Assembly: GCF_016775155.1 (NCBI RefSeq)
Contig: NZ_JAEUGD010000042.1
Location: forward strand, 434,001 to 498,000
Origin: Fulvivirga marina
GTDB lineage: Bacteria > Bacteroidota > Bacteroidia > Cytophagales > Cyclobacteriaceae
Direction of reading: 5' to 3'
DNA: 64,000 bases
Shown here one piece after another: positions 1-64,000 of this stretch; position 1 is the first letter of the stretch, and the number at the start of each line of letters is the position of its first letter. The notes beneath the pieces were generated by a model. It was not told the origin of the DNA, made no database searches, and saw only the letters and a list, made by a program, of their open reading frames with translations. The translations under genes and the position numbers were made by a program.

Positions 1-1
1 T

Positions 2-2962
2 TCCCTCGGGCCAGCTGCCCGGAGAGGGGCTCTGGATAAAGAAGGGGCAGAAGTCACCGGTGGTGTAGTCGTAGCCCGTTATGGTGCTAACCCGTTGCAG
101 GTGATAAAAAATGTAAAGGAGAAAATAGCTGAAGTAGAAAAGGGACTTCCGGTTAAAACTCTGGAGGATGGCAGCGTTACGAAAGTGACCATTGTTCCTT
201 TTTACGATCGTACGCAGCTCATTTATGAGACACTTGGTACCTTGGAGCAGGCTCTTTCACTAGAGATATTGATCACAATTCTGGTGATCATTGTTATGGT
301 TGTTAACCTGAGGGTGTCTATAGTTATCTCTTTTTTATTGCCATTGGCAGTGCTAATGGTATTTATAGCGATGCGGTATAGTGGTGTGGACGCAAACATA
401 GTGGCGCTTAGCGGTATTGCTATTGCCATAGGTACCATGGTTGATCTGGGGATAATACTGACGGAGAATGTTATTAAATACCTGGATGAAAATAAGAATA
501 AAAGCTTGTTGGAGACTGTTTATGACGCTTCTGCGGAAGTAAGTGGAGCTATTGTAACTGCTGTTTCAACTACTATTATCAGTTTTATACCTGTGTTTAC
601 CCTTGAGGCGGCTGAGGGCAAACTTTTCAGGCCATTGGCTTTTACCAAAACATTTGCATTGGTAGCAGCAGTTGTTATTGCATTGTTTATTCTTCCAGCT
701 CTTTCTCATTGGCTTTTTGGAATGAAAATCGAAAGAAAGCAAGTGAGAAAGTGGGTTAATACTCTACTTATTCCTGCTGGAGTGTTGATCTTTTTCGCAT
801 TTTCCTATTGGGCCGGAATAGTGATACTTCTGTTTGGAGTTGTAGGGGTGATTAAAGGTTTTACCAGCTATAATAATTGGTTTGTTCGCCATAGTGAAGT
901 GCTCGTTTCAGTGCTGGCAGTGGTTTGGCTTTTAGCAATATACTGGCTTCCATTAGGGGCCGACAAAAGCTTGTTGCTTAATATCATATTCGTGGTGCTT
1001 ATAGGAGCAGTTGTTTTAGGGGGTTCTTTATTGATGATCAGGTATTATGCATACATTTTGACATGGTGCCTCACTAATAAATTCAAATTCATAGTTGTAC
1101 CTGTGTTTGTTGTGCTTTTTGGTATCACCGTTTGGCTGGGTTTTAACAAGGTTTTTGGTTTTGTGGCAGATGGGTTAGATACAATTAACATTAATATTCG
1201 TGTTACCCGGGTATGGTCAGCTCTTGCCCAAGGTTTTCCGGGAATAGGAGAGGAGTTTATGCCTTCCCTGAATGAGGGGTCTTTTCTTTTGATGCCTACT
1301 TCAATGCCTCATGCTGGAATAGAGGAGAGCGTTAAAACTTTAAAGTCATTAGACATGAGGGTAGCTTCTATTCCTGAGGTAGACATGGTAGTTGGTAAAC
1401 TTGGTCGTGTGGAAAGTGCACTTGACCCGGCTCCTATATCCATGTATGAGAATGTTATTAACTACAAACCGGAATATGTGGTGGATGAGCAGGGCAGAAA
1501 AGTGAGGTTTAAGACTGATGATGAAGGTAGGTTTTTGCTGAAATCAGGGGATTCACTTTCCAGAAATGAGTTTATCGCTTTGCGATTGTCTCCGGAAAAA
1601 CTAGTAAAAGATAAAAATGGTAGCTACTTCCGGAACTGGAGGGATGAAATAAAAAGTGCTGATGATATATGGAATGAAATCATAAAAGTTACAGACTTGC
1701 CCGGTATCACGTCGGCACCTAAACTTCAACCTATCGAAACGAGGTTGGTGATGTTGCAAACAGGTATGAGAGCCCCTATGGGAATTAAAGTAGCCGGACC
1801 TGACTTAAAAACCCTTGAATCATTCGGTTTTGCCCTTGAGGAAATTTTAAAGACAGTACCGTCGGTGAAAAGGGAGGCCGTTTTTGCAGATAGAGTAGTA
1901 GGGAAGCCTTATATTCAGATAGATATAGACAGAGATGCCATTTCACGCTATGGGCTGAGTATAGAACAGGTACAAATGGCTATTGAAACAGGAATTGGAG
2001 GAATGACCTTAAGTACTACTGTGGAAGGCAGGGAGCGCTTTCCGATAAGGGTAAGATATCCACGCGAGTTGCGTGATGATCCGCGTGAATTGGAGCAAAT
2101 GCTTATCATGACTCCATCCGGAGCGCAAATACCCTTGGGGCAATTAGCTACTATTGAATTTCTGCGAGGTCCCCAAATGATCAGGAGTGAAGAAACGTTT
2201 TTGACAAGCTATGTACTATTTGATAAAAATACAGGTTTTGCTGAAGTGGATGTAGTGAATGATGCTCAAAGAGCTATTCATGAAAGAATTCAGTCTGGTG
2301 AACTGAAGGTGCCTGTTGGGGTAACCTACAGATTCTCGGGTACCTATGAGAATCAGTTGAGGGCCGAGAAGCGATTGAGTATCATTGTGCCGCTGGTTTT
2401 AGTAATTATTTTTCTGATCATGTATTTCCAATTCCGATCGATTACCACATCGCTGCTGGTATTTACAGGGATTGCCGTTGCATTTGGAGGAGCGTTTATC
2501 ATGATTTGGCTATATGGGCAGGAGTGGTTTGCTGACTTTTCATTTTTCAATATTCCTGTCCGTGATCTATTCCAGATGAAAACCATCAATCTAAGTGTAG
2601 CAGTATGGGTTGGCTTTATTGCTCTATTCGGCATTGCTACTGATGATGGTGTGCTCATGGCCACTTATCTGGATCAGAAATTTGCAGGTCAGACATTTAT
2701 ATCAAAAGAAGCTATTAGACAGGCAGTAGTAGAGGCAGGTATGCGCAGGGTTAGGCCTGCTATGATGACTACGGCTACTACTTTGATTGCACTTATTCCG
2801 ATTCTTACTTCTACAGGCAAAGGTTCAGACATTATGGTGCCCATGGCTATTCCAATTTTTGGAGGAATGGCCGTAGCAGTGATTACAATTTTTGTGGTGC
2901 CCGTTTTATACGGATGGCACAAGGAAAATAAGTTTAAAAAGATACAGCACAATGAAGAATAA
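2..2962 (+). CDS. CzcA/CusA-type heavy-metal RND efflux permease, 5' end missing
   Basis: Inner-membrane pump of a tripartite metal efflux system that uses the proton gradient to expel heavy-metal cations, probably Cu(I)/Ag(I) or a divalent metal. The frame is open to the left edge, and the codons from position 2 read RRGALDKEGAEVTGG, a conserved periplasmic stretch of the family, so the gene starts outside the window. The fourth membrane helix carries GIAIAIGTMVDLG followed by TENV, with the acidic residues used for proton relay. EEFMPSLNEGSF is the family's periplasmic signature. About 110 extra hydrophobic residues lie between the two halves (about positions 740-1180), as in the long Bacteroidota form. 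The stop overlaps the next gene by 11 bp. Family assignment is firm; the metal is inferred from the neighbouring adaptor. Confidence 0.95.
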   Translation, partial: SLGPAARRGALDKEGAEVTGGVVVARYGANPLQVIKNVKEKIAEVEKGLPVKTLEDGSVTKVTIVPFYDRTQLIYETLGTLEQALSLEILITILVIIVMVVNLRVSIVISFLLPLAVLMVFIAMRYSGVDANIVALSGIAIAIGTMVDLGIILTENVIKYLDENKNKSLLETVYDASAEVSGAIVTAVSTTIISFIPVFTLEAAEGKLFRPLAFTKTFALVAAVVIALFILPALSHWLFGMKIERKQVRKWVNTLLIPAGVLIFFAFSYWAGIVILLFGVVGVIKGFTSYNNWFVRHSEVLVSVLAVVWLLAIYWLPLGADKSLLLNIIFVVLIGAVVLGGSLLMIRYYAYILTWCLTNKFKFIVVPVFVVLFGITVWLGFNKVFGFVADGLDTININIRVTRVWSALAQGFPGIGEEFMPSLNEGSFLLMPTSMPHAGIEESVKTLKSLDMRVASIPEVDMVVGKLGRVESALDPAPISMYENVINYKPEYVVDEQGRKVRFKTDDEGRFLLKSGDSLSRNEFIALRLSPEKLVKDKNGSYFRNWRDEIKSADDIWNEIIKVTDLPGITSAPKLQPIETRLVMLQTGMRAPMGIKVAGPDLKTLESFGFALEEILKTVPSVKREAVFADRVVGKPYIQIDIDRDAISRYGLSIEQVQMAIETGIGGMTLSTTVEGRERFPIRVRYPRELRDDPRELEQMLIMTPSGAQIPLGQLATIEFLRGPQMIRSEETFLTSYVLFDKNTGFAEVDVVNDAQRAIHERIQSGELKVPVGVTYRFSGTYENQLRAEKRLSIIVPLVLVIIFLIMYFQFRSITTSLLVFTGIAVAFGGAFIMIWLYGQEWFADFSFFNIPVRDLFQMKTINLSVAVWVGFIALFGIATDDGVLMATYLDQKFAGQTFISKEAIRQAVVEAGMRRVRPAMMTTATTLIALIPILTSTGKGSDIMVPMAIPIFGGMAVAVITIFVVPVLYGWHKENKFKKIQHNEE

Positions 2963-3662
2963 TATTAAATGTTTCATACTGGTAGCAGGGATGTTGGCGA
3001 CAAGCTGTGCAAATGACCAAAAAGGTGGTTATGAAGTGAAATATGCAGGGAAATTGAGGGAAATTATGCATAAGAACGATATCTCTGGCAAGATAGCCAT
3101 AGATTCACTTTTGGAACGTCCCGGCTTATTTGCCGTAGGTGCACTAGATTCTTTAAGTGGAGAGATACTTGTAGAAGAGGGTACGCTTTATATAAGCAGA
3201 GTGGAGGGAGAAGAAGTGAGTCTATCTAAAGCCAAAAATGCTCAGGCCACGCTATTGGTTTATGCTCATGTCAACGACTGGAAGCGGGTGCAATTGCCAG
3301 ACAGTTTAAATTCTATGGAGGAGCTGGAAGGATTTTTAGCTCATTTAGCAAATACCCAAAGAGTGAGTAAACCAATGCTGTTTCGTTTATCAGGTATGCC
3401 CACTAATATACGTTATCATATTATTCGTCCTTTAGGGGCAAATGCTACTCATAGGGAAAGAAAAGCTGCTGGTTTTTCAGGAGTCTTGACCGGAGAGCAG
3501 GTGTCAATTATAGGCTTTTATTCAGACCAACACCAGGGGGTTTTTACACATCGAGACTCCAATGTTCATATGCATGTAAGAAATGATAATGAGAGTATTG
3601 CAGGGCATGTTGATGATATACAGCTAGGAAGTAATGTTCAACTATATATTCCGGTAGAGTAG
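2952..3662 (+). CDS. acetolactate decarboxylase-like lipoprotein
   Basis: A 236-residue protein resembling alpha-acetolactate decarboxylase (BudA/AlsD), the metalloenzyme that makes acetoin. Seen directly: GLFAVGALDSLSGEI near the N terminus, like the family's opening strand, and near the C terminus HMHV then AGHVDD, giving His206, His208 and His219. As recalled, the AlsD zinc ligands have the same 2- and 11-residue spacing. The start at 2952 gives a lipoprotein signal ending LATSC with Cys19 as the lipidation site; an earlier in-frame start would bury this signal inside the pump gene. The classical enzyme is cytosolic, so envelope anchoring is odd. It overlaps the pump gene by 11 bp and sits 1 bp before the channel gene. 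Whether it decarboxylates acetolactate or just binds metal is unknown. Confidence 0.75.
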   Translation: MKNNIKCFILVAGMLATSCANDQKGGYEVKYAGKLREIMHKNDISGKIAIDSLLERPGLFAVGALDSLSGEILVEEGTLYISRVEGEEVSLSKAKNAQATLLVYAHVNDWKRVQLPDSLNSMEELEGFLAHLANTQRVSKPMLFRLSGMPTNIRYHIIRPLGANATHRERKAAGFSGVLTGEQVSIIGFYSDQHQGVFTHRDSNVHMHVRNDNESIAGHVDDIQLGSNVQLYIPVE

Positions 3663-3663
3663 C

Positions 3664-4926
3664 ATGAGGAATTATTTGATACATATTGCTTTCATATGCG
3701 TGACAATTCCAGCATTAGCGCAAGATCCACTGGAGGGTTATTTGAATGTTGCCGTGGAGAACAATCCTGGCTTAAAGGCTCGATATGCAGAGTTTGAAGC
3801 GGAGTTGGAAAAGATTCCGCAGGTTAAAAGCTTGCAGGAGCCCTCTTTATCTTTTGGGTATTTCATTAGTCCTGTAGAAACCAGGGTAGGACCGCAGCGA
3901 GCAAAGCTTTCCCTTAGCCAGATGTTTCCATGGTTTGGTACGCTGAGAGAGCGGGGTAATGTGGCTGCTTTGCAGGCAGAAGCAAGTTATATCCAGTTTA
4001 TAGATGCGAGAGAGAAGCTGTTTGAGCAAGTGAGAACTCAATATTATCAGCTTTGGGAAACCCACAAACTCATTGCATTGGAAAAGGAAAACCTGGAGAT
4101 ACTTAAAACTTATGAAAAAATGGCACAAACCCGATTTGGTACCAGCGAAGGCCGTCTTTCCAGTGTTTTCAGAGTTCAGTTGGAGCAAAAGCAGGTGACC
4201 ACCAGTTTAGAGATACTAAAAAGCAGGATAGCTCCATTGGAGAGTGTATTCTTGCGTCTTATAGGGAATGAGCCATATGGAAAGGGAGTAGAGGTTTCTG
4301 ATTCAATATCGCTACCGGTAGGTATGCCAATAGTTAGGAGGGATAGCCTGATGAACCATCCAAATATTAAATTTTATGAGCTTCAGAAAGCTTCAGCTAT
4401 TAAAAGCAAGCGAGTGGCAGAGAAAAGTGCGTATCCGTCCATTGGAGCTGGGATTGATTATGTAGTGGTAGGAAAAAGAACGGATATGTCTGTGACCGAT
4501 GATGGGAAGGATGTTTTGATGCCTATGGCAACTATAAGTATCCCCCTCCGGAGGAAAAAGTATAAAGCAGCAGTCAAGGAAGCAGAATTTAAGGAAGAGC
4601 AGTTTCAGTTTGAGAAGGAAAATGTGAGAAACTCTTTGACTTCACAATGGGATCTAGCTATGTATGAAGTGCAATCGGCTATGAGTGAAATGAAACTTTA
4701 TAAAGAGCAGCTTGAAATTGCAGAACGTACTTTGGAACTGACATTGTCAGATTATACCAATGACTTGGAAGATTTTGAGCAAATACTGGAAGAGCAGCAA
4801 AGACTTATTCAGTTTGAAAGAAGCTACTACAAAGCATATAAGGAGTGCTTGATAAAATACGCAGAAATTGAATATCTGACCTATCAAGTAGCAGGAAGTG
4901 GTCATTATTTAAAAACCATAGAGTAG
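3664..4926 (+). CDS. TolC-family outer-membrane efflux channel (CusC/CzcC-like)
   Basis: A 420-residue outer-membrane factor of the metal efflux complex, forming the exit duct through the outer membrane. It has a signal peptide ending in ALAQ, two long heptad-rich helical stretches (about residues 90-190 and 300-410) typical of the OEP fold, and the opening phrase AVENNPGLKARYAEFEAELE. YAEIEYLTYQVAG near the C terminus is common in metal-type members. It begins 1 bp after the preceding stop, so translation is probably coupled. About 70 bp separate it from the aldolase gene. Assignment to a metal rather than a drug system rests on the adjoining CzcA-type pump and metal-binding adaptor. Confidence 0.9.
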   Translation: MRNYLIHIAFICVTIPALAQDPLEGYLNVAVENNPGLKARYAEFEAELEKIPQVKSLQEPSLSFGYFISPVETRVGPQRAKLSLSQMFPWFGTLRERGNVAALQAEASYIQFIDAREKLFEQVRTQYYQLWETHKLIALEKENLEILKTYEKMAQTRFGTSEGRLSSVFRVQLEQKQVTTSLEILKSRIAPLESVFLRLIGNEPYGKGVEVSDSISLPVGMPIVRRDSLMNHPNIKFYELQKASAIKSKRVAEKSAYPSIGAGIDYVVVGKRTDMSVTDDGKDVLMPMATISIPLRRKKYKAAVKEAEFKEEQFQFEKENVRNSLTSQWDLAMYEVQSAMSEMKLYKEQLEIAERTLELTLSDYTNDLEDFEQILEEQQRLIQFERSYYKAYKECLIKYAEIEYLTYQVAGSGHYLKTIE

Positions 4927-4957
4927 TCTAAAACAATTTGGGCATGACACTGATTTA

Positions 4958-4988
4958 AATGTTAAATTATTAAAGGAATTTAAACATT
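4958..4988 (+). repeat. AT-rich inverted repeat before the aldolase gene
   Basis: The arms aatgttaaatt (4958-4968) and aatttaaacatt (4977-4988) are nearly complementary around an 8-base loop and end 8 bases before the aldolase start codon. This could be a leader hairpin or an operator that sets aldolase expression apart from the rest of the operon. A/T richness makes chance pairing quite possible. Confidence 0.35.
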
Positions 4989-4996
4989 AAAGAATT

Positions 4997-6070
4997 ATGA
5001 TGACAGCTAACCAAACCATCGACAAAATCGCCTCATTACTTGGTGATGATGCATCAAAACTACTTGACCATACTAGCAAAACGGTAGACAAGGATTCTTT
5101 GTACACTCCAGGTCCTGGGCGGATCGACGATATTTTTGCAATGAGTAATCGTTCTCCACAGGTGATGAGAAGCCTTGCTGCTCTTTACGGTCATGGCCGT
5201 TTGGCAAATACTGGTTATTTATCCATTCTTCCTGTTGATCAGGGCATAGAACATTCGGCGGGCAGCGCTTTTGCGCCGAACCCTATTTATTTTGACCCTG
5301 AAAATATTGTTAAACTGGCTATTCAAGCTGGATGTAATGCAGTGGCAAGCACTTTTGGTGGTCTTGCTCTGATGTCTCGAAAATATGCGCATAAAATCCC
5401 TTTCTTGGTGAAGATCAATCATAATGAACTACTCACTTACCCCAATAAGTATGATCAGATCATGTTTGGGTCAGTACATCAGGCTTGGGAGTTGGGGGCA
5501 GTAGCTGTTGGGGCTACTATATATTTTGGCTCGGAGGAGTCGAACAGACAGATAGTGGAGGTAGCTCAGGCCTTTGAAGAGGCACATGACTTGGGTATGG
5601 CGACTGTGCTATGGTGCTATACCAGAAATGAAAATTTTAAACAGAATGGTACTGATTATCATGCATCAGCAGATCTTACCGGTCAGGCGAACCACCTGGG
5701 GGTGACTATCCAGGCAGATGTGATCAAACAGAAACTTCCAACCAGTAATGGCGGGTATAAAAATATAAAATTTGGTAAGTCGCACCCTGACATGTATGAC
5801 AAGCTAACCAGTGAGCATCCTATTGACCTTTGCAGGTATCAGGTGCTTAATTGCTATGCAGGAAGGGTAGCTCTTATTAATTCCGGAGGTGAGTCAAAGG
5901 GAGCTTCTGATATGCAGGAGGCAGTAAGAACAGCAGTAATTAACAAAAGAGCCGGTGGTAGTGGACTGATACTGGGAAGAAAGGCATTTCAGCGTCCATT
6001 CAAAGATGGAGTCGAGCTTTTAAATACAGTTCAGGATGTGTACCTCAATGAGGATATAAATCTGGCTTGA
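4997..6070 (+). CDS. fbaB: class I fructose-bisphosphate aldolase (FbaB/DhnA type)
   Basis: A 357-residue aldolase of the DeoC/FbaB/LacD class that cleaves fructose 1,6-bisphosphate to dihydroxyacetone phosphate and glyceraldehyde 3-phosphate through a Schiff-base lysine, without a metal cofactor. Evidence is [11 protein letters not shown] near residue 75, the [11 protein letters not shown] strand, and the C-terminal phosphate-binding segment [14 protein letters not shown]. No signal peptide, so cytosolic. Two ATGs stand in tandem at 4997 and 5000; the first is used here. It lies between the TolC-type channel and the adaptor of the efflux system, 18 bp before the latter, so it probably shares their transcript. 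That is an unusual place for a glycolytic enzyme and may reflect a need for a metal-independent aldolase during metal stress (inference). Confidence 0.9.
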
Positions 6071-6087
6071 TAATATGAAAAACTAAA

Positions 6088-7842
6088 ATGAAAAAGATTC
6101 TAGAGAATAAGTGGGTGACAGCCTCATTAGCTTTGGCTATGGGGCTGTTTCTGGGGTATGTTTTTTGGCACAATGGTAGTGAAGGAGGCCGTGTTGAACA
6201 CGGTATAGCTGACCATGCTGACGAAACCATTTGGACATGCTCCATGCACCCCCAGATCAGACAGCATGAGCCTGGGAAATGCCCAATTTGTGGTATGGAC
6301 CTGATTCCATTACAATCTGGCGGGGATAATATTAACCCGATGGCTGTTTCTATGACCAGCACGGCGGTAAAGTTAGCCGGAATCCAAACCATAATGGTTG
6401 GAGGTGGTGAAGGTATTGTTGAAAAATCCTTACAATTAAATGGTACTGTAGTACCCGATGAACGGTTGGTGAAAACGCTTACTGCTCATGTTGCAGGAAG
6501 GATTGAGCAGCTTTTTGTAAATACCACCGGTGAGTTTGTGAAGCGGGGACAGAGGCTGGCCAGCATTTATTCTCCTGAACTTATTGCAGCCCAAAGAGAG
6601 TTACTGCAGACAGCGGATATTAAAGAGTCGCAACCAGCGCTTTATAAGGCCGCTTTTGAGAAGCTTAAAGCTTTTAAACTTTCTGAAAGTCAAATCAAAA
6701 ATATAGTAGAATCTGGAGAGATTAGACAAACAGTAGATATTCTGGCAGACCAGTCAGGTGTGGTCTTCGAAAAGAAAGTAAATGTGGGTGATCACCTGAA
6801 AACAGGGGAGGCATTATACATTATTGCAGATCTCTCCAAGGTATGGGTTGAGTTTGATGCCTATGAGAGTGACCTTCCATGGATAGCTGTTGGAGATAAG
6901 GTAGCTTTTATTGTTGCCTCCTTACCAGGGCAAAAATTCGAAGGGAAAGTAGCTTTTATCGAGCCTATGGTTAACCGGCAAAGTCGTGTTGCACAGATTC
7001 GTGTGGAGATACCCAATCCGGATCAGAAGTTAAAACCGGAAATGTTTGCTACAGGTACCATTGTTGCTAAAGTGTCTGCTGAGGGTGGGCAGATCACACT
7101 GCCCAAGTCCGCCGTTATGTGGACCGGCGAGCGGTCGGTAGTTTATGTAAGGGAGAAAGACCGTGAAGCGCCTTCTTTTATGATTAGGGAGGTGGTACTT
7201 GGCCCCTCCTTGGGTAGTTCTTACCTAATTGAAGCTGGGTTAAATTCTGGGGACGATGTAGTGGTCAATGGCACTTTTACCGTTGATGCAGCAGCGCAGT
7301 TAGCAGGAAAACCCAGTATGATGAACCCTCAAGATGGGGTAGACGTGACGAGGCATGGTCATAAAGCTACTGAGAAACCTAAGCAGGTTCATGTATCAGA
7401 TCAGTCCAAAAAACATATAGAAGGACTGATCACGAAATATTATAAACTTAAAGATGCTCTGGTCGCTTCGGATAAAGAAGAGGCTATAGCCTCAGCGGGT
7501 GCTTTTAAAAAACAATTAGGTCAGGTACCGATGGGAGCTTTTAAAGGCAAAGCACATGACAGTTGGATGAATTTAGAGAAACTTATGAAAAATGCTGTAG
7601 ATAGCATACTTTCAGCTGGTAATATTGATCAGGCCCGTAAGTCGTTCATTTCCCTGTCGGAAGTTATGGTGGATGCGGCTCATACTTTCGGACCTTTTGA
7701 TGAGGCTGTTTATGTGCAACATTGCCCAATGGCTAATAATGACCTTGGGGCGGATTGGTTGAGTGAAGTAAATGAGGTAAGAAATCCATACTATGGTGAT
7801 ATGATGCTTACGTGTGGAGAGGTGACTGAAACGATTGAATAA
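6088..7842 (+). CDS. CusB-type RND periplasmic adaptor with N-terminal metal-binding and C-terminal DUF3347 domains
   Basis: A 584-residue membrane-fusion protein linking the RND pump to the TolC channel. It has an N-terminal membrane anchor (about residues 12-30). Next is a heavy-metal-binding motif TWTCSMHPQI plus GKCPICGMDLIP (about 48-76), in which Cys, His and Met residues can bind Cu(I)/Ag(I). The barrel-sandwich and beta-barrel region follows (about 105-390). The C-terminal DUF3347 domain (about 430-580) contains QHCPMA, NPYYGD and MMLTCG. The metal-binding end and the DUF3347 tail are typical of Bacteroidota copper systems. It starts 18 bp after the aldolase stop. The same C-terminal domain recurs as the separate next gene. 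Specificity for copper is the best inference but is not proven. Confidence 0.93.
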   Translation: MKKILENKWVTASLALAMGLFLGYVFWHNGSEGGRVEHGIADHADETIWTCSMHPQIRQHEPGKCPICGMDLIPLQSGGDNINPMAVSMTSTAVKLAGIQTIMVGGGEGIVEKSLQLNGTVVPDERLVKTLTAHVAGRIEQLFVNTTGEFVKRGQRLASIYSPELIAAQRELLQTADIKESQPALYKAAFEKLKAFKLSESQIKNIVESGEIRQTVDILADQSGVVFEKKVNVGDHLKTGEALYIIADLSKVWVEFDAYESDLPWIAVGDKVAFIVASLPGQKFEGKVAFIEPMVNRQSRVAQIRVEIPNPDQKLKPEMFATGTIVAKVSAEGGQITLPKSAVMWTGERSVVYVREKDREAPSFMIREVVLGPSLGSSYLIEAGLNSGDDVVVNGTFTVDAAAQLAGKPSMMNPQDGVDVTRHGHKATEKPKQVHVSDQSKKHIEGLITKYYKLKDALVASDKEEAIASAGAFKKQLGQVPMGAFKGKAHDSWMNLEKLMKNAVDSILSAGNIDQARKSFISLSEVMVDAAHTFGPFDEAVYVQHCPMANNDLGADWLSEVNEVRNPYYGDMMLTCGEVTETIE

Positions 7843-7871
7843 TTTTAAACCCAAAACATATATAACAAACG

Positions 7872-8489
7872 ATGAAAACTCGAATTTTTAATTTTTTAAT
7901 TGTGGCTCTATTAATGTCTTTTGTAATGGCGTGTGGCAATAAGTCATCTGAATCTGAAGTGACAGAGGGGGAAGTTGCTCACGATCATGAAATGGAAGGG
8001 GAGAGCCATGATCATGAGGGAGGTGCTAAAAGTGAAGAAGTTGCTGATGTTATTATTACGGTCGAAGATTTTATGCATCTTTCAGAGAAGGTGGCCAAGA
8101 GTATTACGGAATCTTATTTGCAGCTTAAAGATGCACTGGTAGAAAGTGATGCTGATAAATCTAAAGAGGCTGCATCAAGTATATTAGCAGCTCTTGAAGG
8201 TACTGAAACCACCACTGCAGTGAAAGGCCTTAAGGAAGATGCTCAACATATAGTAGATACTGATGAATTGGAGCATATCAGAGAGCATTTTGATATGATG
8301 TCGCAAAATGTTTATGTTTTAGCAAAAGCTAAGAAAACGGGCGTTACTTTGTATAAGCAATTCTGCCCTATGGCATTTGATAATTCTGGAGCTTTCTGGT
8401 TGAGTTCAAGTGAGGAAATCAAAAACCCGTATTTTGGAGATAAGATGTTGAAGTGTGGAAAGGTTCAGGAGACAATAGCTGCAAACTAA
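7872..8489 (+). CDS. DUF3347 lipoprotein, probable periplasmic metal relay
   Basis: A 205-residue lipoprotein (lipobox ending VMAC) with a His/Asp/Glu-rich linker holding two HDHE-type clusters, then one DUF3347 domain. The domain parallels the adaptor's C terminus: LQLKDALVESD here against YKLKDALVASD there, CPMAFDNSGAFWLS against CPMANNDLGADWLS, and NPYFGDKMLKCG against NPYYGDMMLTCG. The conserved Cys, Met and His suggest binding of soft metals. It is the last gene of the efflux operon, 29 bp after the adaptor, and is followed by a terminator. It probably arose by duplication of the adaptor domain and hands metal to the pump, or buffers it in the envelope (inference). Confidence 0.85.
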   Translation: MKTRIFNFLIVALLMSFVMACGNKSSESEVTEGEVAHDHEMEGESHDHEGGAKSEEVADVIITVEDFMHLSEKVAKSITESYLQLKDALVESDADKSKEAASSILAALEGTETTTAVKGLKEDAQHIVDTDELEHIREHFDMMSQNVYVLAKAKKTGVTLYKQFCPMAFDNSGAFWLSSSEEIKNPYFGDKMLKCGKVQETIAAN

Positions 8490-8541
8490 GAGTTTAATTA
8501 ATAAGTAGTTTCTTTCCTTAAACCCAAATTAAATTGAAAAG

Positions 8542-8568
8542 GCCATTTCGCATGAGAAATGGCTTTTT
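8542..8568 (+). terminator. rho-independent terminator of the metal efflux operon
   Basis: A perfect 8-bp stem, gccatttc at 8542-8549 with gaaatggc at 8556-8563, closes a 6-base loop and is followed by five T. It lies about 50 bases after the last operon gene. Confidence 0.85.
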
Positions 8569-8644
8569 CAATAGGTTTGTCCTATCCTTAAATAAGTTGC
8601 ATAAAGTTAGTTCATTTAAGGATGGAGCAGTTAAAATGAAGTTT

Positions 8645-9232
8645 CTACTCTTTTAATACCATATCTATGCACATTACAGCTGCCATGATCAGTATTCTTA
8701 TCGGGTTGTCACCGGGGATCTTTTCATCAATTTTAAGGACATAATTGTCCGCACTAGTAAACAGTTCCTTGCCAAGTCCAGCCCATTTTTTGCTTACATG
8801 AGCCATTTCAATATCATCTTTTACAAATTTGAAATCCCAACTGGTCCACTTGCCCTTGAGCGTGCATAGATGGTTCTCTTTAGCATCTAGTACTTTAAAT
8901 TTACCGCCAATTGAGAAAAACTGTTGTTTAAACTTTCCTATGAGTTTCTCATTCTCATCAAATACTTCAACAGTGGAGACAAAGAAGGAGACTCCACGCT
9001 TTACAGTAAGAACTTTATCACCTGTGGGAGTTTTGATTTCTACGTGAAATGGAGTCATTCTCTTATAATCCGTAAATCGTAGCAATTTTGTGAAAAATCC
9101 TAATTTTTCTTCTCTGCAATTCATTATAATCTGCTGAGTGTCCGGGTCGTATATATCATAATTGTTGGCTGCTTTAAACATACCAACGTGTTCTTTTACT
9201 AGGAATAAGTTTTGACTTAGGGTAGTGTTCAT
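8645..9232 (-). CDS. LURP-one/scramblase-related protein
   Basis: A 195-residue protein with the tubby-like beta-strand layout of the LURP-one-related and phospholipid scramblase-related group. Features seen are the opening LVKEHVGMFKAANNYDIYD, a central FFVSTVEVFDENEKLIGKFKQQ strand pair, GKFKVLDAKEN, and a hydrophobic C-terminal helix (IRILIMAAVMCIDMVL) that could insert in the membrane. No signal peptide is seen. Bacterial members are poorly characterised; a role in lipid binding or membrane homeostasis is only inferred from the fold. It reads in the same direction as the upstream SiaC-like gene but is separated by 171 bp, so it may be a separate unit. Confidence 0.7.
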   Translation of the reverse strand: MNTTLSQNLFLVKEHVGMFKAANNYDIYDPDTQQIIMNCREEKLGFFTKLLRFTDYKRMTPFHVEIKTPTGDKVLTVKRGVSFFVSTVEVFDENEKLIGKFKQQFFSIGGKFKVLDAKENHLCTLKGKWTSWDFKFVKDDIEMAHVSKKWAGLGKELFTSADNYVLKIDEKIPGDNPIRILIMAAVMCIDMVLKE

Positions 9233-9403
9233 GTTATAAGTTAAGTTTTAAAATAGTGCGGTAAGTCGCATGAATTTTTAATATCCGCAAAAAATACTGG
9301 GTTTGCCTCTCCTTTTAATAGGGGTGAATCCAAATTATTGTCGCATTATCAACCCTACGCCAATTGACTAGCAGCGGGTAAACGTGGAGTTGATCTGTAT
9401 GGT

Positions 9404-9808
9404 TTACATTTCTTCTTCCATTTCATATTCGATCATATTAATTTCCAGGCCGCTTTCCTCCATAAAGTCTTCACCTTCCATTAATACTTCCTCATCGTCA
9501 GGGTCAGGGTAATGCCAGTTTACAGTTACTCCTTTTCCTTCGTCCCCATGGCCTTTTAATACTCTTAACATTTCAAGAATAGCTCTTGAAGAACTGGTGT
9601 TGAAGTAAGTCAACTTTAGATCTAGTTGAAGGCTTTTGTTTCCTTCAGCGAAAAAATCAGAAAACCAAGCCGAGATCTTTTCATAAAACTCAAACGGCTC
9701 TTCGAGGTATGATTCACCTGTAATGCTACAAATACCTGTCTCGGCATTTAATTTTACATGCGGGGTGAAGTACGTGTCTCTACTTCCTTCAATAATTAAA
9801 TTCTGCAT
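9404..9808 (-). CDS. SiaC-family regulatory phosphoprotein (DUF1987)
   Basis: A 134-residue protein of the SiaC/DUF1987 family. In Pseudomonas aeruginosa, SiaC is phosphorylated by the SiaB kinase, dephosphorylated by the SiaA phosphatase, and in the unphosphorylated state activates a diguanylate cyclase. The segment LTYFNTSSSRAILEM (about residues 66-80) matches the family's phosphosite region, with Thr71 the likely phosphoacceptor by position. TPHVKLNAETGICSITGESYLE is the N-terminal family signature. The acidic tail (MIEYEMEEEM) is short. It starts 3 bp after the kinase stop, so the two are co-translated. No GGDEF protein occurs in the window, so its effector is unknown. Confidence 0.85.
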   Translation of the reverse strand: MQNLIIEGSRDTYFTPHVKLNAETGICSITGESYLEEPFEFYEKISAWFSDFFAEGNKSLQLDLKLTYFNTSSSRAILEMLRVLKGHGDEGKGVTVNWHYPDPDDEEVLMEGEDFMEESGLEINMIEYEMEEEM

Positions 9809-9811
9809 ATT

Positions 9812-10372
9812 TTATAAGGTTTGCTGTTTTAATACATTTACTGATATTGTGAAAAAGGAGTGCTCTTTGTCTACTTCTTTAATGTCAAGTTCCAAAGGCA
9901 GGTCTGATTTTAACGCAACTTGTATCAAGCCTATATTTCCCCCTTTGTGGTTGGCTTTTATTTCGCTGCTTCTGTACTCACGTTTCATGGCTCGCAGGCC
10001 CTCATGGTCCAGATTGTTTATTTCTTCACATTTTTCTACAATTTGTTTCAGTACATCATTTTTAACCAAATTCCCTGAAATCAAAATGTAAGATTCTTTT
10101 GTTTCATAAACTGCTATTGTACCAACACCCCATTTCAAGCCAGACTCTAACTGATTTTTTTCGGCAGAGTATAGGGAAATGTTTTGTGCAAGTTCCATAA
10201 AAACGGAAAAGAGCCTGTGCCCTATTTTGGGAGGATCAAAAATCTTTTTCCTGATTTTTGTGCCTATCTCAGATAAAATAATCTCATCAAATGGGCCCTT
10301 GTAGTAGACTATTATGTTCCGATTCATGCTACTATAGAAATCGACAAGGTTCTCGTATTTTTGATTTTCCAT
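9812..10372 (-). CDS. SiaB-family protein kinase (DUF6272)
   Basis: A 186-residue cytosolic protein resembling SiaB, a GHKL-fold kinase of the anti-sigma-factor type that phosphorylates SiaC. The helix RLFSVFMELAQNISLYSAEK holds the N-box-like Glu/Asn pair expected for ATP-Mg binding, and HKGGNIGLIQVALKS resembles the glycine-rich lid of the fold. It lies between the SpoIIE phosphatase (40 bp upstream) and SiaC-like gene (3 bp downstream), reproducing the phosphatase-kinase-target order of the siaABC set. Sequence identity to the Pseudomonas protein could not be measured here; the assignment rests on motif, size and context. Confidence 0.78.
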   Translation of the reverse strand: MENQKYENLVDFYSSMNRNIIVYYKGPFDEIILSEIGTKIRKKIFDPPKIGHRLFSVFMELAQNISLYSAEKNQLESGLKWGVGTIAVYETKESYILISGNLVKNDVLKQIVEKCEEINNLDHEGLRAMKREYRSSEIKANHKGGNIGLIQVALKSDLPLELDIKEVDKEHSFFTISVNVLKQQTL

Positions 10373-10412
10373 TTAATATTAATTTATAGCTAGTTTAAAA
10401 AATTTATTTGCG

Positions 10413-12983
10413 TCAAACCCTTATGGCTATAAGAGTGATATCATCCCTTTGCTCGGCATCTTTTTTATGATCAGCCAATGCATTTTCGAATTTTTGTTTT
10501 TGGGATTGAAGGTCTAGGTGATTTACTTCCTCAATAAGTGATTTGAATCTTTTCTTGTTAAACCGCTTTCTGTTAGGGTTGTTTTGATCGATATACCCAT
10601 CTGTGGTTAGGTAAAGTGTTGCGCCTTTGGATAATTCCAATGTCTTATTTGTAAAGTTCCTTTGGGCTGTAGTGTTGGCTCCACCTATTGATTTTCTATC
10701 TCCATCGATCTCTAGTAGTTCTCCTTCATTCACAATGAATAGGGTATGCTTTGCACCCGCATAGGTTAATTTTACCTTTTCATTGCCATTAGGCTCGATT
10801 ACACATATACCCAGGTCCATACCATCATGGTTTTGGGTTTCTGTCTGACTCAGTTTTCTCCTTATGCCCTCATGTAATTGGTTAAGAGCCTCGGCAGGGT
10901 TGGTTACCCCTTTTTGATCTATTATTTCATTTAGGGTTGTACTGCCTATTACAGACATAAGTGCTCCGGGTACTCCATGGCCAGTACAGTCAACAATGGA
11001 GACTATTTTTTTTCCATTAACTTCTTCCATTCTATAGAAATCACCGGAGACAATGTCCTTTGGCATATAAGTGATGAAGTTATCAGGGAATAGTTTACTC
11101 TTTATACTGCTGGATGGAAGTATAGAACTCTGTATGCGTTGAGCATATTGAATACTAAAGGTAATCTTTCTGTTTTGTACTTCCAGTTGCCCTTTTTGTT
11201 GTTCCAATACATCCTGAGTGGCCTGAAGTTCTTCCATGTTTTGTTGAAGCTCTTCGTTCTTCTCTGTGATTTCAAACTGCTGGGCCTTAAGCATTTTGTT
11301 GGCCTTTCGTTTTTGAACAAAGCTGAAAATAATTATTCCAAGAATCAGAGCAAATAAGCCAAACATCCAATAGGTATACTTGAGTTGTTCGCTTTGTAGT
11401 TTTTTGTCAGCTTCCAAAAGCTGTATAGCCTTTTTCTGTTTCTCATCTTCCAGTGCTTTTCTTTTCAATTCAAGGTTTTGAAGCTCCTTTTCTTTTTCCA
11501 GAGATATTAATTCTCTATTCTTTTTCTCAGTTTCAAGTTGCTGTTGTGCAAGAGCCAGAGCCTGCTCGGTTCGCTCTTTTTCCAACAACTGGTTTTTGTA
11601 CTCAATTTCTCTGAGTTCCTGATCACGTTTGAGTAGAGCCAGCTCTTTTTCTTTAAGTTTTATTTCATTTTCCTTCCGCTCGTCTTCCACTGCTTGTCTT
11701 TCTTCTTCGGCAAGCAATGTTTTAATCTCTTCCTCATTTCTTTCTATTTCCAGCTGCTTTTTGAGCATTAGCTGCTCTCTTTCCTTCTCTTGATCTTTAA
11801 GCTTTTCATCGAGCTTTTTATGCAGTTCCAGATACTTTTTAGCTTTAGCAGTATTATTATCCATCGTATAGATCATATGGAGGATCTTGTAGCTTGTTAG
11901 TAAAACTTCTTCAGCCTGTAATGGCTCTGCTAGTTCGATTGCATCAGTAACAGATTTTAAAGCCTGGGAAATATTTCCGCTGATATAGTAATTACCTGCC
12001 AGGTAGTTTTTTGTGTTGGCTATTTCTATCTGGTTTTCTTCTTTTTCTCTGATCTTTAGAGCTATTTGATAGTTTTCTTTGGCTCTGGTGTATGACTTTA
12101 AGGTGGTGAAGGCTACCCCAACATTAATATGTAGCAGGGCTTTGTCACTTTCCTTAAGGTTTTCAGGTTGTTTGCTAACCAGCTCTGTTACCATATTAAA
12201 GTAGTCCAGTGATGTTTTTAAATCGCCGGTTCGTTTATGTATAAAACCTATGTTGTTATAAGCTGATGACAGCGCTACCAGATCATTTTCCTTTTTATAA
12301 ACCTCTACTAACTTGGTATTGTATTTTAAGGCTGATCGATACTGGTTGTTTAACTCGCTTAGTAAAGAAAGTTCCTTGTACGTTTCTATAACTTTATCCT
12401 TGTTCCCTGTTCTCTCATACTCAGATAGCAACTTAGTCTCTGTCGACATGGCATGAGGATAGTCTTCCAACTGTTTATATGAGTAGGCAATATTTTCTAA
12501 TAATACTATGCGCAGATGTGGTTTACTTTTGATTTCAAGAGCTTTCTTAAAAGCCTTTTCAAAGTAGCTTATGGCCTGGTTGTGGGCGTCCTGGTTTTGA
12601 TATAAACTCCCGATATCAATAAGCGTATTGATATTCATTTGCGGGTTATTTAGTAGATCAAAAGCCTGAATAGCCACAAAATAGTATTTCAAAGCCTCAT
12701 TGTATTCTTTTTTCTCAGTGTAGGCTTTTCCTAATACCTGACTGCTGTTTGCTTCCCCGGTAAGGTAAGATGCCTTTTTAGCGAGCTCATAGGCATTTCT
12801 GGCTGTTGAAATTGCCAGGTCAAAACTCTTCTGTTTAAGGAGACCTTGAGCTTCATTAAGTAATCGTGCTGATTTTACAGAATCTGTAGCCTCATTTTCC
12901 TGAGCCATGGCATTAAATTGTATCGTTACCGCCAGTAAAGAGGTAAGGCCGAGGAGTAAAGGATGAAATATTTTTATGTTCAT
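10413..12983 (-). CDS. TPR/coiled-coil SpoIIE-family serine phosphatase
   Basis: An 856-residue membrane protein with a signal sequence (cleavage near AMAQ), about eight tetratricopeptide repeats (about residues 35-380), and a Lys/Glu-rich coiled coil of about 150 residues. A single membrane helix (YTYWMFGLFALILGIIIFSF) and a second short coiled coil follow. The C-terminal PP2C-like SpoIIE domain (about 610-856) has PKDIVSGDFY, DCTGHGVPGALMS, LTYAGAKHTLF and QRDDITLIAIRV, including the metal-binding aspartates. The TPR part would be periplasmic and the phosphatase cytosolic. It takes the SiaA position, with TPR sensing in place of the HAMP-type input of Pseudomonas SiaA. The likely substrate is the SiaC-like protein two genes on. 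It begins 20 bp after the TonB-dependent receptor gene. Confidence 0.9.
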   Translation of the reverse strand: MNIKIFHPLLLGLTSLLAVTIQFNAMAQENEATDSVKSARLLNEAQGLLKQKSFDLAISTARNAYELAKKASYLTGEANSSQVLGKAYTEKKEYNEALKYYFVAIQAFDLLNNPQMNINTLIDIGSLYQNQDAHNQAISYFEKAFKKALEIKSKPHLRIVLLENIAYSYKQLEDYPHAMSTETKLLSEYERTGNKDKVIETYKELSLLSELNNQYRSALKYNTKLVEVYKKENDLVALSSAYNNIGFIHKRTGDLKTSLDYFNMVTELVSKQPENLKESDKALLHINVGVAFTTLKSYTRAKENYQIALKIREKEENQIEIANTKNYLAGNYYISGNISQALKSVTDAIELAEPLQAEEVLLTSYKILHMIYTMDNNTAKAKKYLELHKKLDEKLKDQEKEREQLMLKKQLEIERNEEEIKTLLAEEERQAVEDERKENEIKLKEKELALLKRDQELREIEYKNQLLEKERTEQALALAQQQLETEKKNRELISLEKEKELQNLELKRKALEDEKQKKAIQLLEADKKLQSEQLKYTYWMFGLFALILGIIIFSFVQKRKANKMLKAQQFEITEKNEELQQNMEELQATQDVLEQQKGQLEVQNRKITFSIQYAQRIQSSILPSSSIKSKLFPDNFITYMPKDIVSGDFYRMEEVNGKKIVSIVDCTGHGVPGALMSVIGSTTLNEIIDQKGVTNPAEALNQLHEGIRRKLSQTETQNHDGMDLGICVIEPNGNEKVKLTYAGAKHTLFIVNEGELLEIDGDRKSIGGANTTAQRNFTNKTLELSKGATLYLTTDGYIDQNNPNRKRFNKKRFKSLIEEVNHLDLQSQKQKFENALADHKKDAEQRDDITLIAIRV

Positions 12984-13003
12984 TTTATGAAAATCTTGAG
13001 GTT

Positions 13004-15079
13004 TTAAAATTTGATTTTTGCTCCGATGAGATATATCCCAGGTATATCGTCGGCAAAAATGAACTCTTTGCTTTTAGAGCCGATGGGGTTCCGCACATTG
13101 ATGAATAATGCGTTTTCCTGCCACACTTTGTATGAAACCTTTAGCGCAGGGAGCAGCTTGGCGGGTATTTTTCGAATTCCGTTCAAAGCGACCATTTCAT
13201 GTTGGCCAAAGGCATAGAGGCTGACTGCAATATTTAGTTTGTCAAGCATGGTCCTGTAATTGGCGGTTATTCCTCCAAAGTATTTAGGGGAAAGGCCAGA
13301 GCCAGAGGCAGTAGTGTCATTGTCAAAGCGGGTGCTCTGGAACGTTGCAAACGTATGAACTTTGAGCTTTCCTGATATTTTTGCTGTAAGGTTTACTGTT
13401 ATGCCATTCCTCTTCAATATTACCGATGAGTTAACGATTTGGCTGTTAATGGTATCGTTATTTACAGCAGCGATTATCGGTATTTGGCTATTAGAATTTT
13501 GAACGTGAAAATAATCAACTCCTAAGATGATCTTATCAGTAACATTTATCCGTGTACCAAGGCTGTAACTTTTAGATATAGCTACGTCAAGGTCATTGTT
13601 GATGATATTTCTTATAACTGAGCCATCCGCATTTGTTATTGTACTTTCGTTGAAAGCATTATTGGCAAATTCACCTTGGTTTCCCTTTGCGTAAGAAGCT
13701 CTTACCAGCACCTTTTTGATGGGTGTATACGCTGCTGCTGTCTGGTAACTTACTACGGACTGGTCATCGTAAAGGTCGTAGCTTATGCCTCCATCCAATG
13801 TCAATTTTTTCTCTAGAAATGATGCATTAGTTTTAAGAAATCCCCCATAGTATGTCAGGTCTTTTTTTCCATTAATGATGTTAGGGTAGGCATTGTCATC
13901 CGAAGTTTGTTTTGAGTCATCAAACATTGAAGACTGATACCTTAAACCGGGGGTTAATGTAAGCCCCTTCATTGAATGGTTATAAAATACCCTGGTGTTG
14001 ATTTTGTCTACTTCAAAACTGTATCCGGGATAACCCACGGCGAGATTTTGATCAGCAGTGATATAAGACGCCTGAAAGTGCAGGTTGCTCCATCGGGTAT
14101 TTAAATTGAGAAACTGTGAAGACGATGAACGTCTTGTGAAGGTCAGTTCTTCAAAACTATAATGTACACTTTGTGCTTCTGAGTCCTGAGAGGAGATAGA
14201 TACATTGATGTCTGTGTTGTCATTGGGAGAATACTGAACAAAGGCATTTATACCCATATCCTGTCTGGCGAGAGTACCATAGAGGTTGGTTTCTTCTACA
14301 TTAGATTGGAAGAAGAGTAAAGAGTCGGCTGGAATGTACCTGTTCTCGCTGGCCACATAGTATTCATCCTGAAATCTCCTGGTGTCGATATATTTTCCCG
14401 ACAACCTAACCAGTACTTTGTCATTAATGCCGAAACCTATCGCAGCATTGTTGACCAATGTGTGTGGTGTACCACCCTGAATGTTAGCAGTTACACTGAG
14501 GCTGTTGCTCTCCGGTTTTCTAGTGATAATATTAATAAAGCCATTGGCTGCATCACGTCCGAATAGCACAGAGGAAGGTCCTGCCACTATTTCAATTTTT
14601 TCGACATCACCTAATGTTATTGGTAGAGTTTCCCAAAAAATGCCTCCTGTAAAGTGATCATTTACAGGCATGTTGTCAATCATTACCAACGCCATGCTGC
14701 TTTTGTACTGAAAAAGACCTGTTTGTCCTGGAATATTATCTGTGCCTAATAGGTGTACTTCATACAGGCCATTAGTTTTTTGCCTGACAAGTAAGCCCGG
14801 AGCCAGCCGTAAAGCTTCAGGTATGGTGAGAGTACCTGCGTTTTCAATTTCCTCACGGGTAATTACGTATGCCTGATAGGGTGTACGGTTTATATCTTCC
14901 TTATTGCCAGTGGCAGAAGAAATATGGACTGTGGCATCTCCTTCAAACTCCAGGTTAAGTATATCCTGATCTACAGTGAATCTATAAATATCATCGGTCG
15001 GTGTCTTTACATCTTCGTCTTGAGCAAAAGCAGACCCTGTTAATAGCACCAGTATTAAGGTGAAATATTTGATTTTCAT
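13004..15079 (-). CDS. TonB-dependent outer-membrane receptor
   Basis: A 691-residue TonB-dependent receptor. The start at 15079 places a clean signal peptide first (MKIKYFTLILVLLTG, cleavage near AFAQ); an upstream in-frame codon adds 12 residues without purpose. The plug domain (about 55-200) shows YVITREEIENAGTLTIPEAL, LVMIDNMPVN and VEIVAGPSSVLFGRDAANG, followed by a beta-barrel ending in a terminal Phe. It lacks the carboxypeptidase-like N-terminal domain of SusC proteins and has no SusD beside it. Instead it lies 23 bp after an FN3/RHS-like lipoprotein gene and 20 bp before a SpoIIE phosphatase gene. The ligand is unknown; a signalling role is an inference from context. Confidence 0.9.
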   Translation of the reverse strand: MKIKYFTLILVLLTGSAFAQDEDVKTPTDDIYRFTVDQDILNLEFEGDATVHISSATGNKEDINRTPYQAYVITREEIENAGTLTIPEALRLAPGLLVRQKTNGLYEVHLLGTDNIPGQTGLFQYKSSMALVMIDNMPVNDHFTGGIFWETLPITLGDVEKIEIVAGPSSVLFGRDAANGFINIITRKPESNSLSVTANIQGGTPHTLVNNAAIGFGINDKVLVRLSGKYIDTRRFQDEYYVASENRYIPADSLLFFQSNVEETNLYGTLARQDMGINAFVQYSPNDNTDINVSISSQDSEAQSVHYSFEELTFTRRSSSSQFLNLNTRWSNLHFQASYITADQNLAVGYPGYSFEVDKINTRVFYNHSMKGLTLTPGLRYQSSMFDDSKQTSDDNAYPNIINGKKDLTYYGGFLKTNASFLEKKLTLDGGISYDLYDDQSVVSYQTAAAYTPIKKVLVRASYAKGNQGEFANNAFNESTITNADGSVIRNIINNDLDVAISKSYSLGTRINVTDKIILGVDYFHVQNSNSQIPIIAAVNNDTINSQIVNSSVILKRNGITVNLTAKISGKLKVHTFATFQSTRFDNDTTASGSGLSPKYFGGITANYRTMLDKLNIAVSLYAFGQHEMVALNGIRKIPAKLLPALKVSYKVWQENALFINVRNPIGSKSKEFIFADDIPGIYLIGAKIKF

Positions 15080-15102
15080 GATAAGAGAAAGTTTTGCTTT
15101 AT

Positions 15103-16452
15103 TTAAAAATTGCACCCGGTGAATTCGTATTGAAGTCCATAATACCCCCTTCTTTGATAGGCAACATCTCTTTCATTTATGTCGTAGATAAATACCTCTT
15201 CTTCAAAAAAACTAGGGTCACTAGGGATGAAGTTTCCTTTAGCGTAAACCGGGTTGCTAATACCATGGTATGGCCTGTGGGAAAATCCGCTGAAGTCATC
15301 AGTAATGAACTGTCGAATTCCGAATGGAATTAGCACTTTTGGGTTGAAATTAATATCGTACTTGAATTCACCTGTTTGTTGCCCGTCTGAATTTAACACT
15401 CTTGTAACATTGCCATCCTCGTCTAATTCGTAATCCTCGTAAATAAGGACATTTCCAATAGGGACATCATACTTGCGGAATCCTGTGAGCTGACTGTTGC
15501 TGTTATAGATGAATTCACTGACCTCGGAGGATGAATAAAGTGGTTTGAATGTTTCCATGGAGACTAGAACACCATCGGAATAGTTTAACTTATGCTCGGC
15601 AGTTAGAATGTTGGCATAGTAATACTTTACGCTATCCAAACGGTTATTGGCATCATAGTGTATGTCCCACCTTTCTAGGGCAGGAGAGCCTGTAAATGCA
15701 TAGTTGATGGTGCTAATTTGTCCGTCGCCGTTATAAGCGAAAGCAACTTCATAACCTGAAGGTTGTAAAATCCGGGAGAGTTTACAGTCTTTGGTAATAT
15801 AAGGATCAACCCTGACCACGTTAGAGTATGCCGAGGTTTTATTCAGGCGCTTGGTCAATACCCTATAGTAATACGTTAGTCTGTAATCCAAATCTTCGAC
15901 TAAAATGGAGTTTGTTATAACCTCCTTACGGTTGTAGGTGCTCAGTATATTCGTAAAGCCGGAGTCTGAGGCTACTTCTATCAGGTAGCTGGCAGCTTCA
16001 TCTACTGTATCCCAATTGGCTACAAACTCAAATACTTTTTGGTCAGAAGCATTCAGAGCAACGGGAGCAGGTAACAAGCCTGTTTCAACTGAAATTATAT
16101 TCGAGTTACCAGAGATGGTATTACCCTTCTTAGCCCTGACCCGGTAATAGTAAGTTTCTTCCACAGATAGGCCGTTGACAATAACGGATGTGCTATGTAT
16201 TTCCAGGGACTGGAATCCGCTAACGAAGCTTGCGAAGTCGGAGTCAGGAGAGACATCTATATAATAAATATCACTGCCTAATACAGGCTCCCAAGATGCT
16301 GTGAAATTAGCAGAAGTGATATCTGTTGCTTCAAGGGCAATTGGGGTTGGTTGGATAAAATTGGTTTCTTGAAGTTCACAGCCAGCTGAAAAAGCTAATA
16401 AAACACTGATAAGCAGTGCGTAAACCTTTCGGTTTAAATAGAATAGTGCCAT
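15103..16452 (-). CDS. lipoprotein with two fibronectin type III domains and RHS-like YD repeats
   Basis: A 449-residue lipoprotein. The start at 16452 gives a signal peptide ending FSAGC. Two tandem FN3-like domains (about residues 35-215) repeat the pattern ITSANFTASWEPV, YYIDVSPDSDF, ETYYYRVRAKKG and then FVANWDTVDEA, YLIEVASDSGF, LTYYYRVLTKR. The C-terminal half has repeats such as FAYNGDGQIS, HYDANNRLDSVKYY, FIYNSNSQLTGFRKY and YELDEDGNVTRV, the YD/RHS or DUF4595 style of beta-strand repeat, probably forming an extended surface shell. It is the first gene of the minus-strand unit leading into the TonB receptor and SiaABC-like genes. A surface partner of the receptor is the natural guess, without direct proof. 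Confidence 0.75.
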   Translation of the reverse strand: MALFYLNRKVYALLISVLLAFSAGCELQETNFIQPTPIALEATDITSANFTASWEPVLGSDIYYIDVSPDSDFASFVSGFQSLEIHSTSVIVNGLSVEETYYYRVRAKKGNTISGNSNIISVETGLLPAPVALNASDQKVFEFVANWDTVDEAASYLIEVASDSGFTNILSTYNRKEVITNSILVEDLDYRLTYYYRVLTKRLNKTSAYSNVVRVDPYITKDCKLSRILQPSGYEVAFAYNGDGQISTINYAFTGSPALERWDIHYDANNRLDSVKYYYANILTAEHKLNYSDGVLVSMETFKPLYSSSEVSEFIYNSNSQLTGFRKYDVPIGNVLIYEDYELDEDGNVTRVLNSDGQQTGEFKYDINFNPKVLIPFGIRQFITDDFSGFSHRPYHGISNPVYAKGNFIPSDPSFFEEEVFIYDINERDVAYQRRGYYGLQYEFTGCNF

Positions 16453-16607
16453 TTTACTATAGTATGTAGTTTTACTGTTCAAACTGAACGTTTTACAAAA
16501 AATGGGGCGATACAGAGCGACTCATTGACTCTTGGCGGGAGCTCCTCGCAATAGGAGTGCCAACTCGTTAAATGGTCGTAATGAAGTGATTTAAATGGGA
16601 AGGTAAG

Positions 16608-16637
16608 AAAAAAAATCCAATTCTGGGACAATTGGAT
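16608..16637 (-). terminator. rho-independent terminator for the small lipoprotein gene
   Basis: On the minus strand, atccaatt (16637-16630) pairs perfectly with aattggat (16622-16615) around a 7-base loop, followed by a run of eight T (16615-16608). It follows the gene ending at 16763. Confidence 0.8.
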
Positions 16638-16762
16638 TCAATTTGGTATCAATAAACACTGGGTGGTTTTATGTAATATATGTGTGCTGTTTGAGCTTTT
16701 CTACTCTTATTGCTGATACTAGTCATATTTAGTACATGAAACTGCTCTTAAAATTAGTGAGT

Positions 16763-17218
16763 CTAGTGCAGGTCTTCCGCACTTTCATACTCAAGCCCTG
16801 GACCATCGCATATTTGCCAGGTTCCTATAAGTCTGTTTTTGTTGTCTACCCTAAGTAATTCTTTGGTGGCTGAAGTACAGCTTGCAACAAGATCGCTCTG
16901 GACTTTGTGAGTGAGTTCCAGGTACTCTCCATCTGAAAGGTTAACATACTGGTATGTCCCGGTAGCTTTTTGTGTTTGATTATCCTGTATACGGGTTTTT
17001 AAGAAGGTTCCATCCGGTTTTAGGGAAATAGTTTCCTGCCAGGCCATATCGTTTCCAGTTGTTTCGGAGCCTTTAAGGCTTCCTGACATTTGAACGAGTC
17101 TCCACTCTTTTATTTTTTGTTCGGCTTCTGAGTTTGGTTTTTCGGAATCCATATTATTATCTGTTGAACAGGAAAACAAACTTCCAATTGAAATAAGAAA
17201 TAACAAAATTAGTTTCAT
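16763..17218 (-). CDS. small lipoprotein, lipocalin-like
   Basis: A 151-residue protein with a lipoprotein signal (lipobox LFSC, Cys17). The mature part has a strand pattern like the lipocalin-like family common in Bacteroidota: KEWRLVQMSGSLKG, ISLKPDGTFLKTRI, ATGTYQYVNLSDGEYLELTH, and a final GTWQICDGPGLEYESA with a Cys that may pair with the earlier SCTS. No catalytic motif is seen, and the function is unknown. It stands alone, with its own terminator and about 1.1 kb of gene-poor DNA upstream. Confidence 0.7.
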   Translation of the reverse strand: MKLILLFLISIGSLFSCSTDNNMDSEKPNSEAEQKIKEWRLVQMSGSLKGSETTGNDMAWQETISLKPDGTFLKTRIQDNQTQKATGTYQYVNLSDGEYLELTHKVQSDLVASCTSATKELLRVDNKNRLIGTWQICDGPGLEYESAEDLH

Positions 17219-18305
17219 AATTAATTAAGTTTAGCATAATGGTTTCTATTCTATAAGACCCGATAAATCTCTTCAAGGTTGTAAAACTGGAAATGCTTAT
17301 GAGACTGTAAAGCCACAGGAAAATAGTGGTGCTTACATCTCTTAATAGTACTTCTGCTAGTATAACACGTTAGTCTATAGACATGTTGCAAAGAGGGGAA
17401 GGGCATTTTTATAAAAACTGTCCTTTTGTTTTTTGTTGATTTTCAGTAAATTACATATGCAGGCCCTCTGCAGGTTTTCTTGAAAAAAGTGAATCAATAG
17501 AGCAAAGTCATCAAATTCAGCTGACATGGTATCGTTTGAGCACTTAAATGGCATTCTCAATAAAATTACTCCTGCCGGAGGTAATGAGACTTTCAAAATC
17601 GAATGTATTTATTCTGACGGCATGGGGTATACAATATTAATGATTTATTTCTTTAATATTCCTGACTTGACAATTTTTGGCAGAATTGCATTTGAACAAG
17701 AAAGTGGAAGGGTCCAAAAATGCATATTTAGAAATCACTGTTTTGGAAGGTGTGATAATATTATTGATGCGCTTCTGGATGTTTATAATTATCAGCGTTC
17801 GGTATAAACTATTTGCTTTCTTACTCAGATAACACCTCAAGAGAATTTACAGTTGATGGGGTTTCCAATGAAACGGAGTTTTATGACATTTAGACCCACT
17901 TTTCTCACTGCGGAGGTTGTTTTTATGGTTATGGCGGTATTTATATCAATGGATATTACATTTGTAGTTAGACTGACTTGTTGGTTTATATTAGGGGATA
18001 ATTTTTTTAGTTTCTTTCGGTATTTTTTCAAAACCATCAGTATATATTAAGGTATGATGCTTTATCCTCCAGGATTAAAAGTGCAGTCAAGGTGCGCAGG
18101 ATACTTATTTCTCCAAATTCTAATACTTGCAACAGCGAAGATGACATTAAGTCTCGTCCGTTTATCGTTTTTAATATACCATAGGGGGGGGTAAGTGTTG
18201 TAGAGGATATATGCAGGTTGGTGATCTGGTAGCTGTTCGGTAATACTTGAGTATTCCTGAATGTACTGAGAGATACCGAAATTGAGGGCAGAATACAGAA
18301 GGTAT
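17219..18305. other. gene-poor stretch, possibly decayed coding DNA
   Basis: About 1.1 kb with no convincing gene. Short open frames exist on both strands at 17526-17807 (plus), 17837-18037 (minus) and 18062-18319 (minus), but none shows a recognisable domain or signal peptide. A run of nine G lies at about 18183-18191, rare in this AT-rich DNA. The stretch is far longer than the usual spacer here (10-300 bp), so it may hold remnants of deleted genes. No terminal inverted repeats or transposase motif was found. Confidence 0.4.
17526..17807 (+). CDS. hypothetical small protein, doubtful
   Basis: A 93-codon frame starting with ATG, with mixed amino-acid composition (for example FKIECIYSDGMGYTI and NIIDALLDVYNYQ) and four Cys in the second half. 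No domain is recognised and no ribosome-binding or promoter motif is visible. It is the most protein-like of the frames in this gene-poor stretch, but it may be spurious or a remnant of a longer gene. Confidence 0.25.
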   Translation: MVSFEHLNGILNKITPAGGNETFKIECIYSDGMGYTILMIYFFNIPDLTIFGRIAFEQESGRVQKCIFRNHCFGRCDNIIDALLDVYNYQRSV

Positions 18306-18953
18306 ATGAGTAGCAACAAAACTAATAAAAGACTTCTTGATTGGGCTTTTAAATTAAGCCTTGTTACGATATTCTATAATCTCATAGAAGGTGGCCTGTC
18401 CACATTTTACGGAGCGGAAGATGAAACACTGGCCCTGTTTGGTTTTGGTGTAGATAGTTTTGTGGAGGTGATTTCAGGTCTTGGTATTGTTCATATGGTA
18501 TGGAGAATGAAAAGTCACTCGATAGAAAGTAGGGATAAATTCGAAAGAGCAGCATTGAAAATTACCGGCAGCGCCTTCTATTTGTTGGTTTTAGGATTAA
18601 TTGTTGGGGCGGTGATAAACATTTATGTCGGTGCTAAACCTCACACCACAAAAGTCGGCGCTATCATTGCTCTTTTTTCTATTGCCACTATGTATTTCTT
18701 ATATAAGGCAAAAATCAAAGTTGGAGAGAAATTGAATTCTGCCCCTATCATTTCCGATGCTCATTGTACCAAAACATGCTTCTACCTATCTTTTATTCTC
18801 TTGGGGTCTGCTTTAATCTATGAAATTTTCAGGGTACCTTATGTTGATGCATTAGGTAGTCTTGGTATAGCTTGGTATGCACTTAAGGAAGGTAAAGAAG
18901 CTTTTGAAAAAGCAAGAACTAATGCCTTGGGGTGCACTGACTGTTGCTCGTGA
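18306..18953 (+). CDS. CDF-like cation transporter, membrane domain only, with Cys-rich sites
   Basis: A 215-residue protein with six predicted membrane helices matching the membrane domain of cation diffusion facilitators, without their cytosolic C-terminal domain. The start at 18306 (MSSNKTNK) is preferred over an in-frame upstream codon. Helix 2 has DSFVE where canonical members have an HxxxD or DxxxD metal site. Helix 5 has SDAHCTKTC, so the usual HxxxD becomes CxxxC. The last helix is followed by GCTDCCS. These cysteines suggest a soft-metal substrate (copper or another thiophilic metal) rather than zinc. Similar short 'cation transporter' proteins with a CTKxC motif exist in other bacteria, as recalled. 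It is flanked by unrelated genes. Confidence 0.75.
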   Translation: MSSNKTNKRLLDWAFKLSLVTIFYNLIEGGLSTFYGAEDETLALFGFGVDSFVEVISGLGIVHMVWRMKSHSIESRDKFERAALKITGSAFYLLVLGLIVGAVINIYVGAKPHTTKVGAIIALFSIATMYFLYKAKIKVGEKLNSAPIISDAHCTKTCFYLSFILLGSALIYEIFRVPYVDALGSLGIAWYALKEGKEAFEKARTNALGCTDCCS

Positions 18954-19039
18954 TACCAAGTTAGTTTCTGATGACTTATTTCGAAGCATCAGTAGTTTCG
19001 GTAAGGCTCAACAATGCTGAAGTAACACTGCCATTTGAT

Positions 19040-19072
19040 TATAAAATAAAATACCGGCATGAAACCTGCCGG
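19040..19072 (-). terminator. probable terminator of acpP
   Basis: On the minus strand, ccggca (19072-19067) pairs with tgccgg (19059-19054) around a 7-base loop, followed by tattttatttta. It lies about 20 bases after the acyl carrier protein stop. The tail is T-rich but interrupted. Confidence 0.6.
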
Positions 19073-19092
19073 AATAGTGGCAAAACCTCTGT

Positions 19093-19329
19093 TTAAGCCT
19101 TCATTTTATTGTCAATGTAATTTACAGCTTGATTGATGGTCTGAAGCTTTTCTGCATCCTCGTCAGGGATACGGATATCAAAAGTCTGTTCGAATTCCAT
19201 CACCAATTCAGCATAATCCAGAGAATCTATACCCAGATCTTTTACGAAGTTGGCATCCGGAGTTACTTCTGTTTCAGCTATTCCTAACTTGTCTACTAAT
19301 ATTTTTGTGATGGTTTCGCTTATATTCAT
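19093..19329 (-). CDS. acpP: acyl carrier protein
   Basis: A 78-residue acyl carrier protein that carries growing acyl chains on a 4'-phosphopantetheine arm in fatty-acid synthesis. The attachment site is the Ser in DLGIDSLDYAELV. The acidic composition, four-helix pattern and length match the family. The usual fabF or rnc neighbours are absent; it lies 51 bp downstream of a histidine kinase gene and has its own terminator. It may be a secondary ACP for a special pathway rather than the main one, since housekeeping acpP is normally beside fabF (inference). Confidence 0.9.
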   Translation of the reverse strand: MNISETITKILVDKLGIAETEVTPDANFVKDLGIDSLDYAELVMEFEQTFDIRIPDEDAEKLQTINQAVNYIDNKMKA

Positions 19330-19380
19330 CTCCTGTTTGTTAAGTAATAATTCGTAAATCTAGGAAATATTGTGGTTTTT

Positions 19381-20736
19381 CTAAAACCTTAAAAAGAACT
19401 CCGTTCCCTCATCCATTTTAGATTTTACGCCAAGCATTCCCTGATGCTGTCGCATGATCTGTCGAGATAGGCTGAGACCAATGCCAGAGCCATTTTTTTT
19501 AGTTGTAAAAAAGGGTATGAAAATCTTTTCAAGAGCCTCATCATCAATGCCATTACCGTTGTCTTTTACACTAATTACAGGTCGGCTTTTTTCATCAAAG
19601 TATGCATTGAGTTCAACCAGTCGGTTGGTCTGTTCATCAAAGGCTTGAGTAGCATTTTTGATAAGGTTGATCAACACTTGCTCTATTAGTTCTTTATCTG
19701 CATTGATGGTCATATTAGCAGGGTCTACCCTTATATTGGCATTTACTTTATTGTCTTCTATTTCCCGTTTATGTAGCATGAGCATTTCCTTAAGAAGCTC
19801 CTTTACGTTTATCTCAGCAATTTTTGGTTTGGGAATATGTGTAAGGTTCCTGAAATCTTGAACAAACCTGATTAAGCCCTGGCTACGTTTTTTGATGGTT
19901 TGAATAGCCAGGTGGAGGTCTGCAATTTCTTCATTGGAAATTTGATTGATCTCCTGGTCATTGTTGAGTTGCTCATTCAGTTCATCTTCTACCGTATTGG
20001 CGAGGGAAGAGATAGGGGTGACGGAATTCATGATTTCATGAGTAAGTACCCGGACCAGGTTTTGCCAGGCTTCCATCTCTTTTTCTTCCAGTTCATTTTG
20101 TATGTTTTGAACTGATACCAGTTTGAATTCTTCACCACGAAGCGTGAGCTCTATTGCATAAATAGCCAACTGTACAATGTCTCCACCAATTTCTAACCGT
20201 ATGAGGTCTCTCCCTCCGGTTTTTAGTCTTAAGAAAATGTCTACCAGGTTTTCACTTACGGATGATAAGTCTTTGATATTGTCAATGTTGTTAACCCTTA
20301 AGAGCTTTTTGGCGGCAGTATTTATGATTTGTACTTTACCTGTACGGTTAAAGGTGATCAGACCTATTCCCACATGCTGAACAATGTTTTTTAGATATTG
20401 AAAATCAGCTTCTTTTTCTTTCCTTACCTCACGCAGGTCTTTCAGTGCTTTGTTAAGTTCGTTGTTGAGCCTGTTAGTATCCTCATTTTTAAAGTCAGTC
20501 CTATAGTTATGTGAGATGTCATCATGTCGAATGGAATCCAGAAAACTGATTAGCTCCTCATTATTTCTTTCAAGAGATTTGATCAGAGAAATAATCTGCA
20601 AACCTAATAGCACAAACAACACCAGTTCTGTAACAAAGTAGCCATCATTGAAGATCAGCCACGACAGCAGGAAAATGGTCACCGTGAGTGTTCCTACTCT
20701 AAACAAAATGGCTTTTCTGGTATTACTAAAGTCCAT
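19381..20736 (-). CDS. NtrY-like PAS sensor histidine kinase
   Basis: A 451-residue sensor kinase partnered with the sigma-54 regulator just upstream. The start at 20736 (MDFSNTRK) overlaps the regulator's stop by 11 bp; a TTG three codons earlier is less likely. It has two membrane helices near the N terminus, a coiled linker, and a PAS domain (about residues 105-210, with [14 protein letters not shown]). HisKA follows, with the phospho-His in [12 protein letters not shown] (about His233), and then a HATPase with [16 protein letters not shown] and [16 protein letters not shown]. Only a few residues lie between the helices, so sensing is probably through the membrane or PAS rather than a periplasmic domain. 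The signal is unknown. Confidence 0.92.
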
Positions 20737-22105
20737 GTTTTTCAAGCCTTCTGTAGAGAGAGGCCCTGGTTAAGCCAAGTTCTTTGGCTGCTTTTGAAAT
20801 ATTACCGTTATGAATATTGATAGCTCTTTCTATAACCGATTTTTCAACCTCGTCTAGATTCAGGTTATCAGTTTTGAGGTCCTGGGAAGAAGATTTGTTA
20901 TGCGTAAGGAAAAAGAAATCCTCTGGCTCAAGCTCAGTATTATCGCTCATGATAATAGCCCGCTCTAAAGCATGCTGAAGTTCACGGATATTTCCTGGCC
21001 AGTCGTATCTCTGCAGTTTATAGATTGTGTCTTCATTTACAGAGCGGATCTCTTTCCTGTATTTCTTAGAATATATCTCTACAAAATGATCAACCAGCAG
21101 AGGAATATCTTCAATCCTGTCGCGCAGAGGAGGGAGTTTTATTTCAACGGTATTGATCCTGTATAACAGATCCTGCCTGAAAGTACTTTCAGCTACCATT
21201 TCCTGCACAGGCATATTGGTAGCACAAATAAGCCTGATATCTATGGGTATAGGGGTGTTGGTACCCAGCCTGGTTACTTGTCGGTTTTGTAGCACTGTAA
21301 GCAGTTTAGACTGTAGGGGCATGCTTAGGTTCCCTATTTCATCAAGAAATAGTGTTCCTCCATTAGCAATTTCAAACCGGCCTGGCCTATCTTCTTTAGC
21401 GTCAGTATAAGAGCCTTTTTTATGTCCGAATAGTTCACTCTCAAAGAGTGATTCTGTAATGGCCCCCATATCAACAGCAATAAAACTGTTCTCTTTTCTG
21501 AGAGAGCGTTGATGAATGGCTCTGGCTACCAGCTCCTTACCAGTTCCGTTTTCACCTAGGATCAGTACATTAGCATCTGTTCTGGCAACTTTGTCAATCA
21601 GGTTAAACACTTCCCTTAGTGCATCACTATGACCAATGATATCTTTAAAAGGTTGGTTAATATCTTCCTCTAACTGTTTTTTAGCTTTCTTTAGTTTGTC
21701 AACCTCTTTGTATGACTTGTTAAGCTTAATGGCTGTGGATATAGTAGCTAGAAGTTTTTCATTTTGCCATGGCTTCAACACAAAGTCTGTGGCCCCCTCT
21801 TTCAATGCCCTGACTGCCATTTCTACATCCCCAAAGGCAGTGATCATGATGACTACTGCTGATGGGTCTTTTTCAAGAATCTGGCTAAGCCAATGAAAGC
21901 CTTCTTTGCCACTTGTGATATCTTTGCTAAAGTTCATGTCTAGCAGAATTACATCATAAGTGTCATTATTTAGAAGGAAGGGGATCTTCTTGGGGTTCTT
22001 TTCAATAATTACCTGATGAGCGTGTTTTTTTAATAGCAGTTTTGCAGCTAATAGCACATCCTCATCATCATCTATCATCAAAATCTTACCAATTTCTTTA
22101 TCCAC
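20726..22105 (-). CDS. NtrC-family sigma-54-dependent response regulator
   Basis: A 459-residue activator of sigma-54 promoters. It has a receiver domain with the phospho-Asp at position 56 (DVILLD) and an AAA+ domain with Walker A GENGTGKE (about 185-192) and Walker B GGTLFLDEIG. A Fis-type C-terminal helix-turn-helix follows (ISKAAKELGLTRASLYRRL). The loop contacting sigma-54, normally GAFTGA, reads GSYTDA (about 232-237). Bacteroidota members often end TDA, but the Ser-Tyr pair is less usual. The start codon is GTG at 22105. Its gene overlaps the cognate kinase gene. Targets are unknown; no clear GG-N10-GC promoter was found in the window. Confidence 0.93.
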   Translation of the reverse strand: MDKEIGKILMIDDDEDVLLAAKLLLKKHAHQVIIEKNPKKIPFLLNNDTYDVILLDMNFSKDITSGKEGFHWLSQILEKDPSAVVIMITAFGDVEMAVRALKEGATDFVLKPWQNEKLLATISTAIKLNKSYKEVDKLKKAKKQLEEDINQPFKDIIGHSDALREVFNLIDKVARTDANVLILGENGTGKELVARAIHQRSLRKENSFIAVDMGAITESLFESELFGHKKGSYTDAKEDRPGRFEIANGGTLFLDEIGNLSMPLQSKLLTVLQNRQVTRLGTNTPIPIDIRLICATNMPVQEMVAESTFRQDLLYRINTVEIKLPPLRDRIEDIPLLVDHFVEIYSKKYRKEIRSVNEDTIYKLQRYDWPGNIRELQHALERAIIMSDNTELEPEDFFFLTHNKSSSQDLKTDNLNLDEVEKSVIERAINIHNGNISKAAKELGLTRASLYRRLEKHGL

Positions 22106-22342
22106 GCAGTGTCTTGTTTAAGTTAACCAATTCTTTAGATAAAAATAGTGCCAAAGTGAATACAGCAAGCAATGGGCCTTTTGCTAAATTAATATGTTCT
22201 TATTTGTACAAAACTGACCGAATATGAACACAAATTACTGAAAATTAATTCATTTTACATCATTGGTAATCTTTAATGTCTTATATAAATTTATTCCAGT
22301 CTAAATATAAAAATAAAAACAGCGTAAATTAAAACATGTTGA

Positions 22343-22355
22343 AGGTCAATGACCT
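22343..22355. promoter_or_regulatory. 13-bp perfect palindrome before the TapB-like gene
   Basis: The sequence aggtca-a-tgacct is perfectly symmetric and ends 25 bases before the start codon at 22381. It could be an operator for a dimeric regulator or a short hairpin in the 5' leader. No matching regulator was identified. Confidence 0.4.
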
Positions 22356-22380
22356 CGTCTAACTACTTAACCCCATAAAC

Positions 22381-23049
22381 ATGAAAAGAGTATTTTTAAT
22401 ATTATTTGTTATAGCTCTAGGTTCAGGAAAAGGATGGACTCAGTGCAATCCGTTCTACAATCTTAAAGAAGGTTCTAAATGGGAACTGACATCATATAAT
22501 ACCAAAGATAAAGCAACAGGCCGACAGGTCAATGAATTGAAATCCTTAGATGAAAGCCCTACTGGTTGGACCGCTATGGTATATTTTCAAAGCTTTGACA
22601 AAAAGGACGAGCTTGTGTATGAAAAGGAGGTGGAGCTTGTGTGTGAGAACGGCATAATTAAAATGGATATGGAACGATTTATTCCTGAAGAATCATTGCA
22701 GGCTTTTCGGGGTATGAATATGACCGTGGAGGTGGACAACCTTGAGTGGCCTGCTGACCTTTCTGAAGGAAAGGCTCTTGATGATGGAGCTATCGTTATT
22801 AGTGCAGATTTTTTCAATATGAAAGTCGACGTAACAAATAGGAAAGTTGAAGGCAAAGAAAAAATAACTACTCCGGCTGGGACTTTTGATGCTTTTAAGG
22901 TGTCATATGATGTGAAAATGAAAATGATGATGAACAGAGAGAGCAAAGCCGTTGACTATATTGCTGAAGATGTGGGTATTGTGCGCTCAGAGTCATATAA
23001 CGGCAAGGGTAAGCTGATTGGGTACACACTACTCACTATGTACGAATAA
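22381..23049 (+). CDS. TapB/DUF3108-like secreted protein
   Basis: A 222-residue exported protein with a signal peptide (MKRVFLILFVIALGSG, cleavage before QCNP). The body alternates beta strands as in the DUF3108/TapB-like group of periplasmic proteins: FYNLKEGSKWELTSYN, AGTFDAFKVSYDVKMKM, and YIAEDVGIVRSESYNGKGK. Many relatives bind hydrophobic ligands or are uncharacterised, so no function is assigned. It is divergent from the regulator gene, with a 275-bp intergenic region that should hold both promoters, and is followed at once by a hairpin terminator. Confidence 0.7.
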   Translation: MKRVFLILFVIALGSGKGWTQCNPFYNLKEGSKWELTSYNTKDKATGRQVNELKSLDESPTGWTAMVYFQSFDKKDELVYEKEVELVCENGIIKMDMERFIPEESLQAFRGMNMTVEVDNLEWPADLSEGKALDDGAIVISADFFNMKVDVTNRKVEGKEKITTPAGTFDAFKVSYDVKMKMMMNRESKAVDYIAEDVGIVRSESYNGKGKLIGYTLLTMYE

Positions 23050-23076
23050 AAAAGATTATTCTTAGCGATCTTTTTT
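23048..23076 (+). terminator. bidirectional terminator at the stop of the TapB-like gene
   Basis: The arms aaaaaagat (23048-23056) and atctttttt (23068-23076) form a 9-bp stem with an 11-base loop. The left arm overlaps the stop codon, and the T-run ends the stem, so it could work on either strand. Confidence 0.7.
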
Positions 23077-23157
23077 ATTCAATATTTGTTATATTAGTGT
23101 TGTTGTTATTGGATGAATTAAGAATTTATCCTATTTATTTTGAGTTTTTGACCTTGG

Positions 23158-23188
23158 AAGTGCTCTTGACCGGAGCACTTCTTTTTTT
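23158..23188 (+). terminator. intrinsic terminator 17 bases before the SDR start codon
   Basis: A perfect 8-bp stem, aagtgctc (23158-23165) with gagcactt (23173-23180), is followed by c and seven T. It looks like a strong terminator but ends only 16 bases before the ATG of the next gene on the same strand, so it may be an attenuator or protect that gene from read-through. Confidence 0.7.
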
Positions 23189-23204
23189 GCTTAATTTTAT
23201 CATA

Positions 23205-23999
23205 ATGGCTTCAACTACCGTGCTGATTACCGGCGCATCGAAAGGTATTGGTCTCACTATTGCCAAGCATCTTGCACAGAATAAGGGGTACAAAGTTTAT
23301 GGAACTTCCCGGAATCCAGATCAGCAATTGGCAGTTAACAACGGCTTTACTATGTTGGCGCTGGACCTTAACGACCCTACCAGCATTGAGAGTTTGGCTA
23401 ACCAGTTTCCCGAAGGTGTCGATATTTTGATCAACAATGCCGGTCAGTCTCAATTAGGGGCTTTTGAAGACATTCCTCATGAGAACTTCCAAAATCTCTT
23501 TGAGACAAACTTTTTTGGGGCACTCAAGCTAACTAGAGCACTTTTGCCAGGAATGAGAAAACGAGGTGAAGGACTTATCATCAACACCAGTTCTTTGATA
23601 GCTTCATTTCCATTACCTTTTTATACCAGCTATACGACATCTAAAGCCGCTTTATCTGCCTTCAGCTTTAGTCTTAATATGGAATTAAAGCCATTTGGGA
23701 TCAATGTGGTAGTGGTTGAACCTAATGACCTGAAAACAACGATTGAACCTGAATTATTTTTAAAGGAAGGTAGCGCCTATACGGAAAAAGTTACTAAAAT
23801 GAGGGAAAAGGTCCGTACTAACATGAGCAAATCTCAGGATGCTGGGATTGTTATCAATGTTATAGATAAGATCATTGGATCAAAAAATCCCAAGCCCAAA
23901 TATGTTGTAGGAGGAAATTCAAACATGTTGATTTTTGTAAAGAGGTTCATATCCTCAGCCATGCAGTTGAAACTTACCATGGGTTCATATAAAGATTAG
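23205..23999 (+). CDS. short-chain dehydrogenase/reductase
   Basis: A 264-residue NAD(P)-dependent oxidoreductase of the classical SDR fold. TGASKGIG near the N terminus binds the dinucleotide. NNAG is at about residue 80, the catalytic Ser lies in INTSSLI, and the Tyr/Lys pair is in SYTTSKAAL. The start at 23205 (MASTTVLITG) is chosen because the glycine motif then lies at the usual distance from the N terminus; the open frame continues 36 codons upstream through a terminator hairpin. Substrate unknown; the broad size and ending match SDRs acting on small ketones or acyl substrates. It is convergent with the gene at 24161. Confidence 0.9.
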   Translation: MASTTVLITGASKGIGLTIAKHLAQNKGYKVYGTSRNPDQQLAVNNGFTMLALDLNDPTSIESLANQFPEGVDILINNAGQSQLGAFEDIPHENFQNLFETNFFGALKLTRALLPGMRKRGEGLIINTSSLIASFPLPFYTSYTTSKAALSAFSFSLNMELKPFGINVVVVEPNDLKTTIEPELFLKEGSAYTEKVTKMREKVRTNMSKSQDAGIVINVIDKIIGSKNPKPKYVVGGNSNMLIFVKRFISSAMQLKLTMGSYKD

Positions 24000-24041
24000 T
24001 CAGTTAAAGTTGCTTCATTACATAACACGACCATGTTAAAT

Positions 24042-24089
24042 AAAAAACTTCCCTCGTACTTTGCGGAGCATCATATAGGGAAGTTTTTT
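24042..24089. terminator. bidirectional terminator between convergent genes
   Basis: A perfect 13-bp stem, aaaaaacttccct (24042-24054) with agggaagtttttt (24077-24089), encloses 22 bases. T-runs on both strands let it serve the SDR gene and the minus-strand gene ending at 24161. Confidence 0.85.
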
Positions 24090-24160
24090 GAATCAATCAG
24101 AACTTGAAAGCAATATCCGAATTTAAAGTATCTGGCGAATCCCCCAAATAGGGGTATTTT

Positions 24161-25003
24161 TCAATTTTCTTTTATTGAATAGGTGTTCAGTGCCTTTTCT
24201 GAGATCAGAGCTAGTTTGTTGTTGTCATATAGGAAGGCAAACAGCGCATCTTGTGGTAAGGATAGAGTAGATCTTTTGTCAGAATAGATATTCACTTTTA
24301 TCAGCACGTCGTTCCCAGAGATGTAATACAACTCATCTCCTGTAAAGCTGAAATGGTTAACCCCTTTGACCTGTATTTTTTTTAGGTAGTTACCCAGGTT
24401 ATCAAATACCAGTATCCCGCTATTTTTATCGCTTATGAAAACCAGATTTTGATACTCTCGGATAAATGTTATTTCGTATTTATCAGGGTTAAGGATAAGG
24501 TCAAATGGGGTATTGATTGTATAGTCTCCAAAGTTGATGTCGTATTTTTTTAGGCCAAAGTTTATATAATCTACTATCCAGAGATTGTTGTCGTTGCTTA
24601 GGGTCATCATGCCGCTAAAGCGGGAAAGCTCCGGAGCCTGGTATCTCTGTGATGCTGAAAGAAACCTGTCCAGAAACAGGTATTCCTGGAAGTCCGCGTA
24701 AAAAATAAATATTTTTAGGGGATTCCATGCCTCAATAAGGGTGATGTTGCCGGTTTGTTGTGGTGAAAAAATCTGTACAAGATGGGTGTTCTTGTACTGG
24801 CTCAGATTACCTCTTTTATCAGCAATGTAGATTTGGTTGAGCCTGTCTATGGAGGCGCTTACAGGGGCATTGATAAGTATAGAGTCAATAAGTTGCAATT
24901 GCTGTCCATAGACCAATGGAGGGCATATAAATAGAATGATAAAAAAAAACAGCCTAGAGACTATCTTCTTTCTCAAATGTATGGAGCTCAAATTTTTCGC
25001 CAT
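24161..25003 (-). CDS. predicted periplasmic beta-propeller protein of unknown function
   Basis: About 280 residues. The start at 25003 (MAKNLSSIHL) gives a signal peptide ending LVYGQ and overlaps the end of lpxH by 50 bp. The mature part has repeating units typical of a propeller: SIDRLNQIYIADKRGNLSQY, LSNDNNLWIVDYINFGLKKYD, NLVFISDKNSGILVFDNLGNYLKKI and DELYYISGNDVLIKVN. No catalytic residues stand out. Translational coupling with lpxH suggests a link to the envelope but does not establish one. Confidence 0.65.
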   Translation of the reverse strand: MAKNLSSIHLRKKIVSRLFFFIILFICPPLVYGQQLQLIDSILINAPVSASIDRLNQIYIADKRGNLSQYKNTHLVQIFSPQQTGNITLIEAWNPLKIFIFYADFQEYLFLDRFLSASQRYQAPELSRFSGMMTLSNDNNLWIVDYINFGLKKYDINFGDYTINTPFDLILNPDKYEITFIREYQNLVFISDKNSGILVFDNLGNYLKKIQVKGVNHFSFTGDELYYISGNDVLIKVNIYSDKRSTLSLPQDALFAFLYDNNKLALISEKALNTYSIKEN

Positions 25004-25733
25004 CATAAGTGCCGTAAGTCTGAAAATTGACCCACTCACCCAGATTGAAGTAGCGGCTATGTTCACCAACTTCTAGGTTAAGGGGCAGATGTCTGTGACC
25101 AAAAATATAATAATCGTGGTGCTCTTTTTGTTCCACTTGCTTACAATATTGCCAAAGGAATTCCTTATCACCCATAAAACGGTCATCTTCGCCACTGCTA
25201 CTGATTCGGCTTTTCCTGGACCAAAAGTTGGCTATACCTATGCCGGCATTGGGATGTATTCTTGCAAACAGCCATTGGCATAATTTGCTACTAAATACCT
25301 TTTTGAGGATTTTGTAGGTGTGATCTCCCGGGCCAAGACCATCTCCATGTCCAATCAACAGTTTTTTGCCATCCACCACCAACTGCTGAGGCTTTCGGTA
25401 AATAGGAATATTCAATTCTTCAGTAAAGTAACTGAACATCCACATATCATGATTTCCGGTAAAGAAAATTACAGGTATGCCAGCATCTGTTAGTTCTGCC
25501 AGCTTACCCTGTAACCTGATAAAACCCTTGGGAATAGCATGTTTGTATTCAAACCAAAAATCAAAAATATCTCCAAGCAGATAAATTGAATGAGCGTCTT
25601 TTTTTACTTGGTCCAGCCAGCTGACAATCCTCTTTTCTCTTTCCAGGCTTTTGTTTTTGGTGGGTACACCCAGATGGAAATCAGAAGCGAAGTATATTTT
25701 CTTTCCACTTAGGGTATCTATGGTCTGCGGCAT
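24954..25733 (-). CDS. lpxH: UDP-2,3-diacylglucosamine diphosphatase
   Basis: A 259-residue calcineurin-like phosphoesterase that hydrolyses UDP-2,3-diacylglucosamine to lipid X in lipid A synthesis at the inner face of the inner membrane. The metal-binding blocks are all present: DFHLG (residues 18-22), GDIFDFW, GNHD, HGDG and GHRHLP. The length fits LpxH. Related LpxH2-type or plain phosphoesterases cannot be wholly excluded without alignment, but the substrate-cap residues and the DFWFEY phrase favour LpxH. Transcribed from about 25750 with the propeller gene overlapping its 3' end. Confidence 0.88.
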   Translation of the reverse strand: MPQTIDTLSGKKIYFASDFHLGVPTKNKSLEREKRIVSWLDQVKKDAHSIYLLGDIFDFWFEYKHAIPKGFIRLQGKLAELTDAGIPVIFFTGNHDMWMFSYFTEELNIPIYRKPQQLVVDGKKLLIGHGDGLGPGDHTYKILKKVFSSKLCQWLFARIHPNAGIGIANFWSRKSRISSSGEDDRFMGDKEFLWQYCKQVEQKEHHDYYIFGHRHLPLNLEVGEHSRYFNLGEWVNFQTYGTYDGEKFELHTFEKEDSL

Positions 25734-25752
25734 ATCTTTTTATAAGAGCGCT

Positions 25753-25819
25753 AAAATAAAAAGAGGTTGCTTCAAAAGCCAATCATAGTATGATTTTGAC
25801 CTTTAAAACAGCCTCTTTA
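25753..25819 (-). terminator. terminator downstream of ftsH
   Basis: On the minus strand, taaagaggctg (25819-25809) can pair with caacctctttt (25769-25759 region, one G-U pair), enclosing a smaller aatca/tgatt hairpin, followed by a T-rich tail (ttttatttta). It lies about 20 bases after the ftsH stop. Confidence 0.6.
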
Positions 25820-25835
25820 CAAACATGGTTATTTT

Positions 25836-27893
25836 TTATATATCCTTTTTAGTAGTGTCTACATCAAGAGGTTTTGTTGAGTCCTCAGGAGCTGAAGCAC
25901 CACCCATGCTTGAAGGTTTATGACCTTCTTCCTCTTCTTTCTTATCCTGACCATTGGTAAAGGCTTCATAGCTGGTAGGCTGTGAGAATGGCCTCTTACC
26001 GATCAGCCTTTCAAGGTCAGACTGGAATATGATCTCTTTTTCAAGAAGCTCTTTGGCTACTATTTCCAGTTCATCTTTTCTATGTAGAAGTAAGTCTTTT
26101 GTTCTTTGGAAGGCATCCTCGATAACTTTTCTTGCCTCCATGTCAATAGTTTCTGCTGTAGCTTCTGAATATGGTTTGGTGAAGCTGTATTCAGACTGTT
26201 TTGAGTCATAAAAAGAAACATGACCTACTTTATCATTCATACCGTATACAGATACTATGCTATATGCCATTTTAGTAACCCTTTCAAGGTCACTCAGGGC
26301 ACCGGTGGATATTTTGTTGAAGATGATCTCTTCAGCAGCCCTACCCCCCAGAGCCATACACATGGCATCTATTAACTGTTCAGTTTGATATAGAAATTGT
26401 TCTTTAGGCAGGTATTGAGCATATCCTAATGCGGCAACACCTCTTGGTACAATGCTGACCTTAACCAATGGATCTGCATGTTCCAGAAACCATCCTGCTA
26501 CGGCATGCCCAGCCTCATGGTAGGCAACAATTTTCTTTTCTTCGGGAGAAATGATCTTATTTTTCTTTTCAAGCCCTCCAATGACCCTGTCGATAGCATC
26601 ATGGAAATCCTGCATTTCAACAGCTAGTTTATCCTTTCTGGCAGCGATCAATGCTGCTTCGTTACAAACATTGGCTATTTCAGCACCTGCAAAGCCAGGA
26701 GTTTGAGCTGCCAGTTTTTTTGGATCTACGTTTTTGCCTAGTTTCAAAGGTTTCAGGTGTACTTTGAATATGGCTTCACGGCCAACAATATCTGGCTTAT
26801 CTATACTGATCTGACGATCAAACCTACCTGGCCTCATTAATGCAGAGTCAAGTACGTCAGGTCGGTTAGTAGCAGCAAGTATAATCACGCCGCTATCCGT
26901 TGAGAAACCATCCATCTCAACTAAAAGAGAGTTCAAAGTGTTTTCTCTTTCATCATTAGAGCCTGGCATTTGTCCTTTACCCCTTGAACGACCAATAGCA
27001 TCGATCTCATCTATAAATACGATACAGGGTGCTTTTTCTTTAGCTTGTTTAAAAAGGTCTCTAACTCTGGCAGCACCAACACCCACAAACATCTCAACAA
27101 AGTCAGAACCAGAAAGGGTAAAGAAAGGTACAGCGGCTTCACCTGCAACAGCTTTTGCCAATAAGGTTTTACCAGTTCCCGGAGGGCCAACAAGCAGTGC
27201 ACCTTTAGGAATCTTACCTCCTAACTTAGTGAATTTGCTTGGAGTCTTAAGGAATTCAACGATCTCCCTTACTTCTTCTTTAGCTTCATCAAGACCTGCA
27301 ACATTATCAAAAGTAACTTTTACTTTATTTTCGGCATCAAACAATGCTGCTCTTGATTTACCAATATTAAATATTTGTCCACCAGGGCCTCCGCCACCGG
27401 TCATTCTACGCATCAGGAACCAGAACCCAAAAAGGATAAATATGAAGAATCCCCATTGGAAAATGTAGTTGGTAATGTCAGACTTGTCATCTACTTCATA
27501 GTCGACCTGTTGATCAGACGGTAGTTTTTCGTTCAGTTCCTGGTATTGTGAAATGAAACTGTCAACTGAGCCAATATTTAACTTGTAATGAGGTCCCGAG
27601 CTTACGCCAAAAGGACTGCTGGTTTCCAGTTCGTTTCTGTATTTTGCATTATCTAAAGCCTCGGGCTTTAGTGTGATTTCTACATATTTCTGGTTTCTTA
27701 TGAGCACCACTCTCTGCACATCGTTACTAACCATCATACTCTCAAACCTATTCATGGTGATAGGTACCAGTGTGCTCGACTGGTTGAATATCATAATACC
27801 AAATATAACAGCTATCAGGATCACGATGACCCATACCTGATAATTTGGTTTTTGGGGTTTGTTAGGAATTATATTTTTTTTCTTATCTGGCAT
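25836..27893 (-). CDS. ftsH: ATP-dependent zinc metalloprotease FtsH
   Basis: A 685-residue membrane AAA+ protease that degrades damaged or regulatory membrane and cytosolic proteins. Two membrane helices (about residues 20-37 and 142-160) flank a periplasmic domain. The AAA+ module has Walker A GPPGTGKT (236-243), Walker B IVFIDEIDAIG, and the SRH region ATNRPDVLDSALMRPGRFDR. The zinc site HEAGH is at 459-463. The C-terminal tail is charged and low in complexity. The domain order and length match the standard Bacteroidota form. It is downstream of rsfS on the same strand, a common arrangement in this phylum. Confidence 0.98.
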   Translation of the reverse strand: MPDKKKNIIPNKPQKPNYQVWVIVILIAVIFGIMIFNQSSTLVPITMNRFESMMVSNDVQRVVLIRNQKYVEITLKPEALDNAKYRNELETSSPFGVSSGPHYKLNIGSVDSFISQYQELNEKLPSDQQVDYEVDDKSDITNYIFQWGFFIFILFGFWFLMRRMTGGGGPGGQIFNIGKSRAALFDAENKVKVTFDNVAGLDEAKEEVREIVEFLKTPSKFTKLGGKIPKGALLVGPPGTGKTLLAKAVAGEAAVPFFTLSGSDFVEMFVGVGAARVRDLFKQAKEKAPCIVFIDEIDAIGRSRGKGQMPGSNDERENTLNSLLVEMDGFSTDSGVIILAATNRPDVLDSALMRPGRFDRQISIDKPDIVGREAIFKVHLKPLKLGKNVDPKKLAAQTPGFAGAEIANVCNEAALIAARKDKLAVEMQDFHDAIDRVIGGLEKKNKIISPEEKKIVAYHEAGHAVAGWFLEHADPLVKVSIVPRGVAALGYAQYLPKEQFLYQTEQLIDAMCMALGGRAAEEIIFNKISTGALSDLERVTKMAYSIVSVYGMNDKVGHVSFYDSKQSEYSFTKPYSEATAETIDMEARKVIEDAFQRTKDLLLHRKDELEIVAKELLEKEIIFQSDLERLIGKRPFSQPTSYEAFTNGQDKKEEEEGHKPSSMGGASAPEDSTKPLDVDTTKKDI

Positions 27894-27956
27894 ATCTGTT
27901 TAAAAAAATTGCACTACATCAACTGTGTAACGTTATCTATCTATTTAAGTTTCTCT

Positions 27957-28334
27957 TTAAATCCCATCATCAATGGTTTCTATTTTTGCATCACCCCAAA
28001 GGTTCTCCAGCGCATAAAACTCTCGTTTATCCCTCTTGAAGATGTGGGCGACCACATCTACATAATCCAGTAACATCCATTCTTTGTTGTTTTTGCCTTC
28101 CTGGTGCCATGGATCCTGATGGAGTTCTTTTGAAACTAATTCATCAACGGAGTCTGCAATTGCATCCAACTGGGTGTCAGAGTTTCCTGAGCAAACCACA
28201 AAAAAATCTGCAATTGCATTTTTAACCTCACGTAAATCCATTATTACAATATCGGAAGCTTTTTTCTCCTGCATACCTCTCACCACCGCGTGACTCAATT
28301 TTTCGGAAGGAGCTAAATCTTTATTTACATTCAT
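27957..28334 (-). CDS. rsfS: ribosomal silencing factor RsfS
   Basis: A 125-residue DUF143 protein that binds ribosomal protein uL14 and blocks joining of the subunits when nutrients are scarce. Family phrases seen are ADFFVVCSGNSDTQLDAIAD, EWMLLDYVDVVAHIF, and FYALENLWGDAKI at the C terminus, where WGDA is a hallmark. It lies 63 bp upstream of ftsH, probably in one transcript, and is divergent from birA with only 42 bp between the two start codons. Confidence 0.96.
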   Translation of the reverse strand: MNVNKDLAPSEKLSHAVVRGMQEKKASDIVIMDLREVKNAIADFFVVCSGNSDTQLDAIADSVDELVSKELHQDPWHQEGKNNKEWMLLDYVDVVAHIFKRDKREFYALENLWGDAKIETIDDGI

Positions 28335-28338
28335 TAAT

Positions 28339-28346
28339 TATCTTTG
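28339..28346 (+). promoter_or_regulatory. -7 element of a probable birA promoter
   Basis: TATCTTTG matches the Bacteroidota -7 consensus TAnnTTTG, 30 bases before the birA start codon. No TTG is found 19 bases upstream, so the match is partial. Confidence 0.4.
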
Positions 28347-28376
28347 AAATATACTAAACAAAACTAACAAAAATAC

Positions 28377-29129
28377 TTGTATAAAATTCCTGCCAAAACA
28401 TTATTTCTGGGCAAAAAGGTCATTTTTCTGCCAACTTGTCACTCTACTAATGATGAAGCTGCTCATCTGCTTGAAAAACATCCGGTTATGGAAGGGACAA
28501 TTGTGATCACTAACAACCAAACCGCTGGAAAGGGACAACGTGGAAATGCATGGCTAACCGAGCCTGGCAAAAATCTTACTTTCACTTTAGTACTAAAGCC
28601 AAATTTCTTATCAATAGTTCAGCAATTTAACCTCAACATTGTTATATCACTGGGAATTGTTGATTACTTAAACAGTATTAGAAAGGGATTTCAGGTGAAA
28701 TGGCCAAATGACATCTATTATAAGGAGCAAAAGATATGTGGCGTTCTTATTCAAAACGTGTTAAAAAGCAATAGGATTGAATACACCATTGTGGGGATTG
28801 GTTTGAATGTGAATCAACTAAAATTTCCTGAAGAAAAGGCTGTGTCACTAGCTCAGGTAACAGGTGAAATTTATGACCTTCAAATGGCTTTAAATTCACT
28901 ATGTGAATACCTGGAAAAGCAGTACATGCAGTTGAAAAGAGGTGAGCTGGATGCCCTGAGAAATGAATACCTCAATAATATGTATCGCTTTGGAGAGGAT
29001 CATTTATATAAAGATAAGGAAGTTTTTCAGGGTAGGATTACAGGTATCTCAGAGCATGGATTGTTGGAGATAGAAACGTACAAAGGGCTGAGAAAATACA
29101 ATTTCAAAGAAGTGGAATTTCTTTCCTGA
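28377..29129 (+). CDS. birA: biotin--[acetyl-CoA-carboxylase] ligase, TTG start
   Basis: A 250-residue biotin protein ligase that activates biotin with ATP and attaches it to the biotin carboxyl carrier protein. Motifs: STNDEA, the GQRGNAW loop for biotinyl-AMP, KWPNDIYY with KICGVLIQ, and VGIGLNVN. It lacks the N-terminal DNA-binding domain of E. coli BirA, so it is enzyme only. The start is TTG at 28377: an in-frame stop (28365-28367) rules out anything upstream, and related proteins begin MYKI in the same register. A weak start codon may keep expression low. Confidence 0.95.
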   Translation: MYKIPAKTLFLGKKVIFLPTCHSTNDEAAHLLEKHPVMEGTIVITNNQTAGKGQRGNAWLTEPGKNLTFTLVLKPNFLSIVQQFNLNIVISLGIVDYLNSIRKGFQVKWPNDIYYKEQKICGVLIQNVLKSNRIEYTIVGIGLNVNQLKFPEEKAVSLAQVTGEIYDLQMALNSLCEYLEKQYMQLKRGELDALRNEYLNNMYRFGEDHLYKDKEVFQGRITGISEHGLLEIETYKGLRKYNFKEVEFLS

Positions 29130-29152
29130 TGCAGAGTTCCTTTAGGGTGCCG

Positions 29153-29164
29153 TGTACTAGTACA
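29153..29164. promoter_or_regulatory. 12-bp perfect palindrome upstream of the Asp-box propeller gene
   Basis: The sequence tgtactagtaca is its own reverse complement. It lies 24 bp after the birA stop and about 100 bp before the next start codon, a plausible place for an operator. A chance palindrome cannot be excluded. Confidence 0.3.
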
Positions 29165-29267
29165 TTTTAACCTTTTATAAAATAGCTGGATACTTCCCCA
29201 TGCTAAAGTTTGTATAACGTAATTCATATCGGCATCTTTAATTATAAGATATAAACTCATATTGAAC

Positions 29268-32200
29268 ATGTTGAAATCATTTCTAGACCATCTTTTTGTG
29301 GTCACAATACTATTATTTGCAGTCCCAGGCTTTTCACAGAAGCTAGACATGGATAAACTTAAAGAGATGAAACCAAGGAGCATTGGCCCTGCTGGTATGA
29401 GTGGGCGAGTTACTGCTATTGATGCTGTGTATGATCAGCCTGATATCATTTATGCCGGGACTGCATCAGGTGGTTTGTGGAAGTCTGAAAGTGGAGGAGT
29501 GGGTTGGAAACCTGTTTTTGATGAGGTTAAGTCAATGTCCATTGGAGCTGTCGCCATACAACAGGATAACCCGGAAGTTGTATGGGCTGGTACAGGAGAA
29601 GGAAACCCCCGAAATAGTCTGAATGGGGGGTATGGTGTTTACAAGTCGTTGGATGGAGGTAAAACATGGGATCTGATGGGGTTGGAGAAGACCCGTCATA
29701 TTCATCGTATAGTTATTCACCCTGATAATCCGGATATTGTTTATGTAGGAGCTATAGGTTCCCCATGGGGTGAGCATCCGGAAAGAGGTGTGTATAAGAC
29801 CACTGATGGTGGTAAGAACTGGAAAAAAGTACTCTATGTAAATGAAAAAACCGGAGCCGCTGATCTGGTAATAGACCCAACCAATCCCAACAAGCTGTTT
29901 GCTGCCATGTGGGAGCATAGACGTAAGCCTTGGACGTTCCACTCGGGAGGGCCAGGCTCAGGTTTATATGTGACAGTTGATGGGGGTGAGAACTGGAAAA
30001 AACTCACTGCTGAAGATGGACTGCCAGAAGGTGATCTGGGGAGAATTGGTGTCGCAGTTTCCAAAAGCAATCCTAAGAGGGTTTATGCCTTGATTGAATC
30101 CAAGAAAAATGCCTTGTATAGATCTGAAGATGGGGGATATAAATGGCAGAAAATTAACGATAATACTAATGAAATAGGCAATAGGCCATTCTATTATTCG
30201 GAGATATATGTTGATCCTCAAAACGAAAACAGGCTATACACTATATTCACCTATGTCAATGAGAGTGAGGATGGGGGAAAATCATTTACACAACTTATGC
30301 CTGCTTATAATACAAGTCGGGGTGTGCACCCTGATCATCATGCATGGTGGATCAACCCAAATGATCCAAGTTACATGATTGATGGTAACGACGGAGGCCT
30401 TAACATTACGCACGATCGCGGGCAAACCTGGCGGTTTGTTGAAAATCTTCCTATTGCTCAATTTTATCATATTAATGTGGATATGGAGTACCCCTACAAT
30501 GTTTATGGTGGCATGCAGGACAATGGCTCCTGGGCAGGGCCTGCCTATGTATGGAAGTCACAGGGGATCAGAAATTCATATTGGCAGGAGATATCTTTTG
30601 GGGATGGCTTTGATGTGATCCCTGATCCCGATAACTCTCGATACGGGTATTCTATGTCGCAGCAGGGCTTTGTGGTTCGTTATGACAAAGAGACAGGGCA
30701 CCAAAAGTTTATGAGACCAACACATCCTGACCCTGATATGAGGCTAAGGTTTAACTGGAATGCTGCAATTGCTCAGGATCCGTTCGATAATTCCACTCTA
30801 TATTTTGGAAGTCAGTTTGTGCACAAAAGCATGGATAAAGGAGATACATGGGAGGTAATTTCTCCTGATCTGACTACCAATGATCCGGAAAAACAGAAAC
30901 AGGACGAGAGCGGGGGGCTTACAATAGATGCAACTGGTGCTGAAAACAATACCACGATCCTGGCTATTTCGCCAAGCCCTTTGCAACAAGGTGTTATCTG
31001 GGTAGGTACAGATGATGGCTTTATACAGATAACAAGAGATGGCGGCAAGTCCTGGGTCAATGTTACTCCTAATATCACGGGCATGCCCAAGGCAGGTTGG
31101 GTAGCCCAGATAAAGCCTTCAACCTATAATGCGGGGGAAGCTTTTGCAGTAGTCAATAATTATAGAAACTCTGATTACAAGCCATACCTTTTCCATACCA
31201 CTGATTATGGTAATACCTGGAGGAGTATGGTCAATGAAAGTCAGGTGTGGAACTATACCTTATCTTTTGTTCAAGATCCCGTGGAAGCCAAACTGATGTT
31301 CCTTGGGTCTGAGGGGGGATTGTATGTTAGTATTGATGGAGGAAAAAACTGGACTCAGTGGACTAATGGTTACCCTATGGTACCAACAATGGATTTGGTG
31401 ATTCATCCCAGGGAGCATGACCTTGTGATAGGTACCTATGGAAGAGCGGCCTATGTGCTGGATGATATCAGGCCGTTGAGAGCTATTGCCAGAGAAGGAC
31501 AGCGGGTTTTGAATAAGCAGCTTGAATTATTCAAGGCCCCTGATGCTTATCTCACGCTGAATCAGCAGCCCTCAGGAACAAGATTCAGTGCTGATGCCAT
31601 ATACAGTGGCGAAAATAGAAAAACAGGGGCTATGATAACTTACCTGATCAATAGGCCTGAAAAAAAAGATAAACCAAAAGGGGAGTCTACAGTTAAGAAG
31701 AAGGGTAAGCAAGGAAATACGAAATTGGTGGTGGAAAAGCCATCTGAAGATTCCACGAAAGTGGCTTATGACTCCCTTACATTAGAGGTGTTTGACCAGA
31801 AAGGTGAATTGCTCAGGACGCTCAAACGGAAGGCTCCTAAGGAAAATGGTGCTCACAGAATGTATTGGAGACTTGATGAAAAGGGGGTGTATGGGCCAGG
31901 CAGAACAAAACCTGGGAAAAATAGCCCTGAGCCTGGGGGCGTGAGTGTATTGCCTGGGTCTTATAAATTAAAAATGACCTTTGGTGAGGTGTCAGATTCA
32001 ACCACAGTCAATGTCAGGTTTGATCCGAGAGTTGATATGTCTGTGGAAGTACTTAAAGCACGGAGGGCAATGCTGAAGCAGATAGAAAAAGGACAGAAGT
32101 TAGCTGGTTTAGCTACAGCAAGACTCGTCGAATCAAAAAAAATAGCGGATGATTTTATTAAGAAAATGAATGACAAGGATATGGAGGCTTTTAAGGAGGC

Positions 32201-32528
32201 CATCGAGCGAAGCAAGGCTGCTAAGGATTCCATAGATGCATTGCTGGTTCCTTTTGTAGGAGAGGATAACAGCAAAAAGCAAGGTATAATCAGATCCCTA
32301 ATACCTGACATAGGTGATCGCTTTGGCACAGCAAGCTATTATATACAATCGTCGTTGACTGCACCGGGCGATACTGAGAAAATGTTGATAGAGCAGGCTG
32401 AGACCAAACTAGAAGTGGCATTAAAAGAGGTTGATAGTTTCTTTGAAACTGAATGGGAAAACTACAAACAGGAAATGGAAAAACTCGACCTGTCACCGTT
32501 TAAAGATTATGAACCTCTGCAGAAGTAA
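29268..32528 (+). CDS. large secreted Asp-box (VPS10/sortilin-like) beta-propeller protein
   Basis: A 1086-residue exported protein. The ATG at 29268 is preferred over a TTG two codons earlier; the signal peptide ends PGFSQ. Residues about 30-740 are a double beta-propeller with many Asp-box hairpins: SLDGGKTW, TTDGGKNW, TVDGGENW, SEDGGYKW, TRDGGKSW, TTDYGNTW, SIDGGKNW. The C-terminal third has a Lys-rich linker, a beta-sandwich-like segment and a helical end. Bacteroidota relatives are annotated as glycosyl hydrolases or sortilin-domain proteins, but the acid residues of true sialidases or GH74 enzymes could not be confirmed, so enzymatic activity is uncertain. It is followed 40 bp later by a CocE-type hydrolase gene. 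Confidence 0.8.
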   Translation: MLKSFLDHLFVVTILLFAVPGFSQKLDMDKLKEMKPRSIGPAGMSGRVTAIDAVYDQPDIIYAGTASGGLWKSESGGVGWKPVFDEVKSMSIGAVAIQQDNPEVVWAGTGEGNPRNSLNGGYGVYKSLDGGKTWDLMGLEKTRHIHRIVIHPDNPDIVYVGAIGSPWGEHPERGVYKTTDGGKNWKKVLYVNEKTGAADLVIDPTNPNKLFAAMWEHRRKPWTFHSGGPGSGLYVTVDGGENWKKLTAEDGLPEGDLGRIGVAVSKSNPKRVYALIESKKNALYRSEDGGYKWQKINDNTNEIGNRPFYYSEIYVDPQNENRLYTIFTYVNESEDGGKSFTQLMPAYNTSRGVHPDHHAWWINPNDPSYMIDGNDGGLNITHDRGQTWRFVENLPIAQFYHINVDMEYPYNVYGGMQDNGSWAGPAYVWKSQGIRNSYWQEISFGDGFDVIPDPDNSRYGYSMSQQGFVVRYDKETGHQKFMRPTHPDPDMRLRFNWNAAIAQDPFDNSTLYFGSQFVHKSMDKGDTWEVISPDLTTNDPEKQKQDESGGLTIDATGAENNTTILAISPSPLQQGVIWVGTDDGFIQITRDGGKSWVNVTPNITGMPKAGWVAQIKPSTYNAGEAFAVVNNYRNSDYKPYLFHTTDYGNTWRSMVNESQVWNYTLSFVQDPVEAKLMFLGSEGGLYVSIDGGKNWTQWTNGYPMVPTMDLVIHPREHDLVIGTYGRAAYVLDDIRPLRAIAREGQRVLNKQLELFKAPDAYLTLNQQPSGTRFSADAIYSGENRKTGAMITYLINRPEKKDKPKGESTVKKKGKQGNTKLVVEKPSEDSTKVAYDSLTLEVFDQKGELLRTLKRKAPKENGAHRMYWRLDEKGVYGPGRTKPGKNSPEPGGVSVLPGSYKLKMTFGEVSDSTTVNVRFDPRVDMSVEVLKARRAMLKQIEKGQKLAGLATARLVESKKIADDFIKKMNDKDMEAFKEAIERSKAAKDSIDALLVPFVGEDNSKKQGIIRSLIPDIGDRFGTASYYIQSSLTAPGDTEKMLIEQAETKLEVALKEVDSFFETEWENYKQEMEKLDLSPFKDYEPLQK

Positions 32529-32568
32529 ATCAAGTAAGATTAGAAACTTAAATAAATTAAAAATTGAT

Positions 32569-34485
32569 ATGAACTTTAAAATTTTGGTGGCGACCCTATG
32601 CTTAGGGTTGGCTGCTTTTAGTATTGACACAATAGCTCAAAATCAGGACTCACTTTTTGTGAGGAACAACTATGACAAAAACGAATACCAGATTCCCATG
32701 AGGGACGGCACCAAGTTGTTTACAGCTGTCTATACTCCTAAAGATAAGTCTAAAAAGTATCCTTTTTTGATGCAAAGAACGCCATATAGTGTTGCGCCGT
32801 ATGGAGAAGATAAGTATAAGAAAAGTCTGGGGCCTTCACCCTACCTGATGAGAGAACTGTACATATTTGTTTATCAGGATGTACGTGGAAGGTGGATGTC
32901 TGAAGGAGACTATGATAACATGCGACCTTTTATAAAGGGTAATAATCCTAAGAACAAGAAGGACATAGATGAGAGCTCGGATACATTCGATACCATAGAG
33001 TGGTTATTAAAAAATATAAAGAACAACAATGGTAAAGTAGGACAGTGGGGTATTTCATATCCAGGGCATTATACGGCTGCTGCACTCCCTGAGGCACACC
33101 CTGCTTTGGTGGCTTCATCGCCACAGGCGCCCATTGCAGATTTCTTTTTTGACGATTTTCACCACATGGGGGCTTTTTTGCAGAGCTACTTGTTTGCCTA
33201 CCCGGTTTTTGGACACCAGACGGAACCTACTACTGAAAGCTGGTATATGGACAAATGGTCCAAACTTCAGGCTTCCGGAAATACTGCTGATGGTTATGAT
33301 TTTCATATGAATCTGGGGCCTCTGAAAAATGTAAAAAAATATTACCCTGATGATTTCTTCTGGGAGCAGACTGTTGAACACCCAAACTATGATGAATTCT
33401 GGCAAAAAAGAAATATTTTACCCCACCTCAACGGTATTGATCATGCAGTAATGACAGTAGGTGGATGGTATGATGCGGAAGACCTTTACGGACCGTTGAA
33501 TATCTACAAAACAGTAGAGGAGAATAACCCAAAGGCCAAAAATAGTATAGTTATGGGGCCCTGGAGCCATGGTGACTGGGCCAGAGAGAAAGGGTATCAG
33601 GCTGTGAATCATATCTTTTTTGGAGATAGTGTGTCTACCTATTATCAGAAAAATATTGAAAAGCCATTTTTCAATTATCACCTAAAGGGTGAAGGGAAAC
33701 TTGATTTGCCTGAAGCATATATGTTTGATACTGGTCTTAAAACCTGGAAACAATTTGCAGTGTGGCCTCCAAAAGATATACCTCCGGTGAAACTGCGATT
33801 TGCTAAAGATGGTAGATTGCTGATCAACGGACAGGCTGAAGAAGAGGCTACGTTTAAATATATCAGTGACCCCAATAATCCGGTACCCTACACTTCTGAG
33901 ACTGAGTCGGTAACATTTACTCCCCGTAGATTTATGACAGATGATCAACGACATGCTTCAAGAAGGTCGGATGTGTTGACATTTGAAAGTGACATACTAA
34001 CTGAAGATCTTACACTGGCGGGTGAAATTGTTGCACGTCTTAAAGTGGCACTTTCATCTACTGATGCTGATTTTGTGGTTAAACTTATAGATGTATATCC
34101 TGAGGATGCTAAGCCAAGCAAAATAACCCCTGAACATGTTGTAATGCCCGGATATCAGCAGTTGGTGAGGCATGAAGTGTTTAGAGGCAGGTTTAGAAAT
34201 AGTTTTGCTGAGCCGGAACCTTTTAAACCAGGAGAGATTGAAGAGGTTAATTTCCCGTTGCAAGACATCCTTCATACTTTCCAAAAGGGACATAAGGTTA
34301 TGATCCAGATCCATAGTACTTGGTTCCCTTATATAGACCGTAATCCTCAGAAGTATGTAGATAACATTTACAAAGCCGACGAATCTGATTTTCAGAAAGC
34401 AGAGATCACGGTTTATGGTTCATCAGTTATTGAAATTGGTGAAGATCAATCTATGAATGTTCCGGTGGATATCTATAAAAAATGA
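32569..34485 (+). CDS. CocE/NonD-family serine hydrolase (X-Pro dipeptidyl peptidase / acyl hydrolase type)
   Basis: A 638-residue exported alpha/beta hydrolase. The start at 32569 (MNFKILVATL) gives a signal peptide ending DTIAQ; the longer open frame only overlaps the previous gene. The nucleophile is Ser163 in GQWGISYPGHY, and the family phrases IPMRDGTKLFTAVYTPK and YQDVRGRWMSEGDYDNMRP are present. The C-terminal jelly-roll domain follows from about residue 400 (LTLAGEIVARLKVALSSTDADFVVKLIDV). Members hydrolyse X-Pro dipeptides, alpha-amino acid esters or glutaryl-cephalosporins; the substrate here is not evident. Probably periplasmic and cotranscribed with the preceding gene. Confidence 0.92.
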   Translation: MNFKILVATLCLGLAAFSIDTIAQNQDSLFVRNNYDKNEYQIPMRDGTKLFTAVYTPKDKSKKYPFLMQRTPYSVAPYGEDKYKKSLGPSPYLMRELYIFVYQDVRGRWMSEGDYDNMRPFIKGNNPKNKKDIDESSDTFDTIEWLLKNIKNNNGKVGQWGISYPGHYTAAALPEAHPALVASSPQAPIADFFFDDFHHMGAFLQSYLFAYPVFGHQTEPTTESWYMDKWSKLQASGNTADGYDFHMNLGPLKNVKKYYPDDFFWEQTVEHPNYDEFWQKRNILPHLNGIDHAVMTVGGWYDAEDLYGPLNIYKTVEENNPKAKNSIVMGPWSHGDWAREKGYQAVNHIFFGDSVSTYYQKNIEKPFFNYHLKGEGKLDLPEAYMFDTGLKTWKQFAVWPPKDIPPVKLRFAKDGRLLINGQAEEEATFKYISDPNNPVPYTSETESVTFTPRRFMTDDQRHASRRSDVLTFESDILTEDLTLAGEIVARLKVALSSTDADFVVKLIDVYPEDAKPSKITPEHVVMPGYQQLVRHEVFRGRFRNSFAEPEPFKPGEIEEVNFPLQDILHTFQKGHKVMIQIHSTWFPYIDRNPQKYVDNIYKADESDFQKAEITVYGSSVIEIGEDQSMNVPVDIYKK

Positions 34486-34516
34486 TTGCTGCATTTTCCT
34501 AATCATTTAGGCATAT

Positions 34517-34555
34517 ACCTCAGCCACTTCCTTTTATAAAGGAGGGGCTTGAGGT
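34517..34555 (+). repeat. imperfect inverted repeat downstream of the CocE-like gene
   Basis: The arms at 34517-34535 and 34538-34555 form a long hairpin (acctcagcc pairing with ggcttgaggt, and cctttta with taaagg). There is no T-run after it, so it may be a repetitive extragenic element or processing site more than a classical terminator. It directly abuts the promoter of the glutaminase gene. Confidence 0.5.
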
Positions 34556-34584
34556 TGTTCACTTCTTAGATTTTCCTACTTTTG
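34555..34584 (+). promoter_or_regulatory. Bacteroidota-type promoter of the glutaminase gene
   Basis: TTG at 34555-34557 and TACTTTTG at 34577-34584 are separated by exactly 19 bases, matching TTG-N19-TAnnTTTG. Transcription should start near 34590, about 30 bases before the start codon. Confidence 0.65.
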
Positions 34585-34619
34585 GAAGCGCCTGCGGGAA
34601 TGTGCTTAATTTTTTATAT

Positions 34620-35534
34620 ATGGATTATCAAAAAATACTGGAAGAGATACACCAGGAAGTATTACCCTTGGTAGATAAAGGTAAGGTAGCTGATTACATT
34701 CCTGAATTGGCTAATGTGGATAGAAATAAATTTGGGATCTACTTGCTAACTCTTGATGATAATGCTTATGCGGTAGGTGATGTCCTCGAAAAGTTCTCTA
34801 TCCAGAGTATTTCAAAGGTTTTCATGTTGGCCCTCACTATTTCGCATCTGGGAGAAAAGGTGTACGACCGGGTTGATGTGGAACCGTCTGGTGATCCGTT
34901 TAATTCTCTGGTTCAACTGGAGCATGAGAGTGGCATACCCCGTAACCCATTTATTAATTCTGGAGCACTTGTAATTACCGATATGATGATTTCCTCTTTT
35001 GCTGATCCTCGTGCGGAGTTTTTAGAGTATGTTCGTGATTTGGTAGGGCAGGCAGATGTTTTTTGTAATAAAAAGGTGGCAGCTTCTGAAAAGGAACATG
35101 GCTTTAAGAATGCTGCGATGGTCAATCTGATGAAGTCGTTTGGAAATATCGAGAATGATGTCGATGAGGTGCTTGATCTATATTTTGAGTTTTGTTCTAT
35201 TGAAATGACATGCAGTGAGTTGGCTAGGGCCTTTAGGGTATTTGCCAATCATGGTCGTGGTGTAATAGATACCAAAAAATATATTACAGAAAGCCAGTTT
35301 AAAAGGATTACGGCCATAATGCAGACGTGTGGCTTTTATGATGAAGCCGGTGAGTTTGCTTTCCGGGTAGGTTTACCTGGAAAAAGTGGTGTAGGTGGCG
35401 GAATAGCGGCAATACTTCCCGACAAATATAGTATTGTAACCTGGAGTCCAGGGTTAAACAAGAAAGGAAATTCTCTGGCTGGCATGAAGGCTTTGGAGCT
35501 TTTTACTACCAAAACAGGAACGTCGATTTTTTAA
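34620..35534 (+). CDS. glsA: glutaminase A
   Basis: A 304-residue glutaminase of the serine-dependent beta-lactamase-like fold, converting glutamine to glutamate and ammonia. The catalytic Ser63-x-x-Lys66 lies in FSIQSISKVF. Other family marks are SGDPFNSLVQLEHESGIPRN, FINSGALVITDM and GVGGGIAAILPDKYSI. The start at 34620 (MDYQKILEE) follows a matching promoter; an upstream in-frame codon adds six residues. No signal peptide, so cytosolic. Its stop is 4 bp from the stop of the convergent zinc-exporter gene, with no hairpin between. Confidence 0.96.
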   Translation: MDYQKILEEIHQEVLPLVDKGKVADYIPELANVDRNKFGIYLLTLDDNAYAVGDVLEKFSIQSISKVFMLALTISHLGEKVYDRVDVEPSGDPFNSLVQLEHESGIPRNPFINSGALVITDMMISSFADPRAEFLEYVRDLVGQADVFCNKKVAASEKEHGFKNAAMVNLMKSFGNIENDVDEVLDLYFEFCSIEMTCSELARAFRVFANHGRGVIDTKKYITESQFKRITAIMQTCGFYDEAGEFAFRVGLPGKSGVGGGIAAILPDKYSIVTWSPGLNKKGNSLAGMKALELFTTKTGTSIF

Positions 35535-35538
35535 TAAA

Positions 35539-36426
35539 TTAGCAATGTTCCAGTTCGCAAGTCTCATTCTCAGTTTCAAACTCAATGGTGGCATGCTTGA
35601 TGGAAAACGATTTTAGGAGATTTCTTATCTCCTCTTTTATTTGTGCTAATTCCTCCATTCCCTTTTCGGCTGTCACCACAAGATGTGCACTGAAAATATA
35701 GTATTCACCGTCCATTGACCACAAGTGGCAATCATGTATGTCTTTGATTGCAGCATTCTTTCTTATTTCATCTGCAATTTCATCTATCTCTACACCTTTT
35801 GGGGTGCCCTGAAGTATAATTCTGAAGCTCTTTTTAATATTCATAAAAACATTATATAGAATGTAAATTGCTATGCAAAGTGATAGTATGGGGTCAATAA
35901 TGGGAAGGTTATAGTATCTCATAATGATGGAGCCTATTAATACGGCTACCCACCCCAGCACATCTTCAAGCAAGTGTAGTGATACAACCTCTTCATTTAT
36001 TGATGAGCCTTTTCTTAACTTGAGTACTGCAGCTCCATTAATCACAATGCCAAGTATAGCCAGATACATCATACCTTGGGCATCTGGCTGTTCGGGGTTA
36101 AAAAGTCTTGGGATAGCTTCGTAAATGATGATGCCAGAACCAGTGAACAGCACAACCGAGTTAATGACCGCTCCCAATAGGGAAAACCTGCTGTAACCAT
36201 AAGAAAAGGTTTTGTCACGCCCTTTACCTGAAAGCTTTTGAAAATACCATGAAAGCCCTAGACTAAGACTGTCTCCCAGATCATGCAGAGCATCGGAAAG
36301 AATGGCGACACTATTAGTGAAAAGTCCGCCAATGATCTCAATAACCGTAAAACCTAAGTTTAAGAAAAAAGCTAATTTCAGGTTTTTCACCCCGTGGTGA
36401 TGATGGTGTCCGTGATCGTGTCCCAT
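35539..36426 (-). CDS. cation diffusion facilitator, zinc exporter type (ZitB/CzcD-like)
   Basis: A 295-residue CDF antiporter exchanging cytosolic Zn2+ (or Cd2+/Co2+) for protons. It opens with a His-rich tail (MGHDHGHHHHHG). Six helices follow, with both canonical metal-site motifs: SDALHDLGD in helix 2 (HxxxD) and LHLLEDVLG in helix 5 (HxxxD). The cytosolic C-terminal domain ends with a conserved CHLWSMDGEYYIFSAHLVV strand. This contrasts with the Cys-type short homologue at 18306. It is convergent with glsA and divergent from a sialidase-like gene. Confidence 0.94.
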   Translation of the reverse strand: MGHDHGHHHHHGVKNLKLAFFLNLGFTVIEIIGGLFTNSVAILSDALHDLGDSLSLGLSWYFQKLSGKGRDKTFSYGYSRFSLLGAVINSVVLFTGSGIIIYEAIPRLFNPEQPDAQGMMYLAILGIVINGAAVLKLRKGSSINEEVVSLHLLEDVLGWVAVLIGSIIMRYYNLPIIDPILSLCIAIYILYNVFMNIKKSFRIILQGTPKGVEIDEIADEIRKNAAIKDIHDCHLWSMDGEYYIFSAHLVVTAEKGMEELAQIKEEIRNLLKSFSIKHATIEFETENETCELEHC

Positions 36427-36480
36427 ATATTTATTTTATCTTCCCTGAATTAATATTTAAATTAACAACAAGCCAATCAG

Positions 36481-36510
36481 TTGCACAGTTTTAAGGCAAT
36501 TGTATATTTG
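36481..36510 (+). promoter_or_regulatory. Bacteroidota-type promoter of the sialidase-like gene
   Basis: TTG at 36481-36483 and TATATTTG at 36503-36510 are separated by exactly 19 bases, a full match to TTG-N19-TAnnTTTG. The start codon is at 36530, so the leader would be only about 15 bases. Confidence 0.65.
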
Positions 36511-36529
36511 TTTAACTAATTTATCAACT

Positions 36530-37861
36530 ATGCGGTATATTTTCAGTGTACTACTGACCATAATTTTTGCAGAGTCATATGTTTATGGCCAATTCAAGAA
36601 TATCGTGCTTGACAGGCAGGATTCCATAACTCGAGCTCCTGCGGAACCCAGTGTGGCTATTTCGTATAAAGATCGTGACAACATTGTAGGGTCGGCTATT
36701 TTAGACAAAGTATATGTAACAAAAGATGGGGGTAAGACCTGGTCTAAGAACAGGCTTACTTCATCCTTGGGCGTATGGGGAGATCCGGTAGTGATATCTG
36801 ATAGGAAGGGCGACTTTTATTACTTTCACTTATCAGACCCTACAGGCAAAAATTGGCAGAGTGAAGAGATTCTGGACAGGATTGTTTGCCAGAAGTCATC
36901 TGATGAAGGTGAAACCTGGTCTGATGGAGCTTCAATAGGGGCTAATCATCCCAAAGACCAGGATAAAGAGTGGGCAGTGGCAGATCCCAATTCAGGAAAT
37001 ATCTATGTAAGTTGGACCCAGTTTGATGATTATGGATCGAAAGAAGAGGGCTGCTACAGTAATATTCTGTTTTCAGAAAGCAATGGTGGTAAGAAGTGGT
37101 CTGATCCGATCAAAATAAACCAATTGCAGGGTGATTGTGTAGATGATGATAATACTGTGGAGGGAGCTGTGCCCGCGGTCGGTCCGTTGGGGCAGCTTTA
37201 CGTGGCATGGTCTTATGGAGGCAAAATATATCTCGACAGGTCATTAGATAAAGGGAAGAACTGGCTTAGGAATGATATTGTAGTGACTGAGCAGCCTGGA
37301 GGATGGTCTTTGAATATACCGGGGCTAAACAGGACTAACGGTATGCCCGTACTTATTTGCGATAACAGTAATAGTCAGTATAGAGGATTTCTCTATCTTA
37401 ACTGGTCAGACCAGCGCAATGGAGAGGATGATACGGATATCTGGTTTATGAAGTCTGCCAATCATGGCGATACATGGTCTACGCCTGTCCGTGTTAACGA
37501 TGATGCACCGGGAAAGCACCAGTTTCTTTCATGGATGACCATGGATGAAACCAGTGGGTTTATTTATATAGTATACTATGATCGAAGGGAACATGATGAT
37601 CTGCAGACGGATGTTTATTTAGCCTATTCTACTGACGGGGGAAACTCTTTCACTAATAAAAAAATCAGTGAAAAACCTTTTTCACCTGATGAAGAGAATT
37701 TCTTTGGGGATTATACCAATATAGCTGCTCATGATGGCAGAATTGTGCCCATGTGGACCCGCATGGATGATGGTCAAACTTCTATTATAACCACTGTTAT
37801 TGAGCAGGAAGCGCTTACTGGTGTAAAAAGGCAAGAGAAGAAAAGGAAAAAAGCAAAATAG
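36530..37861 (+). CDS. exported sialidase-like six-bladed propeller protein
   Basis: A 443-residue exported protein. The start at 36530 (MRYIFSVLL) is chosen because it gives a signal peptide ending VYGQ. The body has Asp boxes in regular spacing: TKDGGKTW, SSDEGETW, SLDKGKNW, SANHGDTW and STDGGNSF, with bladed segments such as NIYVSWTQFDDYG and FLYLNWSDQRNGEDD. This is the BNR/sialidase-superfamily fold. The arginine triad and Tyr/Glu pair of true sialidases were not identified, so the substrate is unknown. The short Lys/Arg-rich C-terminal tail is unusual. It has its own promoter and a hairpin downstream. Confidence 0.75.
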   Translation: MRYIFSVLLTIIFAESYVYGQFKNIVLDRQDSITRAPAEPSVAISYKDRDNIVGSAILDKVYVTKDGGKTWSKNRLTSSLGVWGDPVVISDRKGDFYYFHLSDPTGKNWQSEEILDRIVCQKSSDEGETWSDGASIGANHPKDQDKEWAVADPNSGNIYVSWTQFDDYGSKEEGCYSNILFSESNGGKKWSDPIKINQLQGDCVDDDNTVEGAVPAVGPLGQLYVAWSYGGKIYLDRSLDKGKNWLRNDIVVTEQPGGWSLNIPGLNRTNGMPVLICDNSNSQYRGFLYLNWSDQRNGEDDTDIWFMKSANHGDTWSTPVRVNDDAPGKHQFLSWMTMDETSGFIYIVYYDRREHDDLQTDVYLAYSTDGGNSFTNKKISEKPFSPDEENFFGDYTNIAAHDGRIVPMWTRMDDGQTSIITTVIEQEALTGVKRQEKKRKKAK

Positions 37862-37879
37862 ATCTAAATCCAGGTGTGG

Positions 37880-37918
37880 TAAACGGTATAGCGAAAGCTG
37901 TTATCGATATACTGTTTA
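37880..37918 (+). repeat. 15-bp inverted repeat after the sialidase-like gene
   Basis: The arms at 37880-37894 (taaacggtatagcga) and 37904-37918 (tcgatatactgttta) pair with one G-U and one mismatch around a 9-base loop. No T-run follows. It could be a terminator of unusual form or an operator for the next gene, 58 bases on. Confidence 0.45.
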
Positions 37919-37975
37919 ACTAATTGGATATTAGTAAGATTTTGATAAATTGCCTGTCTTTAAAACCAGTAAATA

Positions 37976-39334
37976 ATGAATCAACCTACCCAAACCGTTT
38001 TAAGCTTTTTGCTTTATTTCTTCTTTATTGCCTTCTTTTCGATGAGTTGTTCGCAGAGCTCTTCGCAAGAGAAACTGGCAATTGAAAAGGATACTTTGCA
38101 ATCGCCACCTGTTTTATTATTTGCTATGCCAGAGGATGTAGGCCTAAGTACTGACAGCTTAAAAAAGGTTGATGAGTTGATCTCCCGGTATGTAAAGGAA
38201 AAAAAGTTTCCGGGAGCTGTAGTACTTATAGCCAAGGGGGGCAAGATTATCTATGAAACAGAAGTTGGGTGGAGTGATTCCATGCATACCGAACCCTACC
38301 GTAAGGATCATATTTTCAGAATGGCCTCCATGACTAAACCTCTGACTTCGGTTGCTGCCATGCAATTATATGAGCAGGGAAAGTTGGACCTTAATGATCC
38401 TGTATCTAAGTACATTCCTGAATTTGCCGATGCAACGGTGCTTACAGCGTTTCACAAGGAAGATACCACATGGGAGAGCCGCCAGGCTCGCCATGCACCA
38501 ACGATACACCATCTTTTGACGCATACATCGGGTATCCCTTATGGGTTCATAACTCCTGAAGTGAATGGAGCCATCATGGCCAAGTATGATATACCGGACC
38601 TTGCCACTCATCTTGATGTAAAACTTGAAGAAAGCATGGCGTCCCTTGGTAAGTTGCCATTAGCCCATGACCCGGGAGAAAGATTTACCTATGGACTGAG
38701 TACTGACGTTTTGGGAAGAGTTGTTGAAGTTGCTAGTGGTATGAGCCTGGCAGATTATTTTAAAAAGAATATTACGGGGCCGCTGGGAATGGAGGATACA
38801 GATTTTTTTCTTGACGAAACTCAGGCATCCCGCTTGGTAGACAATTATATGCTAAATGATAGCGGGAGAATAACAAGTACCTATGATTTAGGCAAGTTGT
38901 ATGATCCGGACTTTCCTGTTAAGGGGGCTTCTTACTTCTCAGGGGGAAGTGGCCTGAGCGGAACAGCCCGAGACTATTTTGTTTTTAGTCAAACAATGTT
39001 GGAAAAGGGTACATTTCAAGGGGTGCAACTGCTGAAGCCTGAAACTGCTAAAATGATGGAGATAAACCAATTGGATACAGTATCTTTCCCTTGGGCGGAT
39101 TCTGGTTTTGGGTATGGTTTTGAAGTGGCTAATAAGCATCCGGTAAAGCCCTCCGGTACTTTTTACTGGGGAGGGGCTTTCAGTACAACTTTTTGGATAG
39201 ATCCTGAAAATGAAATAGTTGCAATCATGCTTAGCCAGGTACTCTTTGGCTCAAATGAGATGTTCAAGGAATTTGAAAATCTGGTTTATAATGCGATGGA
39301 TGAAGAAAACGTAGCTGAGTTGGCGAATAATTAA
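37976..39334 (+). CDS. beta-lactamase-family serine hydrolase, lipoprotein
   Basis: A 452-residue class-C beta-lactamase-like serine hydrolase (EstB/penicillin-binding esterase group). The lipoprotein signal ends FFSMSC with Cys25. The catalytic Ser118-x-x-Lys121 is in RMASMTKPLT, the second motif is YGLS in ERFTYGLSTDVLGRV, and a GG motif near the end is YWGGAFSTTFWIDP. Relatives include esterases, D-aminopeptidases and transesterases; true beta-lactamase activity is unlikely from sequence alone. Envelope-anchored. It is not in an obvious operon. Confidence 0.88.
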   Translation: MNQPTQTVLSFLLYFFFIAFFSMSCSQSSSQEKLAIEKDTLQSPPVLLFAMPEDVGLSTDSLKKVDELISRYVKEKKFPGAVVLIAKGGKIIYETEVGWSDSMHTEPYRKDHIFRMASMTKPLTSVAAMQLYEQGKLDLNDPVSKYIPEFADATVLTAFHKEDTTWESRQARHAPTIHHLLTHTSGIPYGFITPEVNGAIMAKYDIPDLATHLDVKLEESMASLGKLPLAHDPGERFTYGLSTDVLGRVVEVASGMSLADYFKKNITGPLGMEDTDFFLDETQASRLVDNYMLNDSGRITSTYDLGKLYDPDFPVKGASYFSGGSGLSGTARDYFVFSQTMLEKGTFQGVQLLKPETAKMMEINQLDTVSFPWADSGFGYGFEVANKHPVKPSGTFYWGGAFSTTFWIDPENEIVAIMLSQVLFGSNEMFKEFENLVYNAMDEENVAELANN

Positions 39335-39654
39335 TATAAATAGCTATTAACCCTTTATTGTAAATTCCCCATAGTTTAATACTGGTTCAAATGTCAGTAT
39401 CTGGTCTGTACGTTATACTCTAAAAGGCCAGGGTAAAGAGTAGTAGCAGTTATATCACAGTTTTGAAGGCGATATTATGGATATATTTTGCGTTAGAACT
39501 TGTTATATACATACTGTTGATTATTTAAGCTGTTCATTATTTTTTGTATTGATTATCATGTGAATATAATGTCTTTTGACATTGAAAGGACCATTATCAG
39601 TTCTCCTTTTTGCAGTTTTAAAATGTGAAATATTGTAACAATCTTACTTGACCG
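39335..39654. other. 320-bp intergenic region before the hybrid regulator
   Basis: No gene is seen. It holds a small inverted repeat, aatgtc-tttt-gacatt (39568-39583), about 72 bases before the regulator start, which may be an operator. No full TTG-N19-TAnnTTTG promoter was found. AT content is high, as expected for a regulatory spacer. Confidence 0.5.
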
Positions 39655-42600
39655 ATGAAGATTAAGATTCTTGTGTTATTGGTGTTCGGTGGTATACTGA
39701 TAGGAAGTTTAGCTGCTCAGCCGCAAATACCGCTCACTTTTAAATTTGAACATCTCAATGTGGAGACAGGACTGTCTCATGGAGAGGTTAACTGCATTCT
39801 TAAAGATAGCCGAGGTTATGTTTGGATAGGAACTTCTTCGGGGCTTAATCTGTATAATGGCTATTTTATCAAAAACTTTATTAATGATCCTCGCGATTCC
39901 AATTCTATTGGTTCAACAATAATATCCGATCTTTTTGAGGGGCCTGATGGTAATATTTGGGTGAATACCCAGCAGGGTATGAATATATATGATCCAAAAC
40001 TTGAAATATTTGAGCAGGATATTTCTGGTTATATCGAAAGGTATGAGCTGCCAGCAGGCCCTGTAACCGATATCGCTCAAACTGATAATGACGTATATTG
40101 GTTTATTAGCTCAAATGACGGTGTAACCTGTTATAATAATCAGGATAACTCATCAATACGCTTTGCAAGGGGTACGGAACATCCAATAGGTTCAAACGGA
40201 GTCTCAGCAATTCATCAGGATGGTGATGGTGATATTTGGTTTATTCATAATAATGGTCTACTGGAAAAAGTAGATGGGAAGACTCTACAGGTTACGGAGC
40301 AGTATTCGTACTTGGTAGACCAGTTTAAAGGACAGTTGCAGAATTTTGAGATGATTGTTGATAGAGACAATGACCTTTGGATATATCTACCATTTGCTGC
40401 TCATGGCGTATTTCATTTTAAACCAGACGAAAGAACAATAGTTAACTATAGCAAAGACTCAAGTCCAATACAACTCAATACCAACCTTGTCACTGGTATA
40501 GTGGAAGATCCGGATGGTAGAATTTGGGTTGGTACAGACCATGGAGGTATTAATGTTATTGATAAGGAAACAGGGGCGGTTAGTTATCAGTTGCATCATC
40601 AAGAAGTGGAAAGCAGCCTTTCTCATAACAGTATTTACTGTTTATATAAAGATAATCAGGGAATTATTTGGGTAGGAACCTATAAAAAGGGAGTGAATTA
40701 CTACCATAAAAAGATTAAAAGATTTCCTCATTACAGACATAATATCCTAACGCCTGGCAGTCTGCCTTTTGATGATGTAAACCGCTTTGTGGCTGATGAT
40801 GAAGATAACATTTGGATTGGTACAAATGGAGGGGGACTGATTTATTTCAATCGGGCTGATAATACTTTCACACAATACAAAGCCAATCCAAATGACCCCA
40901 AAAGCATTAGTAGTGATGTGATTGTTAGTATGCTGATTGATAAATTCAATACACTATGGATAGGTACATACTTGGGAGGCTTAAATCAATTTGACGGAAA
41001 GCATTTCAAGCACTATAAAGCAGGCACTAAGAATAAATCGAGCCTTTCCGGTAACAATATATGGGAGCTGTTTGAGGATTCCAGGGGACAGTTATGGGTA
41101 GGAACACTAACTAGTGGTTTGGACAGATTTGTAAGAAATACAGAAGAGTTTGTGCACTATGGGGTGGGGGGAACAAAAGGAGATACTACTTTGCGAGTCA
41201 CTTATATACAAGCATTGGCTGAAGATAGTAGTGGTAACCTATGGGTTGGTGGTGGAGGAGGGGTGGATATTATAGACAAGGCTACGGACCGAGTCAGGTT
41301 GAACCCTGAAGATCCGGCTACACCATACCTTTTAACCGCTCATACTGTAGTCAGTTTGTACAAGGATTCTCAAGAACGTATGTGGGTAGGTACACAACAA
41401 GGCCTATATGTTTATGGAGAGGAAGGTGAGTTGTTAAATATGTTTACCTCAGAAAATGGCCTTCCTCATAATACAATCCTGAATATACTGGAAGAAGATG
41501 AGCATAACTTATGGTTTAGTACTCCGAATGGTATTTCTAATATGGTGATAGATGACGTGGTTGATCTTTCGAAGATCCGTTTCGTTAATTTTGATGAAAG
41601 TGACGGCCTTCAAGGAAAAGTATTTAATGAAAATGCGGCATTAAAAACCGCCAGCGGTGAACTGATATTTGGAGGAGCCAACGGTTTTAACATTTTCGAT
41701 CCCAAAGAGCTTAAGGTTAAGGAAGAAACATCGGAAATTGTTTTTTCAGACTTTCAGTTGTTTAATAAGAGTTTGAAAGTAAACGAGCTGTATCAGGGAA
41801 GGGCTATACTGACCAAGTCCCTTCCTTTTACCAATGAGGTTACTTTAAAATACGATGAAAATGTTTTTTCCATAGAGTTTGCTGCCATCAACTTTTTACA
41901 TCCCGGCAAAACTAAATACAAATACAAATTGGAGGGGTTTGATAGTCAATGGCGAATGGCGGATCAGACAAGGAGGGCGACCTATACCAATCTTGATCCG
42001 GGTAACTACACCTTTAAAGTAATTAGTTCTAATAGTAACGGAGTCTGGAATGATCAGAATGCAGCTAGTATGGATATCTCCGTATTACCTCCTTTTTGGA
42101 AAAAAAATTGGGCATATGCAATTTATGCGGTATTAATGTTGGCTTTACTTTTTCTTGTAAGAAGAGTGATGCTCCAACGCGAAAGGGTGAAATTCAGAAT
42201 AGAACAGGCACGTAGAGAGGCGCAGCAAATGCATGAGTTGGATCTATTAAAGATTAGGTTTTTCACAAACTTAAGTCATGAATTTCGTACGCCACTCTCT
42301 CTCATACTGGCACCTTTGGAAAAGCTGATGGACAATGCTCAGAGTCAGTATCAGAAAATGCAATACCAAATGATTGATAGGAATGCCAGAAGGTTGCTTA
42401 ACCTGCTCAATCAGCTATTGGATTTTCGTAAACTCGAAGTAGATACTATTGAACTTTATACCTCCGAAGGAAATATTATCAAATTTATTGAGGAGTCTGT
42501 ACACTCTTTTTCGGACCTGTCAGAAAATAAAAGCGTAACACTTCACTTTCACTGCAAAGTAGAAGAATTATATGTTTTGTTTGATATGGACAAACTGGAA

Positions 42601-43803
42601 AAGATCCTTTTCAACCTTTTGTCTAATGCATTCAAGTTTACCTCGGAGAATGATCGTATCGATGTTGTTGTTGATTGTTATGATCAAGAAAAGGGGGTGA
42701 AGCTGATTGAGATCAAAGTAACTGATACAGGAATTGGTATTCCAAAAGAACAGCAGGAAAAAATCTTTGAACGTTTCTTTAGAAATGATACGCCCGGTAG
42801 CATGGTTAATCAGGGTAGTGGAATTGGTTTGGCCATTACACGCGAATTTGTAAAAATCCATGGTGGTACCATTACGGTGGAAAGTGACCAGGGTAAAGGT
42901 ACATGCTTTACGGTTCACCTTCCTGTGGAGGAAGTTGGCAGAAAGGATGCTGCAAGTCAGAAAGAGTTAGCGAATAGTAGCAGTAAGGCGGGTGTCTCTG
43001 AATGTTATGAGCCGGAGCGAGTCTATGATGAGGGCACACCGTTGATACTTCTTGTAGAAGATAATGAAGACTTTCGTTTCTATTTAAAGGATAACCTGAG
43101 TGTACATTTTAAGGTAGTGGAGGCTAAAAATGGAAAGGAGGGTTGGCAAAAAGCACTTTCTTGTCTCCCCGACTTGATAGTGAGTGATCTTATGATGCCG
43201 GAGCTCAATGGTATTGCGCTTTGCGAAAAGCTTAAAGGAGATGCCCGAACTTCTCATATTCCCGTGGTTTTGCTTACAGCTGACTCAGCAGAAGACAAAC
43301 AGATCAAAACCCTGTCCTTGGGGGCTGATGACTATATGACTAAGCCATTTAATTTTGAAATCTTATTGTCAAGGATTAAAAACCTGATCATACAGCGTAA
43401 ATCTTTGCAAGAAATCTACCAAAAGAAGATCAGCGTTCAGACCAGTGAAATGGAAATCACATCATTGGATGATAAACTTATTCAAAACGCCATCAGTATA
43501 GTTGAAAAGAATATATCAGATCCTGAATTTACAGTAGAAATGTTTAGCAAGGAGCTTGGCCTGAGCCGGGTACACCTTTATAAAAAGCTGGTATCATTAA
43601 CAGGAAGTACACCCATAGAATTCATTCGCAATATAAGATTACAGCATGCGGCTCAATTTCTCAAAGAAAGCCAGTTAACCGTGGCTGAAGTTGCATATAA
43701 TGTGGGGTATAACAATAGGAAGTATTTTACCAAGCATTTTAAAGCTGCTTATAAGATGCCGCCATCAGAATATGCTGCAAAGCAGTCGGTGAGTAGTAAG
43801 TAA
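39655..43803 (+). CDS. hybrid two-component system regulator (HTCS) of the glycan locus
   Basis: A 1382-residue single-protein two-component system. The signal sequence is followed by a large periplasmic sensor of two-component-regulator propeller repeats (about residues 30-750; for example YVWIGTSSGLN, NIWVNTQQGMN and RIWVGTDHGG). A Y_Y_Y domain (about 757-815) and one membrane helix (about 820-842) come next. Then come HisKA with His875 (FFTNLSHEFRTPLSLI), HATPase (GSGIGLAITREFV), a receiver with Asp1178 (LPDLIVSDLMMPELNG) and a C-terminal AraC-type DNA-binding domain. Such proteins bind a glycan oligosaccharide in the periplasm and activate the adjacent locus. It lies directly upstream of susC on the same strand. 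Confidence 0.96.
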   Translation: MKIKILVLLVFGGILIGSLAAQPQIPLTFKFEHLNVETGLSHGEVNCILKDSRGYVWIGTSSGLNLYNGYFIKNFINDPRDSNSIGSTIISDLFEGPDGNIWVNTQQGMNIYDPKLEIFEQDISGYIERYELPAGPVTDIAQTDNDVYWFISSNDGVTCYNNQDNSSIRFARGTEHPIGSNGVSAIHQDGDGDIWFIHNNGLLEKVDGKTLQVTEQYSYLVDQFKGQLQNFEMIVDRDNDLWIYLPFAAHGVFHFKPDERTIVNYSKDSSPIQLNTNLVTGIVEDPDGRIWVGTDHGGINVIDKETGAVSYQLHHQEVESSLSHNSIYCLYKDNQGIIWVGTYKKGVNYYHKKIKRFPHYRHNILTPGSLPFDDVNRFVADDEDNIWIGTNGGGLIYFNRADNTFTQYKANPNDPKSISSDVIVSMLIDKFNTLWIGTYLGGLNQFDGKHFKHYKAGTKNKSSLSGNNIWELFEDSRGQLWVGTLTSGLDRFVRNTEEFVHYGVGGTKGDTTLRVTYIQALAEDSSGNLWVGGGGGVDIIDKATDRVRLNPEDPATPYLLTAHTVVSLYKDSQERMWVGTQQGLYVYGEEGELLNMFTSENGLPHNTILNILEEDEHNLWFSTPNGISNMVIDDVVDLSKIRFVNFDESDGLQGKVFNENAALKTASGELIFGGANGFNIFDPKELKVKEETSEIVFSDFQLFNKSLKVNELYQGRAILTKSLPFTNEVTLKYDENVFSIEFAAINFLHPGKTKYKYKLEGFDSQWRMADQTRRATYTNLDPGNYTFKVISSNSNGVWNDQNAASMDISVLPPFWKKNWAYAIYAVLMLALLFLVRRVMLQRERVKFRIEQARREAQQMHELDLLKIRFFTNLSHEFRTPLSLILAPLEKLMDNAQSQYQKMQYQMIDRNARRLLNLLNQLLDFRKLEVDTIELYTSEGNIIKFIEESVHSFSDLSENKSVTLHFHCKVEELYVLFDMDKLEKILFNLLSNAFKFTSENDRIDVVVDCYDQEKGVKLIEIKVTDTGIGIPKEQQEKIFERFFRNDTPGSMVNQGSGIGLAITREFVKIHGGTITVESDQGKGTCFTVHLPVEEVGRKDAASQKELANSSSKAGVSECYEPERVYDEGTPLILLVEDNEDFRFYLKDNLSVHFKVVEAKNGKEGWQKALSCLPDLIVSDLMMPELNGIALCEKLKGDARTSHIPVVLLTADSAEDKQIKTLSLGADDYMTKPFNFEILLSRIKNLIIQRKSLQEIYQKKISVQTSEMEITSLDDKLIQNAISIVEKNISDPEFTVEMFSKELGLSRVHLYKKLVSLTGSTPIEFIRNIRLQHAAQFLKESQLTVAEVAYNVGYNNRKYFTKHFKAAYKMPPSEYAAKQSVSSK

Positions 43804-44095
43804 TACCCTGGATACAAAATTTAATATTGCTTCAAATGAGTAATGCCTAATAGGATTACGTGTCTTGCTTAAAAACTTCCGATTTCTTTGTCTAAAATCC
43901 CGTTAGAGCTTGTCGAAATGGCCTATTTAACCAATCAAGGTCATATTTGAAACATTTGATACCTCTCTCAATTTCTTAATCTAACTACATTGTATGTCGC
44001 AAACGTTTGCTAAAATCTCAGCAAACGTTTTAGATCATTTGAAATGTTTTGCCAGCCAAAATATTTATAGAACCAAATTAAAAAGCACATGTAAT
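43804..44095. promoter_or_regulatory. 292-bp regulatory region before susC
   Basis: Spacer between the regulator and the first structural gene of the locus. It contains the two LacI-type operators described separately and A/T-rich DNA upstream of them. No clear -33/-7 pair was found; HTCS activators usually bind in this position, but no direct-repeat site could be pinned down by eye. Confidence 0.5.
43999..44031. promoter_or_regulatory. tandem LacI/GalR-type operators before susC
   Basis: A perfect 12-bp palindrome gcaaacgtttgc (43999-44010) and a second copy, gcaaacgttt (44021-44030), with the same AAACGTTT core around a central CG. The centres are 21 bp apart, two turns of the helix, so two dimers would bind one face. 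Central-CG palindromes are typical of LacI-family operators. No LacI gene is in the window. The sites lie 65-97 bases before the susC start and could repress or fine-tune the locus alongside the hybrid regulator (inference). Confidence 0.7.
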
Positions 44096-47000
44096 ATGAA
44101 GAAAGTCTTACTACTAGTGATGTCACTATGCTTATATCAAGTGACATACGGACAGCACACCGTTAAGGGTAAAATTACCTCAGGAGGAGAGGCGTTACCT
44201 GGCGTGGGTGTTATTGTTAAAAATACCAATATCGGTACGGTTTCGGATATTGAAGGAAACTATATCCTTAACATTTCAGACCCTGAGGAAACATTGGTTT
44301 TTTCCTTTATAGGTTTTGAAACCCAGGAAATAGCCGTCGGTAGTCGCTCGGTTATTGATGTCGAGATGTTTGAAGATATTACACAGCTAGCAGAGGTAGT
44401 GGTGATCGGCTATGGTGTAGAGCAAAAGAAATTGCTAACAGGTGCCACTGGACAAGTTAAAGGAGATAAGGTGGATAAACTAAGCACCACTGGAGCTTTA
44501 GATGGTCTTCAGGGGCAGATTTCAGGAGTTAATATTGCTGCTACATCGGGTCAGCCTGGAGAAAGTCTTAAAGTAACTATCAGAGGCGCAGGCACCATTA
44601 ATAATTCCAGCCCCCTTTATGTGGTCGATGGAGTTCAGACTGGAGACATATCCTATCTCAATACGGCTGATATAGAAAGTATCGATGTGTTGAAAGATGC
44701 GGCATCCGCTGCCATTTATGGTGCCCAGGCAGCCAATGGTGTTGTATTGATTACTACCAAAACAGGTTTCTCAGGCAGGACCCGATTTACATTTGATTCT
44801 TATTACGGTATACAGGAGCCTTCAAGACAGATCAGAATGCTCAATAGTAGAGAGTATGCAACAATCATGAATGAGGCTGCAATCAACTCGGGCAAAGGAC
44901 CATATTTTACCAGTGCAGAGATCGCTGCGATGGATGAAGGTACCGATTGGATTGATGAAATGATGTATAATAATGCAGTGATGCAAAACTATGCTTTTGG
45001 GCTGAATGGAGGGAATGATGTTTCTGTTTATTCCTTGTCAGCGTCATATACAGGACAGGAAGGTATAGTAGGTGGTCCTGATGTTTCCAATTACGAGCGC
45101 TATTCATTACGGCTAAATACAGAGCACAAACTTTTTGATGGCGTACTAACGTTGGGGCAACATCTGACAGGTTCCTATATCAAGAAAAATGGAATTGCGG
45201 TAGGAAATCAATACAATAATGCACTAAGAGGAGCCTTCAACACTAGTCCCTTTTTACCTATGTATGATGATAGTGGTAACTTCCTTAACAACAGTGGCGA
45301 TAGCTCAGCAATTTATAACGGTGTAGTTTGGGAACCCTGGGCACCCGGGGAGAGCAACCCTTACGCATCCATGATCTATAACAATCAGAATGATAACAAT
45401 AACCAGAAGATTTTTGGGGACTTTTATGTGGAGCTGTCTCCCATTAAAAAACTGAAATTCAGGACTCGGTTTGCTTACGACTACTATGTAAATGAGAGCA
45501 GGGGGTACCAACCAGTGTATGAGCTTTCAATTTACGCACAACGATTAAATGATGTGGCCTATCAAAGTATGAGTAAAGGGCTGGCATTGACCTGGGACAA
45601 TATCATTACTTACGATATGGAGTTAGGAAGTCATAACCTCACTGTGCTAGGGGGTACATCAGCCTATACCAATGAAGGAACCTTTATAAATGCCAGTAAT
45701 TCAAAACTGTATTTCTCAGACCTTGATCATGCATATATAGACAATGCCACTAATACTGATTTGGCCAATTTATCGCTGGGAGGAGGTCCTTTCGACCCCT
45801 ATAAGCTGCTGTCATACTTTGGGCGGGTTTCTTATGACTATCAAAATAGGTATCTGCTCAATGCTACATTCAGAGCTGACGGATCAGCCAATTTTGCCAA
45901 AGGAAAAAGGTGGGGTTACTTCCCTTCAGTATCAGCAGGGTGGGTGATTTCGGAAGAAGGTTTCTGGTCAAACCTGAATTTAGAAGATAAGATAGACTTC
46001 CTGAAATTGAGAGCAAGCTGGGGGCAGGTTGGTAATGCTGCAATAACGGCTTTTCAATATATAACCCCTATCGAAGTAGGTTCTTCAAACTACTATTTCG
46101 GATCTGCCGACTATGATGGTAGCGGTAATACGACAGGAGCCTATCCATCACGTTTGTCTAATGAAAATGTGAAATGGGAGACCTCTGAGCAGTTAGACAT
46201 AGGTTTAGATGCTGCTTTGATAGATGGTAAAATGGACATAAACGTAGACTGGTACAAAAAGACCACAAAAGATTGGTTGCTGGAAAAGCCAGGTTACGCA
46301 ACTGATGGAGCATTACCTCCTTTCTTTAATGGGGGAACAGTGGAGAATACCGGGGTGGAGATGACCTTGTCATGGAAAGACAAAATTGGGGATATTAACT
46401 ACTATGTCAATGTAACAGGTGCTAAAAACAAAAATGAAGTAGTTGAGGTACCTACCAGTGACGGCATAATTCATGGCCTCGACAATATGTTGTACGCCAA
46501 TGCTGGTGAGTTTTATCACAGAGCAGAGTCAGGTTTTCCTATAGGTTATTTCTGGGGGTGGGAAACCGCAGGAATATTCCAAAATGAAGAGCAGATCAAT
46601 GCTTACAGAAGTTCCGAAGGGGACCTGATCCAGCCAAATGCACAACCCGGAGACCTTATTTATGTAGATCGTGATGATAATGGTGTAATCAACAATGCAG
46701 ATAAGACCATCGTAGGTGATCCGAACCCTGACTATACTTTCAGTTTGTCATTTGGACTTGACTACAAAGGTTTTGATTTTTCAGTACTAGGGTATGGAGT
46801 AGCTGGCAACGAGATTGTTCAATCCTACAGAGATCATTCAAATGGCTTTGCTAATTATACTACGGCTATACTTGACAGGTGGCATGGAGAAGGCACCTCA
46901 AACAGTACACCGCGTGTAACAGCAACTAATGTAAACTACCAGTTTTCAGACGTTTTCATCCATAAGGGTGATTTCTTCAGGATCAATAATATTACTCTGG

Positions 47001-47206
47001 GATATGACTTTACCAACTTGCTGAAGTTTGATTTCTTCACCAAACTCAGGTTATATGCAACGGTTCAAAATGCTTTTGTATTTACAAAATATGAAGGCAT
47101 GGACCCTGAAGTAGGTTACGGACTTGAAAATGGTTCTGCCGGAGTGGATTTGGGATTCTACCCAAGACCTAGAACGTATATGCTGGGCTTAAATGTGAAC
47201 TTTTAA
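44096..47206 (+). CDS. susC: SusC/RagA-type TonB-linked outer-membrane transporter
   Basis: A 1036-residue TonB-dependent importer of oligosaccharides across the outer membrane. The start at 44096 (MKKVLLLVMSL, signal ending VTYGQ) is used; the open frame upstream lies within the operator region. The order is a carboxypeptidase-D-like domain (HTVKGKITSGGEALPGVGV, about 22-100), the SusC signature before the plug (LAEVVVIGYGVEQKKLLTGA), the plug (LYVVDGVQTGDISYLNTADI), and a 22-strand barrel ending in a terminal Phe. Paired with susD 14 bp on. The substrate is inferred from the enzymes downstream: xyloglucan oligosaccharides. Confidence 0.96.
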   Translation: MKKVLLLVMSLCLYQVTYGQHTVKGKITSGGEALPGVGVIVKNTNIGTVSDIEGNYILNISDPEETLVFSFIGFETQEIAVGSRSVIDVEMFEDITQLAEVVVIGYGVEQKKLLTGATGQVKGDKVDKLSTTGALDGLQGQISGVNIAATSGQPGESLKVTIRGAGTINNSSPLYVVDGVQTGDISYLNTADIESIDVLKDAASAAIYGAQAANGVVLITTKTGFSGRTRFTFDSYYGIQEPSRQIRMLNSREYATIMNEAAINSGKGPYFTSAEIAAMDEGTDWIDEMMYNNAVMQNYAFGLNGGNDVSVYSLSASYTGQEGIVGGPDVSNYERYSLRLNTEHKLFDGVLTLGQHLTGSYIKKNGIAVGNQYNNALRGAFNTSPFLPMYDDSGNFLNNSGDSSAIYNGVVWEPWAPGESNPYASMIYNNQNDNNNQKIFGDFYVELSPIKKLKFRTRFAYDYYVNESRGYQPVYELSIYAQRLNDVAYQSMSKGLALTWDNIITYDMELGSHNLTVLGGTSAYTNEGTFINASNSKLYFSDLDHAYIDNATNTDLANLSLGGGPFDPYKLLSYFGRVSYDYQNRYLLNATFRADGSANFAKGKRWGYFPSVSAGWVISEEGFWSNLNLEDKIDFLKLRASWGQVGNAAITAFQYITPIEVGSSNYYFGSADYDGSGNTTGAYPSRLSNENVKWETSEQLDIGLDAALIDGKMDINVDWYKKTTKDWLLEKPGYATDGALPPFFNGGTVENTGVEMTLSWKDKIGDINYYVNVTGAKNKNEVVEVPTSDGIIHGLDNMLYANAGEFYHRAESGFPIGYFWGWETAGIFQNEEQINAYRSSEGDLIQPNAQPGDLIYVDRDDNGVINNADKTIVGDPNPDYTFSLSFGLDYKGFDFSVLGYGVAGNEIVQSYRDHSNGFANYTTAILDRWHGEGTSNSTPRVTATNVNYQFSDVFIHKGDFFRINNITLGYDFTNLLKFDFFTKLRLYATVQNAFVFTKYEGMDPEVGYGLENGSAGVDLGFYPRPRTYMLGLNVNF

Positions 47207-47220
47207 TAACCTGAATAGCT

Positions 47221-48813
47221 ATGAAGAATTTAAATAAATATCTACTTGTATTGATGGTTACAGTTTTTGGGGTGAGCTGTACTGATGATTTTTTGGATAC
47301 TGAGCCCAAGACTACTTTGACCGATGACAGTTTTTATCAAACTAAAGAACACGCAGAGCTGGCAATAGTCGGGTGCTATGATGGTGTACAGCAGTTATAT
47401 GCATCAGGTGTGGCGTTCCCGATTTTATCAGAAGTTTTATCAGATAACTGCTTTGGAGGTACCGGTAAAGATGACGCATACAACTATAGGGTGCTTGATG
47501 AGTTTGATCTGTCAGTATCTCCGGGAGAGGTTAATGTGCTGAACGGTAATTGGGTAGCCTATTATAAGGCTATTTACAGGATCAATGTACTCCTTCAGAA
47601 GATGGATCAGATTAATTGGGAAGGAGATGAAACATATCGTAATCATATAGAAGCCCAGGCAAGGTTTTTAAGGGCCTATTGTTACTTTGATATGGTCAGG
47701 ATTTGGGAAAAAGTACCATTGGTTACCGAGCCCACCACGGATAATGTACCACAAGCTGAAGTTGATGACATATATATACAGATCACTCAAGACCTTTTAT
47801 TTACAGTAGAAAATGGCAGTGAAACTATTGAACCCGGCAGAGTTAACAAATGGGTAGCCAAAGCTTATCTGGCCAGAGTTTTCTTGTTCTATACAGGGTA
47901 TTATGGGAGCAGCGACCTGGTAGGCCTGGTATCTAAGGCGGAAGCCTTGCAAGGACTTGAAGATGTTATTGGTAGGGGGGCTTATGACCTGATCGAAGAG
48001 TTTAAAAACCTGTGGCCTGCTGCCTCGTCAGTCCCAGATGGTGAAGGTCTTTCTACAACTTATGCAGGTAAAGATAATGCAGAGACCGTCTTTGCCATTA
48101 AATACAATATTACATCTGATTATGATGGAGGTAATACTGACGGCAATCATTGGTTGGTTTTGTTGGGCTTTCGTGGACAGACCTTTAGCCCCTACGGAAC
48201 GGGATGGGGGGCATGTACGGTCAATCCTGACCTTTATGCGGTTTATTCTGCTGAGGATACTCGAAAAGAAGCTTCTATTATTTCTATAGATGGTGAAGGC
48301 CTGGACTATGATAATGCAAGTCACAGAGAGTACACAGGATATACAGGAAAAAAATATATACCATTGGCTAACCCTGATGGAAGTGATGTGGCTGTTGCAA
48401 ATGGAGGATTCGACTTTCAGATTGGGCAATATCAGGACTATGTAGTGATGCGCTATGCTGATGTGCTGCTGATGGCGGCGGAGCTGGGAAGTGCCAATGC
48501 ACAGAGCTATTTTGACGAAGTACGAGGTAGAGCGGGACTTACTTCACTCCCTGCCACCTTTCATAACATAATGAAGGAAAGAAGATTGGAGTTTGCCTTA
48601 GAAGGGATTAGGTATTGGGATCTGTTGCGTCAGGGAGTTAATGTCGCAGCAGAGGCTATCGCAGTGGATACTAAAGTAATGAATGCAGGAGAGGAAGCGG
48701 ATAAGTCAATACTAGGTGTCAATGTTTTGAAAACCAGAGGATTCCAGATGATTCCTCAAAACCACGTTACCCGATCAAGTGGGGTATTGATACAAAATGC
48801 CGGCTGGGAATAA
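47221..48813 (+). CDS. susD: SusD/RagB-type surface glycan-binding lipoprotein
   Basis: A 530-residue SusD-like lid protein of the SusC importer. It has a lipoprotein signal (lipobox GVSC, Cys20), then the family's opening DDFLDTEPKTTLTDDSFYQTKEHA. TPR-like helices with AQARFLRAYCYFDMVRIWEKVPLVTEPTT follow, and the C-terminal MKERRLEFALEGIRYWDLLRQG is diagnostic. It would sit on the cell surface and pass oligosaccharides to SusC. It follows susC by 14 bp and precedes the SusE-position gene by 17 bp, clearly one operon. Confidence 0.96.
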   Translation: MKNLNKYLLVLMVTVFGVSCTDDFLDTEPKTTLTDDSFYQTKEHAELAIVGCYDGVQQLYASGVAFPILSEVLSDNCFGGTGKDDAYNYRVLDEFDLSVSPGEVNVLNGNWVAYYKAIYRINVLLQKMDQINWEGDETYRNHIEAQARFLRAYCYFDMVRIWEKVPLVTEPTTDNVPQAEVDDIYIQITQDLLFTVENGSETIEPGRVNKWVAKAYLARVFLFYTGYYGSSDLVGLVSKAEALQGLEDVIGRGAYDLIEEFKNLWPAASSVPDGEGLSTTYAGKDNAETVFAIKYNITSDYDGGNTDGNHWLVLLGFRGQTFSPYGTGWGACTVNPDLYAVYSAEDTRKEASIISIDGEGLDYDNASHREYTGYTGKKYIPLANPDGSDVAVANGGFDFQIGQYQDYVVMRYADVLLMAAELGSANAQSYFDEVRGRAGLTSLPATFHNIMKERRLEFALEGIRYWDLLRQGVNVAAEAIAVDTKVMNAGEEADKSILGVNVLKTRGFQMIPQNHVTRSSGVLIQNAGWE

Positions 48814-48830
48814 TATTAAATTTTAAAAGC

Positions 48831-50693
48831 ATGATTATGAAGCGAAATATTTTAAAATACTGGTTTTTCATCATGTCTGTGGGCCTATTATTCACAGCCT
48901 GTCAGGATGAGTATGAATTGGGAGAAGTACTTCCCGTTGAAAGTTTGCAGTATGAAATAACACAAAACCCGGATGACCCTAACATGGTTATTTTGGAGAG
49001 CTTAACCCCTAACGTTACGCCTTTATGGACAACGCCTATGGGGCCTTCCACCAGAGTGAAAGACACAGTGCTTTTGCCGTTTAGTGGCGTGTATCAATTT
49101 GTTTATGGTGTGGAAAGTGCCGGTGGATTTGTCAGCGCTGATACGGTAGAGTTGAATATCACCACCCAAAATTTAAGCTATGTAGATCACCCCTTATGGG
49201 ATCTACTTACCGGGGGAGGTGTGGGCTTCTCAAAAACATGGGAGCTTGACTTGAATGCTGAGGGTATTTCCAAATATTTTGTCGGCCCTCAGTATTTCTA
49301 TGGTACGGATAATGGCTGGCTCGGAGAATGTTTGGTAGAAGGAGGGAATTGTTGGAGTTGGGAGGCAGATTGGCCAGGTAACCAGTGGATTGCTGATGTT
49401 GGAGACTATGGGGAAATGACTTTTAGTTTGGAAGGAGGAGCATTTTTAACTGTGAATCATAGCATGATCCCAGCACGAGGAACAGAGAGTGGTACCTATT
49501 TCCTTGATGTGGATAATTACAGCATGACATTTAATAATGCTTCACCACTTCATTCACCTAATACTGAAGCTTGCGTTCCCAATTGGTACGCAGTTAGGGT
49601 TTTTTCAATTGCAAAAGATTATATGCAGCTGGGCTTCAAGAGAGACGCGTCTTGTGATGGCGAACTCTGGTTGGTATTCAATTATATTTCTAAAGAATAC
49701 TCGGATAACTGGGTGCCTGACGATGCTCCTGATCCTGAGCCTCCTTATAACGGAGATGCCAATTCAGACCTGACTACTAATGTGTCTACAACAAAAACAT
49801 GGAAGGTTGACTTGGATTACCCATACAATTGGCATGACTTGGCGGGCACACCGTTAAATGATGTGGCTACTTATGGAAGCGATCCGGAAGGCTTTGCCTT
49901 TACCACTTGGACACCTCCTTATGACGAAACTGTGTTTTCATCAATATCGGTTGAATTGACCAAAGTAGGTGAAAGTGATGGCACATACGTGATTCAAACC
50001 GAGACCGGAGAGGTTACAGGCGATTACACTGTAAATGCAAAGAATGAAATTGATTTTGGCCAACCCATTACATTCTTTTCAGGAGTTGGGGGATGGTTGG
50101 GCTTTTCTACAACTGCAGAAAACACATTGCGGATCATAGCTGCAGAAAATGATGCATTTGGTAACGTTACAGGCATATGGCTGGGACAGAAAGCCGTTGA
50201 TAAAGATGAGTATTTTTCACTGCATTTAAAGTCGGTAGCAAATAGCGGTGGCCAACCATCAGGTACAGGAGTTGCCTTTGATAATACAAAGCTCGCTTTT
50301 GGTGACCTCGAAGGCAATGGTAATCTGCGATTGGAGTTGTATAATGACTTTGGTTCTACAAAAGCAGACCCTCCTTTAGACCCTACTGCCGTAGTCTTTA
50401 ACAATCGAATTGAAATTACATTCACACTTCAGGGAATTACTCTAACTGGTGGTGCTGCGGGTAGCTATAATACTGCTGTAGGCCTTGCCGATGGTGATTG
50501 GTCAGCTCAATACTGGGGTGACGGACCAGGGGAAGTTGCTGTAACAGGAGATGGAACCTATACAGTTTATGCGGAACCGGGAAGTATATATGAAACAGCG
50601 CTGGTATTTGTCGTTGATATAAAAGGTATGGCGGCAGAAATCGCTGATCTTGGAGCGGTGACCGTCACAATTGATAGCATTGTTATGTACTGA
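48831..50693 (+). CDS. SusE-position surface lipoprotein, putative glycan-binding protein
   Basis: A 620-residue lipoprotein (lipobox LFTAC; ATGs at 48831 and 48837 both possible). An N-terminal Ig/PKD-like segment (about 40-115) precedes two related modules that begin FSKTWELDLNAEG (about residue 140) and TTKTWKVDLDYPYNWHD (about 325). A C-terminal beta-sandwich ends NLRLELYNDFG and VFNNRIEITFTLQGITL. The repeated modules and position right after susD match surface glycan-binding proteins, which are variable in sequence. It has many Trp and Tyr residues suited to sugar stacking. Not an enzyme as far as can be seen. Confidence 0.75.
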   Translation: MIMKRNILKYWFFIMSVGLLFTACQDEYELGEVLPVESLQYEITQNPDDPNMVILESLTPNVTPLWTTPMGPSTRVKDTVLLPFSGVYQFVYGVESAGGFVSADTVELNITTQNLSYVDHPLWDLLTGGGVGFSKTWELDLNAEGISKYFVGPQYFYGTDNGWLGECLVEGGNCWSWEADWPGNQWIADVGDYGEMTFSLEGGAFLTVNHSMIPARGTESGTYFLDVDNYSMTFNNASPLHSPNTEACVPNWYAVRVFSIAKDYMQLGFKRDASCDGELWLVFNYISKEYSDNWVPDDAPDPEPPYNGDANSDLTTNVSTTKTWKVDLDYPYNWHDLAGTPLNDVATYGSDPEGFAFTTWTPPYDETVFSSISVELTKVGESDGTYVIQTETGEVTGDYTVNAKNEIDFGQPITFFSGVGGWLGFSTTAENTLRIIAAENDAFGNVTGIWLGQKAVDKDEYFSLHLKSVANSGGQPSGTGVAFDNTKLAFGDLEGNGNLRLELYNDFGSTKADPPLDPTAVVFNNRIEITFTLQGITLTGGAAGSYNTAVGLADGDWSAQYWGDGPGEVAVTGDGTYTVYAEPGSIYETALVFVVDIKGMAAEIADLGAVTVTIDSIVMY

Positions 50694-50796
50694 TCGATGA
50701 TAAGAACCAATAATGAAATTTTTAAATAACGAATTCAGGCTTTGGAAACTGATGTTTTCAGAGCCTTTAAATAATGTTTGGAACGATAAGAAATTT

Positions 50797-52332
50797 ATGG
50801 AAAAGAGAAGTATGAAGTATCTGGCACACCTGGGTAGTCTGCTAATTATAATATGCGGCATAACATTACCCCTAAGTGGCTGCGGTGATGATGAAGGAGG
50901 GATTATTGAAAAGCCACAAGTAGAGTTGGGTGTAAGTGACGGCACATTAGATTTTGAAGCATCAGGAGGGAGTAAAGAGCTTAAAGTTACAAGCAATGCC
51001 CTATGGAAGTTTAATTATGATGTAAATCTGTGGAGCAGGCCAAACATTCAGACATCAAAAGGTGACGTAACTGTACAAATCACAGCCGATGCCAATGAAA
51101 CTACAGAGGCCCGAAGCATGGTCTTAAAGCTTGCCGGTGAGGGTGTTGATACTATACAGATTACAGTTAACCAGGCAGCGGGCACAATTGATCCGGAACC
51201 TGTAGAGCCAGAATTACCTGATTACATTGATCCTGATAATACAGATATGAGAAATTTGACATCTGTACAATTGACAGAGTTAATGGGAGTTGGGTGGAAC
51301 CTTGGTAACTCACTTGAAGCAATGATTGAAAATGGTGGAATACTATCGGGTAACGAAACTTCATGGGGCAACCCGGTAGTTTCTAAAACTTTGATAGATT
51401 CAGTAAAAGCCGCAGGGTTTAATACAATTAGGATACCGGTTTCATGGTCACATATGTTTGATGACCCTGCGACATACAAAATCAGTTATGCCTGGAAGCA
51501 GCGTGTGGAAGAAGTGGTAAACTATGCCCTTGATAATGATATGTTCGTTATGATCAACATCCATTGGGATGGCGGGTGGATGGATCACCCTACTTATGAC
51601 CAGCAGAATGCCATTAATGAAAGGATTACCATGATGTGGAAGCAAATAGCCAAGTTCTTCAGAGACTATGATGACCGTTTGCTATTTGCCGGGACAAACG
51701 AAGTTCATGAAGAAGGTGACTTTAATGCCCCAACAGCTGAATATGCTGAGGTGCAAAACTCCTTTAACCAGACTTTTGTAAACACTGTGAGAGCAACGGG
51801 AGGGAGAAATACCTACCGTCACCTTATAGTACAGACGTATGTAACCAATATCGCTTATGGAGTGGATCATATGACCATCCCTAGCGACGATACAGCTGAT
51901 CGCCTGATGGTAGAGGTTCACTTCTACGATCCTTATCAGTTTGCATTGCAGAATACGGATGAGATCTCATTATGGGGTGCGGCAAATGCAGGTAGTGCAG
52001 CGCATGCTGGTTGGGGGGATGAAGATTGGGTAGACGAGCAGTTCAGCAACGTAAAAACAAACTTTGTTGACAAAGGCTACGGCGTGATCTTGGGGGAATA
52101 TAGTCCTACGCTAAAGACTAATCCCGCTAACTCAACCTATGAGGAGCATGTGACATCAAGAAATTATTATATCAATTATGTAACTAAAACTGCATTGACT
52201 AATGGTATGGTCCCTGTTTTCTGGGACAATGGACATACAGGAAACTATGGATCCGGATTGTTCAATAGAAATACAGGAGAAATAGTGCATGCTGGAGCGG
52301 TTGATGCGGTGATCTCTGCTTTGGGTAAATAA
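50797..52332 (+). CDS. GH5 (probably GH5_4) endo-xyloglucanase with N-terminal BACON domain
   Basis: About 511 residues from the start at 50797 (MEKRSMKYLAH), which gives a lipoprotein signal ending PLSGC; earlier in-frame codons only lengthen the leader. A BACON domain follows (about 30-125; VSDGTLDFEASGGSKELKV and SMVLKLAGEGVDTIQITV), then GH5. VGWNLGNSLEA and ETSWGNPVVSKTLID are the subfamily 4 type. The acid/base Glu302 is in FAGTNEVHEE and the nucleophile Glu434 in VILGEYSP. Subfamily 4 enzymes commonly cut xyloglucan or mixed-linkage glucan. Surface anchoring suits the first backbone cleavage. Subfamily is by eye only. Confidence 0.88.
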   Translation: MEKRSMKYLAHLGSLLIIICGITLPLSGCGDDEGGIIEKPQVELGVSDGTLDFEASGGSKELKVTSNALWKFNYDVNLWSRPNIQTSKGDVTVQITADANETTEARSMVLKLAGEGVDTIQITVNQAAGTIDPEPVEPELPDYIDPDNTDMRNLTSVQLTELMGVGWNLGNSLEAMIENGGILSGNETSWGNPVVSKTLIDSVKAAGFNTIRIPVSWSHMFDDPATYKISYAWKQRVEEVVNYALDNDMFVMINIHWDGGWMDHPTYDQQNAINERITMMWKQIAKFFRDYDDRLLFAGTNEVHEEGDFNAPTAEYAEVQNSFNQTFVNTVRATGGRNTYRHLIVQTYVTNIAYGVDHMTIPSDDTADRLMVEVHFYDPYQFALQNTDEISLWGAANAGSAAHAGWGDEDWVDEQFSNVKTNFVDKGYGVILGEYSPTLKTNPANSTYEEHVTSRNYYINYVTKTALTNGMVPVFWDNGHTGNYGSGLFNRNTGEIVHAGAVDAVISALGK

Positions 52333-52346
52333 TTAGGATATAGCGC

Positions 52347-54797
52347 GTGAATCATTTGTATAAAGTTTTATTAGTGTGTCTGTTAGCTCTGGCTGCTGTT
52401 TCATGCCAGAAAATCAATGATACAAGAGTTATTCAAAGCTTTAATGATGACTGGTACTTTATGCTGGCCGATAGTACAATGGATGCCAGTGTTCCTGATT
52501 ATGACCATTCATCTTGGCGAACATTATCTGTCCCTCATGATTGGAGTATTGAAGGGGAATTCTCCAAAGAGCACCCTGCCACTGAAGGCGGAGGTGCTTT
52601 GCCTGGGGGCGTAGGTTGGTATCGGAAAACTTTTCAGTTGGATGAGGCAACCAAAGGGAAAAGAGTATACCTACAGTTTGATGGTATCTATATGAACAGT
52701 GAAGTTTGGATCAATGGACACTATCTTGGTAAAAGACCATTCGGATATATTTCTTTTGAGTATGACCTGACACCTTACCTCAGCTATGGGAAGGATTCAA
52801 ACGTAGTAGCAGTTAAGGTGAATAACTCTAAGCAGCCTAATTCCAGGTGGTATTCCGGTAGCGGTATCTACAGAAACACAAGGCTTGTTATAACTAGTTC
52901 AATTCATGTTGCTCAGTGGGGCACCTATGTGAAGGTACCTGAACTTAGCAAACAACAAGCTTTGGTTAAAGTACAGACAACCGTATTGAATACTACAGGC
53001 GAGTCCACAAAGGCTAATGTCCATACCTTCATAAAGAGTAAAGACAACAAAGTAGTTACGGAGGCCTCTTCAGCTCTGCAACTGTCAGAGAGTGAAACTG
53101 TTTTAGACCAGGAACTTCTGGTAAGTTCTCCTCAAATATGGAGTATCAATGACCCTAATCTGTATACAGTACATACGGAGGTCAGCATCAATGGTGAAAA
53201 AATAGATACTTATACCACACCACTAGGCATAAGGACTTTCAGTTTTGATCAGCAAAAGGGGTTTACTCTCAATGGTGAACAGGTTAAGATCAAAGGAGTG
53301 TGTCTACACCACGACCTGGGTTGTCTGGGAAGTGCTATAAATACAAGAGCTATAGAGAGGCAACTGGAGATCATGAAGGAGATGGGGGTGAATGCGATCA
53401 GGACATCTCATAACCCGCCGGCACCTGAGCTGCTTGATCTGTGCGATAAGATGGGACTGCTGGTGATGGATGAAACATTTGATATGTGGAGCATGAAAAA
53501 ATCTGAGTATGACTATTCACTCTATTGGGACGAGTGGCATGTGCGCGACCTTACAGACCACATAATAAGGGATAGAAATCACCCTAGCGTATTTGTCTGG
53601 AGTATAGGTAATGAGATTACTGACCAGTGGCATCCCATCGGAGATTCATTAGCCAGGGAGCTTACGCAAATTGTAAGATCGCTGGACGACCGACCCATTA
53701 CCTCAGCGATGAACCCTCCCAACGAAGGCAATACCATAGCATTGTCAGGAACACTTGATTTGATAGGATACAACTATGCTCATGATAAGTATGAGTTGCA
53801 TAATGACAAATATCCTAACACCCCGTTTATTGCCACTGAAACTACTTCTGCATTGGAAACCCGAGGGTATTACGATCAGAAGTCCGATACCATAAAAAGG
53901 TGGCCCATCCAATGGGACAAGCTATTTGTTGAGGGCAATCCGGGCAATACTGTATCTGCTTATGATCAGGTGAGCACTCCGTGGGGATCTACACATGAAG
54001 AAACTTGGAAGATCATTAAAAAGCATGATTTTCTTTCAGGAATGTTTATATGGACGGGTTTTGATTACCTCGGAGAGCCTACACCTTATGCCTGGCCGTC
54101 GCGAAGCTCTTATTTTGGAATCGTTGATCTGGCAGGCTTCCCTAAAGATGCCTACTACATGTACCAAAGCGAATGGGCTGATAAGGATGTGCTACATGTA
54201 CTTCCGCACTGGAACTGGACAGGGCGCGATTCTGTAGACGTATGGGCATATTATAATCATGCGGATGAAGTGGAGTTATTCCTCAACGGTAAATCCTTAG
54301 GAGCTAAAAGCAAAGAAGGTGAAGAGTTGCACGTCATGTGGAGGGTAGCTTATGAACCGGGAGAGTTAAAAGCGGTTTCCATAAAAAACGGTGAGCTCTT
54401 GCTGGAAAAAGCTGTAGTAACTGCAGGAGAGCCGATATCTATTAGGTTGACTCCTGATCGAAATGAAATTTTAGCGGATGGAAAAGATCTCAGTTTTATC
54501 ACAGTAGAGGTATTGGATAAGGACAATAATCCGGTGCCTGTTGGGGCTAATGAAATTCAATTTTCAATCGAAGGGTCTGGGAAAATTGTGGGTGTGGGTA
54601 ACGGTGATCCTACAAGTCATTTGTCTTTGAAGGGTGATAAAATGAAAATGTTCAACGGAAAGTGTCTTGTAGTCATTCAATCTGGTCAGCTATCCGGAAA
54701 GGTGGTGGTACACGCCACTTCTAAAGGGCTAAAAGATGCAGAAACAGTTATCAAATCATATAACATTAAACAGGGAATTAACTTAAATAACAATTAA
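52347..54797 (+). CDS. GH2 beta-galactosidase, lipoprotein, GTG start
   Basis: An 816-residue GH2 enzyme. The GTG at 52347 is used because an in-frame stop (52341-52343) lies just upstream; it gives a lipoprotein signal ending AVSC (Cys20). GH2 sandwich domain: DDWYFMLADSTMDASVPDYD, VPHDWSIEGEFS and GGVGWYRKTFQL. The acid/base Glu423 is in WSIGNEITDQW and the nucleophile Glu498 in FIATETTSALE. C-terminal DUF4982-like and Ig-like domains follow. Close relatives are exo-beta-galactosidases, which here would remove galactose from xyloglucan side chains. It begins 14 bp after the GH5 stop and ends 10 bp before the GH31 gene. Confidence 0.9.
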   Translation: MNHLYKVLLVCLLALAAVSCQKINDTRVIQSFNDDWYFMLADSTMDASVPDYDHSSWRTLSVPHDWSIEGEFSKEHPATEGGGALPGGVGWYRKTFQLDEATKGKRVYLQFDGIYMNSEVWINGHYLGKRPFGYISFEYDLTPYLSYGKDSNVVAVKVNNSKQPNSRWYSGSGIYRNTRLVITSSIHVAQWGTYVKVPELSKQQALVKVQTTVLNTTGESTKANVHTFIKSKDNKVVTEASSALQLSESETVLDQELLVSSPQIWSINDPNLYTVHTEVSINGEKIDTYTTPLGIRTFSFDQQKGFTLNGEQVKIKGVCLHHDLGCLGSAINTRAIERQLEIMKEMGVNAIRTSHNPPAPELLDLCDKMGLLVMDETFDMWSMKKSEYDYSLYWDEWHVRDLTDHIIRDRNHPSVFVWSIGNEITDQWHPIGDSLARELTQIVRSLDDRPITSAMNPPNEGNTIALSGTLDLIGYNYAHDKYELHNDKYPNTPFIATETTSALETRGYYDQKSDTIKRWPIQWDKLFVEGNPGNTVSAYDQVSTPWGSTHEETWKIIKKHDFLSGMFIWTGFDYLGEPTPYAWPSRSSYFGIVDLAGFPKDAYYMYQSEWADKDVLHVLPHWNWTGRDSVDVWAYYNHADEVELFLNGKSLGAKSKEGEELHVMWRVAYEPGELKAVSIKNGELLLEKAVVTAGEPISIRLTPDRNEILADGKDLSFITVEVLDKDNNPVPVGANEIQFSIEGSGKIVGVGNGDPTSHLSLKGDKMKMFNGKCLVVIQSGQLSGKVVVHATSKGLKDAETVIKSYNIKQGINLNNN

Positions 54798-54807
54798 ACA
54801 TACGAAG

Positions 54808-57195
54808 ATGAGTTTTTTAAAGAGATATAGAACGATGTTGATGGCGTGCGTTGGTTTTTTTGCATGCCTGACCAGCTTTGCACAATGGCAAAACTCCGGA
54901 GTACTTAATGAACCACCTGATGTAAGCAAAGATTTTACCGATGTAAGGAACACTTACTACCTGGCTGATGACCTTACCAATTTTGATCCTAATACGGGGA
55001 AAGGAACGATACAATTTAAGAGACATAACCTAACAACCAGGCAAGCATTTAACAACATGCTAATGGGGCTGTCGCCCGTAGAGGCTAATGAATTCCCTGG
55101 AACAGAGTATGCGGCCTCACCAGAACACCCTTTCTCAGTAGAGTTTGTTTCTGCAAAAACGGTGCGTATACGTCTGACTTCCGGTCCTCAGTTTGTAAAA
55201 AGTGGTGAGTCGCTGATGTTAGTTGATGGAAAAGCAGCAGAAGACAAATCTTCATGGAAATATGCAAAAACATCGGCAGGGCATGAATACTCCAGCCAGT
55301 TTGGAAGAATTGTGATTACTGAAAAACCATGGCATATTTATATCTACGATGCGACGGGTAAATTATTGACACATACAGTTCATAAAAGTGATGTGAAGAA
55401 TACCTATACACCTGTTACACCTTTTTCTTACGTACGAAAGGCCGAGGATTATTCACGTAGTATGGACGCTGCATTTAACCTTTCGCCGGGAGAAAAGATA
55501 TTCGGTTGTGGAGAATCCTTCAAGGCATTTGATAAGCGTGGGCAGAAAGTGACTTTGTGGACAGACGATGCCAATGGTACTCAAAATGAAAGCATGTATA
55601 AGCCTATACCTTTTTACATGAGTAGCAGAGGATACGGTATGTTTATGCACCATTCCAGCCCTATAACATGTGATTTCGGTAAATACTTCAATGGCGTCAA
55701 CAGCATGATGATCGGCGATGATGAATTGGATTTGTTTGTATTTATAGGTACTCCAAAGGAGATCCTTGACGAGTACACAGATCTTACAGGAAAAGCCCCA
55801 ATGCCGCCGTTGTGGTCATTTGGTTTTTGGATGAGCCGTATCACTTACTTCTCAGAGGAAGACGGAAGAAAAGTTGCTGCCAACTTGAGAAAGCATAAAA
55901 TCCCTTCAGATGTGATCCATTTTGACACTGGGTGGTTTGGCGTTGATTGGAGGTGTGATTATCAGTTTGCTACTGATCGTTTTGTTGACGCACCCAAAAT
56001 GATCAAAGACCTTAACAAAGATGGGTTTGAGATATGCTTATGGCAATTGCCATACTTTACGCCTCAAAACACCCTCTTTAATGAATTGGTGGAAAATAAC
56101 CTTGTAGTAAAAGATAAAAAGGGCAACATTCCTTATGAAGATGCAGTACTGGATTTCTCTAACCCACAAACGGTAAAATGGTATCAAAATAAAATTGGTA
56201 ACCTTCTGGACGAAGGGGTTGCCGTGATCAAGGTAGACTTTGGAGAGGCCGCTCCTGCTACAGGTATCTACAAGTCTGGAAGAACAGGTTTTTATGAGCA
56301 CAACCTGTTCCCACTTAGGTATAACAAGGCCGTGGCAGACATAACAAAGGAAAAGACGGGGCATGGATTTATTTGGGCCAGAAGTGCATGGGCCGGTAGC
56401 CAGCGTTATCCTGTTCACTGGGGTGGAGACCCTGCTACAACGAACTCAGCTATGGCTTCAACCTTGAGAGCGGGGCTTTCTTTAGGTTTGTCAGGGTTTT
56501 CATTCTGGTCGCACGATATAGGAGGTTTTGTAACAGCAACACCCGAAAATCTATATCGAAGATGGACACCATTTGGTATGCTTACCTCTCATGTGAGAAG
56601 CCACGGGGAACCACCAACAGAGCCTTGGGAGTTTGGTAAAGACTTCATGAATGCATTCAGACTGGCTGACAATATGAGATATCAGCTTATGCCATACATT
56701 TATGCTCAGGCAAAGCACTCCAGCGAGAATGGTCTACCTATGGTACGTGCGCTATTTGTTGAGTTTCCCGATGATCCCGGTTCATGGTTAGTGGATGATG
56801 AGTACCTGTTTGGTTCCGATATATTGGTAGCGCCCCTGTTTGAGGATGTGACCAGTCGTGATGTTTATTTGCCTAAAGGTGACTGGATTGATTACCAGAC
56901 TGGTAAGACCTATAGCGGAGGCTGGCACCACATAGAAGCGGGTAAAATCCCTGTAGTAATGTTGGTAAAAGACGGGTCGGTGATCCCTCATATTAAACTA
57001 GCGCAATCAACTAAGGAGATGGATTGGTCCAAACTGGAACTCAAAGTGTTCAGTAAGAACAAAGGGGGAGCTAAAGGGTACATCTATCTGCCTGGAGCCG
57101 AAAAGCTGGAGACAGTTACAGTAGGAGAAGATGGAAAAGTAGTGAATGCAGCTTCTTATGGCAAAGGCGTTTCATTGCAGATCAGTGGTTTGTAG
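54808..57195 (+). CDS. GH31 alpha-xylosidase
   Basis: A 795-residue GH31 enzyme with a signal peptide ending LTSFAQ. The nucleophile Asp477 is in KVDFGEAA and the acid/base Asp541 in HWGGDPAT. FGFWMSRITYFSEED and DVIHFDTGWFGVDWRCDYQFA are typical of the alpha-xylosidase (YicI) branch rather than alpha-glucosidases. The enzyme removes terminal xylose from the non-reducing end of xyloglucan oligosaccharides. It is not lipidated, so it should act in the periplasm after import. It lies between GH2 and GH95 genes, with a strong hairpin downstream. Confidence 0.93.
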   Translation: MSFLKRYRTMLMACVGFFACLTSFAQWQNSGVLNEPPDVSKDFTDVRNTYYLADDLTNFDPNTGKGTIQFKRHNLTTRQAFNNMLMGLSPVEANEFPGTEYAASPEHPFSVEFVSAKTVRIRLTSGPQFVKSGESLMLVDGKAAEDKSSWKYAKTSAGHEYSSQFGRIVITEKPWHIYIYDATGKLLTHTVHKSDVKNTYTPVTPFSYVRKAEDYSRSMDAAFNLSPGEKIFGCGESFKAFDKRGQKVTLWTDDANGTQNESMYKPIPFYMSSRGYGMFMHHSSPITCDFGKYFNGVNSMMIGDDELDLFVFIGTPKEILDEYTDLTGKAPMPPLWSFGFWMSRITYFSEEDGRKVAANLRKHKIPSDVIHFDTGWFGVDWRCDYQFATDRFVDAPKMIKDLNKDGFEICLWQLPYFTPQNTLFNELVENNLVVKDKKGNIPYEDAVLDFSNPQTVKWYQNKIGNLLDEGVAVIKVDFGEAAPATGIYKSGRTGFYEHNLFPLRYNKAVADITKEKTGHGFIWARSAWAGSQRYPVHWGGDPATTNSAMASTLRAGLSLGLSGFSFWSHDIGGFVTATPENLYRRWTPFGMLTSHVRSHGEPPTEPWEFGKDFMNAFRLADNMRYQLMPYIYAQAKHSSENGLPMVRALFVEFPDDPGSWLVDDEYLFGSDILVAPLFEDVTSRDVYLPKGDWIDYQTGKTYSGGWHHIEAGKIPVVMLVKDGSVIPHIKLAQSTKEMDWSKLELKVFSKNKGGAKGYIYLPGAEKLETVTVGEDGKVVNAASYGKGVSLQISGL

Positions 57196-57228
57196 TCATT
57201 ATTAGACCAATCAGTAAAGTATTAGCTG

Positions 57229-57261
57229 ACAGGCTGTACATTGGTGTGCAGCCTGTTTAAT
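57229..57261 (+). terminator. strong hairpin between the GH31 and GH95 genes
   Basis: The arms at 57229-57240 (acaggctgtaca) and 57245-57256 (tgtgcagcctgt) form a 12-bp stem with one G-U pair and a 4-base loop, followed by ttaattctt. It may terminate or attenuate, or stabilise the upstream mRNA. Confidence 0.6.
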
Positions 57262-57286
57262 TCTTAGACTCCTTGTATTTCGGCAC

Positions 57287-59758
57287 ATGTTAATAAGAAC
57301 TAATATGGTTTTTTCTGCATCAGCATCCCTAAAGAAAGTTGGTTCCATGATACTACTTACCTTAATGGCAGGCAGCGTAGTACTGGCACAAAACACGTGG
57401 TTCAAAGCCCCAGAGAGAGGCATTACAAGCTGGAAGCCTGCACCAAACTGGGAACATGGGCTGTTAAGTGGTAATGGTACCATGGGGGCAATAGTTTTTG
57501 GAGATCCCCATGAAGAAACCATTATTTTGAACCATGATCAGTTGTATGTACCGCGAGAGCAGTCTTCCGAATTGATCAACCAGGCAGAGAGGCTTGAGGA
57601 GATTCGTGAATTGATCAAAAATGGACAATATGAAGAGGCAGCGAAGATACCTGTAGAGATAAGAAAGGCAGCAGGTTATAATGATGATCGTGACCCTTAT
57701 ATGCCTGCTTTTGATTTAAGTATCATGCAGGAACCCGCCAATATTCAGCAATATGTCCGGGCAACTGATTTTGAAACAGGAGAAGCCATAACTACATGGA
57801 AGGATGATGTGGGTAAATTTCAAAGGAAGCTGTTTGTATCCCGGGCTGACAGTATCATAGTACTATCAATTAAAGCAGATAGTCCAATAAACTGTAAGGT
57901 CCAATTTGACAACAGGCCGGTGGAGTGGAATCAATGGTCATTTGTGAATGAGCATATCGATGAAATGACTGCTGAAGCTGAGGGTATGTGGTTGACTTAT
58001 AAAAGCAAGTTTAAAAAGAAAAATAAAGGAGGCCTGGAAGGGTACGAAGGGGTTGGGAGAATTATACTTTCAGGAGGCACTGCAAAGTCCGATGGGAAGT
58101 CAATTGAAATATCGCAGGCTGATGAAGTTCTGATATTGATTAAGATCAGGCCTAACTATAACTATGAACAATCCTTAATTCCTCAAATTAAAGAAGAATT
58201 ATCAGGAATGGGAGGTAGTTATGGACAGTTACTTGAGCAGCATAAAACCATACATGCCAAAATATTTAACCGGGTGCGACTCAGCTTATCGAGTAAAGCG
58301 GAAGATAAGCGCTTACATACTGAAGAAATATTATTGAGGGCCAAAGAGGGTGATGTACCCCTGGCATTAATAGAGAAAGTGTTTGATGCAGGTAGGTACA
58401 ATATTTTGAGCAGTACCGGAATGAACCCTCCCAACCTTCAGGGGATATGGAGTGGTACCTGGACCCCTGCATGGTCTTCCAGCTTCACCCACGATGGCAA
58501 CCTGCCTTCAGCTATGTCTGTAGTGATGCCCGGTAATATGCCGGAACTGATGAAATCTTATGTGCAATACCACCAGCGGTATTTGGAGGATTATAAGGAA
58601 AATGCAGAGAAGCTGTTTGGAACGAGAGGGATTAACTTACCCGTACACACCACCACGGAAGGATGGCCTACTGACTTTAATGAGATCTGGTGCCTTACCC
58701 TTTGGACAGGAGGTGCTGCATGGGCTGCAGACATCATGTATGATTATTACCTTTATACACTAGACAAGGATTATCTGGCAAAATATGCCTATCCCTGGCT
58801 AAAACAGGTGGCCTGGTTTTATGAGGATTTTCTGTATGAGGGCGCTAATGGGAAATATGTATTCAACCCTTCATACTCACCGGAAAACAATCCACGGAAT
58901 AGCTCCTCTCAGGCGGCTCTTAATGCTACCATGGATGTAATGCTCGCCAAGCAAGTGCTAAGTAGTGTCATTGAAGCCGGTGAAGTATTAAAAGAAGATA
59001 AAAGCCAGTTAAAGAAGTGGCAGGAAATGCTGGACAAGCTGCCCGGATATGAAGTAAACCAAGAAGGCGTACTTAGGGAATGGATCTGGCCAGGATTCGA
59101 AGATAATTACCGCCACAGGCACGTTTCGCAGCTCTACAGCTTGTATAACCACAGAGATGCAGATATAATTGAAAATGAGATGTTAAGAAAAGGAGCAGTT
59201 AAGCTGATTGAGAAGAAGTTAGAGTTCAGGAGAGAAGAAGGAGGAGGGGAAATGGCATTCGGCCTGGTACAGTTAGGGCTTAGTGCAGCGCACTTGGGAG
59301 AGGCAGGGCAGGCAGAAGAAGCCGTGAACTGGCTTAGCAGTCGGTACTGGTCCGCTGGGTTTGGCTCATTTCATAATGTTGGTGCCTTATTGAATACTGA
59401 CATAAGTGGCGGCCTTCCGGCAGTGATCATACATATGCTTGCTTACAGTGGAGGTAACAATTCAATTTATTTGCTTCCTGCATTACCTGAAGATTGGAAA
59501 ACAGGGAACATTACCGGAATATCGTTAAGAAACAGAATTACACTTACTGAGCTCAAATGGAATGAGCGTGAAGTGCTTGCTACTCTTGAATCACACTTAA
59601 AGCAGGGAGTAAAAATAAAACTCCCGGGTGGAGTAGAGGAAGTTTACCTGTTAAAAGGGGCTGAAGAAATTAAGTTAAAAGTTACCAACAGGGAAATTAA
59701 AGTTGACCTGCCAGCCCAGACTGGAACAAAATTGCGGCTGATAATGAAAAAGCAATAG
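57287..59758 (+). CDS. GH95-like alpha-L-fucosidase
   Basis: An 823-residue protein with a signal peptide ending VVLAQ and the GH95 layout: an N-terminal beta domain (HGLLSGNGTMGAIVFGDP), a linker, an (alpha/alpha)6 barrel (NPPNLQGIWSGTWTPAW, EGWPTDFNEIWCLTLWTGGA, NYRHRHVSQLYSLY), and a C-terminal domain. The barrel holds the likely acid in EWIWPGFED. The stretch that in GH95 usually reads NxN then EMNYW is here SFTHDGNLPSAM, so one activating Asn appears to be Asp. Family membership is good, but exact specificity (fucose or galactose) is less sure. In this locus it would remove the fucose cap from xyloglucan. It is 91 bp after GH31. Confidence 0.82.
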   Translation: MLIRTNMVFSASASLKKVGSMILLTLMAGSVVLAQNTWFKAPERGITSWKPAPNWEHGLLSGNGTMGAIVFGDPHEETIILNHDQLYVPREQSSELINQAERLEEIRELIKNGQYEEAAKIPVEIRKAAGYNDDRDPYMPAFDLSIMQEPANIQQYVRATDFETGEAITTWKDDVGKFQRKLFVSRADSIIVLSIKADSPINCKVQFDNRPVEWNQWSFVNEHIDEMTAEAEGMWLTYKSKFKKKNKGGLEGYEGVGRIILSGGTAKSDGKSIEISQADEVLILIKIRPNYNYEQSLIPQIKEELSGMGGSYGQLLEQHKTIHAKIFNRVRLSLSSKAEDKRLHTEEILLRAKEGDVPLALIEKVFDAGRYNILSSTGMNPPNLQGIWSGTWTPAWSSSFTHDGNLPSAMSVVMPGNMPELMKSYVQYHQRYLEDYKENAEKLFGTRGINLPVHTTTEGWPTDFNEIWCLTLWTGGAAWAADIMYDYYLYTLDKDYLAKYAYPWLKQVAWFYEDFLYEGANGKYVFNPSYSPENNPRNSSSQAALNATMDVMLAKQVLSSVIEAGEVLKEDKSQLKKWQEMLDKLPGYEVNQEGVLREWIWPGFEDNYRHRHVSQLYSLYNHRDADIIENEMLRKGAVKLIEKKLEFRREEGGGEMAFGLVQLGLSAAHLGEAGQAEEAVNWLSSRYWSAGFGSFHNVGALLNTDISGGLPAVIIHMLAYSGGNNSIYLLPALPEDWKTGNITGISLRNRITLTELKWNEREVLATLESHLKQGVKIKLPGGVEEVYLLKGAEEIKLKVTNREIKVDLPAQTGTKLRLIMKKQ

Positions 59759-59772
59759 AAGACAATAAAAAA

Positions 59773-59797
59773 AGGCCGTTTGAAATGGCCTCTTTTT
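59773..59797 (+). terminator. terminator at the end of the glycan locus
   Basis: The stem aggcc (59773-59777) with ggcct (59787-59791) is flanked by A-runs and followed by c and five T, 15 bases after the GH95 stop. Confidence 0.7.
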
Positions 59798-59856
59798 ATC
59801 ACTTACTTTCCTGCTGATTTTAAGTTCGCTTGTTCCCTCTACTTCCCTACTTCCCA

Positions 59857-59891
59857 GCCGAGTCTCTCGCAGATCTCGCAGAGGACTCGGC
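59857..59891. repeat. GC-rich inverted repeat between convergent genes
   Basis: The arms gccgagtc (59857-59864) and gactcggc (59884-59891) are perfect, and the loop contains two copies of tctcgcaga in tandem and an agatct palindrome. GC content is well above the surroundings. It may be a repetitive extragenic element; copies elsewhere in the genome could not be checked. Confidence 0.5.
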
Positions 59892-59948
59892 GTCCATCCG
59901 GAGGAACAACACTCACTTTCGGAATGAGCCTCATCCACTTAGAAAGGC

Positions 59949-61619
59949 TTATTTCCCGGGTTTCACCTCACTATACCTACCCATTACATTCAGTTCACCC
60001 ACATAAAAGTTAGGATCCACTTTAACCTCAAAGCCTTCGGGTAAACCTTCCAACGTATTCCAGGTGGTGGTTGGCTCTAGCCATTTTACTTCATCATTGA
60101 TGTATAATTTAACAGGCATATTAAAACCATAAACAGCATTGTTCCACCGGTACATAAGGTTATTGCCTTTTTTTCTGTATTCCAATGTAGGTATTTTGGT
60201 GTTTCGCAGATATTGATCAAAGAAAGAAGACAGATCTCTTCCTACATGTTTACTCAGGTAGCTTTCAACCTGCTGAGTTGTTACTACTTGATGGTAAAAG
60301 TCCTTATTCAGACCACGGAGGATACCACGCCATTTCTCATCATCGTTAACGATCTGCCTCAGTGTGTGAAGCATGTTCGCACCTTTGTAGTACATATCTC
60401 CCGAACCATGATGACTAACATTATAATGACCTATGATAGGTCTATCATTCTGAATGGCTGATCTTGTGCCCAGAACATAAGCAGCACTGGCTTCTTTGCT
60501 ATTATGGTAGTTAAGGAAAAGGTTTTCAGAATATGCCGTGAATGACTCATGGATCCACATGTCAGCAACATCTTTATCCGTAATGTTGTTGGCAAACCAC
60601 TCATGGCCCGATTCATGGATAATGATAAAATCAAAAGTAAGTCCCCAGCTCGTACCACTCAGGTCATTGCCTTTATAACCGTTTTGGTACCCATTGCCAT
60701 AAGTCACAGCGCTTTGGTGTTCCATGCCAAGGTATGGTACTTCAACTAGTTTGTAGCCATCTTCATAGAATGGGTAAGGTCCAAACCAGTATTCAAAAGC
60801 TTCCAATGTTCGCTTTGCATCTTTAAACTGTTCTTTGGCTTTTTCCAGGTTATAGCTCAGTACATAATAATTACAGTCCAGTTTGCCCTTTTCTCCATCA
60901 TAAACTTCACTAAAATGTGCATAATCTCCGATGCTGATATTAACACCATAGTTATTGATAGGGTTGTTGACCTCCCAATGATAAGTTTTGGTTTGAGCCT
61001 TTTTGTTGTGATCTACTTTAACCAATCTCCCATTGGACACATCCATTAGGTTTTCAGGTACAGTAACGCTAACCTTCATATTCTCAACCTCATCATAAGG
61101 ATGGTCTTTACAGGGCCACCAAACACTTGCACCAATTCCTTGATTAGCGTTTGCAATAAAATGGTTGCCATTTCTATCCTTTTGCCAGGTAAGACCACCA
61201 TCCCATGGAGGTCTTTGGGCGATTATCGGAGAACCATCGAAATGTACTATTACTTCGTTCACACTTCCTTCATGTTGCTTTTCGACCAACTTTACCCAAA
61301 ATACATTGCCTTCTCTTTTAAAGGTAAGATCCTTACCACTTTGCGTGATTTTAGTGATCTTCATGGGTTCCTGAAGGTCAATCTGCATTACATTGTTAGG
61401 CCTAAGTACCCTGTAGCGGATAGTGTTTTTACCACTGATAGTTTTGTTTTCAGGGTCAACCTTTACATTAAGGTGATAAAATGTAAGATCCCACCACTCG
61501 CGCTCTGGAGTAATGGAGCCCTTTAACGTATCCTGCCTTGTAAACTTTGTGGTTTTCTGAGCAAATGACATGGTCGCTATGGCTACTAGAATGAAGGTAA
61601 AAAAAGCTCCTCTATGCAT
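59949..61619 (-). CDS. M1-family zinc metallopeptidase
   Basis: A 556-residue exported metallopeptidase. The start at 61619 gives a signal peptide ending MSFAQ; an upstream ATG adds 11 residues. The zinc site is HESGHEWF followed by WIHESF, with the second Glu 19 residues after the second His of the HExxH. In place of the GAMEN substrate motif it has GMEHQ. An N-terminal saddle-like beta domain precedes the catalytic part. The C-terminal helical domain of classical aminopeptidases appears shortened, as in many Bacteroidota M1 proteins. It probably trims peptides in the periplasm or outside the cell. The HEXXH form supports activity. Confidence 0.92.
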   Translation of the reverse strand: MHRGAFFTFILVAIATMSFAQKTTKFTRQDTLKGSITPEREWWDLTFYHLNVKVDPENKTISGKNTIRYRVLRPNNVMQIDLQEPMKITKITQSGKDLTFKREGNVFWVKLVEKQHEGSVNEVIVHFDGSPIIAQRPPWDGGLTWQKDRNGNHFIANANQGIGASVWWPCKDHPYDEVENMKVSVTVPENLMDVSNGRLVKVDHNKKAQTKTYHWEVNNPINNYGVNISIGDYAHFSEVYDGEKGKLDCNYYVLSYNLEKAKEQFKDAKRTLEAFEYWFGPYPFYEDGYKLVEVPYLGMEHQSAVTYGNGYQNGYKGNDLSGTSWGLTFDFIIIHESGHEWFANNITDKDVADMWIHESFTAYSENLFLNYHNSKEASAAYVLGTRSAIQNDRPIIGHYNVSHHGSGDMYYKGANMLHTLRQIVNDDEKWRGILRGLNKDFYHQVVTTQQVESYLSKHVGRDLSSFFDQYLRNTKIPTLEYRKKGNNLMYRWNNAVYGFNMPVKLYINDEVKWLEPTTTWNTLEGLPEGFEVKVDPNFYVGELNVMGRYSEVKPGK

Positions 61620-61951
61620 GATCAAATGTTTTAGTGTGGTTTGAATATACAAAGTGCCTTTTATGTGTGCCAGAAGTAAGTTTGAAAAACTTTTTACTGG
61701 TATTATTTTAGTTTGAAAGGTCGGCTAACTATGGAGGTTGTTAAGATTGTATCAGAGGGTAAGCTACGAAGAAGGGCAAGGACTCGCTGATTGTCAGTAA
61801 TATCCTTGCTCGATATTAAAAAAGTAGATTTTGAGAGCTCTTAATATATGTACTTAAGTTTGGGTGTTTGTATTAATGATGTACATGGCATTGATAAACA
61901 TATTTCCGAACAGGGCTTTGTTGAGTTGCCTGATGCTATATTTTTCTATTC
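61620..61951. other. intergenic region with a hairpin and possible small frame
   Basis: No established gene. An inverted repeat gcaagga (61776-61782) with tccttgc (61803-61809) encloses a smaller ctga/tcag stem. There is no T-run on either side. The remainder is AT-rich. The hairpin lies downstream of the truncated GH5 gene and may mark the end of its transcript or a recombination scar. Confidence 0.4.
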
Positions 61952-61955
61952 TCAT
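61854..61955 (-). CDS. possible 33-residue frame overlapping the GH5 remnant stop
   Basis: ATG at 61955 overlaps the TGA of the GH5 fragment (ATGA), allowing translational coupling. The product would be MRIEKYSIRQLNKALFG and so on, 33 residues ending in TAA at 61854. No domain is recognised. Too short to be confident. Confidence 0.2.
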   Translation of the reverse strand: MRIEKYSIRQLNKALFGNMFINAMYIINTNTQT

Positions 61956-62293
61956 AAGTAGAACCCCAAGGTTGTGTAAGTGAAAAGGATAGGGGAAAAG
62001 CGGCTCCAGATCTCAGCATCAATATCCCAGTTGTTGTCCGGCACATCCAGTATACTTTCAGCATAGCAGTTATCGAACCATTGAGGGGCATGCCTACTTA
62101 TTCCGCGTAGCTGAATGGCATTACCACATTCATGGACAAGCCGCCCATTCGAAATACTTAACTTGGCATTAATACCTACCTGCGATCCGGCAGGGTATTG
62201 GGCCAATGAATCGAAATTGAATATGGACACCAGCAAGAAGATGATAAGGAGGAACTTTCGTGTTGAAGTCTTGAAAATCCAGCTATGTTTCAT
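61952..62293 (-). pseudogene. truncated GH5 cellulase, N-terminal fragment only
   Basis: A 113-codon frame with a signal peptide (MKHSWIFKTSTRKFLLIIF, cleavage near SLAQ) followed by the start of a GH5 domain: ISNGRLVHECGNAIQLRGIS and QWFDNCYAESILDV. Intact GH5_2 enzymes continue with a residue pattern like NDWGADI then MYIQEGGY, but here the frame turns to unrelated sequence after about residue 88 and stops at 61952. Neither catalytic Glu is present. It is probably a decayed or recombined copy. It lies 93 bp downstream of the GH9-type gene, which suggests the locus once held a larger cellulase set. Confidence 0.75.
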
Positions 62294-62386
62294 ACAGTAA
62301 TTGATTTATGTGCATGTGATGATCGACACCATCTATTGTATTCTTATAAAAGAAAGAGTGACCACCACACGCCACATGCCCGTTGG

Positions 62387-64000
62387 TTATTGTCTTACTA
62401 CTTTAAAAGTATTTGTTGACTTGTCTGTTACTACCCGAATGATGTAAGTGCCCTTGGTACCCTTGCCAAGGTTCACTTTGTTTTCATTCGTAATTTTGTT
62501 GGTAGCTATTTTGCGTATCAATATTCCGGTAGGGTCATAGACATAAATGTTAGAAACCGAAGCGGGGTCTGCAATATAAATGATGACCTCATCCTGAGAA
62601 GGGTTTGGGTAGGCTAGTATTAGCCCAGGGTCTTTTGTCTCATTAGCTAAGCCTCTCGTCATTTCCCGTGTGGCTACGCCTTGTGCTGATTTTGCCTCAA
62701 AGTGTGACCATGGAAATGAACCCTGATAGTAAACAATGTATTGCCCATTCACTTTGGCTGGCAGGTTGTTAGACCAGGCGTTGGTATAATCTTGCCCATT
62801 GATCTCAATTTTTTCCATGTTCCAGGAATTGATGTAGCTTATATCGCCAGAAATGCTATAACAAAACTCACCAGCACCTTCTTTGGTGAAAGGTAATGAA
62901 ACAGCAACCGGAGAATCACAGGCACTACCACCACCTTCTTCTTCAAATGTTGCTGTTACTGTTTTATTGGTTGACATAACAAGTGTTGCAGGATTTGCTA
63001 TGCCGCTAAGATCTCCAGACCAACCAGTGAAGGTGTAACCTGCATTCGGAATGGCAGTTAAGGTAACTTCTGTGTTTGCATCATAAATTCCACCTACAGG
63101 ACTTAATTGAATGCTTCCCTGTCCATTGATAATGGTGGTTAGCGCATATTCTTCAGGAGTTGTGTCCGTGGTAACCGTAACCTCGCTGCTGGCGGTATAA
63201 CCACCATCTTCTGTAGTTGCCGTAATAGTAGCCGCCCCTTCTGTCAGGCCTGTTACCAATCCATTTGTATTGACCGAGGCTACGGCAGGGTTGCTTGAAG
63301 ACCAGCTTACAGCTTTGTTATTGGCATTGGAAGGAGATACAGAAACTTGCAATTGAGCTGTTTGATTGAGATTGATTGAGATTGCATTGGGAGCTACACT
63401 TACACCTGTAACGGGAATGTCATTGGAGCCATTGCCTGGAGTTTCTCCAAAGACCAGTTCACCATCCACATACATGGGTATAGTTGTAACCTCCTGTAAG
63501 GTGCTGTTAACACCTTGAAAAGACCAGTCATTCGTGGGGTCCCATGCCGATGCCGGAGCTTCATAGGGTAGCCTGATACGCATTTGAGCCTCCTCTTTAG
63601 ACTCTCCCTGGCCTGCAGGAAATATTTTGATATCAGGGTTGAAGGTGACTTCAGTAAAATAAACGTTGTTACTGGCGTCCCAAAGCTGTAGCTGAGTGTG
63701 GCTTACTACACTGGAGTTATTTGTAGAAACAACGTAGTCGGAGGCACTGTAACCTGCTGCTATACCTTCAGAAATATTTATAAAGAGGCGAAACTTGACC
63801 TCAGAAGGAATTCTTGTAGGCCATGCAGTGTGGTTAAGTGCCCATACGGCCCATTCTGTATGCGTACTACCCTGAGCGTTGACCTTGGCCTCTATAAGAT
63901 ATTCTCGAGTAGGAGTCTCAAGCACAGGGAAGTTGGTAAGAGCCGAGCCCCCATAACTTTCTACCAAGGCCGCCAAGGCACCGGAAAACCCGGAATTATA
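62387..64000 (-). CDS. 3' part of a T9SS-secreted GH9-type endoglucanase with CBM3-like, Ig-like and sorting domains
   Basis: The open frame continues past the right edge. The first visible codons read YNSGFSGALAALVES, which matches the end of GH9 catalytic domains. Next is a CBM3-like module (about the first 160 codons; VNAQGSTHTEWAVWALN, WPTRIPSEVKFRLFINISE, WDPTNDWSFQG). A Big2-like domain (IPVTGVSVAPNAISINLNQT, VSWSSSNPAVASVNTNGLV) and an InlB-type repeat (LTAIPNAGYTFTGWSGDL) follow. A module with SYINSWNMEKIEINGQDYTN is also present. Last is a T9SS sorting domain opening LAYPNPSQDE. The enzyme is exported to the surface to act on cellulose. The catalytic residues lie outside the window. 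Confidence 0.85.
   Translation of the reverse strand, partial: YNSGFSGALAALVESYGGSALTNFPVLETPTREYLIEAKVNAQGSTHTEWAVWALNHTAWPTRIPSEVKFRLFINISEGIAAGYSASDYVVSTNNSSVVSHTQLQLWDASNNVYFTEVTFNPDIKIFPAGQGESKEEAQMRIRLPYEAPASAWDPTNDWSFQGVNSTLQEVTTIPMYVDGELVFGETPGNGSNDIPVTGVSVAPNAISINLNQTAQLQVSVSPSNANNKAVSWSSSNPAVASVNTNGLVTGLTEGAATITATTEDGGYTASSEVTVTTDTTPEEYALTTIINGQGSIQLSPVGGIYDANTEVTLTAIPNAGYTFTGWSGDLSGIANPATLVMSTNKTVTATFEEEGGGSACDSPVAVSLPFTKEGAGEFCYSISGDISYINSWNMEKIEINGQDYTNAWSNNLPAKVNGQYIVYYQGSFPWSHFEAKSAQGVATREMTRGLANETKDPGLILAYPNPSQDEVIIYIADPASVSNIYVYDPTGILIRKIATNKITNENKVNLGKGTKGTYIIRVVTDKSTNTFKVVRQ

Follow-up and report, generated by a model that had tools for sequence, protein, structure and literature searches.

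A lipoprotein, a TonB-dependent receptor and a SpoIIE phosphatase form a conserved gene module, joined in part of the family by SiaB- and SiaC-type genes

In Fulvivirga marina, genes for a TonB-dependent receptor and a lipoprotein lie next to genes for a phosphorylation switch resembling the SiaABC proteins of Pseudomonas, raising two questions—whether receptor and switch work together, and what such a switch would control. To our knowledge, signalling by TonB-dependent receptors runs via STN domains to anti-sigma factors or via two-component sensors; a conserved module of receptor, lipoprotein and PP2C phosphatase would represent another route across the Gram-negative envelope. We analysed the locus within its window, that is, the whole 64,000-nucleotide stretch of DNA from which the original prediction was made, and across related genomes, and find that the cluster is real and broader than first stated.

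The five genes and their products

The cluster consists of five minus-strand genes encoding, in order, a lipoprotein, a TonB-dependent receptor, a TPR/SpoIIE phosphatase, a SiaB-family kinase and a SiaC-family phosphoprotein, separated by gaps of 23, 20, 40 and 3 bp when counted from ATG starts (Table 1). This predicted layout was confirmed by open reading frames and Pfam domains. For the receptor and the lipoprotein we adopted ATG starts at 15079 and 16452, respectively, upstream of which the mechanical open reading frames open at a GTG (15115) and a TTG (16482). A promoter scan returned 16 sites, compared with 22.0 in shuffled sequence, and was given no weight. The source genome spans 6.8 Mb and is estimated to be 100% complete.

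Table 1. Cluster genes and features within their products, numbered from the first letter of the window.
Feature	Positions	Strand	Basis
SiaC-family phosphoprotein, 134 aa	9404-9808	-	ORF, Pfam, 6kko_C match
Thr71 codon of the SiaC-family protein	9596-9598	-	alignment with P. aeruginosa SiaC Thr68
SiaB-family kinase, 186 aa	9812-10372	-	ORF, Pfam, NCBIfam, 6kko_A match
TPR / long helix / TM / SpoIIE (PP2C) phosphatase, 856 aa	10413-12983	-	ORF, Pfam, 6k4e match, model
SpoIIE/PP2C catalytic domain (residues 660-856), SiaA metal-site residues	10416-11006	-	6k4e, E 1.6e-41
Transmembrane segment (residues 534-559)	11307-11384	-	hydropathy
Charged stalk (residues 378-533), 156 residues	11385-11852	-	model helical to residue 494; aligned length
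TPR superhelix (residues 54-374), predicted periplasmic	11862-12824	-	Pfam, model; location inferred
TonB-dependent receptor, 691 aa	13004-15079	-	ORF, Pfam, NCBIfam, solved-receptor matches
TonB plug domain (residues 64-180)	14540-14890	-	Pfam PF07715, 1.1e-14
Conserved N-terminal peptide before the plug (residues 32-47)	14939-14986	-	pairwise identity, 18 receptors
Lipoprotein, 449 aa	15103-16452	-	ORF, Pfam, model, fold match
C-terminal lipoprotein domain, fold like BACUNI_01323 (4ghb) and BVU_2266 (3tzg)	15118-15792	-	

The lipoprotein carries a signal peptide with Cys25, a residue invariant in all 8 aligned lipoproteins, followed by two FN3 domains (approximately residues 30-218) and a C-terminal beta domain (approximately residues 221-445). 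It had been described as FN3/RHS-like; the FN3 part is borne out by Pfam (fn3, 7.7e-10) and by the two domains in the model, whereas RHS proved to be a weak sequence label (RHS repeat, 7.6e-5) for a C-terminal part that instead resembles the Bacteroides ‘porin-like’ protein BACUNI_01323. By our own reading, the lipoprotein lacks the C-X-K-(D/E)2 motif that serves as export signal in Capnocytophaga, which makes its exposure at the cell surface less than assured. Matches of the receptor to solved receptors lie mostly over the plug region.

The phosphatase matches SpoIIE (2.7e-23) and TPR_12 (5e-24) in Pfam, and its PP2C domain is closest to SiaA, matching 6k4e by sequence (E 1.6e-41) and also by structure. 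The SiaA active-site residues, given in PMC7647112 as D457, D474, G477, D600, G601 and D653, have counterparts in line at D648, D665, G668, D795, G796 and, within an RDD motif, D847, according to our own mapping on the 6k4e alignment. In the structural model (mean pLDDT 78), TPR helices occupy residues 54-374 and a long helix residues 378-494, with poor confidence at residues 486-542 (pLDDT <50) and values of 31-70 beyond residue 400 of the stalk. At a threshold of E 1e-20, five other SpoIIE proteins of the same genome match the phosphatase, in every case over the part from residue 529 onwards only; at this level the TPR/stalk half is without a close paralogue there.

Conservation of the gene order and pairing of receptor with phosphatase

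Whether the receptor and lipoprotein genes are kept beside the SiaABC-like genes in related genomes was checked directly—all 8 loci with the closest type of receptor, our own among them, have the five genes together. These 8 genomes belong to 3 genera and their receptors fall to 31% identity, a recurrence of gene order that is more than chance. Within the genus, a close receptor orthologue occurs in 3 of 15 genomes (100, 79 and 77% identity), all three with the five genes in order. A search of 390 genomes of the family yielded five further genomes with the ordered genes, four of them from one genus that includes Ohtaekwangia koreensis (receptor at about 50% identity) and the fifth being Catalimonadaceae bacterium JC749, the source of the 31% receptor.

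Across the order (390 genomes searched), distant receptors of the module type defined below are accompanied by lipoprotein and phosphatase genes with no SiaB or SiaC gene adjacent; such loci occur in G480, G434 (two copies), G485 (two copies), G543 and G440. The same three genes are arranged in a different order in G493, and in G516 the contig stops where the lipoprotein gene is expected, again with SiaB and SiaC not adjacent in either genome. One module-type receptor, L081 of G527, has no phosphatase gene nearby. The phosphatase gene comes after the receptor gene in 16 of 17 paired loci, L086 being the one where it comes before. A scan of contigs returned 7 module loci, 6 of which were already in the set, plus 2 matches confined to the plug region in Marinifilum.

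To place these loci among related receptors, we combined those from 43 family places and 34 order places (4 shared) with those of the genus search and with a second one that turned up within a single stretch. Receptors were followed at E 1e-66 or better in the family and at 1e-100 or better by profile in the order, in addition to the genus-search ones; at most two candidates per genome were scored in the family and order searches, such that third and further receptors were missed, and a receptor paralogue in our own genome (C37:382648) is missing from the family list. Three distant receptors scoring below 150 bits (L035 and L036 of G002, and L037 of G009) were dropped, leaving 80. We call a receptor module type (or window type) if it is closer to the window's receptor than to that receptor's two paralogues, which is the case for 18 of the 80.

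A TPR/long-stalk SpoIIE phosphatase gene is found on the same strand and within two genes of 17 of the 18 module-type receptors, compared with 2 of the 62 others (Fisher's p 2.9e-14, with both count and p ignoring relatedness). A tree built from 54 of the 80 receptors sets the 18 apart from the rest by a branch with SH-aLRT 100, and the same-strand pairing takes 2 changes on it; this tree is without L158 and L160, the two same-strand cases outside the clade, which would add changes. Phosphatase genes on the opposite strand accompany L088 and L091, bringing the total outside the clade to 4 of 62 on either strand; next to the receptors L093 and L164 the TPR-SpoIIE protein is encoded in pieces, at L164 on the same strand, and these were not counted as intact. 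The lipoprotein gene is present in 16 of 18 module-type loci and in none of the 62 others; in L085, one of the two loci without it, its expected place lies beyond the contig end. SiaC genes, by comparison, are adjacent in 8 of 18 module-type loci and found in 1 of the 62 others.

The conserved core is thus the trio of lipoprotein, receptor and phosphatase, with the SiaB/SiaC pair a looser partner attached in part of the family. The tie within the trio is independently supported, because the three genes stay together where SiaB and SiaC are not adjacent; of the unit first proposed, which bound receptor and lipoprotein to all of SiaABC, it is this tie that stands, whereas SiaB and SiaC belong less closely. 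A SiaABC operon plus two extra genes was rejected as a full description, given the persistence of the three envelope genes without adjacent SiaB and SiaC.

These patterns bear on two other readings of the locus. First, the receptor and lipoprotein genes might share a transcript with the switch without working with it; an order kept down to 31% receptor identity and across several families, together with the contrast in phosphatase pairing (not corrected for relatedness), leaves this reading a slim chance. Second, control might run in reverse, with SiaABC as an intracellular sensor and with receptor and lipoprotein as its outputs, produced or engaged for uptake or adhesion once SiaC has lost its phosphate. 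Co-transcription would be equally compatible with this direction, and SiaABC controls aggregation in Pseudomonas (PMC7647112). We nonetheless think it improbable: receptor and phosphatase are paired in loci without adjacent SiaB and SiaC, and none of the five proteins matches a DNA-binding family in Pfam. The position of the receptor gene ahead of the phosphatase gene in nearly all paired loci also points away from it, though this says little alone.

SiaB, SiaC and the question of output

Kinase and phosphoprotein are assigned to their families by Pfam (DUF6272, the SiaB-family kinase, 4.3e-35; SiaC, 3.7e-35), and the kinase also passes the NCBIfam model for SiaB-family kinases, NF038262 (142.5 bits; cut-off 85). 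The NCBIfam equivalog cut-offs were missed by SiaC (89.9 of 150 bits), SiaA (210.8 of 700) and SiaB (76.3 of 225); the label ‘SiaABC-like’ therefore holds at the level of family, but the cluster's proteins are relatives, not equivalogs, of the Pseudomonas ones. Among solved structures, the kinase matches 6kko_A (E 5.7e-15) and the phosphoprotein 6kko_C (E 1.4e-17); chain A, though deposited as ‘Putative serine phosphatase’, we take to be SiaB.

Thr71 of the SiaC-family protein, in the motif N-T-S-S, aligns with Thr68 of P. aeruginosa SiaC, reported as the phosphorylated residue in PMC7647112. In the SiaC-SiaD structure, as presented in PMC8457831, Thr68 inserts between the stalk helices of SiaD and phosphorylation blocks binding. 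By our own mapping (alignment offset one), the SiaD-contact residues Y65, N67, T68 and S69 are kept here and five others are changed (I71->S, M75->L, D79->R, R103->E, L107->E). A contact surface that retains its phosphosite end with the rest altered is in keeping with another SiaC target; the same paper suggests that DUF1987 proteins modulate adjacent proteins (PMC8457831).

We next consider whether the output of the module is a c-di-GMP switch of the kind known from SiaABCD in Pseudomonas. In favour of this are the homology of phosphatase, kinase and phosphoprotein to Sia proteins and a single GGDEF match below the Pfam cut-off in one module genome (G222). Against it, no GGDEF match was found in the F. 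marina genome and none above the cut-off across a set of 28 genomes (15 from the genus plus 13 further ones with a module-type receptor; completeness 90% or more in 26), in a search that was positive for 8 of 14 control genomes; four of the altered SiaC residues (D79->R, R103->E, L107->E and I71->S) also fall in the contact with the SiaD stalk. SiaC, meanwhile, is present in all 15 genus genomes and in all 16 genomes carrying a module-type receptor, the latter at 3 to 44 copies (4 SiaC and 3 SiaB genes in our own genome). Because GGDEF above the cut-off is absent from all 28 genomes though SiaC is present, a diguanylate cyclase output is very unlikely here; we rejected it, and consider a SiaABCD-type c-di-GMP switch at this locus scarcely credible. 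This strengthens the earlier statement that there is no GGDEF partner and that the output must be a different one or be located elsewhere. More broadly, a diguanylate cyclase cannot be the general output of SiaC, since SiaC is abundant in genomes without GGDEF above the cut-off, reaching 44 SiaC-type genes in one of them; which partner SiaC binds in these organisms is now a question that can be tested directly.

A tree of 65 SiaC sequences, built from loci in hand with some G485 copies and unlinked copies of several module genomes left out, groups the 8 module SiaCs with 9 from G480 and G485 (SH-aLRT 99). The modules of these two genomes are without adjacent SiaB and SiaC, yet their own SiaCs group with those of the module. 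A tree of 27 SiaB sequences agrees in outline and is poorly resolved; SiaB and SiaC of L049 stand apart from the other seven. Where unlinked, the SiaB/SiaC pair may, to judge from these trees, act from elsewhere in the genome. Reading of 33 G485 loci (most of its 44 genes) and 6 G480 loci (6 genes) revealed no common output gene near SiaC. Two fusions were seen around SiaC genes of these two genomes.

A possible route across the envelope

We regard it as fairly probable that the locus encodes a trans-envelope partner switch whose outer-membrane half, the receptor and the lipoprotein, sets a membrane-spanning phosphatase acting on SiaC, with topology, contact, direction and output as we infer them. 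Receptor and FN3 lipoprotein would recognise an external ligand or partner at the outer membrane, and this recognition would change the phosphatase crossing the inner membrane, whose TPR domain would sit in the periplasm at the end of the charged stalk and whose PP2C domain would lie in the cytoplasm. The SiaB-type kinase would phosphorylate Thr71 of the SiaC-type protein and the phosphatase would take the phosphate off; free SiaC would then bind and switch a target that, if our searches are right, is not a GGDEF diguanylate cyclase. As in the original prediction, we infer that the signal flows from receptor to phosphatase. Weighing against this reading are the 10 of 18 module-type loci where SiaC is not a neighbour, the exceptions to the pairing or its order at L081, L086, L158, L160, L088, L091 and L164, and the missing STN domain of the receptor.

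The phosphatase has a transmembrane segment in 17 of 17 module proteins. Its TPR part is predicted to be periplasmic from an N-terminal hydrophobic segment and from basic residues after the transmembrane segment, an export that is not secure because the N-terminal segment passes the threshold in 10 of 17 proteins only. The aligned length from TPR end to membrane is 156 or 163 residues—two lengths differing by 7—for 17 of the 19 proteins aligned, namely 15 of 17 from modules plus L088 and L091, with exceptions of 153 and 157. The receptors at L088 and L091 are paralogues with a divergent phosphatase gene. Under a charge-run rule, five other SpoIIE proteins gave 65, 70 and 74 residues where they had a TPR match (three proteins) and 49-50 where they had none (two), a contrast in stalk length that is weak, as four module proteins with an aligned stalk of 163 reach only 58-61 by the same rule. 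No significant hydrophobic periodicity was detected in the stalk, either at 3.5 residues in 19 proteins (lowest p 0.14) or over periods of 3.2-4.0 (lowest 32 of 300 shuffles, L086). From the first description as a ‘TPR/coiled-coil SpoIIE phosphatase’ we therefore keep TPR and SpoIIE, but claim a long charged stalk in place of the coiled coil.

A more specific and more tentative version of the partner switch concerns the point of contact. In the 18 module-type receptors, mean pairwise identity is 0.46 for residues 32-47 and 0.47 for the plug, compared with 0.18 for residues 21-31, 0.34 for residues 48-62 and 0.33 for the barrel. Since residues 32-47 are conserved like the plug and their flanks and the barrel less so, we propose them as a place where the TPR domain may make contact. 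If one straight helix, a stalk of 156-163 residues would measure about 23-24 nm, and the 23 nm of the shorter form is near the width of the periplasm. Docking of this peptide in the TPR groove, with a stalk of near-fixed length spanning the periplasm and a SiaC target unrelated to c-di-GMP, is a possibility that we put well below an even chance. If true, a surface ligand would change a cytoplasmic Ser/Thr phosphatase without a soluble messenger, a two-component relay or a sigma factor.

Alternatively, in a reading that overlaps with the partner switch, sensing could be coupled to uptake, the TPR domain responding not to the receptor but to an imported substrate, caught by the lipoprotein, or to a periplasmic binding protein. 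Hybrid two-component sensors in polysaccharide loci provide a parallel, and SusC/SusD loci with such sensors likewise put a TonB receptor and a lipoprotein together with a sensor that crosses the inner membrane. In Bacteroidota, uptake pairs usually take the form of a lipoprotein plus a TonB receptor; the receptor here contains a plug domain and, judged by eye against the consensus, a TonB-box-like stretch before it at about residues 48-56, seen in close orthologues and not in distant ones. However, the receptor reaches 15.4 bits against a cut-off of 46.2 for the SusC/RagA signature (NCBIfam TIGR04057), and the lipoprotein has no SusD match in Pfam, such that the pair is not SusC/SusD by family models; a phosphatase takes the place of the histidine kinase, and no polysaccharide enzyme occurs among the part of the neighbours scanned with Pfam. 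We consider uptake-coupled sensing rather unlikely.

Returning to the partner switch, its closest likeness is to SiaABCD of P. aeruginosa, which, according to PMC7647112 and PMC8457831, has a PP2C phosphatase, a SiaB-type kinase and a SiaC with a phosphothreonine region encoded by adjacent genes, and which is treated as a merger of PP2C and c-di-GMP signalling in PMC9239204. In contrast, the sensor half here is a TPR domain on a long stalk (SiaA is matched over the C-terminal part only), neither SiaD nor any GGDEF domain has a match in the genome, and the switch is joined to a receptor and a lipoprotein. The FecA-FecR-FecI system also links a TonB-dependent receptor to an inner-membrane relay (PMC9239204), but our receptor has no Pfam match to the STN signalling domain, its plug starting at residue 64 behind only a short conserved peptide, and the relay is a phosphatase instead of an anti-sigma/sigma pair; neither FecR nor FecI was found among 8 Pfam-scanned proteins, which are part of the window's genes. 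In open-licence PubMed Central, we found no description of coupling between a TonB receptor and either a SpoIIE phosphatase or SiaC-type proteins in Bacteroidota.

YfiBNR of Pseudomonas (PMC4655355) similarly has an outer-membrane lipoprotein feeding signalling from the periplasm, and relatives of our receptor adjoin YfiR proteins; the module itself, in contrast, has no YfiR match and has a phosphatase as its cytoplasmic part. Relatives of the receptor outside the module often adjoin other signal transducers—a YfiR protein at 13 of 62 receptors and a propeller histidine kinase at 6 of 62, assignments based on a Pfam check of one member each—and a YfiR-like neighbour lies beside each of the three distant receptors that were dropped (L035, L036 and L037).

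Genes flanking the operon

The scramblase-family gene beyond SiaC is 93-94% identical in both other Fulvivirga genomes having the operon; at loci L045-L048 its place is taken by a different gene on the opposite strand. On the upstream side, the small lipoprotein-like gene has a counterpart in one further genome (G014, 67%), and a family search with it returned no informative match.

Coordinates of flanking genes and related loci
Feature	Location	Remarks
Scramblase-family gene	window 8645-9232	downstream of SiaC
Small lipoprotein-like gene	window 16763-17218	upstream of operon
Second SiaABC locus	L006:5790-15863	F. marina, contig C37 near 562 kb; also L040, L041, L042, L117, L135
SiaB-SiaC fusion protein	L120:5558-6601	G480
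Leucine-rich repeats preceding SiaC domain, one protein	L121:6528-7610	G485
Paralogous receptors, same family as window receptor	L020:3252-10119	also L027, L028, L031, L032
Enlarged module lipoprotein, 1012 aa	L049:5683-8721	Catalimonadaceae bacterium JC749

SiaC beyond the operon

The second SiaABC locus, present in all four Fulvivirga genomes examined and also in G480 and G485, which carry the receptor-lipoprotein-phosphatase module without adjacent SiaB/SiaC, runs in the order HAMP/GAF/PAS SpoIIE phosphatase, SiaB, SiaC and ABC transporter; the transporter has a TerB domain at its N-terminus and is a candidate SiaC-linked partner. Upstream, in Fulvivirga, lie genes that we read as CheB and CheR.

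SiaC-family genes number 44 in G485 and 42 in G434, another genome with that module arrangement, and this high copy number is an expansion. Among the 33 SiaC loci examined in G485, 24 had no recognised SiaB or SpoIIE gene within approximately 3.6 kb. Fusions involving SiaC occur in G480 and G485 (see the table).

Paralogous receptors and enlarged lipoproteins

Outside the module type, the paralogous receptors at the five tabulated loci have a divergent sensor kinase as a neighbour, together with a gene resembling YfiR/HmsC; the genomes carrying them gave no GGDEF match at the Pfam cut-off. Within the module, the JC749 lipoprotein contains five fn3 stretches, and lipoprotein length reaches 1300 aa at locus L079 and 1310 aa at L080.
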